A stretch of 64,000 nucleotides of DNA, taken from the NCBI GenBank assembly GCA_019787685.1, contig JAHNUO010000039.1:1-64000 (forward strand), read 5' to 3'. Shown here in pieces: positions 1-64,000 of the stretch. The notes beneath the pieces are model-generated. The model was given only the letters and a program-made list of their open reading frames with translations, was not told the origin of the DNA and made no database searches. Every line of letters begins with the position of its first letter. Position 1 is the first letter of the stretch. This DNA comes from Chiua virens. Its lineage: Eukaryota; Basidiomycota; Agaricomycetes; Boletales; Boletaceae. Position numbers and translations under genes: made by a program.

Positions 1-216
1 ATATACCACCCGGTCAAGAAAGGTTCTCTTTGTATGGTTATCAAACCAAAAGAAGGTGGTGGTGGTGAACAAATTGGATCGGTTTTGACAGTGACACGAA
101 TCTTCAAAAAAGACAGGGTCGTCATCGAAAAGCTTGACCATACACCCGCTGTTGAGGCGTGCTTACCGATGGGAAGGATTATTGCAGTTGAAGGACCAGG
201 TAGTCGCCAAGAGTAA
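1..216 (+). CDS. 3' end of an unidentified gene (partial)
   Basis: The frame is open from the first base of the window to a TAA at 214-216, so this is the C-terminal end of a gene that begins to the left. The visible 71 residues are basic and glycine-rich in one place (GGGGEQ around residue 20). They do not match a family I recognise. It faces the minus-strand gene that ends at 258, leaving about 40 bases between two convergent stop codons. It could equally be a transposon-derived fragment. No promoter is visible. Confidence 0.35.
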   Translation: MYHPVKKGSLCMVIKPKEGGGGEQIGSVLTVTRIFKKDRVVIEKLDHTPAVEACLPMGRIIAVEGPGSRQE

Positions 217-257
217 TGTAATGTTAAGTTTCTCATTGATAATATTACATTTACCAC

Positions 258-986
258 TCAGCCACCTCGCCCAGAGCTGTTCTTCAGATACATTTTAAGA
301 AAATCAATTACAACCCAGTTACCATCGTACTCCAGCAATTGTGGGTATCGTTCTTTCGCCTGTTGCTGAAAAATTAGAAGAGAAGATTTTCTTAGCAAGT
401 AAAATATAACCTTATTGAAGACCACTTGAAGATTTTCGCGTTGTTGTCTGCTCCATGGCTTTCGAGTCATGAGATATTCTTGAGTGAGATGAACAATGAA
501 AGTCTGATGCAGTTTGAGAAAAAATGACAAGAGAATAGCGACAATACTAACCCAAACTTCTTCGTACTCAGTGGGTTGCCATCCCAGCTTCTCTTGTAGG
601 TTATAACCGCCCCGATTAATCCTTGAAACCTCCCCCCGAGGCTTGGGTATCAAAACCTTGCGGGGAGCGGCTGCGACAGCGTCTGGTTTGTGTGGATGTA
701 TGACATTCTCTCCGCCAGAAGGTTCTTCGCGACGGAATACTTTGTGCTGGGTAAGAGGGGGTGGAGTAACAGCGCGTTCCGGGGGAAACACCAAATGTCG
801 TGTGAGGGGAGGAAAGTATCGATGAAACGACCAGTGAATTACAACTTTGGGCATCATGGGATAGCTCACCTGGACAGTGGACGCTTCGTCTTTATGAGAA
901 GCGAGTGATTGCAGTGCACAATAGCGTTGAGGGGATGACTGACCGAACCAAGAGAGAGAGCTCGAAGACAATACGCTCCAGGCCAA
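258..986 (-). CDS. Uncharacterised agaricomycete protein
   Basis: One frame is open for 242 codons from an ATG at 986. The N-terminus is weakly hydrophobic, and the middle (about residues 100-145) is basic and proline-rich. The C-terminal block has a run like NRGGYNLQEKLGW followed near the end by ERYPQLLEYDGNW. That pairing recalls a small, function-unknown protein family common in mushroom genomes, but this is recognition from memory. The section between the two blocks is A/T-rich and hydrophobic. It holds plausible splice signals (a GTTAGT donor near 551 and a TTTTTCAG acceptor near 366), so one or two introns are likely and the true protein is probably shorter. My simple intron choices did not keep frame, so the exon model is left open. 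Confidence 0.45.
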   Translation of the reverse strand: MAWSVLSSSSLSWFGQSSPQRYCALQSLASHKDEASTVQVSYPMMPKVVIHWSFHRYFPPLTRHLVFPPERAVTPPPLTQHKVFRREEPSGGENVIHPHKPDAVAAAPRKVLIPKPRGEVSRINRGGYNLQEKLGWQPTEYEEVWVSIVAILLSFFLKLHQTFIVHLTQEYLMTRKPWSRQQRENLQVVFNKVIFYLLRKSSLLIFQQQAKERYPQLLEYDGNWVVIDFLKMYLKNSSGRGG

Positions 987-1425
987 TATGAGGGTGACGT
1001 ACTGAAATCGGGTTATGACTGGCGAGGGCTGAAGCCACGTGATCGTCTGAGTGTCAATCGCTGTACACTACTTTAATCCCCAGACTTTACCGTTTTTGTC
1101 TTTCTTCTTTTACTCCTCAAGCCACCAGGAACACCCAGTAACCGGTCACTATGCCACTACGCTAGTAATTGTGATGTAGTAGAGACAGTCTAAGATTGTA
1201 CAAAAAAGAAGTAAACAAAAACTGCCCGAGTTCAGACAAAAGACAATTCCGAGCAGAGCGAATGCTCCGGTCGTCTGTGGCAATTGTGCCTCGGTAACCA
1301 TGGGATATGGGTCGAGACCCTTAAGGCTCAAACAATACAAAGAATCATTTTTGGACAAGGACGGGTGACCTCACATATATCTCACTGACCGGTAAGCGTC
1401 AATCTCAAGCCTGATTTCTTACCTC
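987..1425. other. Intergenic, no gene seen
   Basis: Short open frames occur on both strands, but none has recognisable content or splice structure. It separates the minus-strand gene at 258-986 from the gene remnant at 1426-1621. Confidence 0.4.
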
Positions 1426-1621
1426 CTACTCATCTTCCGGTTTGCAGTACATGTCATCCAATGCTCCAGAGACCAGTTCTTCCATTTCCTCCGCACTCAA
1501 GATCCTCGGGTCGATTTCACAATCTGTGAGTTCTACCTGCTCAATATGTACGGTTGGGTGATGCTCATATGTCTTCAGACAGGGGAATTTGCGAGGCACA
1601 GTGTGCATCAGTTCAGCGCGC
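1426..1621 (-). pseudogene. Gene remnant cut by a family-A LTR
   Basis: A minus-strand frame of about 65 codons ends at TGA 1426-1428. It is rich in Glu, Leu and His (for example HIEQVELTDCEIDPR) and acidic towards the end. It runs straight into the LTR at 1622. On the far side of that LTR (2229 onward) the minus strand can continue in frame if one copy of the 4-base target duplication is kept. So the LTR probably landed inside this reading frame. The product is not recognised. Confidence 0.4.
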
Positions 1622-2228
1622 TGTAGGGAATAGGTATTCCCTGTGCTCGCATAGCATGTTTCCACACCCCATCGTCACCCAATCCCGATCCTGATCTGTC
1701 TGCTTGTGCGAACTCATCCGGATTGCTGTATCTGTGCCCGTTTTGCCTCAGACTCTTTTATTTTATTTTCAATGCTCCTTATTCATACTTAGCATTGGCT
1801 AGACCACGTCACACAGCCCTTGCAGGGACATTCGGGTGCCTCTCGAACTTTATACCGTATGAAAACCTTCTTTTTTTATTATTATCCTTACTTAGGACAA
1901 GTCTGAGGGTATTCCCGAGGACTATAAATTTGACAAAATACAGTAGCTTTTGCCCGTGTGCATCTGCCTCACATCGTTTTCGGTCGACGTTCGTTTTCTC
2001 TCACTCTCCTCGTATTTTCTCGATCCAGATCGGACTGCTGTGTCTGCCTTTCTATCCGTTTTAATCCGGATTTGCCCCGGACTCATCTCGGACTACTCAA
2101 AAACCATTATTCGTCGTTCACCAACTCAGTGTTGTCCCTGGGTCGAACGGAATTGCATTCCTTCACCCTCTTTCTATTTCTTTCAATCCCCCTGAGTATT
2201 GCACTACAGCCGGGATTTATTACCTTCA
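1622..2228 (+). mobile_element. Solo LTR, family A (copy 1)
   Basis: The 607-base unit starts TGTAGGGAATAGG and ends ATTACCTTCA, the same termini as the copies at 30084-30696, 33115-33729 and 38273-38887. The flanks are GCGC on the left and GCGT on the right, a 4-base target duplication with one C/T difference. No gag or pol adjoins it, so it is a solo LTR left by recombination. It lacks a short stretch present in the other copies next to the TATAAAT region (near 1932), which explains its smaller size. Several short open frames inside it are simply LTR sequence. Confidence 0.85.
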
Positions 2229-3556
2229 GCGTCCATCAACTTTGAACCCTCAGCAGGCTCATGCTCTCTTCAAACCATGCTCTCTTCAATTGGATCATCC
2301 CATGGAATTGGTAATGTGCTGAAACAAGCATGCATCCAGTGCATGCATGATGTGTTCATAACAGAATATGTACCAGCTGTTTGCAACTGCTCTGAATCCA
2401 GGTGGAAGCAAGTACGTCTGCCATTCATTTAAACCGTTCAAAATATGAATGAGGGTTTACAGGGCTCAACATGGACATGAGCATTGCTGCCGACTGTGCA
2501 ACGACCACTTGTTCTCCTTTTTGATTCCCAGATCCGTTGACACAGTCTACTCCAATGCTTTTACCATGTTATCGACTTCCTGCTATTGATGACGACTCCC
2601 TGTGCTCTGACCCAGTGCAACTCTCATCTGTCGATTGCTCATTCATCAGTCAATTTTCCACCAGTCCAAATATGTCTTCCTCATTGGTCAACCTCTCCAT
2701 GCAGTCTGATTATCAGGAACCGTCATTTATACTGACCTCTCCTCAAAATGTCACCATCAGGGAGCATCGCTGTCGAGAGCAGACACCCATCTCGCCAACT
2801 ATCGGGCTGCTCGCAGATGATATTTCATTGTCTTGCTCAGGTCGTATGTCAGGGCCCATGAAACAAGTTGGTAAATTTACTATGCCCCTACCCAATCTCA
2901 GCAAGGATGAAAACAGCCCATCGTCCCCAATATCGATTAGCTCAGGATCTAGCCCAGGAACTCCTATGCTTTCTACAATCACCTCCCAATCCCCAACTGA
3001 ACTGAAAGCATGATGCTTCCCACCCAAAGCTCCACCCTTCATTCTGGCCAAAAAGGGTACCACTAAGACACAGCCTTCAGTGTCTCGTGTAGATCCAGCC
3101 ACAGCAGCTAACAATATGTCCAAGTCTCCATCGCGGCCCCAACTTGAGTCGCCACGCTACCCTGGACTGGCACCACCCTTCATTCTTGCAAAGAAGCCCC
3201 AATCACCACACTACCCTGGCCTAGCACCACCCTTCATTCTCGCAAAGAAACAACCAACAGTGGTGCATGCTATTCCTCCCACCCACTCTGGCTCGATGAA
3301 ACCTTCAAGTTCACATGCAGCCAAGAGAAAGCCAATCAATGTGGTTACCATGGATGAGGTTGAGGCTGCTCGGGTGCGATCTTTGCATATCAAAAAAAAA
3401 ATACTCAATGATTCTGAGCAGTCCAATGACCTTGACCACTCCATTTCCCATCCAAGAACACCCACCAGCCCGCATAAATTGGTACCGTGTGCCCAGAAAC
3501 ATGGCACCTCTGACTCATGTGTTGGTGCCCATCAGGCAGGCAATTTACAGCTCTAG
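2229..3556 (+). pseudogene. Repeat-containing Ser/Pro-rich reading frame with one internal TGA
   Basis: From about 2537 to 3556 one frame is open except for a single TGA at 3011-3013. The encoded protein is Ser/Pro/Thr-rich and probably disordered. A motif ending APPFILAKK occurs three times, at about 3030, 3170 and 3230; the last two sit in nearly identical 48-base tandem units containing YPGLAPPFILAKK. The TGA lies between LKA and CFPPK and could be a CGA codon that decayed, or lie in an unrecognised intron. A downstream stretch (3565-3720) can still be read as protein (HFYLMAMDPFIA), suggesting more exons. No function is recognised. The 5' side abuts the family-A solo LTR. Confidence 0.4.
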
Positions 3557-3729
3557 ACCTGCTTGCGCCATGAGGAAAATGGTGTTGCCATCATGAATCA
3601 TTTTTACCTCATGGCAATGGATCCATTCATCGCCACCCAGAATCACCCCAAAGACGCTGGTTCCAATTGGATCATGGCTCAAATCACAAAATTACTTGAC
3701 AGCTGTCTAGTACGTAAGTATTGAACAAA

Positions 3730-4058
3730 TCAATAGAATCTGGACACAATGTTAATCATGATATTATGCACTGTGTTCATGCAGACAGCTGTGAGTTCAC
3801 TTTAAATCAGTGTGTGCAGCAACAGCTCAAAGCATATTGGCTGTAGCTGAGCCAATCTTCCATTTACCACTGATCACCTTCTGGTTGTGCACCAGAAGAC
3901 TGAACCAAGACACCTGAGAGAGACTTTGAGTGCATTGGCAGTATAAACACAATGTGTGATTTGCCACATTTTGACAAGTATGTCAAAATGCAGTAAATCG
4001 TTTGTCAAGAAATGGGAAATCAAAACACTCACCTCTGTCAATGCCTTAGGTGCACATC
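3730..4058. other. A/T-rich spacer, no gene seen
   Basis: Low-complexity A/T-rich sequence with only short open frames. Nothing in it could be assigned. Confidence 0.3.
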
Positions 4059-4122
4059 TCAATTGCAGAGACAAGGTTTCCACACTGACACTGACATAAA
4101 TGGCAAATACAATTGCATGACC

Positions 4123-4219
4123 AGTAGCAAACGGTCATGAATTGGGGCTGTGAAACCGCATGGCCTTGACACCAAATATTCATCCACTCCTTGTCTTATG
4201 TAAACAAAACAATCATTGG
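4123..4219. repeat. 97-base dispersed repeat (copy 1 of 2)
   Basis: This block matches 28821-28917 in the same orientation with about 7 substitutions and no gaps. On the minus strand both can be read as a peptide containing GFTAPIHDRLLLV, so it may be a fragment of a coding or transposon-derived sequence. It is one of the few repeats in the window not tied to an LTR. Its parent element is unknown. Confidence 0.6.
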
Positions 4220-4665
4220 GATAATGAAACTTAACACTATCTCCATAATGACCATATAAGACCGAGAAGACAACCAAGAGGAGTTCTTCCGGTACCACTA
4301 GAATCATGTGTTCAGCCTTATCGAAGTATCGATGTCCCACTATCCAGTGACCAATACCATTCGCGCGCATTCTCGGTGTAGAACAGTACAGTAGATATGG
4401 GAGATAGATAGATACACTAAAATGATGTACCCATTCTTCTCGGTTTTCCGATCCTTCTCTACCCTCATGTTTGGCTCCGACATAATTCACATGAGATATA
4501 ATCCTGATCATCAAGACTTGAAAGCAAAAGGTCCGATATATCCGTGTGTATCTGAATAAACTCCCTTACCAGATGGTGGTGGCAAGAGACGAAACGATAA
4601 CTAGTGATCGCAGCGATTGCAGGCTAATTCATCTTTTTCTCGCCGCTGCATCGTTAATGGGTACG

Positions 4666-5219
4666 TGTCATATACCGCTCCGTTCTCCGTTCCTCCGAAT
4701 ATAACTCCGTTTCTCTTAGACGATAACTCCGGGTCGATCTCCCTCAGGACGCAACTCCGCGACCCCGGACCTCCGTTACGTATATATGTTTCCTCTTTTA
4801 TATTAGTACATAACCTGTGTCTCGCTTATGAGCACAGCTCCGGCTTTCTCAGTACCCGACTTACCTCCGGCTATGTAGTTTCCCAATCTTCCGTCTTACT
4901 CAGTTCTTACCAACTCCGTTACTAATCTCCATTCCACTCCGAGTATATAAACTGTAGTACCCCGACTGTGTACCCTTAGTCTGAATATTAGTTTATTGTA
5001 CGACTCACTCCGAACACTCCGTAAGACCTTGACGGTCTTTACTCCGCTCGACTCCACTTTATGTGTTGAGTCATATATCTACCTCCGTCCTCCGCACGTC
5101 CGAAATATAGGGACAGACTGTGACAAGGGCGCACCACATACGGTGAAGCCAAGTCCCGTCCGACGTTACAACTCCGGAGATCCGGAGTTGGCTACCTCCG
5201 AGTCACACGGTCTCTAACA
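4666..5219 (+). repeat. 5' LTR of family B
   Basis: 554 bases, TG...CA. It contains a TATATAAA box at 4944-4951 and 18 occurrences of CTCCG by my count. Relative to the 3' LTR it has A where the 3' copy has G within CpG at two places, and keeps CpG at the two places the 3' copy lost. Confidence 0.93.
4944..4988 (+). promoter_or_regulatory. LTR promoter and predicted transcript start, family B
   Basis: TATATAAA lies at 4944-4951. Thirty-four bases downstream, 4978-4988 reads AGTCTGAATAT. This is the exact reverse complement of 5222-5232 just after the LTR. That geometry is expected if transcription starts at 4978 and the RNA 5' end primes reverse transcription by folding back, as in Tf1. The start site is predicted, not measured. 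Confidence 0.65.
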
Positions 5220-5221
5220 GT

Positions 5222-5232
5222 ATATTCAGACT
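5222..5232 (+). other. Self-priming primer-binding site, family B
   Basis: ATATTCAGACT, 2 bases after the 5' LTR, is an 11-base perfect complement of the predicted RNA 5' end at 4978-4988. No tRNA-type TGG start is present here. Confidence 0.6.
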
Positions 5233-5261
5233 GCTTCTTGTCATCAGTCACCTCACGACCT

Positions 5262-6506
5262 ATGTCCTCTCACACCCGCCCTCAGACCAGTACTACTGGT
5301 ATCTCTACCTTGAACCTATCTGACACTACCCGCATCCAATCCCTCAGAAACCTCCTCAGTCGCCGACGAACTCCTGAAGTCATCGAAGATTTCCGAGGTT
5401 TCTCCACTCGACTTATCGCATCCTCTGCCTCTCGAGCACCCGTATTCCTGGGTGCACGAACTCCGTCTTCCCGTAATCAATCTCCGAGTATTCCGGGCTC
5501 CTCCAGGGGACATCCCTCTGATGAACCCAACTCCGGAGATGACTTCTCTGACCCCGAAACCGAACTTGCCTCTGATGATACCTATGGGCGATTGACAAAT
5601 GCAATACAAAGTCTCACTCGCGCCTCTCGTCACCCCTCCTCTAGCTCCTCCCCTCGCACTAAAGTCAGAGAACCTGATCAGTTTGATGGGACAAGCCCCC
5701 GCAAACTCCGAATCTTTCTCGTTCAATGCGAGTTGAACTTCCAGGACCGTCCCAAGGCTTTCCGCTCAGACCGTGCCAAAGTCACATTTGCACTGTCTTA
5801 TCTGAAAGGAATTGCCCTTGAATGGTTTGAACCCGACCTCCTCAAATCTGACCCCTCCGTCTCCCTTCCCCTCTGGAAAGATCACTACACCGACTTCATT
5901 CTGGAACTCCAGACGAACTTTGGTCCGCACAATCCGGTCGGAGACGCGGAGTACGAACTCCGAGATCTGTCCATGAGTGATGGACAAAGGATCAACAAAT
6001 ATGTAGTTGAGTTTAACCGCTTAGCTGCTCAAGTCCATGGTTATGGAGAAGGTGCTCTCTGTACCCATTTCTACAATGGTCTGCCAAACCGCATCAAAGA
6101 CGAAATCTCTCGCGTAGGCAAACCCCCAAGGCTCTCTGAAATGCATTACATGGCGCAAGCTATCGATGCTCGCCATTGGGAGCGCAACTCCGAGATTAAT
6201 CGCGCCTCCGCGCAATCCTCCAGAAACTCCGCATCCGCATCACCTCCTATCTCCGAATCCGACCAAGAATATGACTCCGACGACTCCGTCGAGTCTACCT
6301 CCGCACCCCAAGAACCTGAATCACCACTCGGTGAAGACGGTAAACTCACCTCCGTCGAACGTCAGAGACGTTTCGACCTCTTCTTATGTATGTTCTGTGG
6401 CCTCCCAGGACATAAGGCTAAGGACTGCCCCAAGTCCACTTCTCGCTCTGCGAAGCCCCGTGCTACGCGAGCAACTCCGGTATCCTCCTCCGAGGACACC
6501 GACTAA
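5262..6506 (+). CDS. Gag of family-B element
   Basis: ATG at 5262 opens a frame of 414 codons. The only upstream ATG in the predicted leader is a two-codon frame (ATG TGT TGA at 5061). The N-terminal third is Ser/Arg/Thr-rich. A Retrotrans_gag-like core follows (about residues 140-270) containing LRIFLVQCELNF, FALSYLKGIALEWF and LRDLSMSDGQRINKYV. Next comes an acidic Ser-rich linker, then a CCHC zinc knuckle (CMFCGLPGHKAKDC) about 35 residues from the end. Such proteins form the virus-like particle and package element RNA. The frame is intact. No protease or polymerase frame follows, so particles would need enzymes in trans. Confidence 0.9.
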   Translation: MSSHTRPQTSTTGISTLNLSDTTRIQSLRNLLSRRRTPEVIEDFRGFSTRLIASSASRAPVFLGARTPSSRNQSPSIPGSSRGHPSDEPNSGDDFSDPETELASDDTYGRLTNAIQSLTRASRHPSSSSSPRTKVREPDQFDGTSPRKLRIFLVQCELNFQDRPKAFRSDRAKVTFALSYLKGIALEWFEPDLLKSDPSVSLPLWKDHYTDFILELQTNFGPHNPVGDAEYELRDLSMSDGQRINKYVVEFNRLAAQVHGYGEGALCTHFYNGLPNRIKDEISRVGKPPRLSEMHYMAQAIDARHWERNSEINRASAQSSRNSASASPPISESDQEYDSDDSVESTSAPQEPESPLGEDGKLTSVERQRRFDLFLCMFCGLPGHKAKDCPKSTSRSAKPRATRATPVSSSEDTD

Positions 6507-7317
6507 GCCTCCGACCCCCGACTCCATGTATTCTGAAGGAGCATTACCTTCTACTGCACAATAAGGAGTATATTCAGAACCAACGCATCCAGTCTTTTCA
6601 ACACTCTGGACCTCATGAACTTCAGTTTATGTCGTCACCTCCCTTCTTCTTTTCACCCCGAGAGAGTTCGAGGACATGATTCTTCACCTCGATACTCCCT
6701 ACCCCTCCACTCCCCAGAACTCCGTTTACCCCGAGCCTCAACTCCGTTTACCCCGAGCCTCAACTCCGTTTACCCCGACTCTCATCCCCGACCTCCTCAT
6801 AACTCCTCCGACCTTACCCTATGATCACTCCGACCGCACTCCGTGCACCTCCGTTGGGTCCCCCTGTTCTCTTGATTCTTGGATACCACTGATCCGCTCG
6901 CTAACACTCCGTTGAGTGACAAGTTATGGACAGTAACTTTTTCTGTTCACCTGAACATGGACGCCAACACACATGAGCTCGACTCTGCGCCTTTGGGTGT
7001 TCCCTCTGGCAACTCCGGCTACTACTCCGATCCTCTAGGTTACTCCGGTCATCCCTCCTCCTCGCTCGACATCGAAAACTCCATGGAACCTCAGCGACGT
7101 ATACCGTTCTTTCCTGGATTACTTTGAAAGGCACTCACATCCCTCCTCCTTCGTACCCCGAACTCCCTCCGTCCACCTCCGCTGCTAGACGCTGGGACGT
7201 CTAGCCTAAGAGGGGGATATGGACCTCCCGTTCCCCACACTTCCATCTCCGCTCACTCCGTTTTCCTCCGAGAATCGTATCTTGTTGCTTTTTGCAACTT
7301 CATAAGTACATTCTATC
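6507..7317 (+). other. Non-coding interior of family B, CTCCG-rich
   Basis: No pol-like reading frame is present in any of the six frames. Between about 6718 and 6781 a 22-base unit (AACTCCGTTTACCCCGAGCC plus TC) is repeated about three times. A polypurine-tract-like run lies at 7208-7219, a near copy of the true PPT before the 3' LTR. Confidence 0.6.
7208..7219 (+). other. Internal second polypurine tract
   Basis: CCTAAGAGGGGGATA here closely resembles CCTAAAAGGGGGATA just before the 3' LTR (8438-8452). It may be the ancestral PPT position, with the antisense gene module placed between the two copies. Confidence 0.45.
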
Positions 7318-8264
7318 CTACTCTACTTCTCCCTCCGCATCCGCCGAGTCACCCATCTCCACCTCCGTGCCCATCTCCGCGAGCTCCTTTTCGCCCACCT
7401 CCACATCAACATCCTCATCATCCGACTCCTCCGACTTCGCTCCGTACACCTCCTCCACCTTCAGCTCCACGAGCCTCGATAACAGAGCGTTCTGGTAATC
7501 CAGACGCCTGTTTTGCGACCTCATCGCCGCTTGGAGATCCCTTACGGCCTCCGTCATCTGCTTCGCAACTCCCGCCCACGACTCCGCCGCCTGCACGAAC
7601 GTCTCCGGAAGAGACGAGACTTGAGCCCCGCTCGGACCAGCGGACGACGACTCGGTCCTCGCCTTCTTCTTCGACTTCGGCACCTCCTCCGATTCCTCCA
7701 CCCGTTTCCTCCGGCGCACCCTCTTCTCCGTCACCTCCTCTCCGGGCCTCTCGCACTTCACCTTGGCGTCTCGACAAGGCTCGCAAGCCGTCGACTTCCT
7801 CCCCGCGCCCAGTACGCACTCCAGACCTCAGTCCTCGCACCTAGTGCATGCCTCCCACTCCGACCCTCGCGCCTTCTCCTTCTCCTTGCCCTTCTCCTTG
7901 GGAGCACTCTGCTCCGCACGGACCTCCTCGGCCTAGTAACTCCGTCAGCTCCGGAAGCCAGACGTTGTGAACCACTCACCCTTTTCTTGGCCTCCTCGAC
8001 CTCTCGCGCCTCGCGCTCCTCCGCTTTCCTCCGCTCCTCCGCAGCCCTCCTCGCTTTCTCTGCCTCCTCTGCCTCGCGCCTCGCCTCTTCAGCCTTGCGC
8101 GCCTCCTCAGCTTCCTCCGCCTTCCTCCGTTCCTCCACTTCTCTCCGAACCTTCATCCATCGTCGCCGCTCCGTCGCCTTCGTGTCGAACAGCTCGTCGC
8201 TGTCATCGTCACACTCCTTGAGACGCGCGTCGTCCCACTCCTTGATGCTGCTGATATCGGACAT
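7318..8264 (-). pseudogene. Antisense gene carried by family-B element (zinc-cluster-like, coiled-coil)
   Basis: ATG at 8264 opens a minus-strand frame beginning MSDISSIKEWDDARLKECD. A long Glu/Lys/Arg/Ala-rich helix follows (about residues 40-100), typical of a coiled coil. Near 7970-7930 the frame shifts. In the corrected frame a cysteine block appears at about 7830-7755: ACTRCED, a TGA, GLECVLG, then ACEPCRDAKVKCERP, giving CX2CX6C twice as in Zn2Cys6 fungal DNA-binding domains. After it come a basic Lys/Arg stretch with SKKKART, a predicted helix and an acidic tail ending at 7318. A CTTATATA (TATATAAG on this strand) sits 44 bases upstream at 8308-8315. Similar proteins are common in mushroom genomes as far as I recall. 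This copy is broken by one stop and at least one frameshift. The zinc-cluster assignment rests on cysteine spacing only. Confidence 0.65.
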
Positions 8265-8307
8265 GGTAGGAATTAATGGTTAAGGAATGAAACAGCCATC
8301 CGCCGGA

Positions 8308-8315
8308 CTTATATA
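8308..8315 (-). promoter_or_regulatory. TATA box of the antisense gene
   Basis: TATATAAG on the minus strand, 44 bases upstream of the ATG at 8264. It implies the antisense gene has its own promoter inside the element, independent of the LTR. Confidence 0.5.
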
Positions 8316-8440
8316 CAGAGCACGTCACCCACACTCCGAATTCAAACTCCGCACATCCGTCACCTCCACTCGCGCTTTGTTCGCGCTTTGACTCCGCTTG
8401 ACTATTGTTCCTCGCTAAAGGCCTTCAAGGGTTCAGGCCT

Positions 8441-8450
8441 AAAAGGGGGA
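8441..8450 (+). other. Polypurine tract, family B
   Basis: AAAAGGGGGA followed by TAC directly precedes the TG of the 3' LTR at 8454. This is the standard primer site for plus-strand DNA synthesis. Confidence 0.8.
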
Positions 8451-8453
8451 TAC

Positions 8454-9007
8454 TGTCATATACCGCTCCGTTCTCTGTTCCTCCGAATATAACTCCGTTT
8501 CTCTTAGACGATAACTCCAGGTCGATCTCCCTCAGGACGCAACTCCGCGACCCCGGACCTCCGTTACGTATATATGTTTCCTCTTTTATATTAGTACATA
8601 ACCTGTGTCTCGCTTATGAGCACAGCTCCGGCTTTCTCAGTACCCGACTTACCTCCGGCTATGTAGTTTCCCGATCTTCCGTCTTACTCAGTTCTTACCA
8701 ACTCCGTTACTAATCTCCATTCCACTCCGAGTATATAAACTGTAGTACCCCGACTGTGTACCCTTAGTCTGAATATTAGTTTATTGTACGACTCACTCCG
8801 AACACTCCGTAAGACCTTGACGGTCTTTACTCCGCTCGACTCCACTTTATGTGTTGAGTCATATATCTACCTCCGTCCTCCGCACGTCCGAAATATAGGG
8901 ACAGACTGTGACAAGGGCGCACCACATACGGTGAAGCCAAGTCCCGTCCGACGTTACAACTCCGGAGATCCGGAGTTGGCTACCTCCGAGTCGCACGGTC
9001 TCTAACA
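8454..9007 (+). repeat. 3' LTR of family B
   Basis: 554 bases, TG...CA, four CpG-type transitions from the 5' copy. Followed by the target duplication GTACG at 9008-9012. Confidence 0.93.
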
Positions 9008-9059
9008 GTACGTGCGCTTGTGGACAGGATGAGGTGTCTACATCTGCTCCTCTTTGAGT

Positions 9060-9540
9060 TCACATACTAGATTCGTGCGTAAACGAGTTGGACTCGACCG
9101 GGTCAGACTTAGTGCCAGTGTTGCGTCCCACGGAGAGTTGCATGGTTCTGGAGACATCCGATATGTCATGCGTACTGGCACTTCCGCGCAGAGTCCCCGA
9201 TGCGAAACGCACCGAGCCAAGCGTGCTCCTCCCTCGACTGTCCGAGTCTGTCTCGAACGAAATACCCCGCGCGATCCGATAGACGATCAACGATGGTGCA
9301 ATAACCTGCGGATGAATCACCACAAACGAAACCGTCAATAAGCATCCTGCTATGACGACTAGTGAACTGACATGTGGTGAGTCAACGGAATATAGGCGCC
9401 TGACTGGGTGTTTGACATCATTACCTGGTACAGACGCAAGTCTAAACGATACGCACAGGAGCAGGCGAGTTAGACGTGAACGGATCATATTGGGCACGCA
9501 ACTCACGAAATTGTGTACCAGAAAGATGACCACCGAGGTC
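9060..9540 (-). pseudogene. 3' fragment of a seven-helix membrane protein gene
   Basis: On the minus strand a frame ending at 9060 contains VIAPSLIVYRIARGISFETD, then a Ser/Thr-rich tail. This is the same C-terminal exon seen in the genes at 24712-24966 and 26714-26971. The exon is preceded by a CCGCAG acceptor at about 9310, and a hydrophobic stretch further upstream may be the previous exon. Stops appear by 9545, so the first six helices are gone. The family-B element inserted only about 50 bases beyond the stop codon. It looks like an old decayed paralogue. Confidence 0.6.
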
Positions 9541-9608
9541 TATCCGACCGACGCCGGTCCACACCTGGACCATGCATGAAGAACTACCAAATAGATCTAG
9601 AAGAGGAG

Positions 9609-9863
9609 GGACTCATTGACCGGTGAGATTGAGCTTGCAGAAGTAGACGTGCTGTACGATCCGTTGGTCCTCCAAGTATCTGAATCATGGTTACTCGAAG
9701 AAAGACTGGAGCTCGATCCGGGCTTCTGTGGCAGAGTGTGATGGCGGTGTGAAGCGGACGAAGATGAGTGTTGGGGGGCCATTGGGAAATCGTATAGGTA
9801 GTTGACGAGGTCGAATTCTTTATTCCTTTCTACCAAGTAATGCTTTGCTCTTGAAATTGTCAT
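9609..9863 (-). pseudogene. Duplicated exon fragment of the 18.2-20.0 kb gene
   Basis: The minus strand encodes a Ser-rich stretch containing LPQKPGSSSSLSSS and SYSTSTSASSISPVN, nearly the same as an exon of the gene at 19828-19985. It ends in a stop soon after, so only this exon was copied. It marks the left edge of the segmental duplication. Confidence 0.55.
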
Positions 9864-9884
9864 CAGAGTGGTTGTATTTGTTTA

Positions 9885-10270
9885 TTCCAGGGTCGTATGA
9901 CAACACGATTCGTGTCGTGGACATGGACACCGACAAAATGAAGAAATGTCTGCAAGTAAAGAAGCCACTTAGTTGCGTAGTTTCCTTGGCGAAAGAGGGT
10001 ATGATTTACGCTTATGATTCTCAATCGTTCTCTGATATGTTATTATCTTACAGGTATTCGTCACTGGCTCCCATGACGTCGGGTAGGTCGTACTTGTCTG
10101 TATGATCTGTGGATACTTAAAACGCACACAAGACGTGTACTCCTGTACTCCTTGGTCACCGTGTTCATGGCTCTTCAACAGCTGCCCGGTCACTTGAATG
10201 GTATCCGTGCCGTCGCTCTTTTGGAGCGCATCCTTGTCAGTGCGGGAGTAGATAGGCGTTGATTTTCTGG
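9885..10270 (+). pseudogene. WD40-repeat gene fragment
   Basis: The plus strand encodes GSYDNTIRVVDMDTDKMKKC, a typical WD40 blade end, with an acceptor (ATTCCAG) just before it. An intron of about 75 bases (donor near GTATGA 9999, acceptor TTACAG near 10054) leads to [10 protein letters not shown], the start of the next blade. The frame then breaks, although pieces resembling a further blade can be read to about 10270. A functional propeller needs about seven blades, so this is a remnant, perhaps of an F-box/WD40 gene. Copy 2 of the duplication has lost the first blade entirely. Confidence 0.45.
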
Positions 10271-10329
10271 TGGCATGGACGAAGGCGGGAGAGTGGTCAG
10301 CGTGACGATCGACGGTATTCTCGACTAGT

Positions 10330-11930
10330 GAGCATTCTGTTTTAGTTCCTCCGGAAGCGTGGCTGATCTTTATCTCGAAGAACGAAGAGAGATGATAACC
10401 TCTCTTACTAGGTGGGAGGTTGCAATTTCGTTTTGACAGGTTTCACAACGTTGGTACAGCGCCAAGGAGCATGATTCAATGGTTCGCAGCGAAAGGGAAG
10501 CAAACGACGGTATGTAGCGGTATCTCGTCTTGTCGTCCCGCTTTCTGTTCAGTGCGCCACGAAGTCTGTTATTCTCCACTTCCAATGGAATGAAGACAAG
10601 GACTAACCTTCTCTTGTTGCCCCTACCAGCAGTTGTACGCGATTGACTTCCCCAACTCTGCCTTCCAAACCCGCTCACAGCATCATGGACCCGCGTACTC
10701 GTACCCTCCCATCGCTCTCAAGCTCAATGTCGTTCGATTGTCACTCCTCAACATTGGCAGTCAAATCTGGTATTTCTGTCAATACGACAACTCTTTCGAT
10801 AGGTCCTCATTTCCCCTCTCTCCGTTTCTCTCACCTGTTCCTTGTTCAGAGATGCCATTGTCCCCGCTGGGCAGCAGAGCTATCGGCGCCGAGAGATTCT
10901 CTATTAGATTTGGGCGCGCAGCGATCTTGATGGCCCCTCCAAACTTATTGCCGTGTGGAGATATCAGATGTTAGAGAACCGTCACCGCTACTAAATGTAG
11001 TTCGGACGGGGGTTGAACGAAGAGTGTGTCGTCCAGGCGCTTGAATTGATCGATTTCCTGATTTTTGAATAGGTTTTGATGACCACCCACGTGGGCAAGG
11101 AAAATGTCTTATGCCGTGTTCGACACCTGGAAACAGAACGGGGGAGAGCAGTAACGACGAGTTGATACTCGACTACTTGAATTGTCCACTCGCGAGCCCT
11201 GAGCCACATACCCCCTCTCTGGAGCATGGGCGGCTGCTCTATGGTCATTCTCTTTTTCAGGCTCTGCGCTCTCTCCTTCAAGCCCTAAATCGCCCACCTC
11301 CGCTAAAACAATGCACAAGTCGCTTTCGATGCACGAGAGGACTACACCCTCCCGTGATCGGGTCATGAGCACCAGCATTATTGATGGTGTTCCCTTCCAT
11401 GTTACACAGGTTGCGTGCACGCGGAACCCCACTCAAGGGACACCTATTACACAAACCCGATGGGATGCAGAGATCGATCGATCTGAATGGAGGGATGAAC
11501 AGTACGGTTTCGGACTCCCTGGAGTACAGCGAGGCGAGGCCAATGAACGAGGCAGGGGGGCATCGCTTACAGAAAAAGTTTCGTCAAGAAGATCGTCTAC
11601 TCCTGTATCTGGAGTCATAGACGAGGGGAATGTTGTGCAACTGCCCGCTCCCGGGTTCCCAGGGGTGATCCGCGTCTCATGAAACCAGTGTTCAGCGTAA
11701 CTGACAAGTGGTTTAGCACTCCCTCCGCGGCGGAGAAATCACGGACGTTGAGCATCCCAAATGTCCTTCTGGACCTTCAACAAGCCAGGATTCTTGTTCA
11801 GGTCAGCCAATAGCCACGCCACGAAGGAACAACCATCCCATCTAATCAACTGGCCAGTTCTCATCGCCGCCCAGTCCCGGAATTTTTGGTGTGTTGTCCA
11901 TTACTATATTTGGATCCAAACCCATACCAC
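10330..11930. other. Degraded duplicated sequence, no gene recognised
   Basis: Many short frames and stretches that line up with 20220-21790 show this is duplicated material. Reading frames are interrupted in both copies. Possible exon pieces exist (for example near 10850-10975) but I cannot assign a family. Confidence 0.35.
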
Positions 11931-11939
11931 TATAATCGT

Positions 11940-13205
11940 TTAGACCGACTCGCCGAAGAGATGGCTCAGCGAAGCCCTTTCCTTGTTGAATGTCAAGTCC
12001 GATGTGATTCAGCAGGGCTTGAAGGCCGAGCTCGCCGTCCGACAGTTCTCAAAGGTCCGTTCTCGCTGCCTGGGAAGCGGAGCGCGCTCGACAGGTCGAG
12101 GAGGGTTGCAAGTGGGAGAGTGATTCCTCGGCGTGGCAGACGCAGCACAAGGCGACGTCCGAGGAAAGGACGAGTCTCCTGGCGCCTGTCACCGAGTTAT
12201 CGGACGCAGCTGCACGAGCTGAAGAAGTTCGTATCCATTTATCGGCATTGGAGGCCGAACGTGTCGCCTGGACGAAGGAACACGATCCTCTGCTGAATGC
12301 CATGACACAACGACCAGAAGAGTTGGCTGCGCCAGCCAAAGTCTGCGGGGAACTGGACGAGGACCGGGTGAAGTGGTCGGAGGCCAAGAAGACTTCATGG
12401 GTCGAGGAAAAAGCCGGATTAGACAGTGAGCGTGCGGCGCTGCAGGAAAAATAAGAATCCTTGTCACGTTCTCGAGGAAGTCCGTATATCCGTTGTGTCG
12501 CAGAGGTCTGCCACGGCTTCTGCTTGGAGGGACAGACTTCTTCCGTGAGCATTATGCACAAGCATCCATGTTCGTCAGTTCCGTGCGGGATGAGAACCTA
12601 AAGCTAGAGAAGAGAGTGAAATAACCGAGGGACAGGCGCATGAAGGTGTCGCAATAATCAAGGCGTTCTGAGGTATCTCTTTTCTTCGACTCAGCGATTT
12701 GGATCAGCGTGCTCACTGTCGTCTCGAGGCTTTACAGGCTGACATAGCCCAATAGAAAGGGTTGACGGTCCAGGAGCTCCTGCAAGAATAGGACCCGCGG
12801 ACGAATGACGAACTTCGTACGAAAGCTGCGCAAGTTCCTGAGCTTGTGGATCTTTGTGGCCGTATAATGGCGGAAACCAAATCCCTCGAAGCTGAGACAT
12901 TGAAACATGGCTGGACGCAACAACGCAGCGTCTTCCAACGAAACTATTTGTATCGCAGGATCCTCTTCAGAACGAGAGGAAATCTCTTGAGTCTAACCTC
13001 CGTCAGCTCTGAACACCCACATTTTCCAGCGAATATTATCATGCGGCAATGCTGTTCCCCAACGCTTTCTGCTACATCGGTTGAATCGGTTCTACCGCCA
13101 CGGAGGTTCGCTGCCGAAAATATCAAGTTTCTTCCGTCGATCTTGGTCGTTTTGGCTTCCCTGGTTACTTTGTTTCCGCAATCAAAGAACCGCATGAAAC
13201 CCTGA
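11940..13205 (+). pseudogene. Remnant of a coiled-coil protein gene
   Basis: In broken frames the plus strand encodes heptad-rich stretches. One is DSPKRWLSEALSLLNVKSD near 11945. Another, from 12180 to 12450, contains LSALEAERVAWTKE and ends at TAA 12452-12454. A third near 12800-12900 contains LRTKAAQVPELVDLCG and ETKSLEAETLK. The composition is rich in Glu, Lys, Ala and Leu. Frames shift several times, so it is not functional as it stands. The first half has a counterpart at 21830-22240. No defined family is recognised. Confidence 0.4.
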
Positions 13206-13902
13206 TATAAGCACAATCGTCGTACTGAGTATCATGTCTCCTTGTCTCCTTGACTCATTTCGTTGCTGCGCCATGGGCCAATCTGAAGATCGTCATTGGT
13301 CATTTAGTCGAATGAGGCTACCCAGAGTACCTTCTCCCAGATCTCAGCTAACGCCAGAAACGCCGAGTATGCTGGAGTAACAATGAAGTTCATGCTTCGG
13401 TTCGTGAGACAATCATCTTATTGATAGTCATGTATCTACTCTGCATACTGTGTCTACAAATCGCATGACCAATCTTGTGGGACAAATCAACCGTGAGGAG
13501 AGCTACAACAACACAAAGGGCGTAGGAGGGACAGGTAAGCAAAACGGCTGCTATTATACACTGACGGGACGACGAGAAAAAATGGATAAAAAAGGAAACA
13601 GAGTGTCACATGGTGAGACGGCGATGAGAAGGCTGGAAGGAAAAACCAACCCGTGTCCCTGTAATCAATCTCGGCAGGCCGGGCGGAGAAATAGGAAAGG
13701 AGATGGTGACCTTGACGAGGGCGAGGCGCAGGAGTTATCTAGCTCGACTGATTAGCTTTGTGTAAACAAATTTAAACTCGATAACACAAACTCGGATGGG
13801 TTGTTGTGGGTTGTTGATACACGCTCTAACGAGCAATCCGAGTCGCAGGCGCTCTTAACACCATTCCTATCCATCAAGCCACCCGTTTCAATTCTTACTA
13901 TC
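13206..13902. other. Spacer upstream of the G-domain gene
   Basis: A 101-codon open frame (13450-13755) is basic and low-complexity and is probably not a gene. The rest should hold the promoter of the gene starting at 13903; no clear TATA box is seen. Confidence 0.35.
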
Positions 13903-16690
13903 ATGCAGATCGACGATATCAGACAGAAATTTGGACGGTTCCGAATCCTTGTCATCGGACGGGCCAACGCTGGGAAGACGACACTTCTCAAGCAAATCTG
14001 TAATTCAAAGGAGAATCCAGAGATCTATGACGGAGAAGGGAAAAAGGTATGTTTGTATACCAACCTGGGGTTTCTGATCTCATAGGTGGACTGATGGTCT
14101 GTGATCAGGTCGATCTGGCACAGATCGAAGAGTCTGCGGAGGTGAATACCAGGTTTAGACATCAACCCTTGTTATCACGATCTCACATGTCCCAAGCGGG
14201 GAGAACACAATATCGAGAACGAGATGGTCTTTCAAAGTAACCCCGGTTTTGTCTTCCATGACTCCCGTGGGTTTGAAGCCGGTAGTGTCGACGAGTTTAA
14301 CAAGATGAAGGACTTTGTCGCCGAGCGAGCTAAGATGACATTCCTCAAGAAGCGTGTCCACGCTATATGGTAAACACAGATCCACTTATGACGTGCTAAC
14401 CACAACTGTTGCATAGGTACTGTATCCCAATGGATCAGATACACCGCGCTATCTTGACTGCGGAAGAAAAGTTTTTTGATGAATGTGAAACAGGAAATGG
14501 TAGGCTTTTCTTAAATGTCCATTCATTGTTTTATTTTTATTGTACTTTCGGGACAGTACCTGTTGTGGTTGTGTTCACAAAATGTGATGCATTGCGAATC
14601 TTGGCAGTGGCTGCGTTGACAGCCGAGGACAAGAAACTACCTGAACAAGAAAGACTTGCCAAGGTGAAGGAACTCGAGGAAAGCATGGTAAAGAGTAGTA
14701 GAATTTGGGAAAGATTGCAAAAAAGGAAAAATCCCCCCAAAGTGTATGCTGAAGTCAAAGGTCTGTATGAAATTGGGGTTGATATACAGGTATCTCATTA
14801 TGTGAATTTTTTTGCAGATATGCAGAAGTGCAATGAAGGATGCAGGATTGTGCTAGAAAAGACTGCAGCTGCTTTGAATGATGAAAGTTTGGAAATGCTG
14901 TTTGTGACCACACAAAATGCAAACATCATGCTTTGTGTGAAATATGCTGTTGACAGGTATGTGATCCTTTATTAATGTTCAGGATTGTTTAGTGAATTAC
15001 ACATGATATATGTGATAGAACCTTGGTGCCATTCATTGGTGGCAAATTGTCTCCAGTAGGAAGATTTGATCAGAAAGAGCAAGAGTCCTTGATGAGAAGA
15101 ATGGGTATGTGGTTCCCACATGTCAATGTAAGAAAGTGTGGAATTTCTATATGGATGTGAAGTGCTTACAAATATTGGCAGGTAAGAAATGTGATCAAAT
15201 TGAGAAATGGAGAGATTTTGATATGTGTCCATTGGTGTTATGTCTGCTCCCATGTTCTCTCATTCATAGGATGTAAGTGGTCTGACTGTTCTTGGAGGTC
15301 TCAGAGTGATTCTGATCCATGTCCATGTCTGCTCCCACCATGTTCTCTCATTCGTAGCTTGTAAGTGGTCTGACTGTTCTTGGAGGTCTCAGAGTGATTC
15401 TGATCCATGTCCATGTCTGCTCCCACCATGTTCTCTCATTCATAGCTTGTAAGTGGTCTGACTGTTCTTGGAGGTCTCAGAGTGATTCTGATCCATGTCC
15501 ATGTCTGCTCCCACCATGTTCTCTCATTCATAGCTTGTAAGTGGTCTGACTGTTCCTGGAGGTCTCAGAGTGATCCTGATCCATGTCCATGTCTGCTCCC
15601 ACCATGTTCTCTCATTCATAGGCTGTAAGTGGTCTGACTGTTCTTGGAGGTCTCAGAGTGATTCTGATCCATGTCCATGTCTGCTCCCACCATGTTCTCT
15701 CATTCATAGCGAGTAAGTGGTCTGACTGTTCTTGGAGGTCTCAGAGTGATTCTGATCCATGTCCATGTCTGCTGCCACCATGTTCTCTCATTCATAGGCT
15801 GTAAGTGGTCTGACTGTTCTTGGAGGTCTCAGAGTGATTCTGATCCATGTCCATGTCTGCTCCCACCATGTCTCTCATTCATAGCTTGTAAGTCTTAGTT
15901 ACAAGTTATTGAATCCATCTTGCTCCCTCTAATATCCCTCAGGATGTAAGACATCTTTGAAGCCTTGTATGCAATATCATTGAATACTCTTTTTGTGCTA
16001 TCTCCATTTTCTAGAAGGTGAAACCAAATCATTCTCTTTTTTTACTTCATCTTCATCTTTATTTTGCAGGAGGTTTGTTGTACTATCTCACTTTCACCAA
16101 ATCAGTGATTAATGTCATTTCATATAGTTGCTACACTCTCCACAGGTTTTTTTATTTATCAAGTTTCTTATATTTAGATTTAAATTCTCACATTATTTTA
16201 CATCAGGTCCAAGTTCCATATGGTGCCACAGCACACTCAACACCCTCAAAATCAATGGTATGTGCACTATTTTCATGCTAGAACATGTTTCAAGTTCCCA
16301 CAATACTTTGCATAATTCAGTTCCCATGGACTTTGAAACCATGGAAAAAAGCCCTTTTATTGGGCATTGGTCAGTCTTGTTTGGTATCCCATTCCCACCC
16401 CTTCAATATCTGTATAGATTCTGCCATCATTATGGTGCATTCCTTCCATCTCCACCAGCAAGGCAATCCAGGATCAGTTGCCACTGCTGCCAAATTATAC
16501 AAATCATCTGGCACATGTGCCAAAGTTCAACAAGCAGTGACTCTGCTAGCTGATCAACATGATCCCAAAGATACAGAAGGGATGAAAGTGGCAATCATGG
16601 ATCTGATTTCGAAGAATCTCATATGTAAGTCACACTTTTGTGCAATTGTACAAGTTGATTAAACAAACTTTAGCTATGAATATCTCTGTG
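13903..16690 (+). CDS. G-domain (P-loop GTPase-like) protein gene with microexons
   Basis: ATG at 13903 starts an exon encoding a Walker A motif, GRANAGKTT (about residue 20). Exons fit at 13903-14046, 14109-14141, 14197-14369, 14417-14499, 14557-14760, 14818-14956 and 15019-15127. They join in frame over exactly 295 codons. Motifs in order: P-loop; FHDSRGFEAG (the switch II/DxxG-like loop of the AIG1/GTPase-like family); VVVFTKCDAL (the base-binding TKxD motif, about residue 155); a helical region with a final WFPHVN. Downstream, 16207-16257 and 16321-16630 encode a further helical part (ATAAKLYKSSGT). Between them lies a chain of one-codon microexons (15270-16072) and an 18-base exon (16128-16145), all in phase 0. 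The end is uncertain, near 16690. This is a mushroom-expanded family of unknown role, probably a cytosolic GTP-binding protein. An exon-2 fragment is duplicated at 22243-22315. Confidence 0.75.
15182..15887 (+). repeat. Tandem array of 88-base intron-like units
   Basis: About seven and a half copies of an 88-base unit run head to tail. Each full unit begins GTAAGTGGTCTGAC and ends CTCTCATTCATAG plus one triplet. Starts of successive GTAAGT donors are 15273, 15361, 15449, 15537, 15625, 15713, 15801 and 15888, a strict 88-base step except the last (87). The first unit (15182-15269) is diverged in its first half. Each unit is an 85-base GT-AG interval with a CTCAT branch-like motif near its 3' end, followed by a 3-base would-be exon. 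Confidence 0.9.
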
Positions 16691-16699
16691 TGAAAAGTT

Positions 16700-17142
16700 C
16701 AGTACCTTCAATGATCCCTCGACAGTGTACAATATTTCGGTAGAATGGAAACTGGTTGTAAATGCGAATTGTAAATCATTGAATTTCTTTTAACACATTC
16801 AATCAATGCGCGACAGTGATGAAATTCACGATATATCCGATCACGTGCATAGAACTATGATATTTGCATACTGCTAACTGATCGTGATCCAACTAACCTA
16901 CCGAAGGAATGAAAACACTAATGAAAGGCAAATACAAGTGCAAGTAAACTACACCCCTTTCTCTTTCTAGGATACGGCGAGATGAGGACATAAAAACCTC
17001 GAGTCAAGGCACCGTGCATACGTCGACATGAAGAAAGAAAATGAAAGATAAAGAGTTCCCGGGTTCCGAAATATCAACCGCGCATCAAACGGCACGGGGA
17101 TCACATCCGTCCAGATAAGAGATAGCCATTCACCGTTCACAA
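16700..17142. other. Spacer with a duplicated segment
   Basis: No gene is seen. Positions 16856-17108 match 23815-24003 (see that entry), beginning at ATGATATTTGCAT and continuing past GGATACGGCGAGATGAG. Confidence 0.5.
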
Positions 17143-17703
17143 TCACATTACGCGTTCGCTGACTTGCACAGCCCGGAGCCACATCTCCCCGGGACGGCTG
17201 TTTGCGCGCGCATCAGCTCCGGCGTCACATGTAACCCCAGCACGAAATACGTACCTCTTTTCTCGTAAGGTTCGCCACGCCCGTCTGTTGTCCTTCTCCT
17301 TCTCGTTCCGAATCTTGGTGGCGAGCGACTCCGCTCTGGGCGGGAAGACACCAGGTCCTTCGGACTCGAGGACAACCTTGCCATACCAGCCAGGATCAAT
17401 GTGGAATCCTTCAACGTTGGGAATAGGAACCCGAACAGCGCGCGGTCGGGAGTGTGTTTGCGATTGTGTGGGCGGTACGGGCGGGCGGATAGTAAACGTG
17501 GTCCGGTGAACCCAACGAACAACATTGTGCAATGCTCCATGAGGTCTATGGAAGGAGCGTGAGCATGCTTTGAACGCCTGTTGATTCAATACGCACGTTT
17601 CCGTTCGAGCCCGATACTGCAACGACTGCAAATTGGCTGCAATCTCACGCCCCCATGGACTTACGTCAAGGTAGACGATGGGATTACAATGGGGATTGTG
17701 CAT
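17143..17703 (-). CDS. Hypothetical protein
   Basis: ATG at 17703 opens 186 codons. The start, MHNPHCNPIVYLD, is followed directly by a good GTAAGT donor. An intron of about 47 bases ending at TTGCAG is therefore likely, with the second exon starting YRARTETC. The body includes VPIPNVEGFHIDPGWYGKV and a basic helix KIRNEKEKDNRRAWRTLREKR near the C-terminus. The first exon recalls the opening strand of cyclophilins, but nothing downstream supports a cyclophilin, so I do not assign that. It stands alone between two spacers on the same strand as the next gene. Confidence 0.45.
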   Translation of the reverse strand: MHNPHCNPIVYLDVSPWGREIAANLQSLQYRARTETCVLNQQAFKACSRSFHRPHGALHNVVRWVHRTTFTIRPPVPPTQSQTHSRPRAVRVPIPNVEGFHIDPGWYGKVVLESEGPGVFPPRAESLATKIRNEKEKDNRRAWRTLREKRYVFRAGVTCDAGADARANSRPGEMWLRAVQVSERVM

Positions 17704-18209
17704 CGCAGAACCACCGATGCGAATGACTCAATGGAAGTACGATGGAGAGAACGCCAAGCTGTGGAAGTATGGCGACACTTCACCTACACGGGAGTATCTA
17801 TAATCCAGACCCTGCCATTCATACGTCTGAGGCTGTTCGATAATACAAATTTATGATGAGACGCACCACAAGATAGCTCCCGTCCCACATCAGCTGACCG
17901 AGGTTCCCTTCATCCCCGACAGCAACGTCCCACACAACATCTCCCACTCAGAGAAGTTTCAGAACACCGGAACATTTCAATTTGGCCTGACATTCCACGA
18001 CACCCGCATCAGATAACCAATCTCCCTCAGGGGAAGGCACGAACACTCTCAATACCGGAGCGCGCCCGGGTCGATAGAGAGGCGATTTGAAAATAATTTA
18101 TACCCATTTTTAGAAATAATTTGGAGACCGCTGATGAGAAACTTGGGTTCCGTTCATTCTTTCTATGTGAATAATTACCAGAGTGGGAATGAGAAGAAGT
18201 GGGCAACGG
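17704..18209. other. Intergenic, no gene seen
   Basis: A 91-codon plus-strand frame (17581-17856) overlaps the hypothetical gene antisense and has no recognisable content. Nothing else is evident. Confidence 0.35.
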
Positions 18210-18212
18210 AGC

Positions 18213-19985
18213 TCAGCTGGAGACGCTGGGTTGACGGGTGACTGGATGCGAAGGATTCGAAACCTGATTTGATTCGGCCCAACGCAGTGTCTTGATGTAC
18301 CTGACCTCGGACTCGGCTTGAGCACGAAGACGAAGAACTACTTGGGTGTAAGCCCATGTTGTGAGTGCCAGCGCAAGTATATCCAGTGTTTCGGACGTCA
18401 CCGGAGCATCCCGCTTCGCTCCTTTAGGTTGCAGGTACGTGGCAGCAAGACGAGCATGTTGATGTGCTGGCATGGCCACGCCACGTAGGTAGTTGTGCAG
18501 GTCCTAATGAGTATGTCATTATATGTGAGCGCGCGAATTGCAAGTCAAACTTGCCTTCAACGATAACTCAAGTGGCTCTGCCCATTCATATGCCCGACTA
18601 TACTGAGGTATTGTTCAAGAACAAACTCACGGAGAATCCTGCTCTGGAGCAACTCCAGAACCTCCTTGTTCGCACTGCAGAGCGCCAGCCACTCGGAGTA
18701 TGACAAATACGACAGCAAGAGTCGGAAAAGATTCGTGTTGGACATGAATGTCATGATCGAGAAATATGTTGGCGGAGGTGCCAGTTCTCGAGGGGGTTCT
18801 TCCACCTGCTCGTTCTCCTGCTCTATGGATAGTTGCTTTGCGACCTCGGCAACTAGTGGTGGCGGAGCCTTTTCTAACCACAGACCCCGACGTTGTTGAC
18901 GAACAACCTTGTAATCATCAGGGTGGTAGGGACTTTTCGGGAGCGGAAGAAGCGTGTGCGTCCAAAGTAAAGGTGTTCCAGAAGCCGGCAGCAGCGGAGT
19001 ACTTGGGGACTTGGCGTGTCCATCCTCGCTACGAAAACCATCTTCCTTGCTCAAACGCAGACTTGCAGAGGAAGTTGAACCGGTTCTAGAACATGGCCGC
19101 GCCTGGGGCCTCAGAATTCTCACACCTTCGGTTTTCGTGAACGGGTCGTCATCTAGGAGTAAAGGATCACCCGGCTCGGGAATGGCCTTCTGGGAAGATG
19201 GCACGACCGGTTTCTGAGGGGTGGTGGGGCATGCCTTTGTCAAGACGCGTCGGGCATGTTCAGATCCAGGATCGACCCTGAGTCCAACGGTTGGCGAATG
19301 CTCTGCGGGCAAATTGTTCTTGCTCGTCTTGCGAGTCAAAGGCGGAAGCTCGGAGGAATAGAACGTCGGGCTGATGGTTACAGTGCCCTGGGAATGCAGG
19401 TCAGAAGGAAATGACCCTCGTGGCGCGGAGGAGGCAGGGCCACTGCAACACGGGGAGAGGAGGGCTGGAGAGATGCGTATTGGACAGGCTGCAAAGGATA
19501 GACATTCTGCATGTTCGTGGGCCTTGTGGGTGGTGAAGCCAGAGGACCCTTAGCAGCGGGTTGTGGCGCAGCTGTGGCAGCAAAAATGAGGGGACCCCTG
19601 CGCAAAGGAGTGGTTTCCTGAGCGAAGCATGTCGTACAGCATTGGGGGTCGCGGGTGCATGTCAATGTGTGCTGACGTGGACGCCAAGGGGAGAGAGAAG
19701 ACTGTGGTGCAAGGGTTCGGACGCGCTCAGAATAGCTGGTGGGAGGACGATATGCTCGAGAGCCGGCGTCAGAGGTCGTGAAATTACCTGATAGAGGACA
19801 CGGTTAATGCGGGTCAAACTCGCCTGGTTGACCGGTGAGATTGAGCTGGCAGAAGTAGATGTGCTGTACGAACCGTTGGTCCTCCGGGTGGCATCGGTGT
19901 TGTGACTACTCGAAGAAAGACTGGAACTTGATCCGGGTTTCTGTGGCAGAGTGCGGTGGTGTGGAGCGGGCGAAGATGTCCATGA
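18213..19985 (-). CDS. F-box-like agaricomycete protein, possibly frameshifted
   Basis: Read on the minus strand. A Ser-rich exon (about 19985-19790) ends LTRINRVLYQ with a GTAATT donor. A Pro/Ser-rich frame follows at about 19760-19410. From 19398 (after a TTCCCAG acceptor) a long exon runs to about 18560 with Pro/Ser/Lys-rich, probably disordered sequence. It then holds a helical F-box-like block (LFRLLLSYLSYSEWLALCSANKEVLELLQ). The C-terminal exon (about 18505-18213) reads DLHNYLRGVAMPAHQHARL and ends in a helix near LRAQAESEV. The sequence just before that exon fits best if one or two bases were restored near 18600 (EQYLS then YSRAYEWAEPLELSLK in the next frame), so a frameshift is possible. 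Function unknown; F-box proteins usually recruit substrates to SCF ubiquitin ligases, but this call is tentative. Confidence 0.5.
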
Positions 19986-22315
19986 CGTCGGGTAGATCGT
20001 CGTATGATCGGCAGGTACTCAAAATGCGTGCACTACTTGTTGGAGTACGACTACCAATTACATAAGCGTAAGTACAATCCTGGTCGCGTTCAACAACTCA
20101 CCGGTTACTTCAGTAGTATTCGTGTCGTCGCTCTTTCTTCGCGCATCCTCGTCAATGCAGGAGTAGATTGGTGGCACGGACGAAGGCGGGAGAGTGGTCT
20201 GTGTGACGATTGACGGTATTCTCGACTAGTGAGCATGTTGTTTTCGTTCTTCTGGAAGCGTGGCTGATCTTTATTTCGAAGAAGTGACAACCTTTCTTAG
20301 TTGGGAGCTTGTGATTCCGTTTGATCGCTAAGTCTCACAACGTCAGTACAACGCCAAACAACGTGGTTCAGTGGTTCGAAGCGAAGGGGAAGCAAATGAC
20401 GGTACGTCACTGTATCTAGTCTTGTCGTCCCCCTTTTTGCTCAGTGCACCATGAAATCAGTTATTCTCCACTTGCAATAGAATGAAGACGACGAACAGCC
20501 TTCTTTTGTTGAAACCTCCCCTACCAGCAGTCGTACGCGATTGACTTCGCTGCTCTCGGCATCATGGACCCGCGTACTCGTATCGTCGCTCTCAAGATCA
20601 CTGTCGTCAATTGTCACTCCTCAACGTTGGCAGTCAAGTCTTGGTATTTTTGTCAATACGACAACTCTTTCGATAGGTCCTCATTCCCTTGCGACACCCG
20701 GCATGCCCCTCTCTTCGTTTCTCTCACCTGTCCCCGTTCAGGGATGTCATTGTCCTTGGTAGACAGCGGAGCTATCGGCGCCGAGGGATTCTCTATTAGA
20801 TTTGGACGTCCAGCGATCTTGAGAGCCTCTCCGAAGGTTATTGCCGTGTGGAGACACCAGACGTTGGAGAAGCGTCACCGCTACTAAATTTAGTTCGAGG
20901 ATGGGGGCTGAACGAAGAGTGTGTCGCCTATGTGCTTGAATTGATCGATTTTCTGATTTTTGGATAGGTTTTGATGACCACCCACGTGGGCAAGAAATGT
21001 TTCATGCCGTGTTCGACACTCTGGAAACAGAGATAGGGGAGAGCAGTGACGACAAGTTGATACTCGACTACCTGAATCGTCGTCTCGCGAGCCCTGAGCC
21101 AGGCGTAGACATTGATACGAACGTCATACCTTCTCTGAAGCATAGGTGGCTTCTCTACTGTCATTCTCTTTCTCCGGCCCTGCGCTCTCTCCTTCAAGTC
21201 CTGAATCGTACTCGTCCACTTCCGCTAACACGATGCACGAATCGCTTTCAATGCACGAGAGGACTACACTCTTCTGTGGTCGGGTCACGGGCACTGACGC
21301 TACCAATGGTGTTCCCTTCCATGTTACACAGGTTACATGTGCACGGAATGCCACTCAAATGATACCTATCACAAATCCGATGGGACGAACAGTACGCTTC
21401 CTGGAGTACAGGCGAGGCGAATGAGCCAGGCAGAGAGGAACCGCTTACATATACAGCTTCGTCAAGAAGATCGTCTACCTACCACCTCCCGTACTGGCTT
21501 CGTGGGCAAGGGGAATGTTGTGCAAGTGCCCGATTTGCGTCTCATAAAGCTAGTGTTCAGCGTAACTGACAAGTGATTTAGCACTCCCTCCACAGCAGAG
21601 AAATCATGGACGTTGAGCATCCTGAACGTCCTTCCAGACCTTCAACAAACCAGCGTTATTGTTCAGATCAGCCAAGAACCATGCCACGAAGAAACAGCCA
21701 TGGCTTCATCGCCATCTAATCAACTAGCCAACTCTCATTGCCGCCCAGTCCCGGAGATCTTGGTGCGTTGTCCATTACGATATTCGGATACAAGCTCACA
21801 TCACTATCCTTGATTAGACCGACTCGCCGAAGAGATGGCTTAGTGAAGTCCTTTCCTTGCTGAACATCAAGTCCGAGGAGGTCCAACAGCGCTTGAATGC
21901 GAGCTGTCTGAGGAGCGCAAAAGGTTGCAGGGCTTGAAGGTCAAGCTCGTCGTCCGACAGTCCTCGGAGCTGACAGGCCCCGTTCTCACTGCCTGAAAAG
22001 TGGAGCACGCTCGATGGCCGGAGGAGCGTTGCAAGTGGGAGAATGATTCCTCGGCGTGGTAGACGCAGTACAAGGCGAAGTCCGAGGAAAGGACGAATTT
22101 CTCCTGGTGCGTGTCACCGAGTTATGGGACGCAGCTGCACGAACTGAAGAAGTTCGTATCCAGTTATCGGGATTGGAGGCTGAGCGTGTCGCCTGGACGA
22201 AGAAACGCGATCCTCTGCTGAATGCCATGACACATATGCACTGATCGTCTGCAATCAGGTCGATCCAGCACAGATCCAAGAGTTTGCGGAGGTGAGTACC
22301 GAGGTTTACCATCGA
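19828..22315 (+). repeat. Segmental duplication, copy 2
   Basis: Homologous to 9609-14165 with two internal deletions. The last part, 22243-22315, is a fragment of exon 2 of the G-domain gene (reading VDPAQIQEFAE, followed by a GTGAGT donor). Reading frames inside are broken, as in copy 1. Its left end lies within the gene at 18213-19985. Confidence 0.7.
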
Positions 22316-22686
22316 TCTTTGAGTCTGATAGATGGTTTCATTGTAGAACGAAAGTGGTTTGTCGTTGGGAACCTCGAAAAAGTGCTGCCAAGCTGTTGTT
22401 GGTGAAAAGAAAAACACATTCATACACTACAAACCAATGCCATCGCACAAAACCTGCATACACTATGGACTCGAAAAAAAAAACGCTGCAGGCCGTCACA
22501 ATGCCATCGAAATCCCCATCAACACCGGCCAAAACACAAACACGAACCGAAACTTGGCCTTCTCCATGTCCATGCCTCAAGTTCGTGCCGCGCTCGACGC
22601 ACGTTGACCCTCTCCCTGTGCATCACCCTGGACTGGTATGCTACCCAACGGCGGTGGGGTCCCCGAGGGTGTCGTCGATCCAGAGC

Positions 22687-23647
22687 TCAAGGGTGCCATC
22701 GCGCATCGTCCAAGAAGACGACGATGAGGACCCAGTACTCCGAGTCGTCACCACTGTCCGAAATCCAGATTCGGTCCCGTTCTGCATCGCCAAAGTGATG
22801 CTGCTCCCCGTACTCGCAACCCCCATTCATAGTACTCGAGGTCGTACCTGTTACCGACCCCTGGGCTGCAGTGGCATTCCCAGACACAATCACGAAATCA
22901 GCCGAATAAATTACCGTACCGACCGGCTTGCTCGCCGTAAACCGAAGCGTGCTGTGGGCAGAGTCAGCGAGGGCAGTAGAGTATGCAGGCGGCGGCATCG
23001 GAGCAAGAAAAAGCAAATGACTCGAACATCCATCATCCGTGACACCCTCCCATGCCACATCTCGACCATCGAGATACGAGATCCAATCGACAAACCCATC
23101 GTGCGTGTCGTGCCCGCTTGGACGAACATCGACTCGGTGTTGTCCACCCTACCCCACAAGGCTAAATGCAATTCAAAGAACAGCAATCCAGCAGCGACCA
23201 AAGCATCACCCGCGACCCCCGAACAAGCCACGTCATCCATACCATACGCATCAATCATCGACGAGAAACCGAGACACCTACTACTTCACTCCCGCTCCGA
23301 GTCTTACCACCCCTGCTAGGATTGTCACCGTCACCGAACATGTCTTTGCTATGGGATGCACCCCCGACGCAAGTTGCGCCAGGTACGTCTATCGCGTTGT
23401 CATCAAACACAAACATCAGTTCACATTACTCGGATGTTTGACACCGACTCACGTCCACACACCACAATGACACGTGGAAGACGCCCATCTCGCTCAGGGT
23501 GGGGTACTTCCAGTTTTCGATCCAGCTCACCAGCTCGGGTCGATCCGCCGTCCACACCGTCACTTGGGTCGGCTGTGTGGGGTATACAGAGCCCGAGGCG
23601 ATGGGGATGCAAGTGCCGACGAGGAGAATGGCGTATGTCTGGAACAT
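22687..23647 (-). CDS. Kre9/Knh1-like secreted cell-wall protein, damaged or incompletely modelled
   Basis: ATG at 23647 begins a signal peptide (MFQTYAILLVGTCIPIASG). The opening of a Kre9/Knh1-like N-terminal domain follows: YPTQPTQVTVWTADRPELVSW and MGVFHVSLW. On the minus strand at about 23390-23290 a second exon reads YLAQLASGVHPIAKTCSVTV, the expected next segment. A third at about 22970-22830 reads LRFTASKPVGTVIYSADFVI, then a Ser/Thr-rich stretch typical of the GPI-anchored or secreted mushroom proteins of this type. Exon 2 runs into a stop and the linking intron is long (about 300 bases) for this genome, so a rearrangement is possible. Such proteins are exported and linked to beta-1,6-glucan assembly in yeast; the role in mushrooms is not known. 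Confidence 0.5.
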
Positions 23648-23814
23648 CTCGATGAACGGTTATTACCGTTCTGTTTGATATCACGTTTTTTTCTGGAATG
23701 AATGGAAGGATGAGATAGACCCTTGCAATCAGAAAGAGGGACGGCGGGACGGTCACTGATGCGCAAGAGTGATAGAGCGAAATTCACGACACGTGTATAA
23801 AAAATCAACCTCAA

Positions 23815-24003
23815 TTATGATATTTGCATGCTAAGCAAGTAAACCACACCTTTTCTCTTTCTAGGATACGGCGAGATGAGAACAGAAAACAACCAGAGCC
23901 AAGGCACCGTGCATACGTCGACACGAAGAAGGAAAATGGGAGTCCCCAGGTTCCGAAATATCAACTGCGCATCAAACAGCACGGGGGATCACATTCATCC
24001 AGG
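23815..24003 (+). repeat. Diverged duplicate of 16856-17108
   Basis: The two stretches share ATGATATTTGCAT, a TTTCTCTTTCTAG run, GGATACGGCGAGATGAG and CACCGTGCATACGTCGACA, with substitutions and several gaps. It ends abruptly where the seven-helix membrane pseudogene begins. It extends the 9.6/19.8 kb duplication outward. Confidence 0.65.
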
Positions 24004-24039
24004 TGTTCGCGCATTGGGCTCTGCCAAAAGCTATGACAC

Positions 24040-24966
24040 ACCACACGTTTTGCTGAATTTATGTGGTCCGGCACAACTCTTGGCGATATTCAGATTATAC
24101 GGTGTCGACGGTCACGGTCCCGATGCACTATCACCCTGGAACGCTGTCGTCGCCGATACTGCATTCGTCCTCAATACCTGGACCTCGGACGCTTTTCTCG
24201 TGCGTGTCTCTACCTCCATCTTTTCACCCGCATGCTGAACCGAGGATCAGCTTTATCGATGCTACATCGTCGGCATGGGTAGCAAGCCCATGGTAGCCCT
24301 TCCTGCATTGATATACCTTGCCACCGTCGGTGCCTCACTTGCCTGGTTGGCCGTCAGCACCGCACCAGGTGCTGTCTACAGCACCCAAACCGTCCAGATC
24401 GCTGGAATCGCCTCTTTTTCGTGTTCCGTCGCAATGAACGTCACCGCCTCCATACTTATTACAATACGCCTTCTGATGCACCGACGCGCCATCTCCCAGG
24501 CAGTTGGATCGCAACAAGGTCATTTTTACCTCAGTTACCTTGCCATGACGCTCGAGAGCGCGGTCTTGTACACCGTGTTCGTCATCATCACGCTGATCGT
24601 GTTTACGATCAACAGTCTGCTCGTCAACAGTTTCTTCCCCGTGTTGGGTACCATTCAGGTGGGTCAAGCGACCCATTTCTTCCGCTCTACAGCTGACCTA
24701 TTTCCTCGCAGGTCATTGCGCCATCGCTCATCATTTATCGTATCGGACGCGGGATTTCGTTCGAGACGGACAGGTATAGCAAGGATTCCACAGAGGGCAC
24801 ACTACGTTTCGCTTCGGGTCCTCTACGTCGCCAGATCGGACGGACGCCCGTGCACGAGTTCTCAGATGCATCAAAGACGATGCAACTCTCCTCAGACGGC
24901 AGCACCATGTCGAAACGGGACGGTTCCAATTCATTTACCAACGAGCTCAAGCACGAGCAAGTCTAG
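24040..24966 (+). pseudogene. Seven-helix membrane protein gene, N-terminally truncated
   Basis: Three exons match the intact gene at 25756-26971. One ends at 24199 (DAFL, GTGCGT donor); the others are 24251-24658 and 24712-24966. They encode helices 3-7 and a Ser/Thr-rich tail, with IAPSLIIYRIGRGISFETD at the last helix. Upstream of about 24040 the frame does not encode helices 1 and 2. It is replaced by the diverged repeat that ends at 24003. So the 5' part is missing, probably lost in the duplication event. It is in tandem with its intact paralogue 0.8 kb downstream. Confidence 0.65.
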
Positions 24967-25755
24967 ACCTCGTAATATTGACAAGTAAAACCAGCGACCA
25001 CCAGGATGAAAAGGGAGGACGGTCGGTCCGCCCACGATGTCATGGATTCATCACTCTCTTTCGTTTCGTCTCTTACCATCATCATCAACTGATTTCGTTC
25101 ATACACTACGGATATGGATATTTCGGAATCTCGTGGATTTTTGTTCCTTCATGTTTTTGATGGTCGCGACCGTTATTTTTTACGTGTGACCCTAACACCA
25201 AGCGCAGAAAAGGAAGGGGAGGGAGAAGCTCGCTTCCGAGTCAGGTCATTTTGATGATCATGATGGCTTCGAGCTCATTAAGGAGGATCAAAAACAAGGG
25301 AAACTTGAGGCTGGAGGGAGGACGAATGGAATGGAAAAAAAAGGTATGGTTGTTTCGCAGCTTTCCGAGTCGCTATCTGCAAATGGTTGGTTCCAAGTTT
25401 AGACTTTGTACTTGTAATTCTGCGACTCGACGTCCGGTCGACAACCTTAAGTGCGTCGATAATGTGGTGCTAGCTGACTTTCGGCCCTATATCTAGTCTG
25501 GGTACTGTACTGGTCAGTGACCAGGCGCATCAGAATTGCGATGTGATTAATATTGATACCTTGTTAGGTTGTAAAATATATTTATCGCCGATTATTTCCA
25601 TTCGAATCCAGCGCCTCACCATGCGCAAGGCATTCGATAAGTGGCAGTACTAATGCAAATGTCCAGCTTTCCATACCCGACATCTCTCCCTCTCTCTATA
25701 TCCCGTTATTTCTTTGATTTCCTTTAGGACATCTCAGGTACTCCCTGTAATCACA
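24967..25755. other. Intergenic between membrane-protein paralogues
   Basis: No gene seen. It includes the presumed promoter of the 25756 gene, with a pyrimidine-rich run (CTCTCCCTCTCTCTATATCCC) about 60 bases before the ATG. Confidence 0.35.
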
Positions 25756-26971
25756 ATGTCTGGGAACGAGACTCAACCCCTGTTCCCACCCGTCGAGCTC
25801 TTGAATCAATACACCATTGGATTCGAGGCTAATGCATTGGGTTGCATCCTCTGGGGTACCCCTTCCCGTATCTTGTTCCCTTTCCATGCCTTACTCATGC
25901 CTCGTCCGTAGGTATCTATGTCACTATTGCAGGAGTAAACTTGAGTCTCCTTCGTGAAAAGAGATTCAGAATCCTCCTGGCCTTTACCCTCTTCCAACTC
26001 GTGATCAGTACGTTGTATCTGATCATTTCGCTGTACAGCGAACCAGGAGACCTTTTGGGGCTATTCGGATTATACAGCCATAATGGCCCAGATCAATTAT
26101 TCCCCTGGAATGCCCTCATCTGCGATGCTGCATTCCTCGTCAATACCCTAGCCTCTGATGCTTTTCTTGTGCGTACTCTTTTCCAGCTGCATACACACGG
26201 TGCTGAAGCGAGGATCAGCTCTATAGATGCTATGCCATCTGTATGGGCAATAAACGCATGGTCGTCTTTCCAGCATTGATATGCCTTGCCACCTTTGGTG
26301 CTTCCGTTGCCTGGCTCGTGGTCGACTCCATACCTGGTGCCGTCTACAGTACACAACACGTCCAAGTGGCAGGCACCGCCGCCTTCTCATGTTCCGTCGT
26401 AATGAATATGACTACGTCCGTGATCATCACCGCACGCCTCTTGCTATACCGACGCACCATTTCACAGGCAATCAGAGCGGAGCAGGGTCAGTTTTATCTC
26501 AGTTATCTGGCCATGACCCTCGAGAGCGCGGCGTTGTATACAGTGTTCGTCATCATCACGTTGGCGATGTTCACGACCAACAGTCCACTTCTAAACCTCT
26601 TTTTCCCAGTGTTGGGAAACGTCCAGGTGGGTGTCGTTGCCTCGCTCACTTTGGTTACCGTGGAGGGCGACTTGCTCAGGCTCACGTTTTCATGTCTGGT
26701 TGCTGGTCTTCAGGTCATTGCACCCTCGTTGATCATCTATTGCATCGCGCGTGGAATCTCGTTCGGGACAGACGGGTATAGGAATGGCACATTGAGCACA
26801 ATACATTTCGCGTCGGAAACTCTGCGTGCACGGAGTAGTGCACACCAAGCGTTGGATGTCTTCAAGGCCACGAAACTCTCCTCGGGGAGTGGAAGCAATT
26901 CGGATTCGGACAGAAAAGTCTTTACTAACTCGTCCACGCACGAATTCCGGCCTGAGGTGGAACAAGTCTAG
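25756..26971 (+). CDS. Seven-helix integral membrane protein
   Basis: Exons 25756-25855, 25912-26168, 26219-26626 and 26714-26971 join over exactly 341 codons (340 residues), all with GT-AG borders. The protein has about seven hydrophobic segments. The second exon has AGVNLSLLREKRFRI after helix 1. The third begins LYRCYAIC, the conserved cytoplasmic-turn motif of a large agaricomycete family (usually YRCYVVW). The last helix contains IAPSLIIYCIARGISFGTD, followed by a polar tail. This family is numerous in mushrooms, lies in the plasma or internal membranes and has no established function; a receptor-like role is often guessed. ATG 25756 is the first in frame with a hydrophobic N-terminus. 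Two degraded relatives lie at 9060-9540 and 24040-24966. Confidence 0.85.
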
Positions 26972-28134
26972 ATCTCGATTGGCCTGGAGGCGAGAAATAC
27001 GTATCGACGGCCAACAAGAAAAGATTCACCCGTGGCCCCTGTTTCGTTTGATATCGCCAGCTTTCACATCGTAGCTCACCATCAACAAAATACACTCAGG
27101 TGCGGATATATCGAAATCCTCGGATTTTTTTCTATTCGTGTCAAAGTATCATGGTCACTAGGTGCCGAAAAAGAGGGAAGAATGAATAGAATAGAAACGC
27201 TTTACATTTATCATGGATTTATCATCTACTTGCGTACATACACCCAGCGAATTAGTTTATACGACCACGACAGTAATAACTTGCGTCTTCGATTATTCAC
27301 CAACCACAAAGTTACCCACTCCCTTGGACATTTCGAAACATCAAACTTAATCCCGCGGGGCTCATCCCATCCCGGTTCGTGCACAAGAGAAAACCTACAA
27401 GTCTGTAACCTGACCCAACCCTTTCTACCCTTCATATCTCCGATCTCCACACACCAAGTAGCATATTACACACTATAAACCAACCCATTGACTCTTGTGG
27501 TATCAGTGATAAGGTCACACTGCAAATTCGGGCGACTTGCGGAACAGATCGTTTGGCTGGGACCTAACTGGTGGAATAACTCAAGTTAGCATCATCGCCT
27601 GTCAATGCATTAGTCATTTAGCCAGCCTATTGTTAGTACGAACGCGAGAGATCACGTACAGGCGCCGATGATGCTGTTCTCCTGTGAACATTGGGGATCT
27701 TCAAGATCTGACCAGTTTCTTGAATGGGACAAGCCGGGCGCACGACTCGGAACACGGCAGCGAGCTTGTGCAAAACACTGCATGTGGTAGGCACAAATTT
27801 ATCGCGCGATATTCGCTAGAGTATCCAGGGACTGCCGAGTTTTGAACACTGCCCGTGATGTCGAGTGGCGGAGTTGGATGAGTGTAGTACTGCCACATCC
27901 TATGCAACAGCATCTGTGTACCGCTATGTCTAACTTATGGATTAGTAACGGCAACCCAGTATAGTGAGATGCTCGCAAGGACTGCGGAAGGAAATGTGAA
28001 CACGAGACCAGATTCCGCCGAGAATTGACCAGACCAAGTCTCCGAACAAATCTCTAAAATGCCACTGTTGTACTTGAGCTTGAGCAAACACATCATATAA
28101 CCTAGTCCCAATAAATATCAAACCGTACCGTATA
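26972..28134. other. Intergenic, no gene assigned
   Basis: Only short frames without recognised motifs. It separates the convergent membrane-protein and UstYa-like genes. Confidence 0.4.
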
Positions 28135-28789
28135 TCATGCAAATGACATGGTCCGATTCAGCGCAGTGTTCGCATCGTATAGCTCATACACCTTGTTCCA
28201 ATCCCGACATTCATACGTCAATCCAATCCCATCGATCGACAACGCTCCTGACGGGTGTACGGTCGCGGGGTTTAGTCGGGTGTTGGCAGCACAGAGCACC
28301 ATCTGTCGAACGTAGTTGAAACAATGATGGACGTGATACCGTCCTTGGATGTCTTCCGCTGGCTGGAGGATCGAACGGCGGATGCGGTCGAGACAGTGCA
28401 GGGTGTGAAACATGGCTACTGCGTATGGACGCGGATTCGAGTCAGGGCCCATGAGCACAACCGAGTGGAGGCCATTGGGCAGGAGCGATTCCCACTCGAG
28501 GTCAGCGAGTGGGCCCTCGACGGGGTAGTGCGTTGTTTCTTCGGTGAAGAGGGTGCGTGTGGGGGCGGTGGGTAAGTCGAGTTGAAAGAGCTCGAGCTCA
28601 GGATGGTTTTTGATGTGTACTGAGGGGTGTTAGATCAGAGTTTGTCGTATTCAAATGGAATGTACTTCGACGTGGTTCAGTAACGGTGCGGGACGCTGTT
28701 GGAGCTCCCTTGAGCATGAAGGTGATGTTGAACAGGCCGAGTAGTATGACTATCAGCTTTACGAACGTGAGCGCTGAGAATGATAGCAT
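28135..28789 (-). CDS. UstYa-like (DUF3328) protein
   Basis: Exons 28666-28789 and 28135-28619, with a 46-base intron carrying CTAAC and CTCAG, join over exactly 203 codons. The N-terminus is a single membrane anchor (FVKLIVILLGLFNITFML). The luminal part has the two hallmark HxxHC motifs: HTLHCLDRIRR and, about 22 residues later, HVHHCFNYVRQ. It ends CRDWNKVYE. The family catalyses oxidative cyclisation or other oxygen-dependent steps in fungal ribosomal peptide (ustiloxin/cyclochlorotine) pathways, and many members have unknown substrates. At about 200 residues it is slightly short. Starts further upstream in the same frame would add a segment lying in the 97-base repeat; I prefer ATG 28789, which gives a normal anchor. 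No precursor peptide gene was found nearby. Confidence 0.82.
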
Positions 28790-29555
28790 CTGTCTGACGA
28801 AGGCCTTAGAGTTCAGGACGAGTAGCAAACGGTCGTGAATTGGGGCTGTGAAACCGTATGGCCTTGGCACCAAACATTCATCCACTCCTTGTCTTGTGTA
28901 AACACAACAATCATTGGTATCACGACCAACACCCTATCATTGTATCTAACTTACTGAGAACTGCTTATATAATCAACATCACACAATGTTGCAGACACCT
29001 GAAACACGACCAAATAAGTCTGGCCACCAAAGGTGCAACTTAGCCCGAAATAAATTCAGAATTAGCGATTAAATATGTTGGAAGATGAACTCGTGATTCA
29101 ATTCAGAATAACTTGGCGAATAAATTGCCCAACAAATAATTGGTCATACGGTACTTAAGTTTGCCATTAAAATGCAAGATTTGTTTTGCCAAAAATGAAC
29201 AGCGGTCATATTCGAGATTATGCATAGCATATGTACCAAGTATAATGTACTGATCCCGCCAGAATACAATTAGGACTATCCTAAGTTTACATATAAAATA
29301 CAAAGTATAAAGTTGTGCTACATATGTTCCCTGAATGCGCCTTGATTGAGGTACCTTAACATATTTGAGACATTTTGAAAAAATGTGCTAGAGTAAGGGC
29401 TAAGCACAAATTTGACCACTAAATTTGAAAATGTATGGCGTACAAACTCTACAGCCACTTAGTGGCCCACCCAGTGGGTCACTTTGCGGTCCGCCAGAGA
29501 CAGTCACTCCGTGGCGCAGCAGAGGTAAGGGGGCTAGAAAATAACATACATTAGC
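28790..29555. other. A/T-rich intergenic DNA with the second 97-base repeat
   Basis: Positions 28821-28917 match 4123-4219. The rest to about 29440 is very A/T-rich. Around 29460-29485 lies an imperfect inverted sequence (TGGCCCAC ... GTGGGTCA). No gene is seen. Confidence 0.4.
28821..28917. repeat. 97-base dispersed repeat (copy 2 of 2)
   Basis: About 93 percent identical to 4123-4219, same orientation. It lies immediately upstream of the UstYa-like gene and may form part of its 5' leader. Confidence 0.6.
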
Positions 29556-32500
29556 TTATGACGCTGCTGTTTGAGGTGGAGAATGACATACTAGAGTGGG
29601 GATTGGCACCTCTTGATGTGCATGAAGCATTGCGCGAGTGCCTGGGGCAAGACTCAGGAACCAAGTATCATTGTACCAGTTGCGCGGAAGTCCAGAAACA
29701 GCAGTTGCCCTCATGTCCTTCCTACCCACCTCCCAATGGCGTCTGAGATGAGAATTACCAATTTGCTCCTTCATGTATTTATCTCGCAATGATGGTTCGT
29801 ATGATTCAACAGACTTGAATAATGTGGAGATTGCGGGGTGGATCCAGGGAAGCTCAACTCGGCATAGATTCTTCATGGTTGAGTGTGGTGGGCAGTCGGT
29901 TTCATCGCAGCTCATGCCATCAACATTGAGGTGCTCGATAATTCTGAGGATTGCAGCCCACTTGTCAGGATCCTGGGCATGATTTTCTTCTACGATTCGT
30001 TTTCTTCTCTGCAGGGTCTTGGCAAATTTGTCAGAATATCGTGTGGCTAGAACCAGTGCTTAGATATCAGACACTTACCCCGTTGTAGGGAATAGGTATT
30101 CCCTGTGCTCGCATAGCATGTTTCCGCACCCCGTCGTCACCCGATCCCAATCCTGATCTGTCTGCTTGTGTGAACTCATCCGGATTGCTGTATCCGTGCC
30201 CGTTTTGCCTCGGACTCTTTTATTTTATTTTTGATGCTCCTTATTCATACTTAGCATTGGCTAGACCATGTCACGCAGCCCTTGCAGGGACATTCGGGTG
30301 CCTCTTGAACTTTATACCGTACGAAAACCTTCTTTTTATTATTATCCTTACTTAGGACGAGTCTGAGGGTATTCCTGAGGACTATAAATTCACTGTATTG
30401 ACAAAATACAGTAGCTTTTGCCCATGTGCATCTGTCTCACATCGTTTTCGGTCGACGTTCATTTTCTCTCGCTCTCCTTGTATTTTCTCGATCCGGATTG
30501 GACTGCCATGTCCGCCTTTCTATCTGTTTTAATCTGGATTTGCCCCGGATTCATCTCGGACTACTCAAAAACCATTATTCGTCGTTCACCAACTCAGTGT
30601 TGTCCCTGGGTCGAACGGAATTGCATTCCTTCACCCTCTTTCTATTTCTTTCAATCCCCCTGAGTATTGCACTACAGCCGGGATATATTACCTTCACCGT
30701 GTCTATGAGACATCATCTGAGCGCTTTTCCGACGTCTTTCCTCCTTCTCAGCCTGCATCGCAGTCATTGCAAGACGTTCGCCACCTTGTACTGAGTTGAT
30801 CTTGGCTCTCTCGCGATGAGCTTGAAAGGTGCAGCCCAATTTCTGTTCACAACATTTGCGTAAGTCATCCAGACTCAGGGAATCTATATCACAGTTCATG
30901 CTCGGATATGATCCGTTCTTCAGCCTTTCATAGAAATCGAAAGTAAGGATGTTGATGACTTCAGAGTTCCAGCACGAGTTGGTCAGCGATGAGCAGTTCC
31001 AATCAAGCATAACATTGTCAAGGGTAGGAAACTGGTCGCCGTCATTGTTGTATGCAATAATGACACTCTGGGGAGCTGAAGGAGGTAAGGGACCGCTGGG
31101 TCGCGACAAGATGGCATTCTTCTCCCGCAGATAGGAGCGAAATGCACCCTGCAAACATCAGTACGAGATAACTGAATGGGGCAATCATCGTACATGTAAC
31201 GTATTCATGCTCCCTCATCGCCCAGGATTCCATCTTCTAGTAGGGGCTGGGGATTCATCCTCCTCTTTGTCATCAGCGTCAAAACCATTCCTAGACCACT
31301 TTGATGGACTTTTCTCTGCGCGAGTTCCCTTGGGTTGTTGCTGGAGAGATGACTGAGAGGCGAGAAGCTGAGTTATTTGATTGACAATAGGTTCCACAAT
31401 GTTCGCGCCTAATCGTTGAGCTATGATTTGATCCACCATGTTTTCTAGCATAGAGGTCGATGTAGAAGACGATGGTAAAGGCGCAGGCCTACTGGGTTGT
31501 AGAGGCGTAGCTGGATGAGGTTGTGTTGCGGTCGAATCCACCTGCATTGGAGGTTGGTGTGTAGTTCTTGTTGATGTCGATGGGGGGCTCACCTGCTGGG
31601 GAGGGTGGGTGGCAGAGGTGGGTGGTGCGGGGGTCTGCAGAGTCACAGTAGGGACCGGATGAGGTGCTAAGTTTGAATTCACCCGCATTGGTGGTTGATG
31701 TGTAGTTCACCTCTGGGCGAGGGCACGCAGCAGGGGGGGGCAAAGTGGGGATCCGCTGACTCATAGTGGGAACTGGAGGGGGTGGTTGACGTGCGGTCCT
31801 TGGTGGTGGGGAGTTGATCTGCTGGCGTGGCAGTGTGAGAGTTGGCAGCACGGGAGTTGTGGTGGGGACTGGATGAGAAGTCGAATCAACCTCTATTGGA
31901 GGCGATTGATGTATGGTTCTTGTCAGTGGGGAACTCACCCACTGGCTCAGTGGAGTCACATCCACATCCATCACTGGCAGCAGTACTACATGCTGTTTGG
32001 AGGGCACGTCTGAAGTGGTAACAGAAATTACACAAGGAGAAAGGGGCTTTTGGAGGTGAGCGAAGTTTGAAGATGGAGGTCGTTAGTTGGAGGTGGAGAG
32101 GAGCATTGTGGAAGGGGGGCAGAGGAAGAGATCCCTCCTCCCATCAAAGGATCAGTAGGCTGAGTGCGATCTACATCCATCAGAGGTTCGAAAGGAGGAG
32201 GGGCAGGAACTTGAGCAGAAATGGGAGGGGGAGAAGAGGCTGAAGGGGGGACAGAGGTTGAAGGGACAGAGATCACAGAGATCGCTCCTTCGGTTAAAGG
32301 ATCAGTCAGCTGAGCGCCATCTACATCCATTGGAGGTTCGGAAGACGAAGAATTCTGCTGCGAGAATACCATTTGTTGGGGGGATGGAGATGGGACCGCA
32401 GACGGTGCGATAGCATTAGGTTCTACTGAGTCACTGAGTTGAGACTGAGACAGGCCAATATCTTCAGTAGCGTGCATCCCAGAACGACAAGCGTGGTCCC

Positions 32501-33114
32501 AATTGCGTGAACGCGAGCGTCGTCTTTCGGAGAGGTGCATCTTCTGAACCTCGAGAGGGCTCACAGAACGCTCATGTCGAGTTCTTACTGGTTGAAGTTC
32601 GACGTCACTGGAGCGACCACGGCGAAAGGAGTTAGATGAATCACTTATAGGTGGTGATTCTGGGCGACGTAAAAGCTAATGTGGTATAAGACCAGGGTTT
32701 GAGTAGGGGTAGATTATTTACTCATGTCTGACGATTGGTGCGAAGATCCTTGTCCAAAGCTGAACTGGAAGGAAATTCAGTGATAAGTCAATTCCACCAG
32801 AACAAAACACACCTGTTGTGAACCAGGAAACTCATCTACATCACTTAACTGGGCATCATAGGAATGTGTCTGCGGTGAATGCAAAAGATCCGATAACTGG
32901 AAGCAATAGGTAAGAGGTTACTGGTACCAGGAATTGATGTACATACTTGTTGTGCGCCAGTAATTTGCTCCCCACGGGAAGCTTCATCCAATAAACCGAC
33001 ATCTTGACAAGGTCGGAAGCGTGTATAGGGATCAGGATTGCTCGAGGGAGAAGCGATTCGGGCCTCAAGCCCAACTCTATGTTGTTCGAGCAATGGAGCG
33101 TGAGACAACCGCGC
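29556..33114 (-). pseudogene. Large uncharacterised agaricomycete gene, cut by LTRs at both places
   Basis: Minus-strand exons can be followed from 33114 to 29556. The N-terminal side (33114-31220) is Ser/Pro/Thr-rich with repeated PPMDVD-like motifs and a basic patch SERRRSRSRNW. Then comes a short helix (LENMVDQIIAQRLG). The next exon (about 31154-30697) has WNCSSLTNSCWNSEVI and a basic helical end, KEERRRKS. After the solo LTR at 30084-30696 the rest includes DPDKWAAILRII, VDGMSCDETD, and WYNDTWFLSL near the stop. MSxDETD followed by a WYxxxWLxxL block is familiar from function-unknown mushroom proteins. The 5' end is missing because the frame runs into the family-A LTR at 33115. It is broken as it stands. 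Confidence 0.55.
30084..30696 (+). mobile_element. Solo LTR, family A (copy 2)
   Basis: 613 bases, TGTAGGG...TTCA, flanked by CCGT at 30080-30083 and 30697-30700. It sits inside the minus-strand gene, one base upstream of a GTAAGT splice donor in that gene's orientation. No internal genes remain. Confidence 0.88.
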
Positions 33115-33729
33115 TGAAGGTAATAAATCCCGGCTGTAGTGCAATACTCAGGGGGATTGAAAGAAATAGAAAGAGGGTGAAGGAATGCAATTCCGTTCGA
33201 CCCAGGGACAACACTGAGTTGGTGAACGACGAATAATGGTTTTTGAGTAGTCCGAGATGAGTCCGGGGCGAATCCGGATTAAAACAGATAGAAAGGCGGA
33301 CATGGCAGTCCAATCCGGATCGAGAAAATACAAGGAGAGCGAGAGAAAACGAACATCAACCGAAAACAATGTGAGACAGATGCACATGGGCAAAAGCTAC
33401 TGTATTTTGTCAATACAGTGAATTTATAGTTCTCGGGAATACCCTCAGACTTGTCCTAAGTAAGGATAATAATAAAAAAAGAAGGTTTTCATACGGTATA
33501 AAGTTCGAGAGGCACCCGAACGTCCCTGCAAGGGCTGCGTGACGTGGTCTAGCCAATGCTAAGTATGAATAAGGAGCATTGAAAATAAAATAAAAGAGTC
33601 TGAGGCAAAACGGGCGCGGATACAGCAATCCGGATGAGTTCGCACAAGCAGACAGATCAGGATCAGGATCGGGTGACGATGGGGTGTGGAAACATGCTAT
33701 GCAAGCACAGGGAATACCTATTCCCTACA
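33115..33729 (-). repeat. 3' LTR, family A
   Basis: 615 bases; on the minus strand it begins TGTAGGGAATAGG and ends ATTACCTTCA. Nine transitions separate it from the 5' LTR. Confidence 0.9.
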
Positions 33730-34931
33730 CCTGATGGGGACTTTAGATGCTGACTGTCCCCAGTCAGCCTGATGTGTATGGGGATGCGGTCAGTGGTTCA
33801 ACGTGACAGTTGCAGATGGCAGCGGATGGGTCCAGATACAAAAGGGTGATGGATACGACGACAGAGATGGTGATGGCAATGAGAGTGATGAGAGAGACGA
33901 CAACAGAGATGACAAGAGTGATGATGGCTGCACAGTGATGATGACCCGAAAATGACAGGAACGACAATGACAACTGGTGATAGCGGTGCAGTGACAATGA
34001 TCCACGAATGACAGGATTGGATAGTGATCGCAACGGTGTGACGCATGGCTTTTCTGCGTGTCTGTTGTCTAGGGTTTCGTGTGTGAAGGCATGGTGGATG
34101 ATGTGTGGCTGTGATCTGTGATGCAAAGTGTGTGTGATGGTTTTGTGTTCATCACAGTGATAGCATCTCTGGTCTCTGGTATGCGTCGATCGTCCTATGT
34201 GAATTCTGCTTGTCCACATGTGTCCGGTGTGATCCTATGTGATCCGGTTGGCCGAGTTTGCTATCCGCTGCTCACTGCATGATCCGAATACGAAGAAAAG
34301 AACTGTATGGGTGAACGTGAAAGAGATGATAAGAAAGAGAAAAACAAAATGAAACCAATTGGCGAGTGTCCGACTCGGCTTGTCTTCGTTGTGCGTCTTT
34401 CGCGTCTATACCTGCAACGGATGCCCTTTCATGATACCTAAAAACGTCCGGAAACGATCCGGATATGACCGGATAAAGTGCGTTGTCCCTATGCGCGTTC
34501 GAAGAGCAGAAGTGGTATGTAGCGGATGAGGGCACAAACTCTAGATGATTGCAATAACGAAGTAGTGAATTGAGTGGTAGAAGAAATGAATGGACTATAC
34601 GATCGTGTGTTGGTTTTTCTATATGGTATTCTTTCTTTTCTGCGATGGTTTCTTGTTCGATGAGTAATGATCGATCACCAGACTAAACCCGGGGTGAGAT
34701 AGAGATCTGCCGGATGAATACCGGGGACGAAACAGAGATGAAACAGATATCAAAAGAATGATTTCAATGACTGAAATTGTGAAAACGCGAAAAGTTGCAT
34801 GTGGAAACTGAGGCAGTCATATAGACCCCTCCCCCCTGGGTAGGCCATATCTGATGACCTCCCGGTCATCCGGATAATGCTGTGGAGAAAGGGTGAGGGC
34901 ATCTCGATGATAGTGAAAAAAAAAGAAACAG
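33730..34931. other. Non-coding 3' interior of family-A element
   Basis: Low-complexity GATGA/TGACGA-rich sequence between the end of the gag-like frame and the 3' LTR. Open frames here are His/Ser/Thr-rich and look non-coding. ATCCGG-type words recur. No clear polypurine tract is seen before the 3' LTR. Confidence 0.45.
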
Positions 34932-35743
34932 TCAGATTCCCGGGTCGAAGGGAAAATGTGACCAAACCGTGTCGGCTGGGTTGTCGAATAAACCCGATGT
35001 GGGCAGAGACGGCTGAAGCATAAACTGACATGAAAAGACACATGCATTAGTGTAAAATTGAGAGAGAGGGAAACAGATTGGGGGAGCAGTGAAGGGCATG
35101 TGTAGTTTCGATAACCGGCTCAGAACCGATTGAACTGGTGAGGTATGGGTCCTTGGATACGGCTGTAAACGTAGAGGTGGCGGCTTGGATGAGATGAGTG
35201 GTGGCATGGTTGCAGAAGCGAGGGGCAAGGTTGATAGCAGCGAGGGCGGTTTGTTGAAAAAGAATGAGGGTGATGGGCGTGGCTGCAATGTGCGCACTTC
35301 ATGGGGTATAGGAACTGCGCAGAAGAGTGCATTTAGCTTCAATCCATGGCCGGAAACCGATCGAACCGGTGAGGTGCTCATCCTTGGATATGATCGTAAT
35401 TGCAGAGATGGTGGTTTGTTGAGGAAGGACGAGGGCAATGAGAGTGGCTGCAATTTGCGCACTTCATGGGGTATAGGAACTGCGCAGAAGAGTGCGTTTA
35501 GCTTCGATACCTGACCAGAAACCGATTGAACCAGCAAGGTACTACAAATCCTCAGATATGGCTGTAAATGCAGCGACAGTGGTTCGGATGTGATAGGCAA
35601 TGGGACAGCTTTAGGGATGAGAGACCGACTGGGCAATGCGGGTGGTGCTGGATCTGACATGATCTGAGCTATCCAGATAGATGTTTTCGGTGACGCGGCC
35701 AGCGTGCTGCTATCGCAAATGGATGGTGATGATGGTGGATCCG

Positions 35744-36297
35744 TGTTAGAGACCGTGCGACTCGGAGGTAGCCAACTCTGGATCTCCAGAGTTGTAACGT
35801 CGGACAGGACTTGGCTTCACCGTATGTAGTGTGCCCTTGTCACAGTCTGTCCCTATATTTCGGATGTGTGGAGAACGGAGGTAGATATATGACTCAACAC
35901 ATAAAGTGGAGTCGAGCGGAGTAAAGACCGTCAAGGTCTTACGGAGTGTTCAGAGTGAGTCGTACAATAAACTAATATTCAGACTAAGGGTACACAGTCA
36001 GGGTACTACAGTTTATATACTCGGAGTGGAATGGAGATTAGTAATGGAGTTGGTAAGAACTGAGTAAGACGGAAGATTGGGAAACTACATAGCCGGAGGT
36101 AAGTCGGGTACTGAGAAAGCCAGAGCTGTGCTCGTAAGCGAGACACAGGTTATGTACTAAAATAAAAGAGGAAACATATATACGTAACGAAGGTCCGGGA
36201 TCACGGAGTTGCGTCCTGAGGGTGATCGACCCGGAGTTATGGTCTAAGAGGTACGGAGTTGTATCTGGAGGAACGGAGAACGGAGCGGTATATGACA
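35744..36297 (-). mobile_element. Solo LTR, family B
   Basis: 554 bases, reverse orientation, same termini as the LTRs at 4666 and 8454. The flanks are a perfect duplication, ATCCG at 35739-35743 and 36298-36302. It lies inside the gag-like frame of the family-A element, so it inserted after that element. Confidence 0.93.
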
Positions 36298-36789
36298 ATC
36301 CGGTGATGATAAAACAGTTGTGTCTTCTGGAGGCAAGTGAGGTGGTTGTGCTAAGCCAGGTGGGTGAGAGGGAAGTGAGTGGGATGAGAGTATGCGCCCG
36401 GTTGGCCATTTTGTCATAGCTGAAAACGTTGATCTGCTGAGCTGCAATCCGGTACTATGCGACGGATGGGTGAGTGGTGGCATGAGGTTTGTTGATGGCG
36501 ACTTCATAGTCATCCGAGGTGACAGAGGTGGCAAGGTTGGTGTGGTCGATGGTGAGAGCAATGGGGTGGACGAGTCGGGTTGTGACGTATCTGAAGAGGG
36601 CGAAGGTGGTTGGATTGGTTGTGGTGATGGATCCGAGGGCGTCCGGATTGATGTATGCACGAGTACATCCGGTGGCAGAGAGATTGTGCCTGAGGAGGGT
36701 GAGCGTAGTGGGTGAGATGTGTTGGGGCAATCCGGTTCATCTTGCTCCTGTGTTTCGGCATGCGATACTGCAAATTCGACAGCTGTGAG

Positions 36790-37519
36790 TGTTACGATTT
36801 CTTTCTTTTCTTTGCTTCACTTGTACTACTTTGCTTCACTCGATACCTAGGTATCTTCGTATGCTCATCCGTACGCGTTTCACCTTATGTAATCCCATCG
36901 GCTTCACCCGATGCTTACTTTTCTCTTCTCTGTCATCTTCCGATGGCATCGCACTTAGTCATTTCTTCTTTGTCATCGACCATTGCCTTCGCATCGTATG
37001 ATGATCCCTTTTGGCCCTTTGTTCCGTTCCGCTCTTCTAGGCCACCCCTTTTGGATATCATGCACTTCCCTTTTGGCCCTTTGCTCTTCCGCTCTTCTGG
37101 CCTACCCCTTTTAGTTACTTGGTCCGTGCACGATTCTCGTAGTATAAATACCTCGCAGCAATACTCATGTACACTAGTCTTGATCTCCACAATCTAGCTG
37201 AGTATCCCTGCCTCCACTCGGGAACCCCCCCTGTGACCTCCTTGACCCTTGACCCTTGACGCCTACGGCCAACGCCTAAGTTCCACCTCGATTACAAGAG
37301 GAAGTCCCTTGGTCCTTCGGGTATAGATTCCCAACAGGACGCTCTCAGCAATGCCTGAGTTCTATCCTTGATTCTGCCATCAGCACTACACTAACTGCAG
37401 TCTACCTTGAACTCTTTCAGCACACCACGTATCAAGTGGTGGTTGTTTGAGTTATCGCAGCCACTTGATCCTTGGCGCTTTTGCGGCTACGCTAGTTCCT
37501 ACCCGGAGCTATCATAACA
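36790..37519 (+). mobile_element. Solo LTR, family C (copy 1)
   Basis: 730 bases from TGTTACGATTTC to ATCATAACA, flanked by GTGAG at 36785-36789 and 37520-37524. A TATAAATA lies near 37142, setting the plus strand as sense. It interrupts the gag-like frame of the family-A element. The last 100 bases match the start of the inverted copy at 40055-40623. Confidence 0.88.
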
Positions 37520-38250
37520 GTGAGAGGCGGATCAGCACAGACGGGTTCAACTGAGACATTACCAGGTTGCTCAGGATCGCATTCTACTATTCTTGAATAG
37601 ACCTGAACAAAATCACTTTGCGGTGTGTGATCTGCTAGATTCGACAAGGTGGATGCTGAGGCAAGGATGGGGTTGGTGGTGATGTTGATGGATGATTCTG
37701 GAACGTAAAGTGGGTAGTCATCGTCATATGATGAGTACCAGTGCTGGACATCTGCTACGAATGTTGACCAATCCGGCTGCACTGTGAGTACTTGCTGCGA
37801 TGTCCGCCATAGCTCGGCGTCTTCTGGGTAGGCATACCAGATGGCTGTATTAATCTTCTGTGCGTCCATGAGTCCAATGCTCATAGCTAACTGATCGACG
37901 TATTTCAAAAAGGCAGGTAACTGTGATGGAATGGTCGCATCGAAACGTGGGGCACTAGGGGCAGTCCGGAAGGGCAGCTGTAGGAGATATCCGGGTGATG
38001 GCATAGTAACGATTCGGATGGTGGCACAGGTCGCAGTGTGCCATGACAGGTGTGTCGTCTGACTTGTCTGATGTCACTTAGAGTTCTGTGGCAGCATAAG
38101 GGTAGTGGTGCAGGGTTCGATAGGGGCGATGATGCTATGCAAGGAGGTGTTAACCGAGGCAAAAATTTTCTGAGAGTGAAGCGAAGGTGTGTCGTGAGTG
38201 AGGTGAATAATGAGTGGATGGGTTGTCGTCGTCTGTACCAACTTCTGGAA

Positions 38251-38270
38251 GTCCCTCGCGGTGGGCTCCA
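38251..38270 (-). other. Candidate primer-binding site, family A
   Basis: On the minus strand TGGAGCCCACCGCGAGGGAC begins 2 bases after the 5' LTR. The TGG start suits a tRNA 3' end, but the matching tRNA cannot be named from sequence alone. This contrasts with families B and D. Confidence 0.45.
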
Positions 38271-38272
38271 GT

Positions 38273-38887
38273 TGAAGGTAATAAATCCCGGCTGTAGTGC
38301 AATACTCAGGGGGATTGAAAGAAATAGAAAGAGGGTGAAGGAATGCAATTCCGTTCGACCCAGGGACAACACTGAGTTGGTGAACGACGAATAATGGTTT
38401 TTGAGTAGTCCGAGATGAGTCCGGGGCGAATCCGGATTAAAACAGATAGAAAGGCGGACATGGCAGTCCAATCCGGATCGAGAAAATACAAGGAGAGCGA
38501 GAGAAAATGAACATCAACCGAAAACGATGTGAGACAGATGCACACAGGCAAAAGCTACTGTATTTTGTCAATGCAGTGAATTTATAGTCCTCAGGAATAC
38601 CCTCAGACTTGTCCTAAGTAAGGATAATAATAAAAAAAGAAGGTTTTCATACGGTATAAAGTTCGAGAGGCACCCGAACGTCCCTGCAAGGGCTGCGTGA
38701 CGTGGTCTAGCCAATGCTAAGTATGAATAAGGAGCATTGAAAATAAAATAAAAGAGTCTGAGGCAAAACGGGCGCGGATACAGCAATCCGGATGAGTTCG
38801 CACAAGCAGACAGATCAGGATCGGGATCGGGTGACGATGGGGTGTGGAAACATGCTATGCGAGCACAGGGAATACCTATTCCCTACA
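38273..38887 (-). repeat. 5' LTR, family A
   Basis: 615 bases, paired with 33115-33729. It contains TATAAAT next to a short palindrome (CTGTATT ... AATGCAG here, AATACAG in other copies). Confidence 0.9.
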
Positions 38888-41640
38888 CCGTGGCATTGGA
38901 ACTGGAAAAGATGCACTCACACGTCTCTATATCCTTGTTCCCAAATCCAGGTAAATAGAGTGGATGGTTTTGCAGCTGGCAGAGGCAATTGTGAGCAAAA
39001 CCATGGAATGCATTGACAATAACCCTGAGGCTGGCTTCCTTGGCTCGCTCGCCAAGTACACTGTTCACAACGGTAACCTTTGAAGTGCACCCTATGTCAT
39101 GACCAATGGCATGATCATTTCCACAGCAATGAAGAATCTGATCAATCGTGGCCAAACCATATTCTGCACTGCCAGACACATTAGACACAGAATGAAAGCC
39201 AAAATATGTTACATACAGCTCACCACTGTGCTTTATTTCGGCAATACACTCTACAAAGCCATGCTGACACACTAGCACAAAGATACCTGTCTGTTCAAAG
39301 ACACAAATCTTGTCTTCTTTGGCTGCCTTTGTAGCGCTCCAATTCAACGAGCATGTAGTGGCCACAGTGTTAGGACCCCTGTGAGCATCGTTTCTGAATT
39401 GCTCAACATCAGCGACAGGAATAAAATAATCACTCTGGAAAGTCTGGGGATCAGCTGACCCAGAGCCATCAAGCCGCTTTGCAGAAAAACTGCTGTCCAT
39501 ATTGTGCAACCGTGCAGGAGACAAAACAACCTCATCAGCTAACTATGAATAAATGAGTAACAGTACCCCATGTCTCTCATAGAACATACCTTGAAGGAAC
39601 ACGGCGGACAAGTGCAATTAAGCCTCCAGGCATGCCCATAACAATCCAGGGCTTGGCGTAGGGTGGTTTGTATGCAGTGTTTGATGGAAAGATATATATC
39701 AAATGCTGCCACAAATTGATTTCTAAGGTGACATGTATATGAAATCTAGGAAACACATTAGTAGACCCCAATTATCTAGCTCCCATACATATATTCTGCA
39801 AGGCACATAGGACCTTGACAATCGCTTGAACACTAAGCGATGATTGTCGACGTCAAAGTTGATGATACAGTTCCAAGCATTCTAACTTGACAGCAATGAC
39901 CAGCTGCACAGGAGAACAGCCAAGAAAACCAGCATGAATTAACGCAGCATTGGCAAGTTCATTCTCACCTTGAGTGACTCCTAGCCATGGCATGAAATCT
40001 TGAGATGTGACATTAGTAGATAGGAAGCATAAGCAATGAACCACATACAAAAGATGTTATGGTAGTTCCGGGTAGGACCTAGCGTAGCCGCAAGAGCGCT
40101 AAGTAACAAGTGGCTGCGATAACTCAAACAACCACCACTTGATATGTGGTGCACTGTAGAGTTCAAAGAGTGACTTGGTCAGCTGGGTTGCTACCAAGAG
40201 GAATGAAGTTGGACTCAGGAAGTTTCCTAAGTTGTCCATTGGAGAATCTATACTTGCAGGACCAAGGCAAGGGTGACTTTCAGGGAAGTCCAAGTGAGTT
40301 GAGTATACTTCAGCTAGATTGTGAAGAATAAGACTGCAGTACAGGAGTAACTCGACGAACTATTTATATGTAGGAGTGGACACACGGACCAGCAGAAGAA
40401 CGGGTGACCGAGAAGAGCAGAACCAGCACAAGTGGTTGAAAGGGGAAATTGTACAATATGAAGGTAATGGACGATGATGAAGAGGGAATAAGTAAGCATC
40501 CGGGTTGAACCGGTGTTTAGGTAATAGCCTAGGAATGGAACGAGTATGGATGAGCGTAGGGAGATACTTGGAGTATTGGACATAGGAAGTAGTACAAGAG
40601 AAAGGAAGAAAAGAGTCATAACAAAAGACACCAATCAAATCCACATGGAAAAGGTGGCCTACACTTTCATCGACCTGCATTCCAGTGTCTATTCCATGTT
40701 TCCAGTTGAGATATTGATCAACAAGGATGGGGAGCTGATCTTCCCATGCATTGTGGATACATTCATTTCGTTGCAGCCAGGTATGCCTGTCATTCTGTCG
40801 CATAGTAGCATTCCTGTCATTGTGTGAGTGAGTTAATACTGAGGAGAAGCATTGAACGTACATGTGAATACCAGGCCTAAGATACTGCGAAAATGAGTGG
40901 GGAAGCTCGTCTGTATTATCTTTGTCGTTACCATCATCCCCCATGTACATAGTCAGCGCCAGTAGCATACTCATTGGACATGGGATCATCAACGACATCA
41001 TCCCAGGCCATGTCATCACAATTATACTCAGAGAAATCACCAACTTCCAATTGTGCTTCAACAAGGCATTGCTGTAGGCATATTGCCTTCACTAATCAAA
41101 TGTCAGTGAGGGAGAGGAATGATGCAACAAAAACCAACCAGCTTCTTCCATCAGTTTTCGCTCTGCCCCTATACAGTCCTTGTGAATACAAGAGAGTGTG
41201 GCAACAGAAGTTTGACTGGTACCATTAGTGGCCATCACAGTCATCTTCACACGTCCAGATGATGTGTGTAGAGCTTTGACCATCTCGCAGCATAAGAGAG
41301 CAGAGAAAAGCCAAATACCTATTAGTTAAGGTTAAGTGAGTAGGGTGCACAAGGCAAACATACCGTAATAAAGACACACGGACCTCCTTATGCATGGGAC
41401 TAACTAACCAGGTGATTGCCAGCCAACAAGAGCACATATCAAACATTCTTTATCACGAAAACAAGGGAACATCAACAGAAATGGCGAAAAGAGGGACACC
41501 AGCCCCAAAAACTGGGGGCATTGCATTGCACAACATCAAGGGCATTGAGCAACAATATCAGGAGGTCAGGAGGTATAGTTAAACTCCTAGCAGAGCTTGT
41601 ATTCTGGATGGTTCATGCATTCACATCATGTTGACGTGGT
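38888..41640 (-). pseudogene. KDZ-type transposase gene, truncated and interrupted
   Basis: Minus-strand exons show KDZ (Kyakuja-Dileera-Zisupton) transposase features. Near 40840-40640: NDRHTWLQRNECIHNAW and LVDQYLNW. Near 39960: NAALIHAGFLGCSPVQ. From 39524 to 38888: MDSSFSAKRLDG, FQSDYFIPVADV, CVFEQTGIFVLVCQHG (catalytic Asp/Glu-type core strand), YGLATIDQILHC, GHDIGC, and VNAFHGFAHNCLCQL before CECIFSSSN. This order is that of the KDZ core. A family-C solo LTR (40055-40623) sits within it at a splice donor. The C-terminal end after SSSNAT is lost at the family-A LTR (38887). Upstream exons to about 41640 are less sure. These enzymes move DNA transposons by a DDE mechanism; this copy is dead. 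Confidence 0.75.
40055..40623 (-). mobile_element. Solo LTR, family C (copy 2)
   Basis: 569 bases with perfect flanking AAAGA at 40050-40054 and 40624-40628. TATAAATAG on the minus strand near 40363 sets orientation. It is inverted relative to copy 1 and about 160 bases shorter. Ignoring it, the KDZ exon continues through the duplicated TCTTT to a GTATGT donor one base later. Confidence 0.88.
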
Positions 41641-41759
41641 GGAGTTTGTATGTCACTTAAGTGCACATAGTCTGAGCACATATGGCGGCATTTCCCAGGC
41701 ATCGACACACCGCGTGGACCACAACCTTACTCCATAGTTTACCATTTACCACTATATAT

Positions 41760-42190
41760 TGTTACGATATCAACTTTTCCTCACTTCACAACTCCAACGT
41801 TCAATCTATTCTAAAGATAAACGCCTCATGTCAAGGCTGTCCAAAGGATCATATCCGATTGGCTGCCACAATAACACAGCATCCATCACCTCATGCCCTT
41901 ATCTATTCATTTCCCTTATCACTGACTCATCACCGGCAGTGCAAGGCTATGCTCTTATCTATGACTCATATCGATTCACACCTTATCATCCAATAGGATA
42001 CGCTATGCTTATCTACGTAGTTCATACTCAGATTAGAACTCCGATATCCATGTAGTATATAAACCCCATGAATGACAGCCAGAGAGCTCTAACAAAGTTC
42101 TCTTGGAGTTTTCGCCTCTTCACTGGACTGAACCCCCTCTTCACTACACCACTACAACTTTAACAGTCTAGGTTGTTCTAGGTTGTTTCA
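41760..42190 (+). repeat. 5' LTR, family D
   Basis: 431 bases, TGTTACGATATC...GTTGTTTCA. TATATAAA at 42056-42063; predicted start of transcription at 42091. Confidence 0.95.
42056..42101 (+). promoter_or_regulatory. LTR promoter and self-priming RNA 5' end, family D
   Basis: TATATAAA at 42056-42063 is followed 35 bases later by AACAAAGTTCT (42091-42101). This is the exact reverse complement of 42193-42203 just past the LTR. It mirrors family B and the Tf1 arrangement. Confidence 0.68.
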
Positions 42191-42192
42191 TT

Positions 42193-42203
42193 AGAACTTT
42201 GTT
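42193..42203 (+). other. Self-priming primer-binding site, family D
   Basis: AGAACTTTGTT, 2 bases after the 5' LTR, complementary over 11 bases to the predicted RNA start at 42091-42101. Confidence 0.65.
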
Positions 42204-42411
42204 GTTTATCTTCACCATTGATCGACTACTGTCAAGTCACAACCTCGTCGTAGCCCCTACTACAAAATAACACAACCGGGCCCAAGTAAGTCCCAAGTTT
42301 GAAAAGTAGTTGGCACATCTGCTCCCAATAAGTCGATTTGCAAAAGACTCAAGGTCTAGCATACACAGAAGCAGATAGTGCACCCCTGACCAGAAAGGAG
42401 GCCTTAACTGA

Positions 42412-42984
42412 CCTGCCCAATCAGTGTCTCTCCCACTCTCTATCGTTGCAGCAGCTCGTGAAGCCTTCCCCGACATCGAAGAAGAACCTTATATCCTTGA
42501 CGCAGCATATCTTGCTGAAGTCGTCGCTCTTGAGGACCTTGATCCCGAAGACCATACCGACACCGAAATCTTCCACGCCTTATTAGGCCACTTCATAGGA
42601 GAAACTACTCCTTTACCAGACTACTCTAGTGAACGAGAGTCAACCCGGTCCGACAGCCTGGAACTTAGGTATCCAACCGAGGAAGTTGAGGTCAAGCGCG
42701 AATACTTTCCCGCTCCCATTCCCGACAGAGAACCATCACCTTTCCCACCAGCTCCTTTGAGAGAACCATCGGAGGAAAGTTTAGGAGACCCAAACGATTG
42801 GCTCCCACCCAGAGAGATTGAAAGAAGGAACGCCAGGACAGATCTCGAAAGAAAGAGAATCCTGAGACACTACAGGGCTAATCAAGTACCTACGCGCATT
42901 CGCCCTTACTCACAATACGATAACTTTGAATTCCCTACCTTACGACCTAGAAATACTCTTAGGATCCCTTCTAGATTCCTCTAA
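42412..42984 (+). CDS. ATG-less open frame in the family-D leader
   Basis: A frame of 190 codons without a stop, and without a single ATG, precedes gag. The sequence encoded is acidic at first (IEEEPYILDAAYLAEVV, LEDLDPEDHTDTE), then Pro/Glu-rich, then basic (REIERRNARTDLERKR), ending PTLRPRNTLRIPSRFL before TAA. It could be translated from a near-cognate codon (the first is GTG at 42424) or after splicing; a GTAAGT lies at 42284. It could also be RNA structure with no product. No family is recognised. Confidence 0.4.
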   Translation, partial: PAQSVSLPLSIVAAAREAFPDIEEEPYILDAAYLAEVVALEDLDPEDHTDTEIFHALLGHFIGETTPLPDYSSERESTRSDSLELRYPTEEVEVKREYFPAPIPDREPSPFPPAPLREPSEESLGDPNDWLPPREIERRNARTDLERKRILRHYRANQVPTRIRPYSQYDNFEFPTLRPRNTLRIPSRFL

Positions 42985-42998
42985 ATAAAGAATCTTTT

Positions 42999-43244
42999 AT
43001 GTCTTGGGAACTCGTCGCAATCGCACTTATCATCTCCTGCACCCTTACCACATACTTCTTCGGCTACATCGCATTCTACCTTACAAACAAGGTACAAGAA
43101 TCGCAAAGACCGATTTATGTCTCTATCAAACGACGAGACTATCCCTTCGCAGTCACATTCGGTCTCTTCTCACCCTACGAAGAATATGGTACAGCAACCG
43201 CTAACGCTTGGGGAGCACCAGAACCAACAGCAGACGCTTGGTAA
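42999..43244 (+). CDS. Small membrane protein ORF ahead of gag
   Basis: ATG 42999 is the first ATG after the predicted RNA start, 908 bases upstream. It opens an 81-codon frame. Residues 5-30 form one hydrophobic segment (VAIALIISCTLTTYFFGYIAFYL by composition). A basic patch SIKRRDYP and a Trp/Ala/Pro tail follow. The stop lies 14 bases before the gag ATG, so gag probably needs leaky scanning or reinitiation. I know of no standard chromovirus gene here. It could be an element-specific accessory protein. Confidence 0.5.
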   Translation: MSWELVAIALIISCTLTTYFFGYIAFYLTNKVQESQRPIYVSIKRRDYPFAVTFGLFSPYEEYGTATANAWGAPEPTADAW

Positions 43245-43258
43245 ACAAATAAATAAAC

Positions 43259-44440
43259 ATGGATTACCACACTGCACTCGGAGTCTTAAATGACACTTCT
43301 CGCACAAACGGAGATCAGCTCCAAGCCGCATTCATCCTCGTTGCAGAACAAGCCACACTCATCGGCGCCCTAGAAGGGCAACTCAATGCCTTACCAGTAA
43401 TACCACAAGCAGCAGCTTCTTCCTCAAAAGTTGAAATCTTCACAGACCCAGGGTCATATGACGGAGAAATGGCCAAATTCGAAGAATGGTGGGCCAAAAT
43501 GAAAGGATGGCTCGAAGTAAACAATCTCGCCATTCCCAAGGGCTCATACAGGGCCGTACAAGCCATACTCTCACGGCTAAAAGGAAAGAAAGCAGTGCAA
43601 TTCGCAGAAACGCGCTTAGCAAAAGGCTCCGCTCTCACATGGGCAACATTAGTACAGGACATCAAAGGGATGTTCCAACAAAACAACAAGGTTGATTGGG
43701 CTAGATCCCAATTAGAAAATCTCAAACAAGGAACGATGAGAGTAGAGGACTATATCGTCCAATGGGAGGCTCTGTGGCTACAAGCGCACATTGATCCTTC
43801 CCATGCGATAAGACTCCTTGAGGCAAACACTGCCCACTCCATCATATACCAAATCTTCCGTGACGGGCACAGGGTAGACCCCTTCCATCCAATGTACATG
43901 GACCCTAGTCACAAAGAATATGAACCTGACCGTGACCACGCAGTCATCACTTACCTTTCCTGGATCCAAACAGCGGGAAATGCCATGGAAGCACTTAATT
44001 ACGTGCGACCAGACCGCTATAAAAAGTATAAGGATCCCAACGCTATGGACATTGGCCAAGCCACTTATGCCGAAAGGGACGAAGATGGCTGGTTCACAGG
44101 AAAAGAAGTTAGAGCAATTGGTCAAAAGAAGACCAACAATAACAAATGCTACAACTGCGGCGGTGCAGGTCACAGAACCAATGAATGCACCAAAACCAAA
44201 AACCAGTGCACGGAGTGCAAGTGGTACGGCAGATCTCATAAGATGCAATGTTCGTGCAAAGTCCGCTTGACAAACAAGGAAGAGAAGAAGACCATATCTT
44301 CTACCTCCACCACTTCCCCATCTGTACCAGCTAAAGACCCCTTTGCCGCCATCCGAGGGATGTCCCCTGAGGAAGTACAAGCATACTACTTCGATATGTA
44401 TGAAAACAAAAACGGAAAGGGAAAAGGCAAGGCGAACTGA
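43259..44440 (+). CDS. Gag of family-D element
   Basis: 393 codons from ATG 43259. A Retrotrans_gag core (about residues 75-230) includes FEEWWAKMKGWLEV and LENLKQGTMRVEDYIVQWEAL. A CCHC zinc knuckle (CYNCGGAGHRTNEC) lies near residue 295, followed by a second cysteine cluster (CTECKWYGRSHKMQC). The C-terminus is Lys/Gly-rich. At 44419-44425 GGGAAAA in the gag frame fits a -1 slippery heptamer; the pol frame is open across this point. Intact. Confidence 0.93.
   Translation: MDYHTALGVLNDTSRTNGDQLQAAFILVAEQATLIGALEGQLNALPVIPQAAASSSKVEIFTDPGSYDGEMAKFEEWWAKMKGWLEVNNLAIPKGSYRAVQAILSRLKGKKAVQFAETRLAKGSALTWATLVQDIKGMFQQNNKVDWARSQLENLKQGTMRVEDYIVQWEALWLQAHIDPSHAIRLLEANTAHSIIYQIFRDGHRVDPFHPMYMDPSHKEYEPDRDHAVITYLSWIQTAGNAMEALNYVRPDRYKKYKDPNAMDIGQATYAERDEDGWFTGKEVRAIGQKKTNNNKCYNCGGAGHRTNECTKTKNQCTECKWYGRSHKMQCSCKVRLTNKEEKKTISSTSTTSPSVPAKDPFAAIRGMSPEEVQAYYFDMYENKNGKGKGKAN
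44419..44425 (+). promoter_or_regulatory. Candidate -1 ribosomal frameshift site (gag-pol)
   Basis: G GGA AAA in the gag frame, 12 bases before the gag TGA. The -1 frame is open from 44401 through the gag stop into the protease. Downstream pairing was not assessed. Confidence 0.5.
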
Positions 44441-47400
44441 GTAAACTGGGATCTCACGTTTGCACCACCCTACCAAAAGAATATGAAAACACTGTTTCTC
44501 TAAAGTTTGATTTCAAATACTCCGAAATACCTCCCCGGCAAGAGGATAAACTACCTAAATCACCAAAAACAACAGAAAACGAAAGCGTTGACAGCGTCTC
44601 TGAGGAGTGTGGTGGACACGATAGTTCCGTGCTTAATTCTGTCTCAAAACAAATCCCCGATGGGTCTTTCATTAGATCTACATCGGTAGAAAAAGAAATA
44701 TTACTACCAATTTTGGTATCCCCAGTAAACCAAATTGGCTATGTTGGAGCAAGAGCATTATTAGATAGCGGAGCTAATGCAATCTTCATACACGAGGATT
44801 ACGTCGCTAAGCACAAACTCCCTACACATGCACTTCCTTACCCTATCCAAGTATTCAACGTGGATGGCACTAAGAACCAAGCAGGCTCAATAACTCACGC
44901 CACACAAATCCTGATCAATTACAAAGGTCACAGGGAAATAGTGGATGCCGAAATTACCAACCTTGGAAAGAACAATCTTATCCTTGGATTCACATGGTTA
45001 AAGCACCACAATCCCCACATAGACTGGTCGACTGGAAACGTAACAATGAGAAGATGCCCAGAGTCATGTCATTCCCAAGATGAAGACAACTTCTTGGATT
45101 CCATTATTGCAGAAGAACTCAAATATGCAAACTCTATCGCGGAATCTCGTATTTTTACTGCAAACATGGAAACTCCACCTTCTCCTCCTAAGGAAGCACT
45201 CTTGAAGAGATGGTCCCATGAGAATATTTGAAATATGCTAAAGTATTTGGAAAGACGGAATCCGAAAGGATACCATTACGCAAACCATGGGATCACAGCA
45301 TTGACCTAAAAGAGTCTTTCGTTCCTAAGAAGGGTCACTTAATACCCCTCTCTGTCACTGAACAAGAGGAGGTTTCTGCATTTATTGATGACCAATTAAA
45401 GAAAGGTTACATCAGACCCTCTAAGTCCGAACAAACATCTCCGGTCTTCTTCGTCCCAAAGAAAGATGGAAAGAAGCATATGGTCCAGGATTACTGATAC
45501 CTAAACGAACATACAAGCAAAAATAACTATCCCTTGCCGCTCATTTCGCAGCTTGTGGACAAACTAAAAGACGCTAAACTATTTACCAAAATGGATCTCC
45601 GATGGGGATACAATAACGTACGCATCAAAGAAGGCGACGAATGGAAAGCAGCATTTGTCTGTCACCGCAGTTCTTTCAAACCCATCGTCATGTACTTCGG
45701 ATTATGTAACTCCCCAGCAACGTTTCAAACCATGATGAACAAAATCTTTGCCAATATGAATGGCGTCGTTGTCGTTTACATCGATGACCTTATGATATTC
45801 ACTAACACCAATGATTATGAAACTCATGACAAAATCGTACTCGAAGTGCTTAAACGCCTCGAAGATAACGATCTTTATGTAAAACCAGAAAAATGCTTTT
45901 TCTGTGTAAAAGAAGTGGACTTCCTCGGAATGATCATGGGAACTGATGGGATTAAAATGGACAATGAAAAAACCAAAGCAGTAGCCGAATGGCCAACTCC
46001 TACATCAGTAAAACACATCAGAAGTTTCCTCGGACTTGCCAACTTCTATCGCAGATTCATTAAAGATTATGGAAAAATAGCACGACCTTTACATGACCTT
46101 ACTAAAAAGGATCAGAAATTCGAATGGACCTTCGCTTGTGACGAAGCATTCACATTACTTAAAAAGGCATTTATGACAGCCCCTATCCTAGCTTATCCGG
46201 ATCAGAATGCCAAATATCGCTTGGAATGCGATTCATCAGATTTCGCTACAGGAGCAGTTCTTTCTCTAGAAAAAGAAGGACTTTGGCACCCTGTCGCTTA
46301 TAATAGCCACTCTATGACACCAGAAGAACGGAATTACCCAATAGCCAACAAAGAAATGCTCTCAGTTATCCGCTCTCTTGAACTATGGCGCCACTATCTT
46401 AAGGGTGCAAAATATGAATTTGAAATATGGAATGACCACCAGAACCTTACATGGTTTATGACACGCCAAGACCTTAACCGAAGACAAGCGAGATGGGCTC
46501 AATACCTCTCACGCTTTAACTTCACATGGCACCACAAGGCTGGAGTCACTATGGGAAAAGCAGACGCTCTAAGCAGAAGAGAAGATCACATGATCGGAAT
46601 CGAAGATGATAACAAAGGAATCCTTCTCATGGATCCATCTAAGATCAGATCAGCCATCACTCTCCTATACAACGGCGATCAATTTCTATCTGACGTACAA
46701 CATGAAACTATGAAATTATCACCTAATGCCATGAAACACTTACTATCTATCGGATATAAAGTCGAGGACGCCTTCCTTAGAAAGGGGGATAAGATCTTCA
46801 TTCCCAATCAATTACGAACTAAATGCATCACAATGTTTCATGACACACCCAAAGCCGGACATCCTGGTTACGACAAAACCTTAGAACTTCTCTCACGAAC
46901 CTATATATGGCCTTGAATGAACGAAGAAGTCAAAAATTATGTCTCACACTGTGAAAGATGCGCTCAATTCAAGGGTTCTAATCAGAAAACAGCAGGACTC
47001 CTGCAACCCTTAGAAACACTGTCATTACCATGGGAAGATATCTCAGCAGATTTCATCACAGATCTCCCACTTTCACACTCCTATGATTCCATTCTCACGG
47101 TCGTGGATTGCTTCTCTAAAGAAGTTGAATTCATTCCTTGTCACAAAACGTGTACATCTATGGATCTCGCTAAACTATATCTCTCACACATATGGAAACA
47201 TCACGGTCTTCCTAAAACCATCATATCAGACAGAGGACCACAATTCGCTTCCCAACTTATGAAAGATATATGCTCAGGGTTAAAAATAACACCCAAATTA
47301 AGCACCGCACATCACCCACAAACTGACGGACAATCGGAACGAATGAATAGAGAAGTGCAGCAATATCTTTGCATGTTCTGTGCAGAGAAAGATTATACAT

Positions 47401-48213
47401 GGGTCGATTGGCTCCCTCTCGCACAATTCTCATACAACAGCAAGAAACACACTGCCACTAAATTCTCACCATTCGAAATCACACGTTCCTACGTCCCTAG
47501 GATGGAAATTATGCCACAATCTATGAAAAACCCGGCTGCTCAGAACTACATTACGGATTTCTCCAAAGTTCTAGAACAAACCAAATCAAATATAGATAAA
47601 GCCGTGGAACATATGAAAAACGTTGCAGACAAATCGAGATCAGAACCACCCTCCTACTCCATCGGGGATAAAGTCTGGCTCTTGACAACAAACCTAAAAA
47701 TAAAACAACACCCCAAATTCACAGACAAGTGGATTGGACCCTATGACATAATATCCATGCACGGTCCGAATGCTCTAAAGCTTCGACTCCCACGCACTAT
47801 GAGAATACATCCAGTCGTAAACATTTCTCAGGTCAAGCCTTATAAGGAACATCTACCAGAACAGCCAGTTTACAAACCACGACCTGTCGTAATCGGAGAT
47901 GACCGAGAAGAAGAATTCGAAGCAGACTACATTGTCGATTCCTGAATGAAGGGACGCCGCTTAGAATATCTCATACACTGGAAAGGTTATGATGATGACG
48001 AAAGAACTTGGGAACCACTAAAGAATCTAAAGAATGCTCTGGATCTCATATCTGATTTCCACGAAGCACATCCAGATGCCCCAAGAAAATTAAAAGTCAC
48101 ACAAACCGAATTCAACTCTATGTTTAGAACATATGACGATAAAACAAAAAATGAAGATGAGGATGGTCTCCATCGTCTCAATTATGAAATAGATCATTCA
48201 GAGTCTGATCATC

Positions 48214-48226
48214 AGAAGGGGGATAG
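48214..48226 (+). other. Polypurine tract, family D
   Basis: AGAAGGGGGATAG immediately before the 3' LTR, as in family B. Confidence 0.8.
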
Positions 48227-48657
48227 TGTTACAATATCAACTTTTCCTCACTTCACAACTCCAACGTTCAATCTATTCTAAAGATAAACGCCTCATGTCA
48301 AGGCTGTCCAAAGGATCATATCCGATTGGCTGCCACAATAACACAGCATCCATCACCTCATGCCCTTATCTATTCATTTCCCTTATCACTGACTCATCAC
48401 TGGCAGTGCAAGGCTATGCTCTTATCTATGACTCATATCGATTCACACCTTATTATCCAATAGGATACGCTATGCTTATCTACGTAGTTCATACTCAGAT
48501 TAGAACTCCGATATCCATGTAGTATATAAACCCCATGAATGACAGCCAGAGAGCTCTAACAAAGTTCTCTTGGAGTTTTCGCCTCTTCACTGGACTGAAC
48601 CCCCTCTTCACTACACCACTACAACTTTAACAGTCTAGGTTGTTCTAGGTTGTTTCA
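48227..48657 (+). repeat. 3' LTR, family D
   Basis: 431 bases; three transitions from the 5' LTR, two at CpG positions, followed by TATAT. Confidence 0.95.
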
Positions 48658-48662
48658 TATAT

Positions 48663-49067
48663 CATACTAGAATAGTATACTTACATTGAATACACCAAAA
48701 CCGCATTGAAAATGGTGCAAAATTGAGTGACATACATGCTCGTCATGCTCGTCGGTGGTGGCAGCGTCATGCACGACGTTGTGGTGGCGTGGGAGCACAG
48801 CAGACAGCAATGTCGCGTCATATCAGATGCGGCAGATGGCAGACACATGGTAAAGATAAGTGAGATCGCATGTACAATCTTATCTCATCTGTGGGACCTA
48901 GCTACCCTAAGATCTACTAGGTTACTTTACCCAAGGGACTGCTGAGTGCTGCATATATTGCTGCAGTGCTGCAGGGCTAAAAAATACCGCTAACTAGTAG
49001 GGAAGTAACGTGATGTGATCACTACTAATATGTAACGTTAATGGTGACACACAGGTGATCCACGACT
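48663..49067. other. Spacer upstream of the HNH gene
   Basis: No gene seen. The stretch should contain the promoter of the gene starting at 49068. Confidence 0.35.
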
Positions 49068-50493
49068 ATGGCGACCATCAGGGCATCCGCTCTCCCTACG
49101 CTCACCTCTCCTCAACTCAGTGAACTGCCAGGATGGACCCCCAGGTCCGCCTGCTACCGCGCCTACAACGCGGTCCTACAAGCAGAAGCATATTCTCTGC
49201 AATCCCTAGATGAGGCATGCACTCTCAAACGGGCCAAAGAACGGAGCACCGCTATGAAGGAGGCGGAGAGAAAGCTTGTCACTATCAGAGTCGCTGGATA
49301 CCTTCTATTGGAATTTGAAAGACAATCCGAGTTTTTTGGCTTCACACCTAGCGCGCCACTCAGTGAGTGGCTTATCTCGCCGCATCAGAGCTCTCACAGC
49401 AATCAACACGATGTCATCATCGAAAACGGTACACTAATCTGTGACAATTTTATTCGAGCGTGTGCGTTCAACTGCTTGGTTTCTCCTCCCGAATCGATAC
49501 TCACAGCAGTTTCAAGTTCGAACGTCGACCGTCCAATATCCACTGCCTTCTTCGCACCCTTCCCGTGCTTCCTTCGATACGTTGCAGGATATGATCAAAG
49601 ACGCGATGGAGGCCACTGGCGACAAATTTACTACTTCCAGGAAAAGGGCGCGTCCACTTTGCGTAAATCATTATCTCGTCCCTCATGTATCCTGTTAGGT
49701 GTTGGCGCGTGATGGTTACCGTTGCGTTGTCACAGGCATCTACGATGAGTCATCACTCGCGAAATTTAACAGTGTCGCCGAAGTCCTGATGGCTACCCTC
49801 GAGGTAGCTCACATATTCAATGAATCAACCACGCAAGGCATCGACCCTGCGGTCGACAGGGACAGCGGAGACGACAGGAAGTATGACAAAGTACCGTCTC
49901 ATTGGTAACCACCAAGACCTCATTATACTCACCTATTATTCAGACTTATCATGCTGCTTCTGCCATGGCGATACTGAGGACGTTCGGATTCTCAAAATTC
50001 GCTTCCAAGTTCGAAGTACCAGGAGGCGTCCATGAAGTGTGGAATCTGCTCACGTTAGGCCACGATGTCCATTCTCTGTTCGACCACTTGAAAATGTGGT
50101 TCGAGTATACTGATAAAGTACGTTATTCAAGAACGTATCATCACGCTAGCTGACTACTGGGTGCAGCCACACCGGTACAAAGTCTGTACATCCCACGGGA
50201 AGTACGACAAATATATCCAGCACTTGTTTGCGGGCCACGATCGCCAAGTTGATGGTGCTCCTATGTTTGTGGAGTTCAATTCAGATTACATGCAAGCCCC
50301 ACCACCCGACCCCTTCTTACTCGCTCTTCATGCAACGTGTGCTCGCGTTGCACACATGTCTGGTGCTGCTGAAGTTTTTGACCGGGTAGATCGCGATATG
50401 GAAGAATCAAGAGTCCTTGCTTCGGATGGATCCTCTAGTTCTCTTCTTGTTCATCTTCTGTCCCCCTTTTCTGTCATTCCTGGGGTTGCATGA
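49068..50493 (+). CDS. HNH_2-type nuclease-domain protein
   Basis: ATG 49068 starts an N-terminal helical region (CTLKRAKERSTAMKEAERKL). After one or more introns, an exon ends near 49668 (FDTLQDMIKDAMEATGDK). Exon 49699-49891 begins VLARDGYRCVVTGIYD and holds LEVAHIFNEST. Exon 49944-50117 has VWNLLTLGHDVHSLFDHLKMWF. The last exon (50166-50493) ends at TGA. RDGYRCxxTG, AHI and the HEVWNLLTLxxDVHxxFD block are the core of HNH_2 proteins (PF13391-type), a family widely expanded in basidiomycetes with no proven role. The second intron joins cleanly (GTAAAT ... TTAG). I could not find a clean first intron, so the N-terminal model is incomplete or carries a small frameshift. Confidence 0.72.
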
Positions 50494-51446
50494 TAGATTA
50501 CCATATTGCTGGTGTAAATACAGTGATCCACCGGCACTTACGCCATATAAATTTGTCGGAACTCGTGAGGACACTTTTATTGCTAAGCTAGGATATGGTA
50601 CTGTATACTTTGCCTAACGAGCAATTACATTGCGGATCGTGAGTGTTGTAAAGTCGCGATGGATGAAATCAACAATACTGTGTTTATCTCTTGTACCCCT
50701 TCTGTTGCGCCAGAATCAAATAAGAAATCTCACCTGTGATCTTTGCTTAGCCTTACTATCGCCGTGACGCGGCCACTCATGCTTCTACACTAGTACTCCC
50801 ACCGTCGCTTTCATCAGCGTCTGACGTGGACTCCGATCTGGATGCAGAAGGCATTAACAACCCGGATCACTTACAGGTAGAAGATATGTTAGCAGAGTAA
50901 TTGGTTCAGTACCACATTTGTCTCGGGGATCGTTGTCGTTGTCGACTTGGACCACGAGGTTTTCGTGTCCGTCCCTTGACTCGTTAGCACTACCGGGGTA
51001 GCTGAATAGCGTACGGAGTTCCACACCTGCTAAACATTCGGGGAGTGCCGCCCCCAGCCAAGTAATGATTTGTACGCCCTTGATACTGCGGCTTATCATT
51101 TTGGTTTTGTACAACTAGTGTTTACTAAAGTGAATCAGGTCCGGTCTTTTCCCTTTTTATATATAGAAAGACCGGGTCCTTATGAAACCGAACCGAACCG
51201 TCTAGGACCGGCCTGTATTGGTTACGCCAGTCGATGATCCAGCACAAAAAATCCTATACTATCCTATATACGAGTAGTTACAGACGGTATCACCGGGCTA
51301 ACGTCCCGACACCGCAATACAACAAAAAAAAAAGTATCAGAGAACAGGTCAAGGACAGCAGAAAGAAAAGGACAACACGTCGGCGGCAATGACCTGTATG
51401 GAATGACCGACCAGACGAAAAAGAATAACATACACGCGCGCACCGG
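50494..51446. other. Intergenic, no gene assigned
   Basis: Short frames only; a minus-strand 86-codon frame (50854-51114) has no known motif. A hairpin with 9-base arms (CCGGTCTTT at 51141-51149, AAAGACCGG at 51167-51175) may be the 3' terminator or a small repeat relic. Confidence 0.4.
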
Positions 51447-54327
51447 TTACACCCCATCGGAGATGATACTGCCAATGCTCAGCACACTCTTCTTTCCCGC
51501 AACCCCACGTCCGGGATCCTGTTCAAACGGCGCCCGCGACAGTTGTATCACGGGATATCCACCGCCGACAGTGGCAGAGGGCAAGGGCGGGGAGGATGGG
51601 GAGGACGACCCGGTGTTCCCATTTCCAATCCCGCTGGCACCCCCAGAGGCATGTCGCAGAGGCGCGAGATGGATCATTTCTTGTTGTCCATGTGCTTGTC
51701 CGTGTCCACTCGCGTTGGATCCCCACGCGGAGGTAGATACTAGTGGTGTCCCGCTTGCATAGGACGGACCGCCCGAACGGGCCACAGATGCCGACATGTT
51801 GGGTCCTGGCGAAATCGTCCGCCCAGGATGTCCCTGCCTGTGATTGTGGCTCTGCGTATAATAATCACCCGATGACGACGGTCCCTGCACTTGCCCTTGT
51901 GCACTATATTCGTAAGGCGATCCTCCACTTCCTGAAGACGCATACGAGCCTGTGTGTGTCAACGGTGGGGGCGGGGCTACTTGTGAAGGTTGAGCTTGCG
52001 CGTGACTCGACGTACCACTCGAATAATACGCATGAGGATGGGGCGAGGATGACGATGGAGGGGTATCATAATATCCACCGCCTCCTCCGGCGGCAGGCCC
52101 GTTAGGATTGGTATTCACATTGGGGTCCGCGTTTGCACTGACGTCATATCGTGAGTACGAAGGATATGCCGATCCTGGGTATTGAGAGCGCGTTGGGGAC
52201 ATATATTGTCCTTGCTGATGATGAGATGTCGAAGGGTGAGAGTGCGAGCTTGTCGATGACGCATGCGCATAACTCGCGGAGGTCTGTTGTAAATGATTAT
52301 AGCCACCGTGTTGCTGCTGCTGGCCTTCTTGGTATGCTTGCGCGCCCTCATATGGCGCGCTAAACGACGCTCGCTGCTGGTGACCCTGAACCTCGGAATG
52401 GGTCTGGGAATGTGGAGGAACATTGAACGGGGCTCGAGGATGTGCCTGGGAAGACTCGTATTCTTCCCGAGGGTCATACGACCCACGTGGATGGTGATGA
52501 GTATGGTCGAAACCCATCCTCCCACTAGCTGATCCGTTCTCATACCCGCCCCTTGCATTCCCGGCATCATATGTGCCTCTCCCACTTCCACTGCCATTGG
52601 CACTTTCGTAACCGGATCCACTGGTACCCCCAAGAGGACGCTGTGGATCATACGAGGATGTACCTCGAAGACTCGTTTGCTCGTAGTCATAGTTAACTCG
52701 GTCATACATCCCACCTGCACTCGACGAAGACGACGGATAAGAGGCCGCCGATGAGGACAAGGGCTGTGTACTCGTCCTTCGAGACACCGCCCCGGCACCC
52801 GCCGAGGAAACCGAGGTTGAACTGGACGATTTGCTACCAGCAGATATCAGCTGGCTGCCAGCACCGACACTGACACCCCCACCCATAGGCGGATGAGCGT
52901 GGGTGTGCGTATGTGCGTTGTGATGTGAAAGCGCGGTCCCTGAGAGCTCGATCCCACCCGGGGCACTCGCCACACCCAACATTGGATCCAAGGTGGCCGT
53001 CGGCCACGCGGGTAGTCCTGCCAACGTGATCGATGACGTGCCATTGTTATTTCCTGACCCTGGCGTGTGCGGTGAGATGCCATCGTTGCTCCCTGCTGAA
53101 GGAGGGCCTGACACGAGGTGAAGCGAGCCCGTTAATGTGCCATGGCGCGCACGTTTAGCGATAGCAGAGCTGGCGGTGCCATCGGACGCGGGTTGGGACG
53201 TGAGGCATTGTTGAACGTTGGCGTCATCGTCGGCCAGGTCTTGCTCTAATTTACCCGAAGGTGGACCGCCATCAGAGAGTGGCGCAAGTGCTGCAATGGG
53301 ACGCTTGCGGACACGAATGTCTTTCCGAATCCGGATCTTGATGCCTTGGTCAGCGAGGGAACAGGAGAGGGGGGTTGATTCTACGTTTTCAAAGAAAAAC
53401 ACGACGTCGTGTGAAATGCCCCGAAAAAGAAGGGCAGGAAACGAACACGAAGCAAGTCAGACCAGACAACGTCGTCGGGGATAAAGACCACCGACCTTCC
53501 ATGCCTGGAAACTTTTTGGCGGTGTAGACGTAAAACGCAGCCGAATAAATGTATTTGCAATGTCGGACGGTGTTGCTGTGGGAGCAGATGAGATGAAAGG
53601 GTAGAAAGGACGGGTAAACAAACGGACCCGACGACTTCAAAGAGGCTGAGTTTGAGACGGTAGCTGCCCTCGGTACGCACGCTGAGATCGGGGAATACGA
53701 AGAAACCGGCGTCTTCATTGCGATTTTCGGTGTCCTTGAGATGGTATAGGGAAGAAACGACGGAGCCGGTGGTACATCGTGTTTTGCCGTCCTATACGGG
53801 GAAAATGAAACGAGGACGAGTCGGAAAGAAAGAAGACGGACCTTGAGCCAGTGGAGTTCAGTTTCGTCGTCGGGTTTAGCAAGACTGGCAAACATGAAGT
53901 AGTAGGGATTCTGAAGGAAACTGTGGGCATAGTTTGGGTCGGGGTCTTCGGTGTCTGGATTTGCAGGGGAGGGGGGTTGGCGTGTGTGAGGGTCGACGAC
54001 ACGGAGCTGGATGATGGGGGGTGGGTCGATGGGACGACGGTCGGCTGGGTGTGTGTAAGAGGGAGAAATTAGAAAGAAAGAGAAAGACGCACCACCGACG
54101 CCGCACATGCGGGCCTGCTTTGGCTCCTGCCTGACGGTGAGCTCGTATTCTCTGTGGAGATTAAACATGAGTGTGGAAAGGCAAGGAAGGGGTGTTTATC
54201 AGATAGGTGAGACTCTTCAAGGGTTGAGTGTGTGAGAGACATACAATCTATCTCTGTCTGTGTGTGAACGTTCACGTTCGTATGGATACGCAGTTGGAAC
54301 TGTGCCATAGTTTTGGTTGGCGTCCAT
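51447..54327 (-). CDS. Velvet-domain developmental regulator (VosA/VelB type)
   Basis: Exons 54245-54327, 54093-54151, 53842-54044, 53628-53791, 53496-53575 and 51447-53380 join over exactly 841 codons. The velvet domain occupies about residues 28-235: [115 protein letters not shown] and [18 protein letters not shown]. The remaining 600 residues are Ser/Gly/Tyr/His-rich and disordered. Velvet proteins are nuclear, dimerising, DNA-binding factors that coordinate sexual development, spore viability and secondary metabolism. Which subgroup it belongs to needs a phylogeny. ATG 54327 was chosen because it gives the usual short N-terminus and in-frame joining. Confidence 0.95.
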
Positions 54328-54427
54328 CAAAAAGACAAGCACTCAAGCGCTGATCGATTTTCGATTCGACTACGGCCTGCTACAAATCCCACACTGTAAT
54401 GGTCACGTGATATATAAGTACATCCTA

Positions 54428-56518
54428 CTAAGGCCTATTCACTCCCTTCCATATCGCCTCCGCACATTCCAACGATTCCAGCCATTCTGCCGCATGATAT
54501 TTCGCCCTTCGATACGGCCACTGTTCCACTTCTAATGACCCGTCTTCCTCCGACCTGATCACCGTCCAGACACTCCCATCAATACGTACCACCCGGACAT
54601 TCGGGAATCCGTGTTCGACTACACTCAACACGGATCGGATCGGCATGTTCGTGATACCGATATACCGCAGCAGAGGCGGCATTCCTGTCCGCAGTTGCTG
54701 CACGGGGTCAGACAACGACATGCAGGAACGCAAAAGACACACATTCATGAAAGAGACCAGGTCCTCTGTGACCGCGGGCGACACATCGAGTGTCAGTGCC
54801 TGCACCGTCCGCGGGACCAACCATCCCGCCAACGACGGGGATAAATCCCTCGGATATGTGATCGAAAGGCTGCTCAACTTGGACAACACAGGAAGCACGC
54901 CCCACGCCGACGCGTCGAACCCGATCCGTCGCGCTTCCGACGGTGGGACGAGTAGATGATACGTTCGCAGTTGCGTTCGCTCGCGGAGGAATTCGGAAAT
55001 GGTCGGACAAAGCTCGCGGTCGACCACATGTCGATGGAGGGCAGTAATCGTCAGCGAAAAGTGGCGAAGGAATGGGAGTGCAGTCCGGTATTTGCGGAAC
55101 AAGGATGACGGCGTGCATTCCAGTGTCCCCGAGAGCATCAGGGACTCAAGTTGATCACCGTTCGCAAGGATCTCCGAAAAGACCTGTGTGTCTGCTGAAA
55201 AACAGCCATTGAATTCGATTTGGGTCAGATGGTGGACAGAGATCGCCTCTGCGGGGAATCGCCAATGCGGATTGTTGATCGACAGCGAACGAAGCACATC
55301 TCGACTCTGCGCTAGAAATGCATGCACGGACAAAGAGCTAACATCGTCCGAACTGATGGCAAAGTGTGTCAGGTGTTTGAAGACAGGCACATTGATGTCA
55401 ACAGTATGATTGGCCACTCTGTGCCATTGTCAATCGCATTGACAGAAAAATCAGTGAAGAAGCCTACACGAGCGAAAGGCGTTGTAGCCGTGGATTATAC
55501 GCATGCACTGTTTGCAACATCCGTGGAATCAGCTCGTTGTTTCCAGAGCAATGCAACTTGCGAAGATTCGACAACTTTGGAAGCGCGTTCATGAGCATAC
55601 CTATGACGGCGTTCAATCACACCCATCGCCCAACGAGAATCTAGCCATACCAATTTGGAATGTCAACGGTTGCGTGTCATCGTAGGAGACAGCAAAGATA
55701 CTCAAACTGCGGATGTGACCCGCGAAATGCGGGTCGACCAATATCCTCGTGAGTATGTCTGCACTGCGTTGGTAATGCCAGGCATCAATATCTTGATCCA
55801 CGCTTGCCCCCTGCACAGGTCGAACACGATCCTCGATCCCACTCGGTTCCACAGACGCCGTGAGGTGGAGGTCAATCTCACGAAACAGCAACTGGCTTGC
55901 AATGCGCGAGAGCGCATTTGGGACGAGCAACAGCGACTTGAGGTCGCGTTTCGGAAGGAACAGCGTAATCTCCCGCCACACTTCGGGTGAGAAGCGGGGC
56001 GGGCAATCAGGCTCTCTAAGAAGCTACGACAGCGATGAACGAACGTCCACTCTGGGGCGACAATGCGTACCATCTCAGGGCGGAGATGTTGTGATTGGAT
56101 AATCGCTTTGACGTCCTGGTTTTCGGGATCGACCGTCAACACGGAGTGGAGATCTACCCATGATGTCAGGAGGGCTCAGACAGACCACGATAGCGCTGAC
56201 CTTGCTGGGCAGACGTGCGGTAACCCGCAGCGAGCCTGCCTTTGGCGCGCAGCAACAGTGCGCGCGAGATGCTGGCGGTGGGCAAGTTGGGGACTTGTAA
56301 CAGTGACTGAACAGCATTTTCCATGGTCGTGCGACAGCTGTGTTAAATAACACATGAGGAAATATCTCGGAGAAAGATGGTGCTATCATTGTAACCCACC
56401 CTTGGATGGGCAAATGCTGCAGCGCATGCAGGAGGACATCGGTTTTTTGAGTGTCGTTCAGGTTCGCAGTGACGTCGCGGATGCTCGCGTCCAGAATACG
56501 GGGATTGAATAGACTCAT
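54428..56518 (-). CDS. F-box protein with N-terminal TPR-like region
   Basis: ATG 56518 starts SLFNPRILDASIRDVTANL and a helical region. Exons near 56335-56205 (NLPTASISRALLLRAKGRL, then AAGYRTSAQQ) and 56145-56060 (VDPENQDVKAIIQ) resemble degenerate TPR helices. An F-box follows near 55985: EVWREITLFLPKRDLKSLLLV, with SRIASQLLFREIDL. Then HYQRSADILTRILVDPHFAGHIR. The C-terminal exon 54428-55417 is a leucine-rich, LRR-like region (LPVLSKLSSLSITYPRDL) that ends WKGVNRP. F-box proteins link substrates to the SCF ubiquitin ligase; the LRR part would choose the target. Exact exon borders between 55418 and 56300 were not all resolved. It lies 100 bases downstream of the velvet gene start on the same strand. 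Confidence 0.75.
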
Positions 56519-59500
56519 CGCAGAACCGCGGGCAAACGAGAAGAGAGTGCGAGGGACCGGATAGTATACTTAAGGGACGCAATGCGGCCAGTGGGATGTA
56601 ACCGTCACAATTTCCAACTTCGCCAACAGTTCCGCCAGTTTCTCAGGCGCTCTCGCCGCAGAGCAACGAAGCAACAGAGCATCCAGAACGTGTCCCTTGA
56701 AGAAGAATGTGAACATACTATGTGCTCTTCCAGAACGCGATACAAATCTCACCAGACCGCGCTTTGATAGATCACTGCGTAGTAAACTAGACCCGAACGG
56801 CAATTCAGCCTCATGTGCAAACAAATTGGGCCAGAGCGTGCCTCGGCGGCGGGAGTCGGCGCGACCGCGAAACCATTATGTAATACAATCAACTATTTAC
56901 ATTTGTTTGCCTTAGCTACCACACCGATTCGTAGTGAGTAGTGAACATAAACATTGTCTCTATGTCATCTAGGGAGGTTACTTGGAATACTCCAATAAAG
57001 GTGCGATTACCGCTGGACAGCAGCGTGACGTGGATCTGGATCACAAAGCGGATTGCAGCCCGTGGTTGCTCTCTTGACATCTCTGTTTTGGAAAGATAAG
57101 CCTCCGACAGCGACCCCTGCTCGATTGGGACGTCATGTGGAACTGTCGACAGACGGCGTTCGTATCGTCATGCATCGACCAATCCCACCGCTGGAAGCAA
57201 TAGTGTCAGCGATAAGTATGGCTCGTGGAGGTGAGGAACTCACCAAATGGCCTGCAGAACGTGAGGGGGTGTTTACTTGAAGCAGGAGGCCCCTCTATGA
57301 GCACCCTACTCACCACGCCAGCGATGATCTCCGAGTTCGGGGTCTGAACCCCGGTCTCCCCTCTACAGAATCAGTGCATTATTTGCTTTGACCTCAGCAA
57401 GGTGAAACGGCGACTTGGATATGATTCCCTTGGCGCCCTTGCCACAACAACAGATCACATATTACATACAATCCACGACCACGACCAGGCGTATGATCGT
57501 GTAATAGGGAATCGGTATCCCCATCCACCACCACTCGCCTGCCGATGTGATCAGGACATCACCAGATGGATCTACGTGGCTCCAATTATTCCGATTCGAA
57601 GAGAGTGGATGGCTATACGCACCTCCTCGAAAACGTGATGGGCTGCATGTTCACAGAGATTTGAGCCAACACCAGCCTCGCAATCAGAAATATCCCCGTA
57701 AAGAGAGGATCGTAAACCCGGCGATAACGTAACGCCACTAGGTCCACCCCGCCTATTTTCCGATCCTGTTTCGGTCGCGTACTTGACTTGCCACCAACAA
57801 TAGTGCGTTTTAAGTGGAACAATGGCGTTGTAGTCTGATCCTAGGAAGTCGCCTTCCGTGGTCCCCCGGTCCCGGGACGGATAATAACGGACCAAACCCA
57901 GTCGACAATAGTGAGTAGTCGAATTCCCACCCAGTCCGACTGAAGCGCACGCTAGGCTCAATTACTCGATGACATACTCGCCGTGATCGAGGGGTTATTT
58001 GTACGTGTAACAAAGCGATATTTGTCGCATCGAAGCCAAACGTGTGAGAGCACAAGATCGCTTTTGCTCGTCGATGAATAAGACGATTGGATATTTGACA
58101 CTAGTAGAAGGTCACTTACTGGCCGTGTGTCGTTATTGATGGGCCTATCTCTTTTTGGAGCGTCAGTAAGCTGAACATGCGTAAAGACGGGAATGAAACG
58201 TGTATTGAAGCATACGACGACTTAGTTTCCGGGCACATGTGATTTGGCTTCTTCGTCGCTTGTTTAGGAACGATAGAAAGCAAGATAGCGACCGCCTGGG
58301 TCTCACTGGAAGAGTCCATCATCTACATGCCATGTCTGGCCAATCGTAGGTCGCGGAGAAGCTAGGCCGTAAGTGCGTCGTTAGTGGTACCGAAACGAGT
58401 AGTCTGGCCACTGCGAATATACTCACTCCACAGTGTGTCAAGCTTCCTTCCGCCCAATTATAACGCAAAGGGAGAAGTACGTGATGCCTAAATTAGGATC
58501 TGAGGAAGTCTCGCTGAGGACACGATGGACTGAATGAAAGCTACCACCTGATTTAAAGGTCGGACTGCAATTGGGCCGATTTGGATTTCATTTTGCGGTC
58601 AGCACTAATTCGCAGGGTCCTGACAGCGGCCAGGAACGCTACAAGATCACACTTTGCGATGATCAAGCTTCTTTTTCTAGAACGATAAGTCGCCACAAGC
58701 ATATCGCGGCCCCCTCATTGGTCCGCGATTCGGAATTAAAACCCCTATTCGGATTAGCACCTTACTAGCTTGTAAGACTCACAAGCGAAGATGAAAGATG
58801 TATATACTTCACTGCCTCGGGCACGCTCGCCAAGACTATGGCCATTTGCAGGAGTTTGTGGGGTATGGACCCGAACTTATCTGGTCAACCCCTGTCTTGT
58901 CACGCGGTGTCCCAAGGACACCACCAAGCAGCGTGCACGATGCGGCGTTCCACTCCACTGGCAGTGCGTTCTCGATGGCGTCTGGTCACCTCTGGGTCGT
59001 TTGTCATGCGCATCAAGCCACCAGCTTGGCTAATGAGTACGCCACTTCTTCACGTGATTATGTATGTATTTCCAGTGTCCCCAGTTTTGATCTGATGCAT
59101 ATGCCGTCACGGGAGTCGTAGAGCTTGCTGTGAGACGGTTCGGCGGAGGCACTTCCAAATGGAGAGTATGCATCCGGGTGAGTAAAGGCTTGATTGCGAG
59201 CCATCTGGAAGGGAGATCGACACATCACGTTGGATGGCATTTGGCGGACATAGGCGTTGATGGGTGACCAGGAAAGGATAGTGTAGGGAACACGCGGCGA
59301 AGAACAGTCGCCACACTAAGGGATTAGCACCGGTGAAAGGACGGTTGGGATTTCTTTTAGGATGGGCGCCGGGCCGCACGGTGGGCCGTTTCGACGCTTC
59401 GGCATCTATATATTTGAATAAGCGGTGGGATGGAAACGTGATCATGGGTAGAGCTGTGCAGTTCAGTACGTGTTTCGGGTTGTGCCTTGGGTCACCCTAG

Positions 59501-60142
59501 TCACAAGTTGTCATGGCGGTCAAGTTTACCTGTGGACCGAGGAGAAGAGGGGATACAGACTGGGGGAGGTTTCCTGATTGAGGGCGAGTCGCGCGGTCAT
59601 TTCGCGTTAAAGGCTGGGGCTGAGGAAGCCTCGAGGCAGAGATTGAGGGGTCCCGTGATGACGGTTCAGTAATGAAGAATTGATGGAGAATTCCTTAAAT
59701 GATCGAGCCGTGGATGGAGCACACACACACAGGAACGGATCAGGGTTGAGGGTATCTCCTGGAGCCGGTGCGAATGGAACTGGCCGGGTCGGTTAATGGC
59801 ACAGCAACAGTGTGAGTTGTCGAGGACAAAGAGAGTACACGGGGCCTGTCGGCTGCGGTATACCGGTACGAGACCAGTGATTTGGGTACAAGTGACGATA
59901 TATAGACTACTACCAGGTTCTAGCGAGAGCTGTAGATATTGGCAAACTTCCAAACGGAGGTGGTAGGAATAATCGGGGTTTCAGCCTGTCAACAAATTTG
60001 CAACGTGCGCTGAATCTTTTTGGGATCTCATCTTTTTTTTTCGTTGCCGGTATCTCTTATACCAAGTCCTGTGAGTCACAACACCCCTCAAGCCCTCGAT
60101 CGCTTCGACCTTCTGAACGAACTCGCGCTTCTCTATCTGTTC
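56519..60142. other. Long stretch without a confident gene
   Basis: Several open frames of 60-130 codons occur on both strands, for example minus 56570-56824 (Leu/Arg/Ser-rich), minus 57572-57961, plus 58798-59121 and minus 59107-59445. None shows a known motif together with consistent splice structure. A T-arm-like palindrome (GGGGTTCAGACCCC on the minus strand) lies near 57340 but no tRNA fold accompanies it. Confidence 0.4.
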
Positions 60143-62870
60143 ATGCCATCCATTGTCAACCTCAAGTTCAAGGTATCTCTCTTGTTTTATGCCACCGCAG
60201 TCCACTCGCTGACCCTTGTCCCAGGGTAACAAATCCTTTGTCGCATTTTCTAATCTAAGCGACTCCGAGTCGCTCACAAAGACATGGAAGGTATGTTTTT
60301 GATCCCTCGCCTAGATCTCCCCCTGTTCATATCCAATAGGTCTGCACCAAAGTCGCCAGCTACCTCGAACAGGGCCAGCGTCTGGAGAACTTGAGCTGGC
60401 GTCTCTGGCACCTTCAGAATCTCATCGTCGACTCTGACAACGCAAAGTCGAAGCGCGAGTTCAAAAAGCTCTCCAAGAACATGGGCGACAAACTCGACAA
60501 GGAGAAGGGCAGGTTCGTTCTCCCTCTCTCCTCTTCGCCGCCCTATACCCTGACGTTTCACCCCAGAAGCATCGAGGAGCTTGAGGCTCCCGATTTCAAA
60601 CGCAATGCATCCACAGATCTCATTCGCCAGCGTGCTGTCGAGAGAGAGCGCAGCCGCGAGGCCAGCCAAAACGCCAAGCCTGGAACTATCAAACGCATGC
60701 AATTCACTTTCTCCGTCGACCAACCCACTCCTCCAACCCCAAATACCGCCGTCCCAAAGCCTGATCTCAGACCCTCTGCAGAATTCAAGGAAACTTCCAT
60801 TCGACGTGGCCGTCAGGCCACTCGTACCTACGTCGCTAGCGACGATTCCGCCCATGACACAGACGCTTCGGCAGGCTCCCGCAAGCGCAAATGCCCCACT
60901 GACGAACAGCCTTTCCTTCGGTTCCCGTCTCTGTTCTCTAACGATTTCGGTCCATCTGCGTTACTCTCTGTACAGCCATCCCTCTCCAGTGCCATGAATT
61001 ACGGAGAAGACATCACTAACACTTTTTCACGTGGTCTCAGCATCCTCCGTCCTACCATTGAGCTACCTCTTGACGAGATCCTTAGCAGCGTCGATCCGAC
61101 AGACGATATTTTCCCTTCTTGTCTCATGGCCCAAAATGACTCCATCTCCACTGCTGATCCCGACATTACGATGCAAGAGTCCATCCTTCCTAGTTTGCCC
61201 ATCCCGGAGACGCGATCTTCTAGCAACGACAGCGAATCAATCGCTTCCTCTCTCCCCCTTCCCCAGCCCGCTAAGGAAACCCCTCCTCAGACTATCTCCC
61301 CGGCCAAGCTTGGGCCCAGCGCGGGAACTCGGGCCAACGCCCCAAACAATCGTCCCAACCTCACGGTGAAGACACAGTCCGCTCCCACTACACGCTCATC
61401 TGGTCCTAGTGCCACGGCCACCAGCGTCAATTCCGTTGTCCTTCGTGGGAACAACAACTCCGCTCCTGGCGGGGTCAAGGCTGAATGCTCGAACTGTGGC
61501 GCTACACATACGCCTCTTTGGCGCCGTGGTCTTAACGACGAGTTGAACTGCAACGCCTGTGGCCTGTACTGCAAACTGGTATACTCTCTTTCTCGATCAC
61601 GATTCCTTCCAGGAACTGAATATTTCATAGCATAAGCGCCCACGCCCAAAAAGTATGCGCGCCAACCATGGGGAGAGTCGCACTCAAGCGGCTCCTCGTC
61701 AAGAAGTGGTTGACGTCATCGGTGGGTTCCCTCGGTACATGCGAAACACCTCTCAGCTCAGTGGAGCAGTCGGCACAGCTCAATGCTACAACTGTCATAC
61801 CACAGCGACACCGCTCTGGAGGAAGGACGACGAGGGTAAGACAGTTTGCAATGCGTGAGTATCTTTGTCCATGGTCCCTTTGAACACAACTAACGCAAAG
61901 GGGTATGTGACATCAGATGCGGCTTGTAGTGAGTAGCATTTTTGTTCGATCTGCCGTTGGCTAAACCATAATCTCCCCCAGTTATAAATTGCATGGGTCA
62001 GCACGACCAATTTCCATGAAATCGGATGTAATTCGTAAGCGTTCGCGCCATGACGCTCGGCGCACCGGTCCGGACTCCTCCGAGACCCCATCTGCCAGTC
62101 CTGGAGCAAGTCGCCGGACTTCACCCACTGTGGAGCCCTCCCCAACCCTTGCACCGGACTCGACCACTCAGCCGACTTATGATTACAGTGAAGAACCGAC
62201 CACCCAGAGTACATCGTCCGAGCTCCTGGGAGCACTTGGGCCCGACACACAGAACACGGGTTATAATAACCAATCGAACTACACCCACATATTTAATCCG
62301 TTCCCTGGTCCCTATCATCCTGACTACTTGAGTCAGGCCTTCCAGACACCTCCTGATGCACTTCCGTTCTCAAGCGTGGAGACTCTGGAAACGGAGCTTG
62401 CCACAAATAACGAGCAGAGAACGACGAAGCGTCGTCGCATGAGCACGGATTCGGCATCGGAACCCCCTTCCTCCGCAGTCTCGTTTTCCTCCTACGCGGA
62501 CTCATACTCGGGCCATTCCTCCACTGCATCCCACTCTCGTCGCTCCTCAATGGATTTCCCGTTTTTCTCTTCGTACAGTGTCTTCCGCGGGTCTGGGAAT
62601 GCGTTTTGGCACCCGCCAACACTCCCCGCTGATCGGTCTCCTCAACTTATTCACCCTCCCATGCTTCCAGCCGAGGATTCCCCGATGGACTTTTTGCACC
62701 CCCCGATGCTCCCGCAGGACGAAGACAATTTCTTCGCCACCTACCTCCACCCCCCCATGCTGCTCCCCGCGGAAGATTCTAACATCCAGCACCAGCATCA
62801 GCAGCAGAACCAGCAGGGCTATAATCCCACCCAAGCAGACTTTTATGATTCCGCCATGCAAACCTTTTAA
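60143..62870 (+). CDS. GATA transcription factor with two zinc fingers
   Basis: Exons 60143-60172, 60225-60290, 60340-60512, 60567-61578, 61631-61854, 61917-61928 and 61982-62870 join over exactly 802 codons. Residues about 15-85 form an AreA/Nit2-type N-terminal block (DUF1752-like): TKTWKVCTKVASYLEQGQRL, ENLSWRLWHL, KSKREFKKLSK. Two GATA fingers follow: CSNCGATHTPLWRRGLNDEL with NCNACGLYCKLHKRPRPK, and CYNCHTTATPLWRKDDEGKT with CNACGLYYKLHGSARP, then a basic RKRSRHDARR tail. The C-terminal 280 residues are Ser/Pro/His/Gln-rich, with three HPPMLP-like repeats. The exon 61917-61928 is only 12 bases and encodes part of CGLY in finger 2. It is a nuclear DNA-binding regulator; nitrogen, iron or light control are all possible for this class. 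The start was chosen as the first ATG joining in frame. Confidence 0.93.
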
Positions 62871-64000
62871 TGGACATTCCGCGACACTTTGCATTCAGGT
62901 TTCCACTCGGGTTTCCTCCATCTTTATCTCTCTCTCCTATTTTCCATTGCCCACGTAGATCGCCCACAAAAAAACCGTTTCCGTCTCACCGAGCTGTATC
63001 ATTGCAGATCATGTTGCACTCATTTTCTTGCCACGACGCATCCCCTTCATACTTTCTTCTTTTCTCACTTGCCATATATATTTTGATGCATAACCTCGAT
63101 GGGCTCTCCTTTTCTGTACGACGCGGTTGTAACGGTTGTATCTGTTGTGTTGCCTCATGCGAAGGGCTTCGCGGTTCAAGCCCCCAAATAGTATTTATTG
63201 TTCACGTTCTACATACTATCATTTGTCATTCGCGCGTTGTGTGGCCCATCTCCCTTTTTCCGTTGTCGCTTGATCCATCCACGTTGAACACTTATTACAT
63301 ATCATGTAGCAACCCCCTTTCTCGCGCTGGCAATATATCACCAACCTCGTCCACGGACTACTCGGGTTTTCATTCGGTGCTTATACTGTATTGATATACT
63401 AATCGGTGTTCCGATCTGCGCAATTCTGGAACATGGCGTCGCCTTTGAGTGTTGATCCACTCGGTGATCCTATTCCGTTATACCATGCTCCTATGGCTCA
63501 CGTACTGTCGATGCAATGGCGCCAGCAACTTGGTGCACCAATGGCCTCCCATCAGTCCCATGCGCTTCGACAGGTAGCGATTCTGAGATCCCGTTTTATT
63601 GCCGACATCAAGACATCGGCCGAAAGTGCCTACGCCACGGACGACCGTGACATCTTGCCTGCTTCGCTTCTGCACTGTTTCAAGGCGTCGCTGTCATGGC
63701 CAACGGGAACACGTTCCGCTCGCCCTTCCGCGCGCATGCGAGCCGTCACCCGTCACCCGTCACGGTTGGGCTTGTGGTTCGCGCCCAAAACAAGAACCGT
63801 GACCGTCCAGATCGAACATCGAACGAACATCAAACCAGTAGACATCGAAGCCACCCCTGAGGAAGCGCGTTGGCGCCAGTGCGGACACACGCCCCGGGTA
63901 TGTGCGGATGATCCCATCCACCATCGTGGCTCAAGGAGGGATCCGCCGTGCAGTCGCCCGCTCGGACGAATTAGGATGATGTGATGGATCGGTCGTCCCG
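62871..64000. other. 3' flank of the GATA gene, no confident gene
   Basis: Positions 62871 to about 63400 are T/C-rich and likely include the 3' UTR. A 193-codon plus frame (63406-63984) has no known motif and unusual Arg/Pro content; I do not call it a gene. Confidence 0.4.

Follow-up and report, generated by a model that had tools for sequence, protein, structure and literature searches.

Introduction

The micro-exon genes (MEGs) of Schistosoma mansoni code for variable proteins by means of tandem, short and mostly phase-preserving exons; in the sections of the published account used here, these exons are mostly of 15 bp (range 6-81 bp in the main text, 3-81 bp in the abstract), the introns reach 5 kb and automatic gene models are said to struggle with such genes (PMC10526429). 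The locus described below shares with them the tandem, frame-preserving and very short exons, its 11 pieces being of 3 nt and in phase 0. As far as the layouts given in those sections can be compared, it differs from the MEGs by exons of exactly one codon and by introns of 80-90 bp that repeat in tandem and are nearly identical. Microexons are also contained in the aphid bicycle genes, for which we know of neither a tandem intron repeat nor one-codon exons. The extract used presents the bicycle genes as fast-evolving putative effectors which are recognised by their gene structure (PMC9168663). Tens of tandem introns per transcript are described for the SNORD115/116 host genes in the portion of the source considered (PMC11608373); there the introns carry the product, whereas in the present case it would be the codons. 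In fungi, introner-like elements are near-identical copies of spliceosomal introns that have spread in large numbers into unrelated genes, and in Zymoseptoria tritici tandem duplication within one gene belongs to the routes that made less than 1% of single intron gains, according to the excerpt consulted (PMC4457414). The introns of the present arrays resemble those of that excerpt in being near-identical and in many copies but, among the matches listed, they form tandem arrays of one gene family. Finally, CRISPR arrays hold variable spacers between identical repeats; by analogy, and with no relation implied, the spacers here would be single codons, apparently translated.

No description of one-codon exon arrays was found in the open-licence PubMed Central literature and, on that basis, the layout is rated as categorically new within the literature searched.

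Results

Structure of the GTPase gene of the window

Chiua virens is a bolete (Boletales). The window is the whole stretch of 64,000 nucleotides analysed, and the gene under study has the following layout.

13903-15127, plus strand: constant N-terminal part in seven exons (13903-14046, 14109-14141, 14197-14369, 14417-14499, 14557-14760, 14818-14956, 15019-15127); the spliced frame is open and 10 paralogues align
15128-15269, plus strand: first interval ahead of the array, seen in the sequence and kept in the 10 paralogues
15270-15887, plus strand: 88-bp tandem array with 8 candidate one-codon exons (GAT 15270, CTT 15358, CTT 15446, CTT 15534, GCT 15622, CGA 15710, GCT 15798, CTT 15885)
15943-15945, plus strand: candidate one-codon exon GAT (Asp), kept at the array end family-wide
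16015-16017, plus strand: candidate one-codon exon AAG (Lys)
16070-16072, plus strand: candidate one-codon exon GAG (Glu)
16128-16145, plus strand: 18-nt exon, LLHSPQ
16207-16257, plus strand: 51-nt exon, VQVPYGATAHSTPSKSM
16321-16369, plus strand: exon of 49 bases opening the C-terminal helical domain (FPWTLKPWKKALLLGI...), from the spliced frame and tblastn
16418-16660, plus strand: final exon of the C-terminal domain, 243 bases, stop at 16658-16660

In the spliced frame, the N-terminal part is a P-loop GTPase of 295 amino acids with WFPHVN as its C-terminal residues. Its N-terminus, MQIDDIRQKF, is by eye unlike a signal peptide, the mark to be looked for in a secreted product of the MEG type. 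In a profile search, residues 14-153 matched MMR_HSR1 (PF01926) with 28 bits (Pfam cut-off 21.9), and GRANAGKT and TKCD were recognised by eye in the same frame; we take them to be the Walker A (GxxxxGKT) and a TKxD-type motif. A search of solved structures by sequence gave four GTPase matches, all at the P-loop region. The immunity-related GTPases (IRG, e.g. Irga6) were considered for comparison of the overall fold, i.e. a G domain and a helical domain. The interval that follows the seventh exon contains AG|GTAAG at 15181/15182, a zero-length junction, and its sequence is compatible with a removal in two steps or with a zero-length exon, either of which may occur at this position.

The initial annotation had drawn a chain of one-codon exons after WFPHVN. 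The positions given for the 11 triplets and for the exons of 18 and 51 bases proved exact, with AG and GT at each flank, and the 88-base tandem array was recovered by TRF (15250-15893, 7.3 copies, 96% match). The array codons read D L L L A R A L and are separated by near-identical introns, six of 85 bp and one of 84 bp. The introns located before the three later triplets (GAT, AAG and GAG) are unrelated and have the stated lengths of 55, 69 and 52 bases. At the AAG site, close paralogues have AAG, CAG or GAG (K/Q/E) and distant ones K, E, Q, R, H or M. Downstream, tblastn with the C-terminal part of the relative P0004 gave E 1e-16 over 16315-16629, and another intron near 16625 in the last exon is possible. 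All the pieces joined form an uninterrupted open frame of 426 amino acids which, since exons of 3 nt are unable to shift the frame, is by itself no proof of their inclusion.

The tandem introns could also belong to a host gene for intron-encoded small RNAs of the snoRNA-cluster type, in which the codons would be incidental; tandem introns do occur in snoRNA host genes, as stated in the part of the source considered (PMC11608373). Three consensus introns folded no better than their shuffles, however (z 0.81, -0.93 and -0.09), and no Rfam match at gathering score was obtained in 13800-16800, where two weak matches to snoRNA families (E 0.45 and 4.7) both fall outside the array. For want of a folding excess and of an Rfam match at gathering score, this explanation was rejected; as it also leaves the avoidance of stop codons reported below unexplained, it is scarcely credible.

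Spread of the arrays in the family and strictness of the exon length

Genome-wide pattern searches were carried out on the Chiua virens assembly (48.3 Mb, 136 contigs). The two-unit pattern GTAAGT-N60-90-AG-NNN-GTAAGT gave 1596 matches for an exon of 3 bases, against 7 for 4 bases and 11 for 2 bases, two of the latter falling in array units (loci L043 and L055). The reversed pattern gave 359, 818 and 61 matches for 3, 4 and 2 bases, respectively; this control is presumably non-neutral because the 83-bp introns hold TGAATG, i.e. GTAAGT reversed, and the exon lengths of 2 and 4 bases were used as controls instead. The 88-bp unit was matched at least 506 times across many arrays of the assembly, and CATAG-NNN-GTAAGTGG 268 times against 3 times for its reverse. 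In 27 stretches (the window and L031-L056), chains of at least four AG-k-GT sites were counted: 34 chains with 638 sites were found for k=3, none for k=1, 2 or 4-12, and for k=0 a single chain of 5 sites on the minus strand of L032. On these counts, the AG-NNN-GT layout is not a product of chance.

A search of the genome for the GTPase matched, in our own reading, at least about 70 loci. Ten close paralogues (the window and L031-L039) carry the array at an identical place in the gene, and the distant members L041-L050 and L052-L058 carry arrays too; in the family member L051, no array was found within about 4 kb. Of 25 array loci, 24 have GTPase exons upstream and 24 have the C-terminal domain downstream; both exceptions (L046 and L045) are loci that run past the end of the analysed stretch. 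By eye, 99 of the first 100 two-unit matches, out of 1596, were located at seven loci with GTPase-family matches and one was isolated; this comparison with introners covers those 100 matches, and further copies may lie elsewhere.

The consensus sequences of the array introns form two families which are 72-78% alike, and the exons are of 3 nt in both. These introns mostly measure 80-90 bp and span 49 to 122 nt in a looser parse, in which the arrays contain 6 to 59 triplets each, in agreement with the variable unit number initially foreseen. Irregular exons include one of 2 nt in L055 and apparent ones of 7 nt in L038, L041, L044 and L047. The introns start with GTAAGT and mostly end with CATAG; CTCAT is present in 21 of 27 consensus introns and CTGAT in 2, and we take both to resemble the branch motif YTNAY.

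Coding behaviour of the triplets

A strict parse of 27 loci yielded 701 triplets of 33 kinds. Neither TAA nor TAG was present among them and TGA occurred three times (twice in L047, once in L057), against 44.5 stops expected from position-specific base frequencies and 52.2 with per-array frequencies; the Poisson P of 7e-16 for the former is only nominal, since codons possibly copied from each other are non-independent. For TAA alone, 26.5 were expected in the 701 triplets. The three TGA triplets suggest that some arrays may be damaged or that those exons may be skipped. The apparent TAA stops of the looser parse were discarded: in two cases the triplet is CAA or GAA preceded by an AAG acceptor, and the third case is a damaged 2-nt exon (L055).

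A hydrophobic codon precedes the closing GAT (Asp) in 26 of the 26 readable array ends (CTT 17, TTT 4, CTG 2, ATG 2, ATT 1); this count leaves out L045, which runs off its stretch, includes 10 close paralogues that are non-independent, and takes the nearer of two candidate ends in L039 and L042. In L057 and L058 the codon ahead of this GAT is CTT, and L042 has a CTT-GAT ending further downstream.

These data were set against a non-coding minisatellite lying in one long intron, the triplets of which would be absent from the mRNA. The unit is a good tandem repeat and the seven Chiua family proteins examined (P0001, P0002, P0010, P0011 and P0013-P0015) end before or at the array, as a minisatellite would have it. 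Such a repeat does not account for 3 stops where 44.5 are expected, for a variation limited to the triplet, for a length of 3 nt held while the introns vary so widely in the looser parse, for the conserved hydrophobic-Asp ending or for the variable strings that relatives have at this position. It was rejected on the stop avoidance and is highly improbable.

Nearly all amino acids are represented by one or two main codons in the 701 triplets. GAT (72), TAT (73), TTT (50) and CAT (11) have no C-ending synonym (0/206), and third-base C is absent from the whole strict parse (0/701), one TAC being found at a non-strict site of L052 in the looser parse. The gene's own constant exons have C-ending synonyms in 24/58 cases and third-base C in 87/415. 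The missing C-ending codons may partly reflect CpG decay before GTAAGT, or a splice-site constraint. The alphabet also follows the intron family, with GCT for Ala and CCT for Pro next to the 85-bp introns, and GCA and mostly CCA next to the 83-bp ones. The absence of synonyms beside a saturated amino-acid change argues for codons copied from a pool and not made by point mutation.

Variable strings in the proteins of relatives

Short JGI contigs, the longest of 1866 and 1074 bases, are the source of the proteins P0051 and P0122. Up to WFPH the two proteins agree in 158 of 162 residues, and the strings that follow, VLDDLDYLYDLDLDVYLDDVRYE in P0051 and VPDALGFDDDDRLGLLRRLLDGDADGFDDLYFYE in P0122, of 23 and 34 residues, respectively, have no evident alignment. 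Both proteins then have VSFF, which on its sequence could be a retained GTAAGT intron. P0004 and P0121, with 108 of 145 residues identical upstream, diverge at the same place and afterwards have a common C-terminal domain, into which the variable string runs on (...ANLDRA in P0004, ...NNLDET in P0121). The residues found after the variable strings (NLDR in P0004, NLDE in P0121, NLTE in P0022 and NLLK in P0034) have the same order as in Chiua. The short contigs of the relatives are probably cDNA, given a frame that is open across a region holding several introns in Chiua. Several other Boletales models continue for a few residues past WFPH and finish in VR or VS, as if they read through into a GTRAGT splice site. 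Searches for further relatives with the C-terminal domain and with the tail brought one new protein each.

The joined codons had been thought to spell a plausible helix. The variable string of P0004 was indeed modelled as a helix, with moderate to low confidence in the predicted structure, but the helix is not general, several arrays being rich in Gly and Pro.

If units were skipped freely, the coding triplets would be spliced combinatorially into many ordered subsets per gene. The near-identical splice sites within an array, the in-frame reading of any subset and the many proteins that one gene could then make are compatible with this. The strings of P0051 and P0122 are long, however, which suggests that inclusion is common, and free skipping is considered unlikely. 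On the sequences, we infer that all or most of the triplets are present in the mRNA.

Uniform introns against diverse codons

In the ten close paralogues, non-consensus bases amount to 1.2% in the introns and to 55, 54 and 28% at the three triplet positions. Intron diversity was measured in 20 arrays with at least 8 introns of equal length. Pi was 0.0000 in L053, where 26 of 27 introns are identical beside fully diverse codons, 0.0008 in L049 and from 0.003 to 0.015 in a further eight, and in these ten low-pi arrays the diversity at codon positions 1 and 2 was 0.50-0.78. In the other ten (L035, L038, L039, L041, L042, L044-L046, L052 and L056) pi was 0.025-0.31, indicating that strong homogenisation is not universal. 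Fixed differences of the intron consensus are specific to single arrays, which at the level of the sequences is the signature of a homogenisation within arrays.

The order of codons was compared between strings of paralogues and shuffled strings, and no similarity was detected in 10 of 10 pairs (p 0.25-1.0); seven of these pairs come from one group of five loci (the window, L031, L032, L033 and L034). In that group, the counterparts of 14807-15180 of the window, which cover two exons and one intron, share 98-99% identity with it. Intron haplotype and adjacent codon were mostly unlinked in 16 arrays, with nominal linkage (uncorrected) in L036 (p 0.004), L054 (0.03), L055 (0.048) and L058 (0.036). 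Repeated 3-mers were in excess in just 2 of 16 arrays, also uncorrected (L034, p 0.034; L049, p 0.022), and block duplication was rejected as the main route of build-up for this reason. Target-site duplication of inserted introns was discarded as well, the triplets on either side of an intron usually being different.

Two other processes can be confronted with these results. Point mutation under strong diversifying selection on the codons, together with ordinary unequal crossing-over of whole units, would agree with a diversity limited to coding sites and with the near absence of stops. It is less easily reconciled with 26 of 27 identical introns beside the saturated codons of L053, or with the lack of C-ending synonyms, although CpG decay before GTAAGT could account for part of the latter. 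Duplication of whole units moreover predicts repeated strings and linked intron variants, which few arrays show, and this combination is considered rather unlikely. A copying of introns only (intron homing), through an RNA or DNA intermediate that ends at the splice sites and leaves the codons untouched, would fit an intron identity that reaches both splice sites, the triplets in between being fully variable, and an array-specific homogenisation. Ordinary short-tract gene conversion under selection can give the same picture, however, and homing by itself leaves unexplained the different codon order of paralogues with 98-99% identical flanks; it is regarded as quite improbable.

Discussion

At the level of sequence, the architecture of the arrays, their spread in the family, the strictness of 3 nt, the coding constraint, the homogenised introns with diverse codons and the strings of the relatives have been demonstrated. 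They make it very probable that this GTPase family contains a hypervariable segment, about 6 to 59 residues long, encoded by tandem single-codon exons, which would be spliced and translated. The initial proposal of one residue per exon is upheld by the 3 stops observed for 44.5 expected and by the strict length across diverged introns, as well as by the hydrophobic-Asp ending and the in-frame variable strings at the same site in relatives. The segment would be located between the GTPase domain and the C-terminal helical domain. Each intron of 80-90 nt, with its own 5' and 3' splice sites, would be removed one by one, so that the triplets join in frame. Since the exons are all of 3 nt and in phase 0, the gain, loss or swap of a unit alters the protein by entire residues and always leaves the frame intact.

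For the diversification itself, recombination is the best fit, with about an even chance of being the step involved. The near-identical introns would serve as homology handles, by which the number of units changes and the codons are shuffled. Short gene conversion and template switching would homogenise the introns of each array and move single codons between units. The codon pool would be a small alphabet in which each amino acid has about one main codon, and selection would keep the residues varied and largely remove stops. A dedicated codon-writing system, in which the renewal of introns runs exactly between the two splice sites and single codons from a fixed alphabet are inserted, swapped or removed, is distinctly unlikely. 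If it were true, the mushroom would possess dozens of GTPase receptors whose recognition segments are rewritten, as a germline or even a somatic repertoire, and the logic of this repertoire would be comparable to that of adaptive receptor diversification.

With more than 1000 one-codon exons in one genome, the arrays would divide a coding sequence to a greater extreme than any case known to us. They challenge the models of splicing, because exons of this size leave far too little room for splice factors to be present on both sides at once. A protein could be changed by single residues without frameshift, and the homogenisation of introns against the diversity of codons becomes directly measurable. 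The annotation of a large bolete gene family may be truncated exactly at its variable part. We infer that the segment is a putative diversified surface of recognition or interaction, e.g. in nonself recognition. If the segments are recognition surfaces, fungi would have a new way of diversifying receptors.

Sequences flanking the array

The following features were located in the GTPase gene of the window and in its 5' region:
13526-13534: TAG-GAGGGACAG-GTAAG word (or variants GAGGGACGG, GAGGGGCGG), about 0.38 kb 5' of the ATG.
15181/15182: AG/GTAAG junction within the first interval (15128-15269), which separates exon 7 from the first triplet.

The AG/GTAAG junction is kept in the ten close paralogues (the window gene and L031-L039) and, judged from sequence, could be either a zero-length exon or the site of a two-step, recursive-like removal. 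A word of the upstream type was also found ahead of six further arrays (L032, L033, L034, L036, L037 and L038), the loci being assigned from match positions; it perhaps represents a microexon of 9 nt in the 5' untranslated region, or else an element of the promoter.

Composition and integrity of the arrays

In the 701 triplets of 27 loci, C was never found as third base (0/701) and A accounted for only 4.9% of the first bases, a bias which could reflect a splice-site, a CpG or an alphabet constraint. TGA triplets were confined to the arrays of L047 (4269-5295), which is interrupted by a gap of 435 bases, and L057; the genes carrying these TGA triplets are possibly damaged. Some units of L038, L041, L044 and L047 display an apparent 7-nt exon, e.g. 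CTTGCAA ahead of GTAAGT, as though 4 nt of the 5' splice site had been duplicated. At L042, on the minus strand (about 2.2-7.4 kb), the rest of the array is followed only after about 5 kb by the closing CTT-GAT exons and the C-terminal domain, suggesting an insertion inside the array.

Two further loci were recovered without array. The GTPase part is present in L051 and no array was found in the 5-kb stretch examined; L040 gave a match to the C-terminal domain (minus strand, 3307-2993), and neither array nor GTPase match on either strand.

Predicted proteins of other Boletales

Predicted Boletales proteins (P0016, P0019, P0023, P0024, P0063, P0071, P0088 and others) are closed by VR or VS and a short tail, a few residues past WFPH (or a variant of it). 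These gene models seemingly run on into a GTRAGT intron, and the array may be overlooked order-wide.
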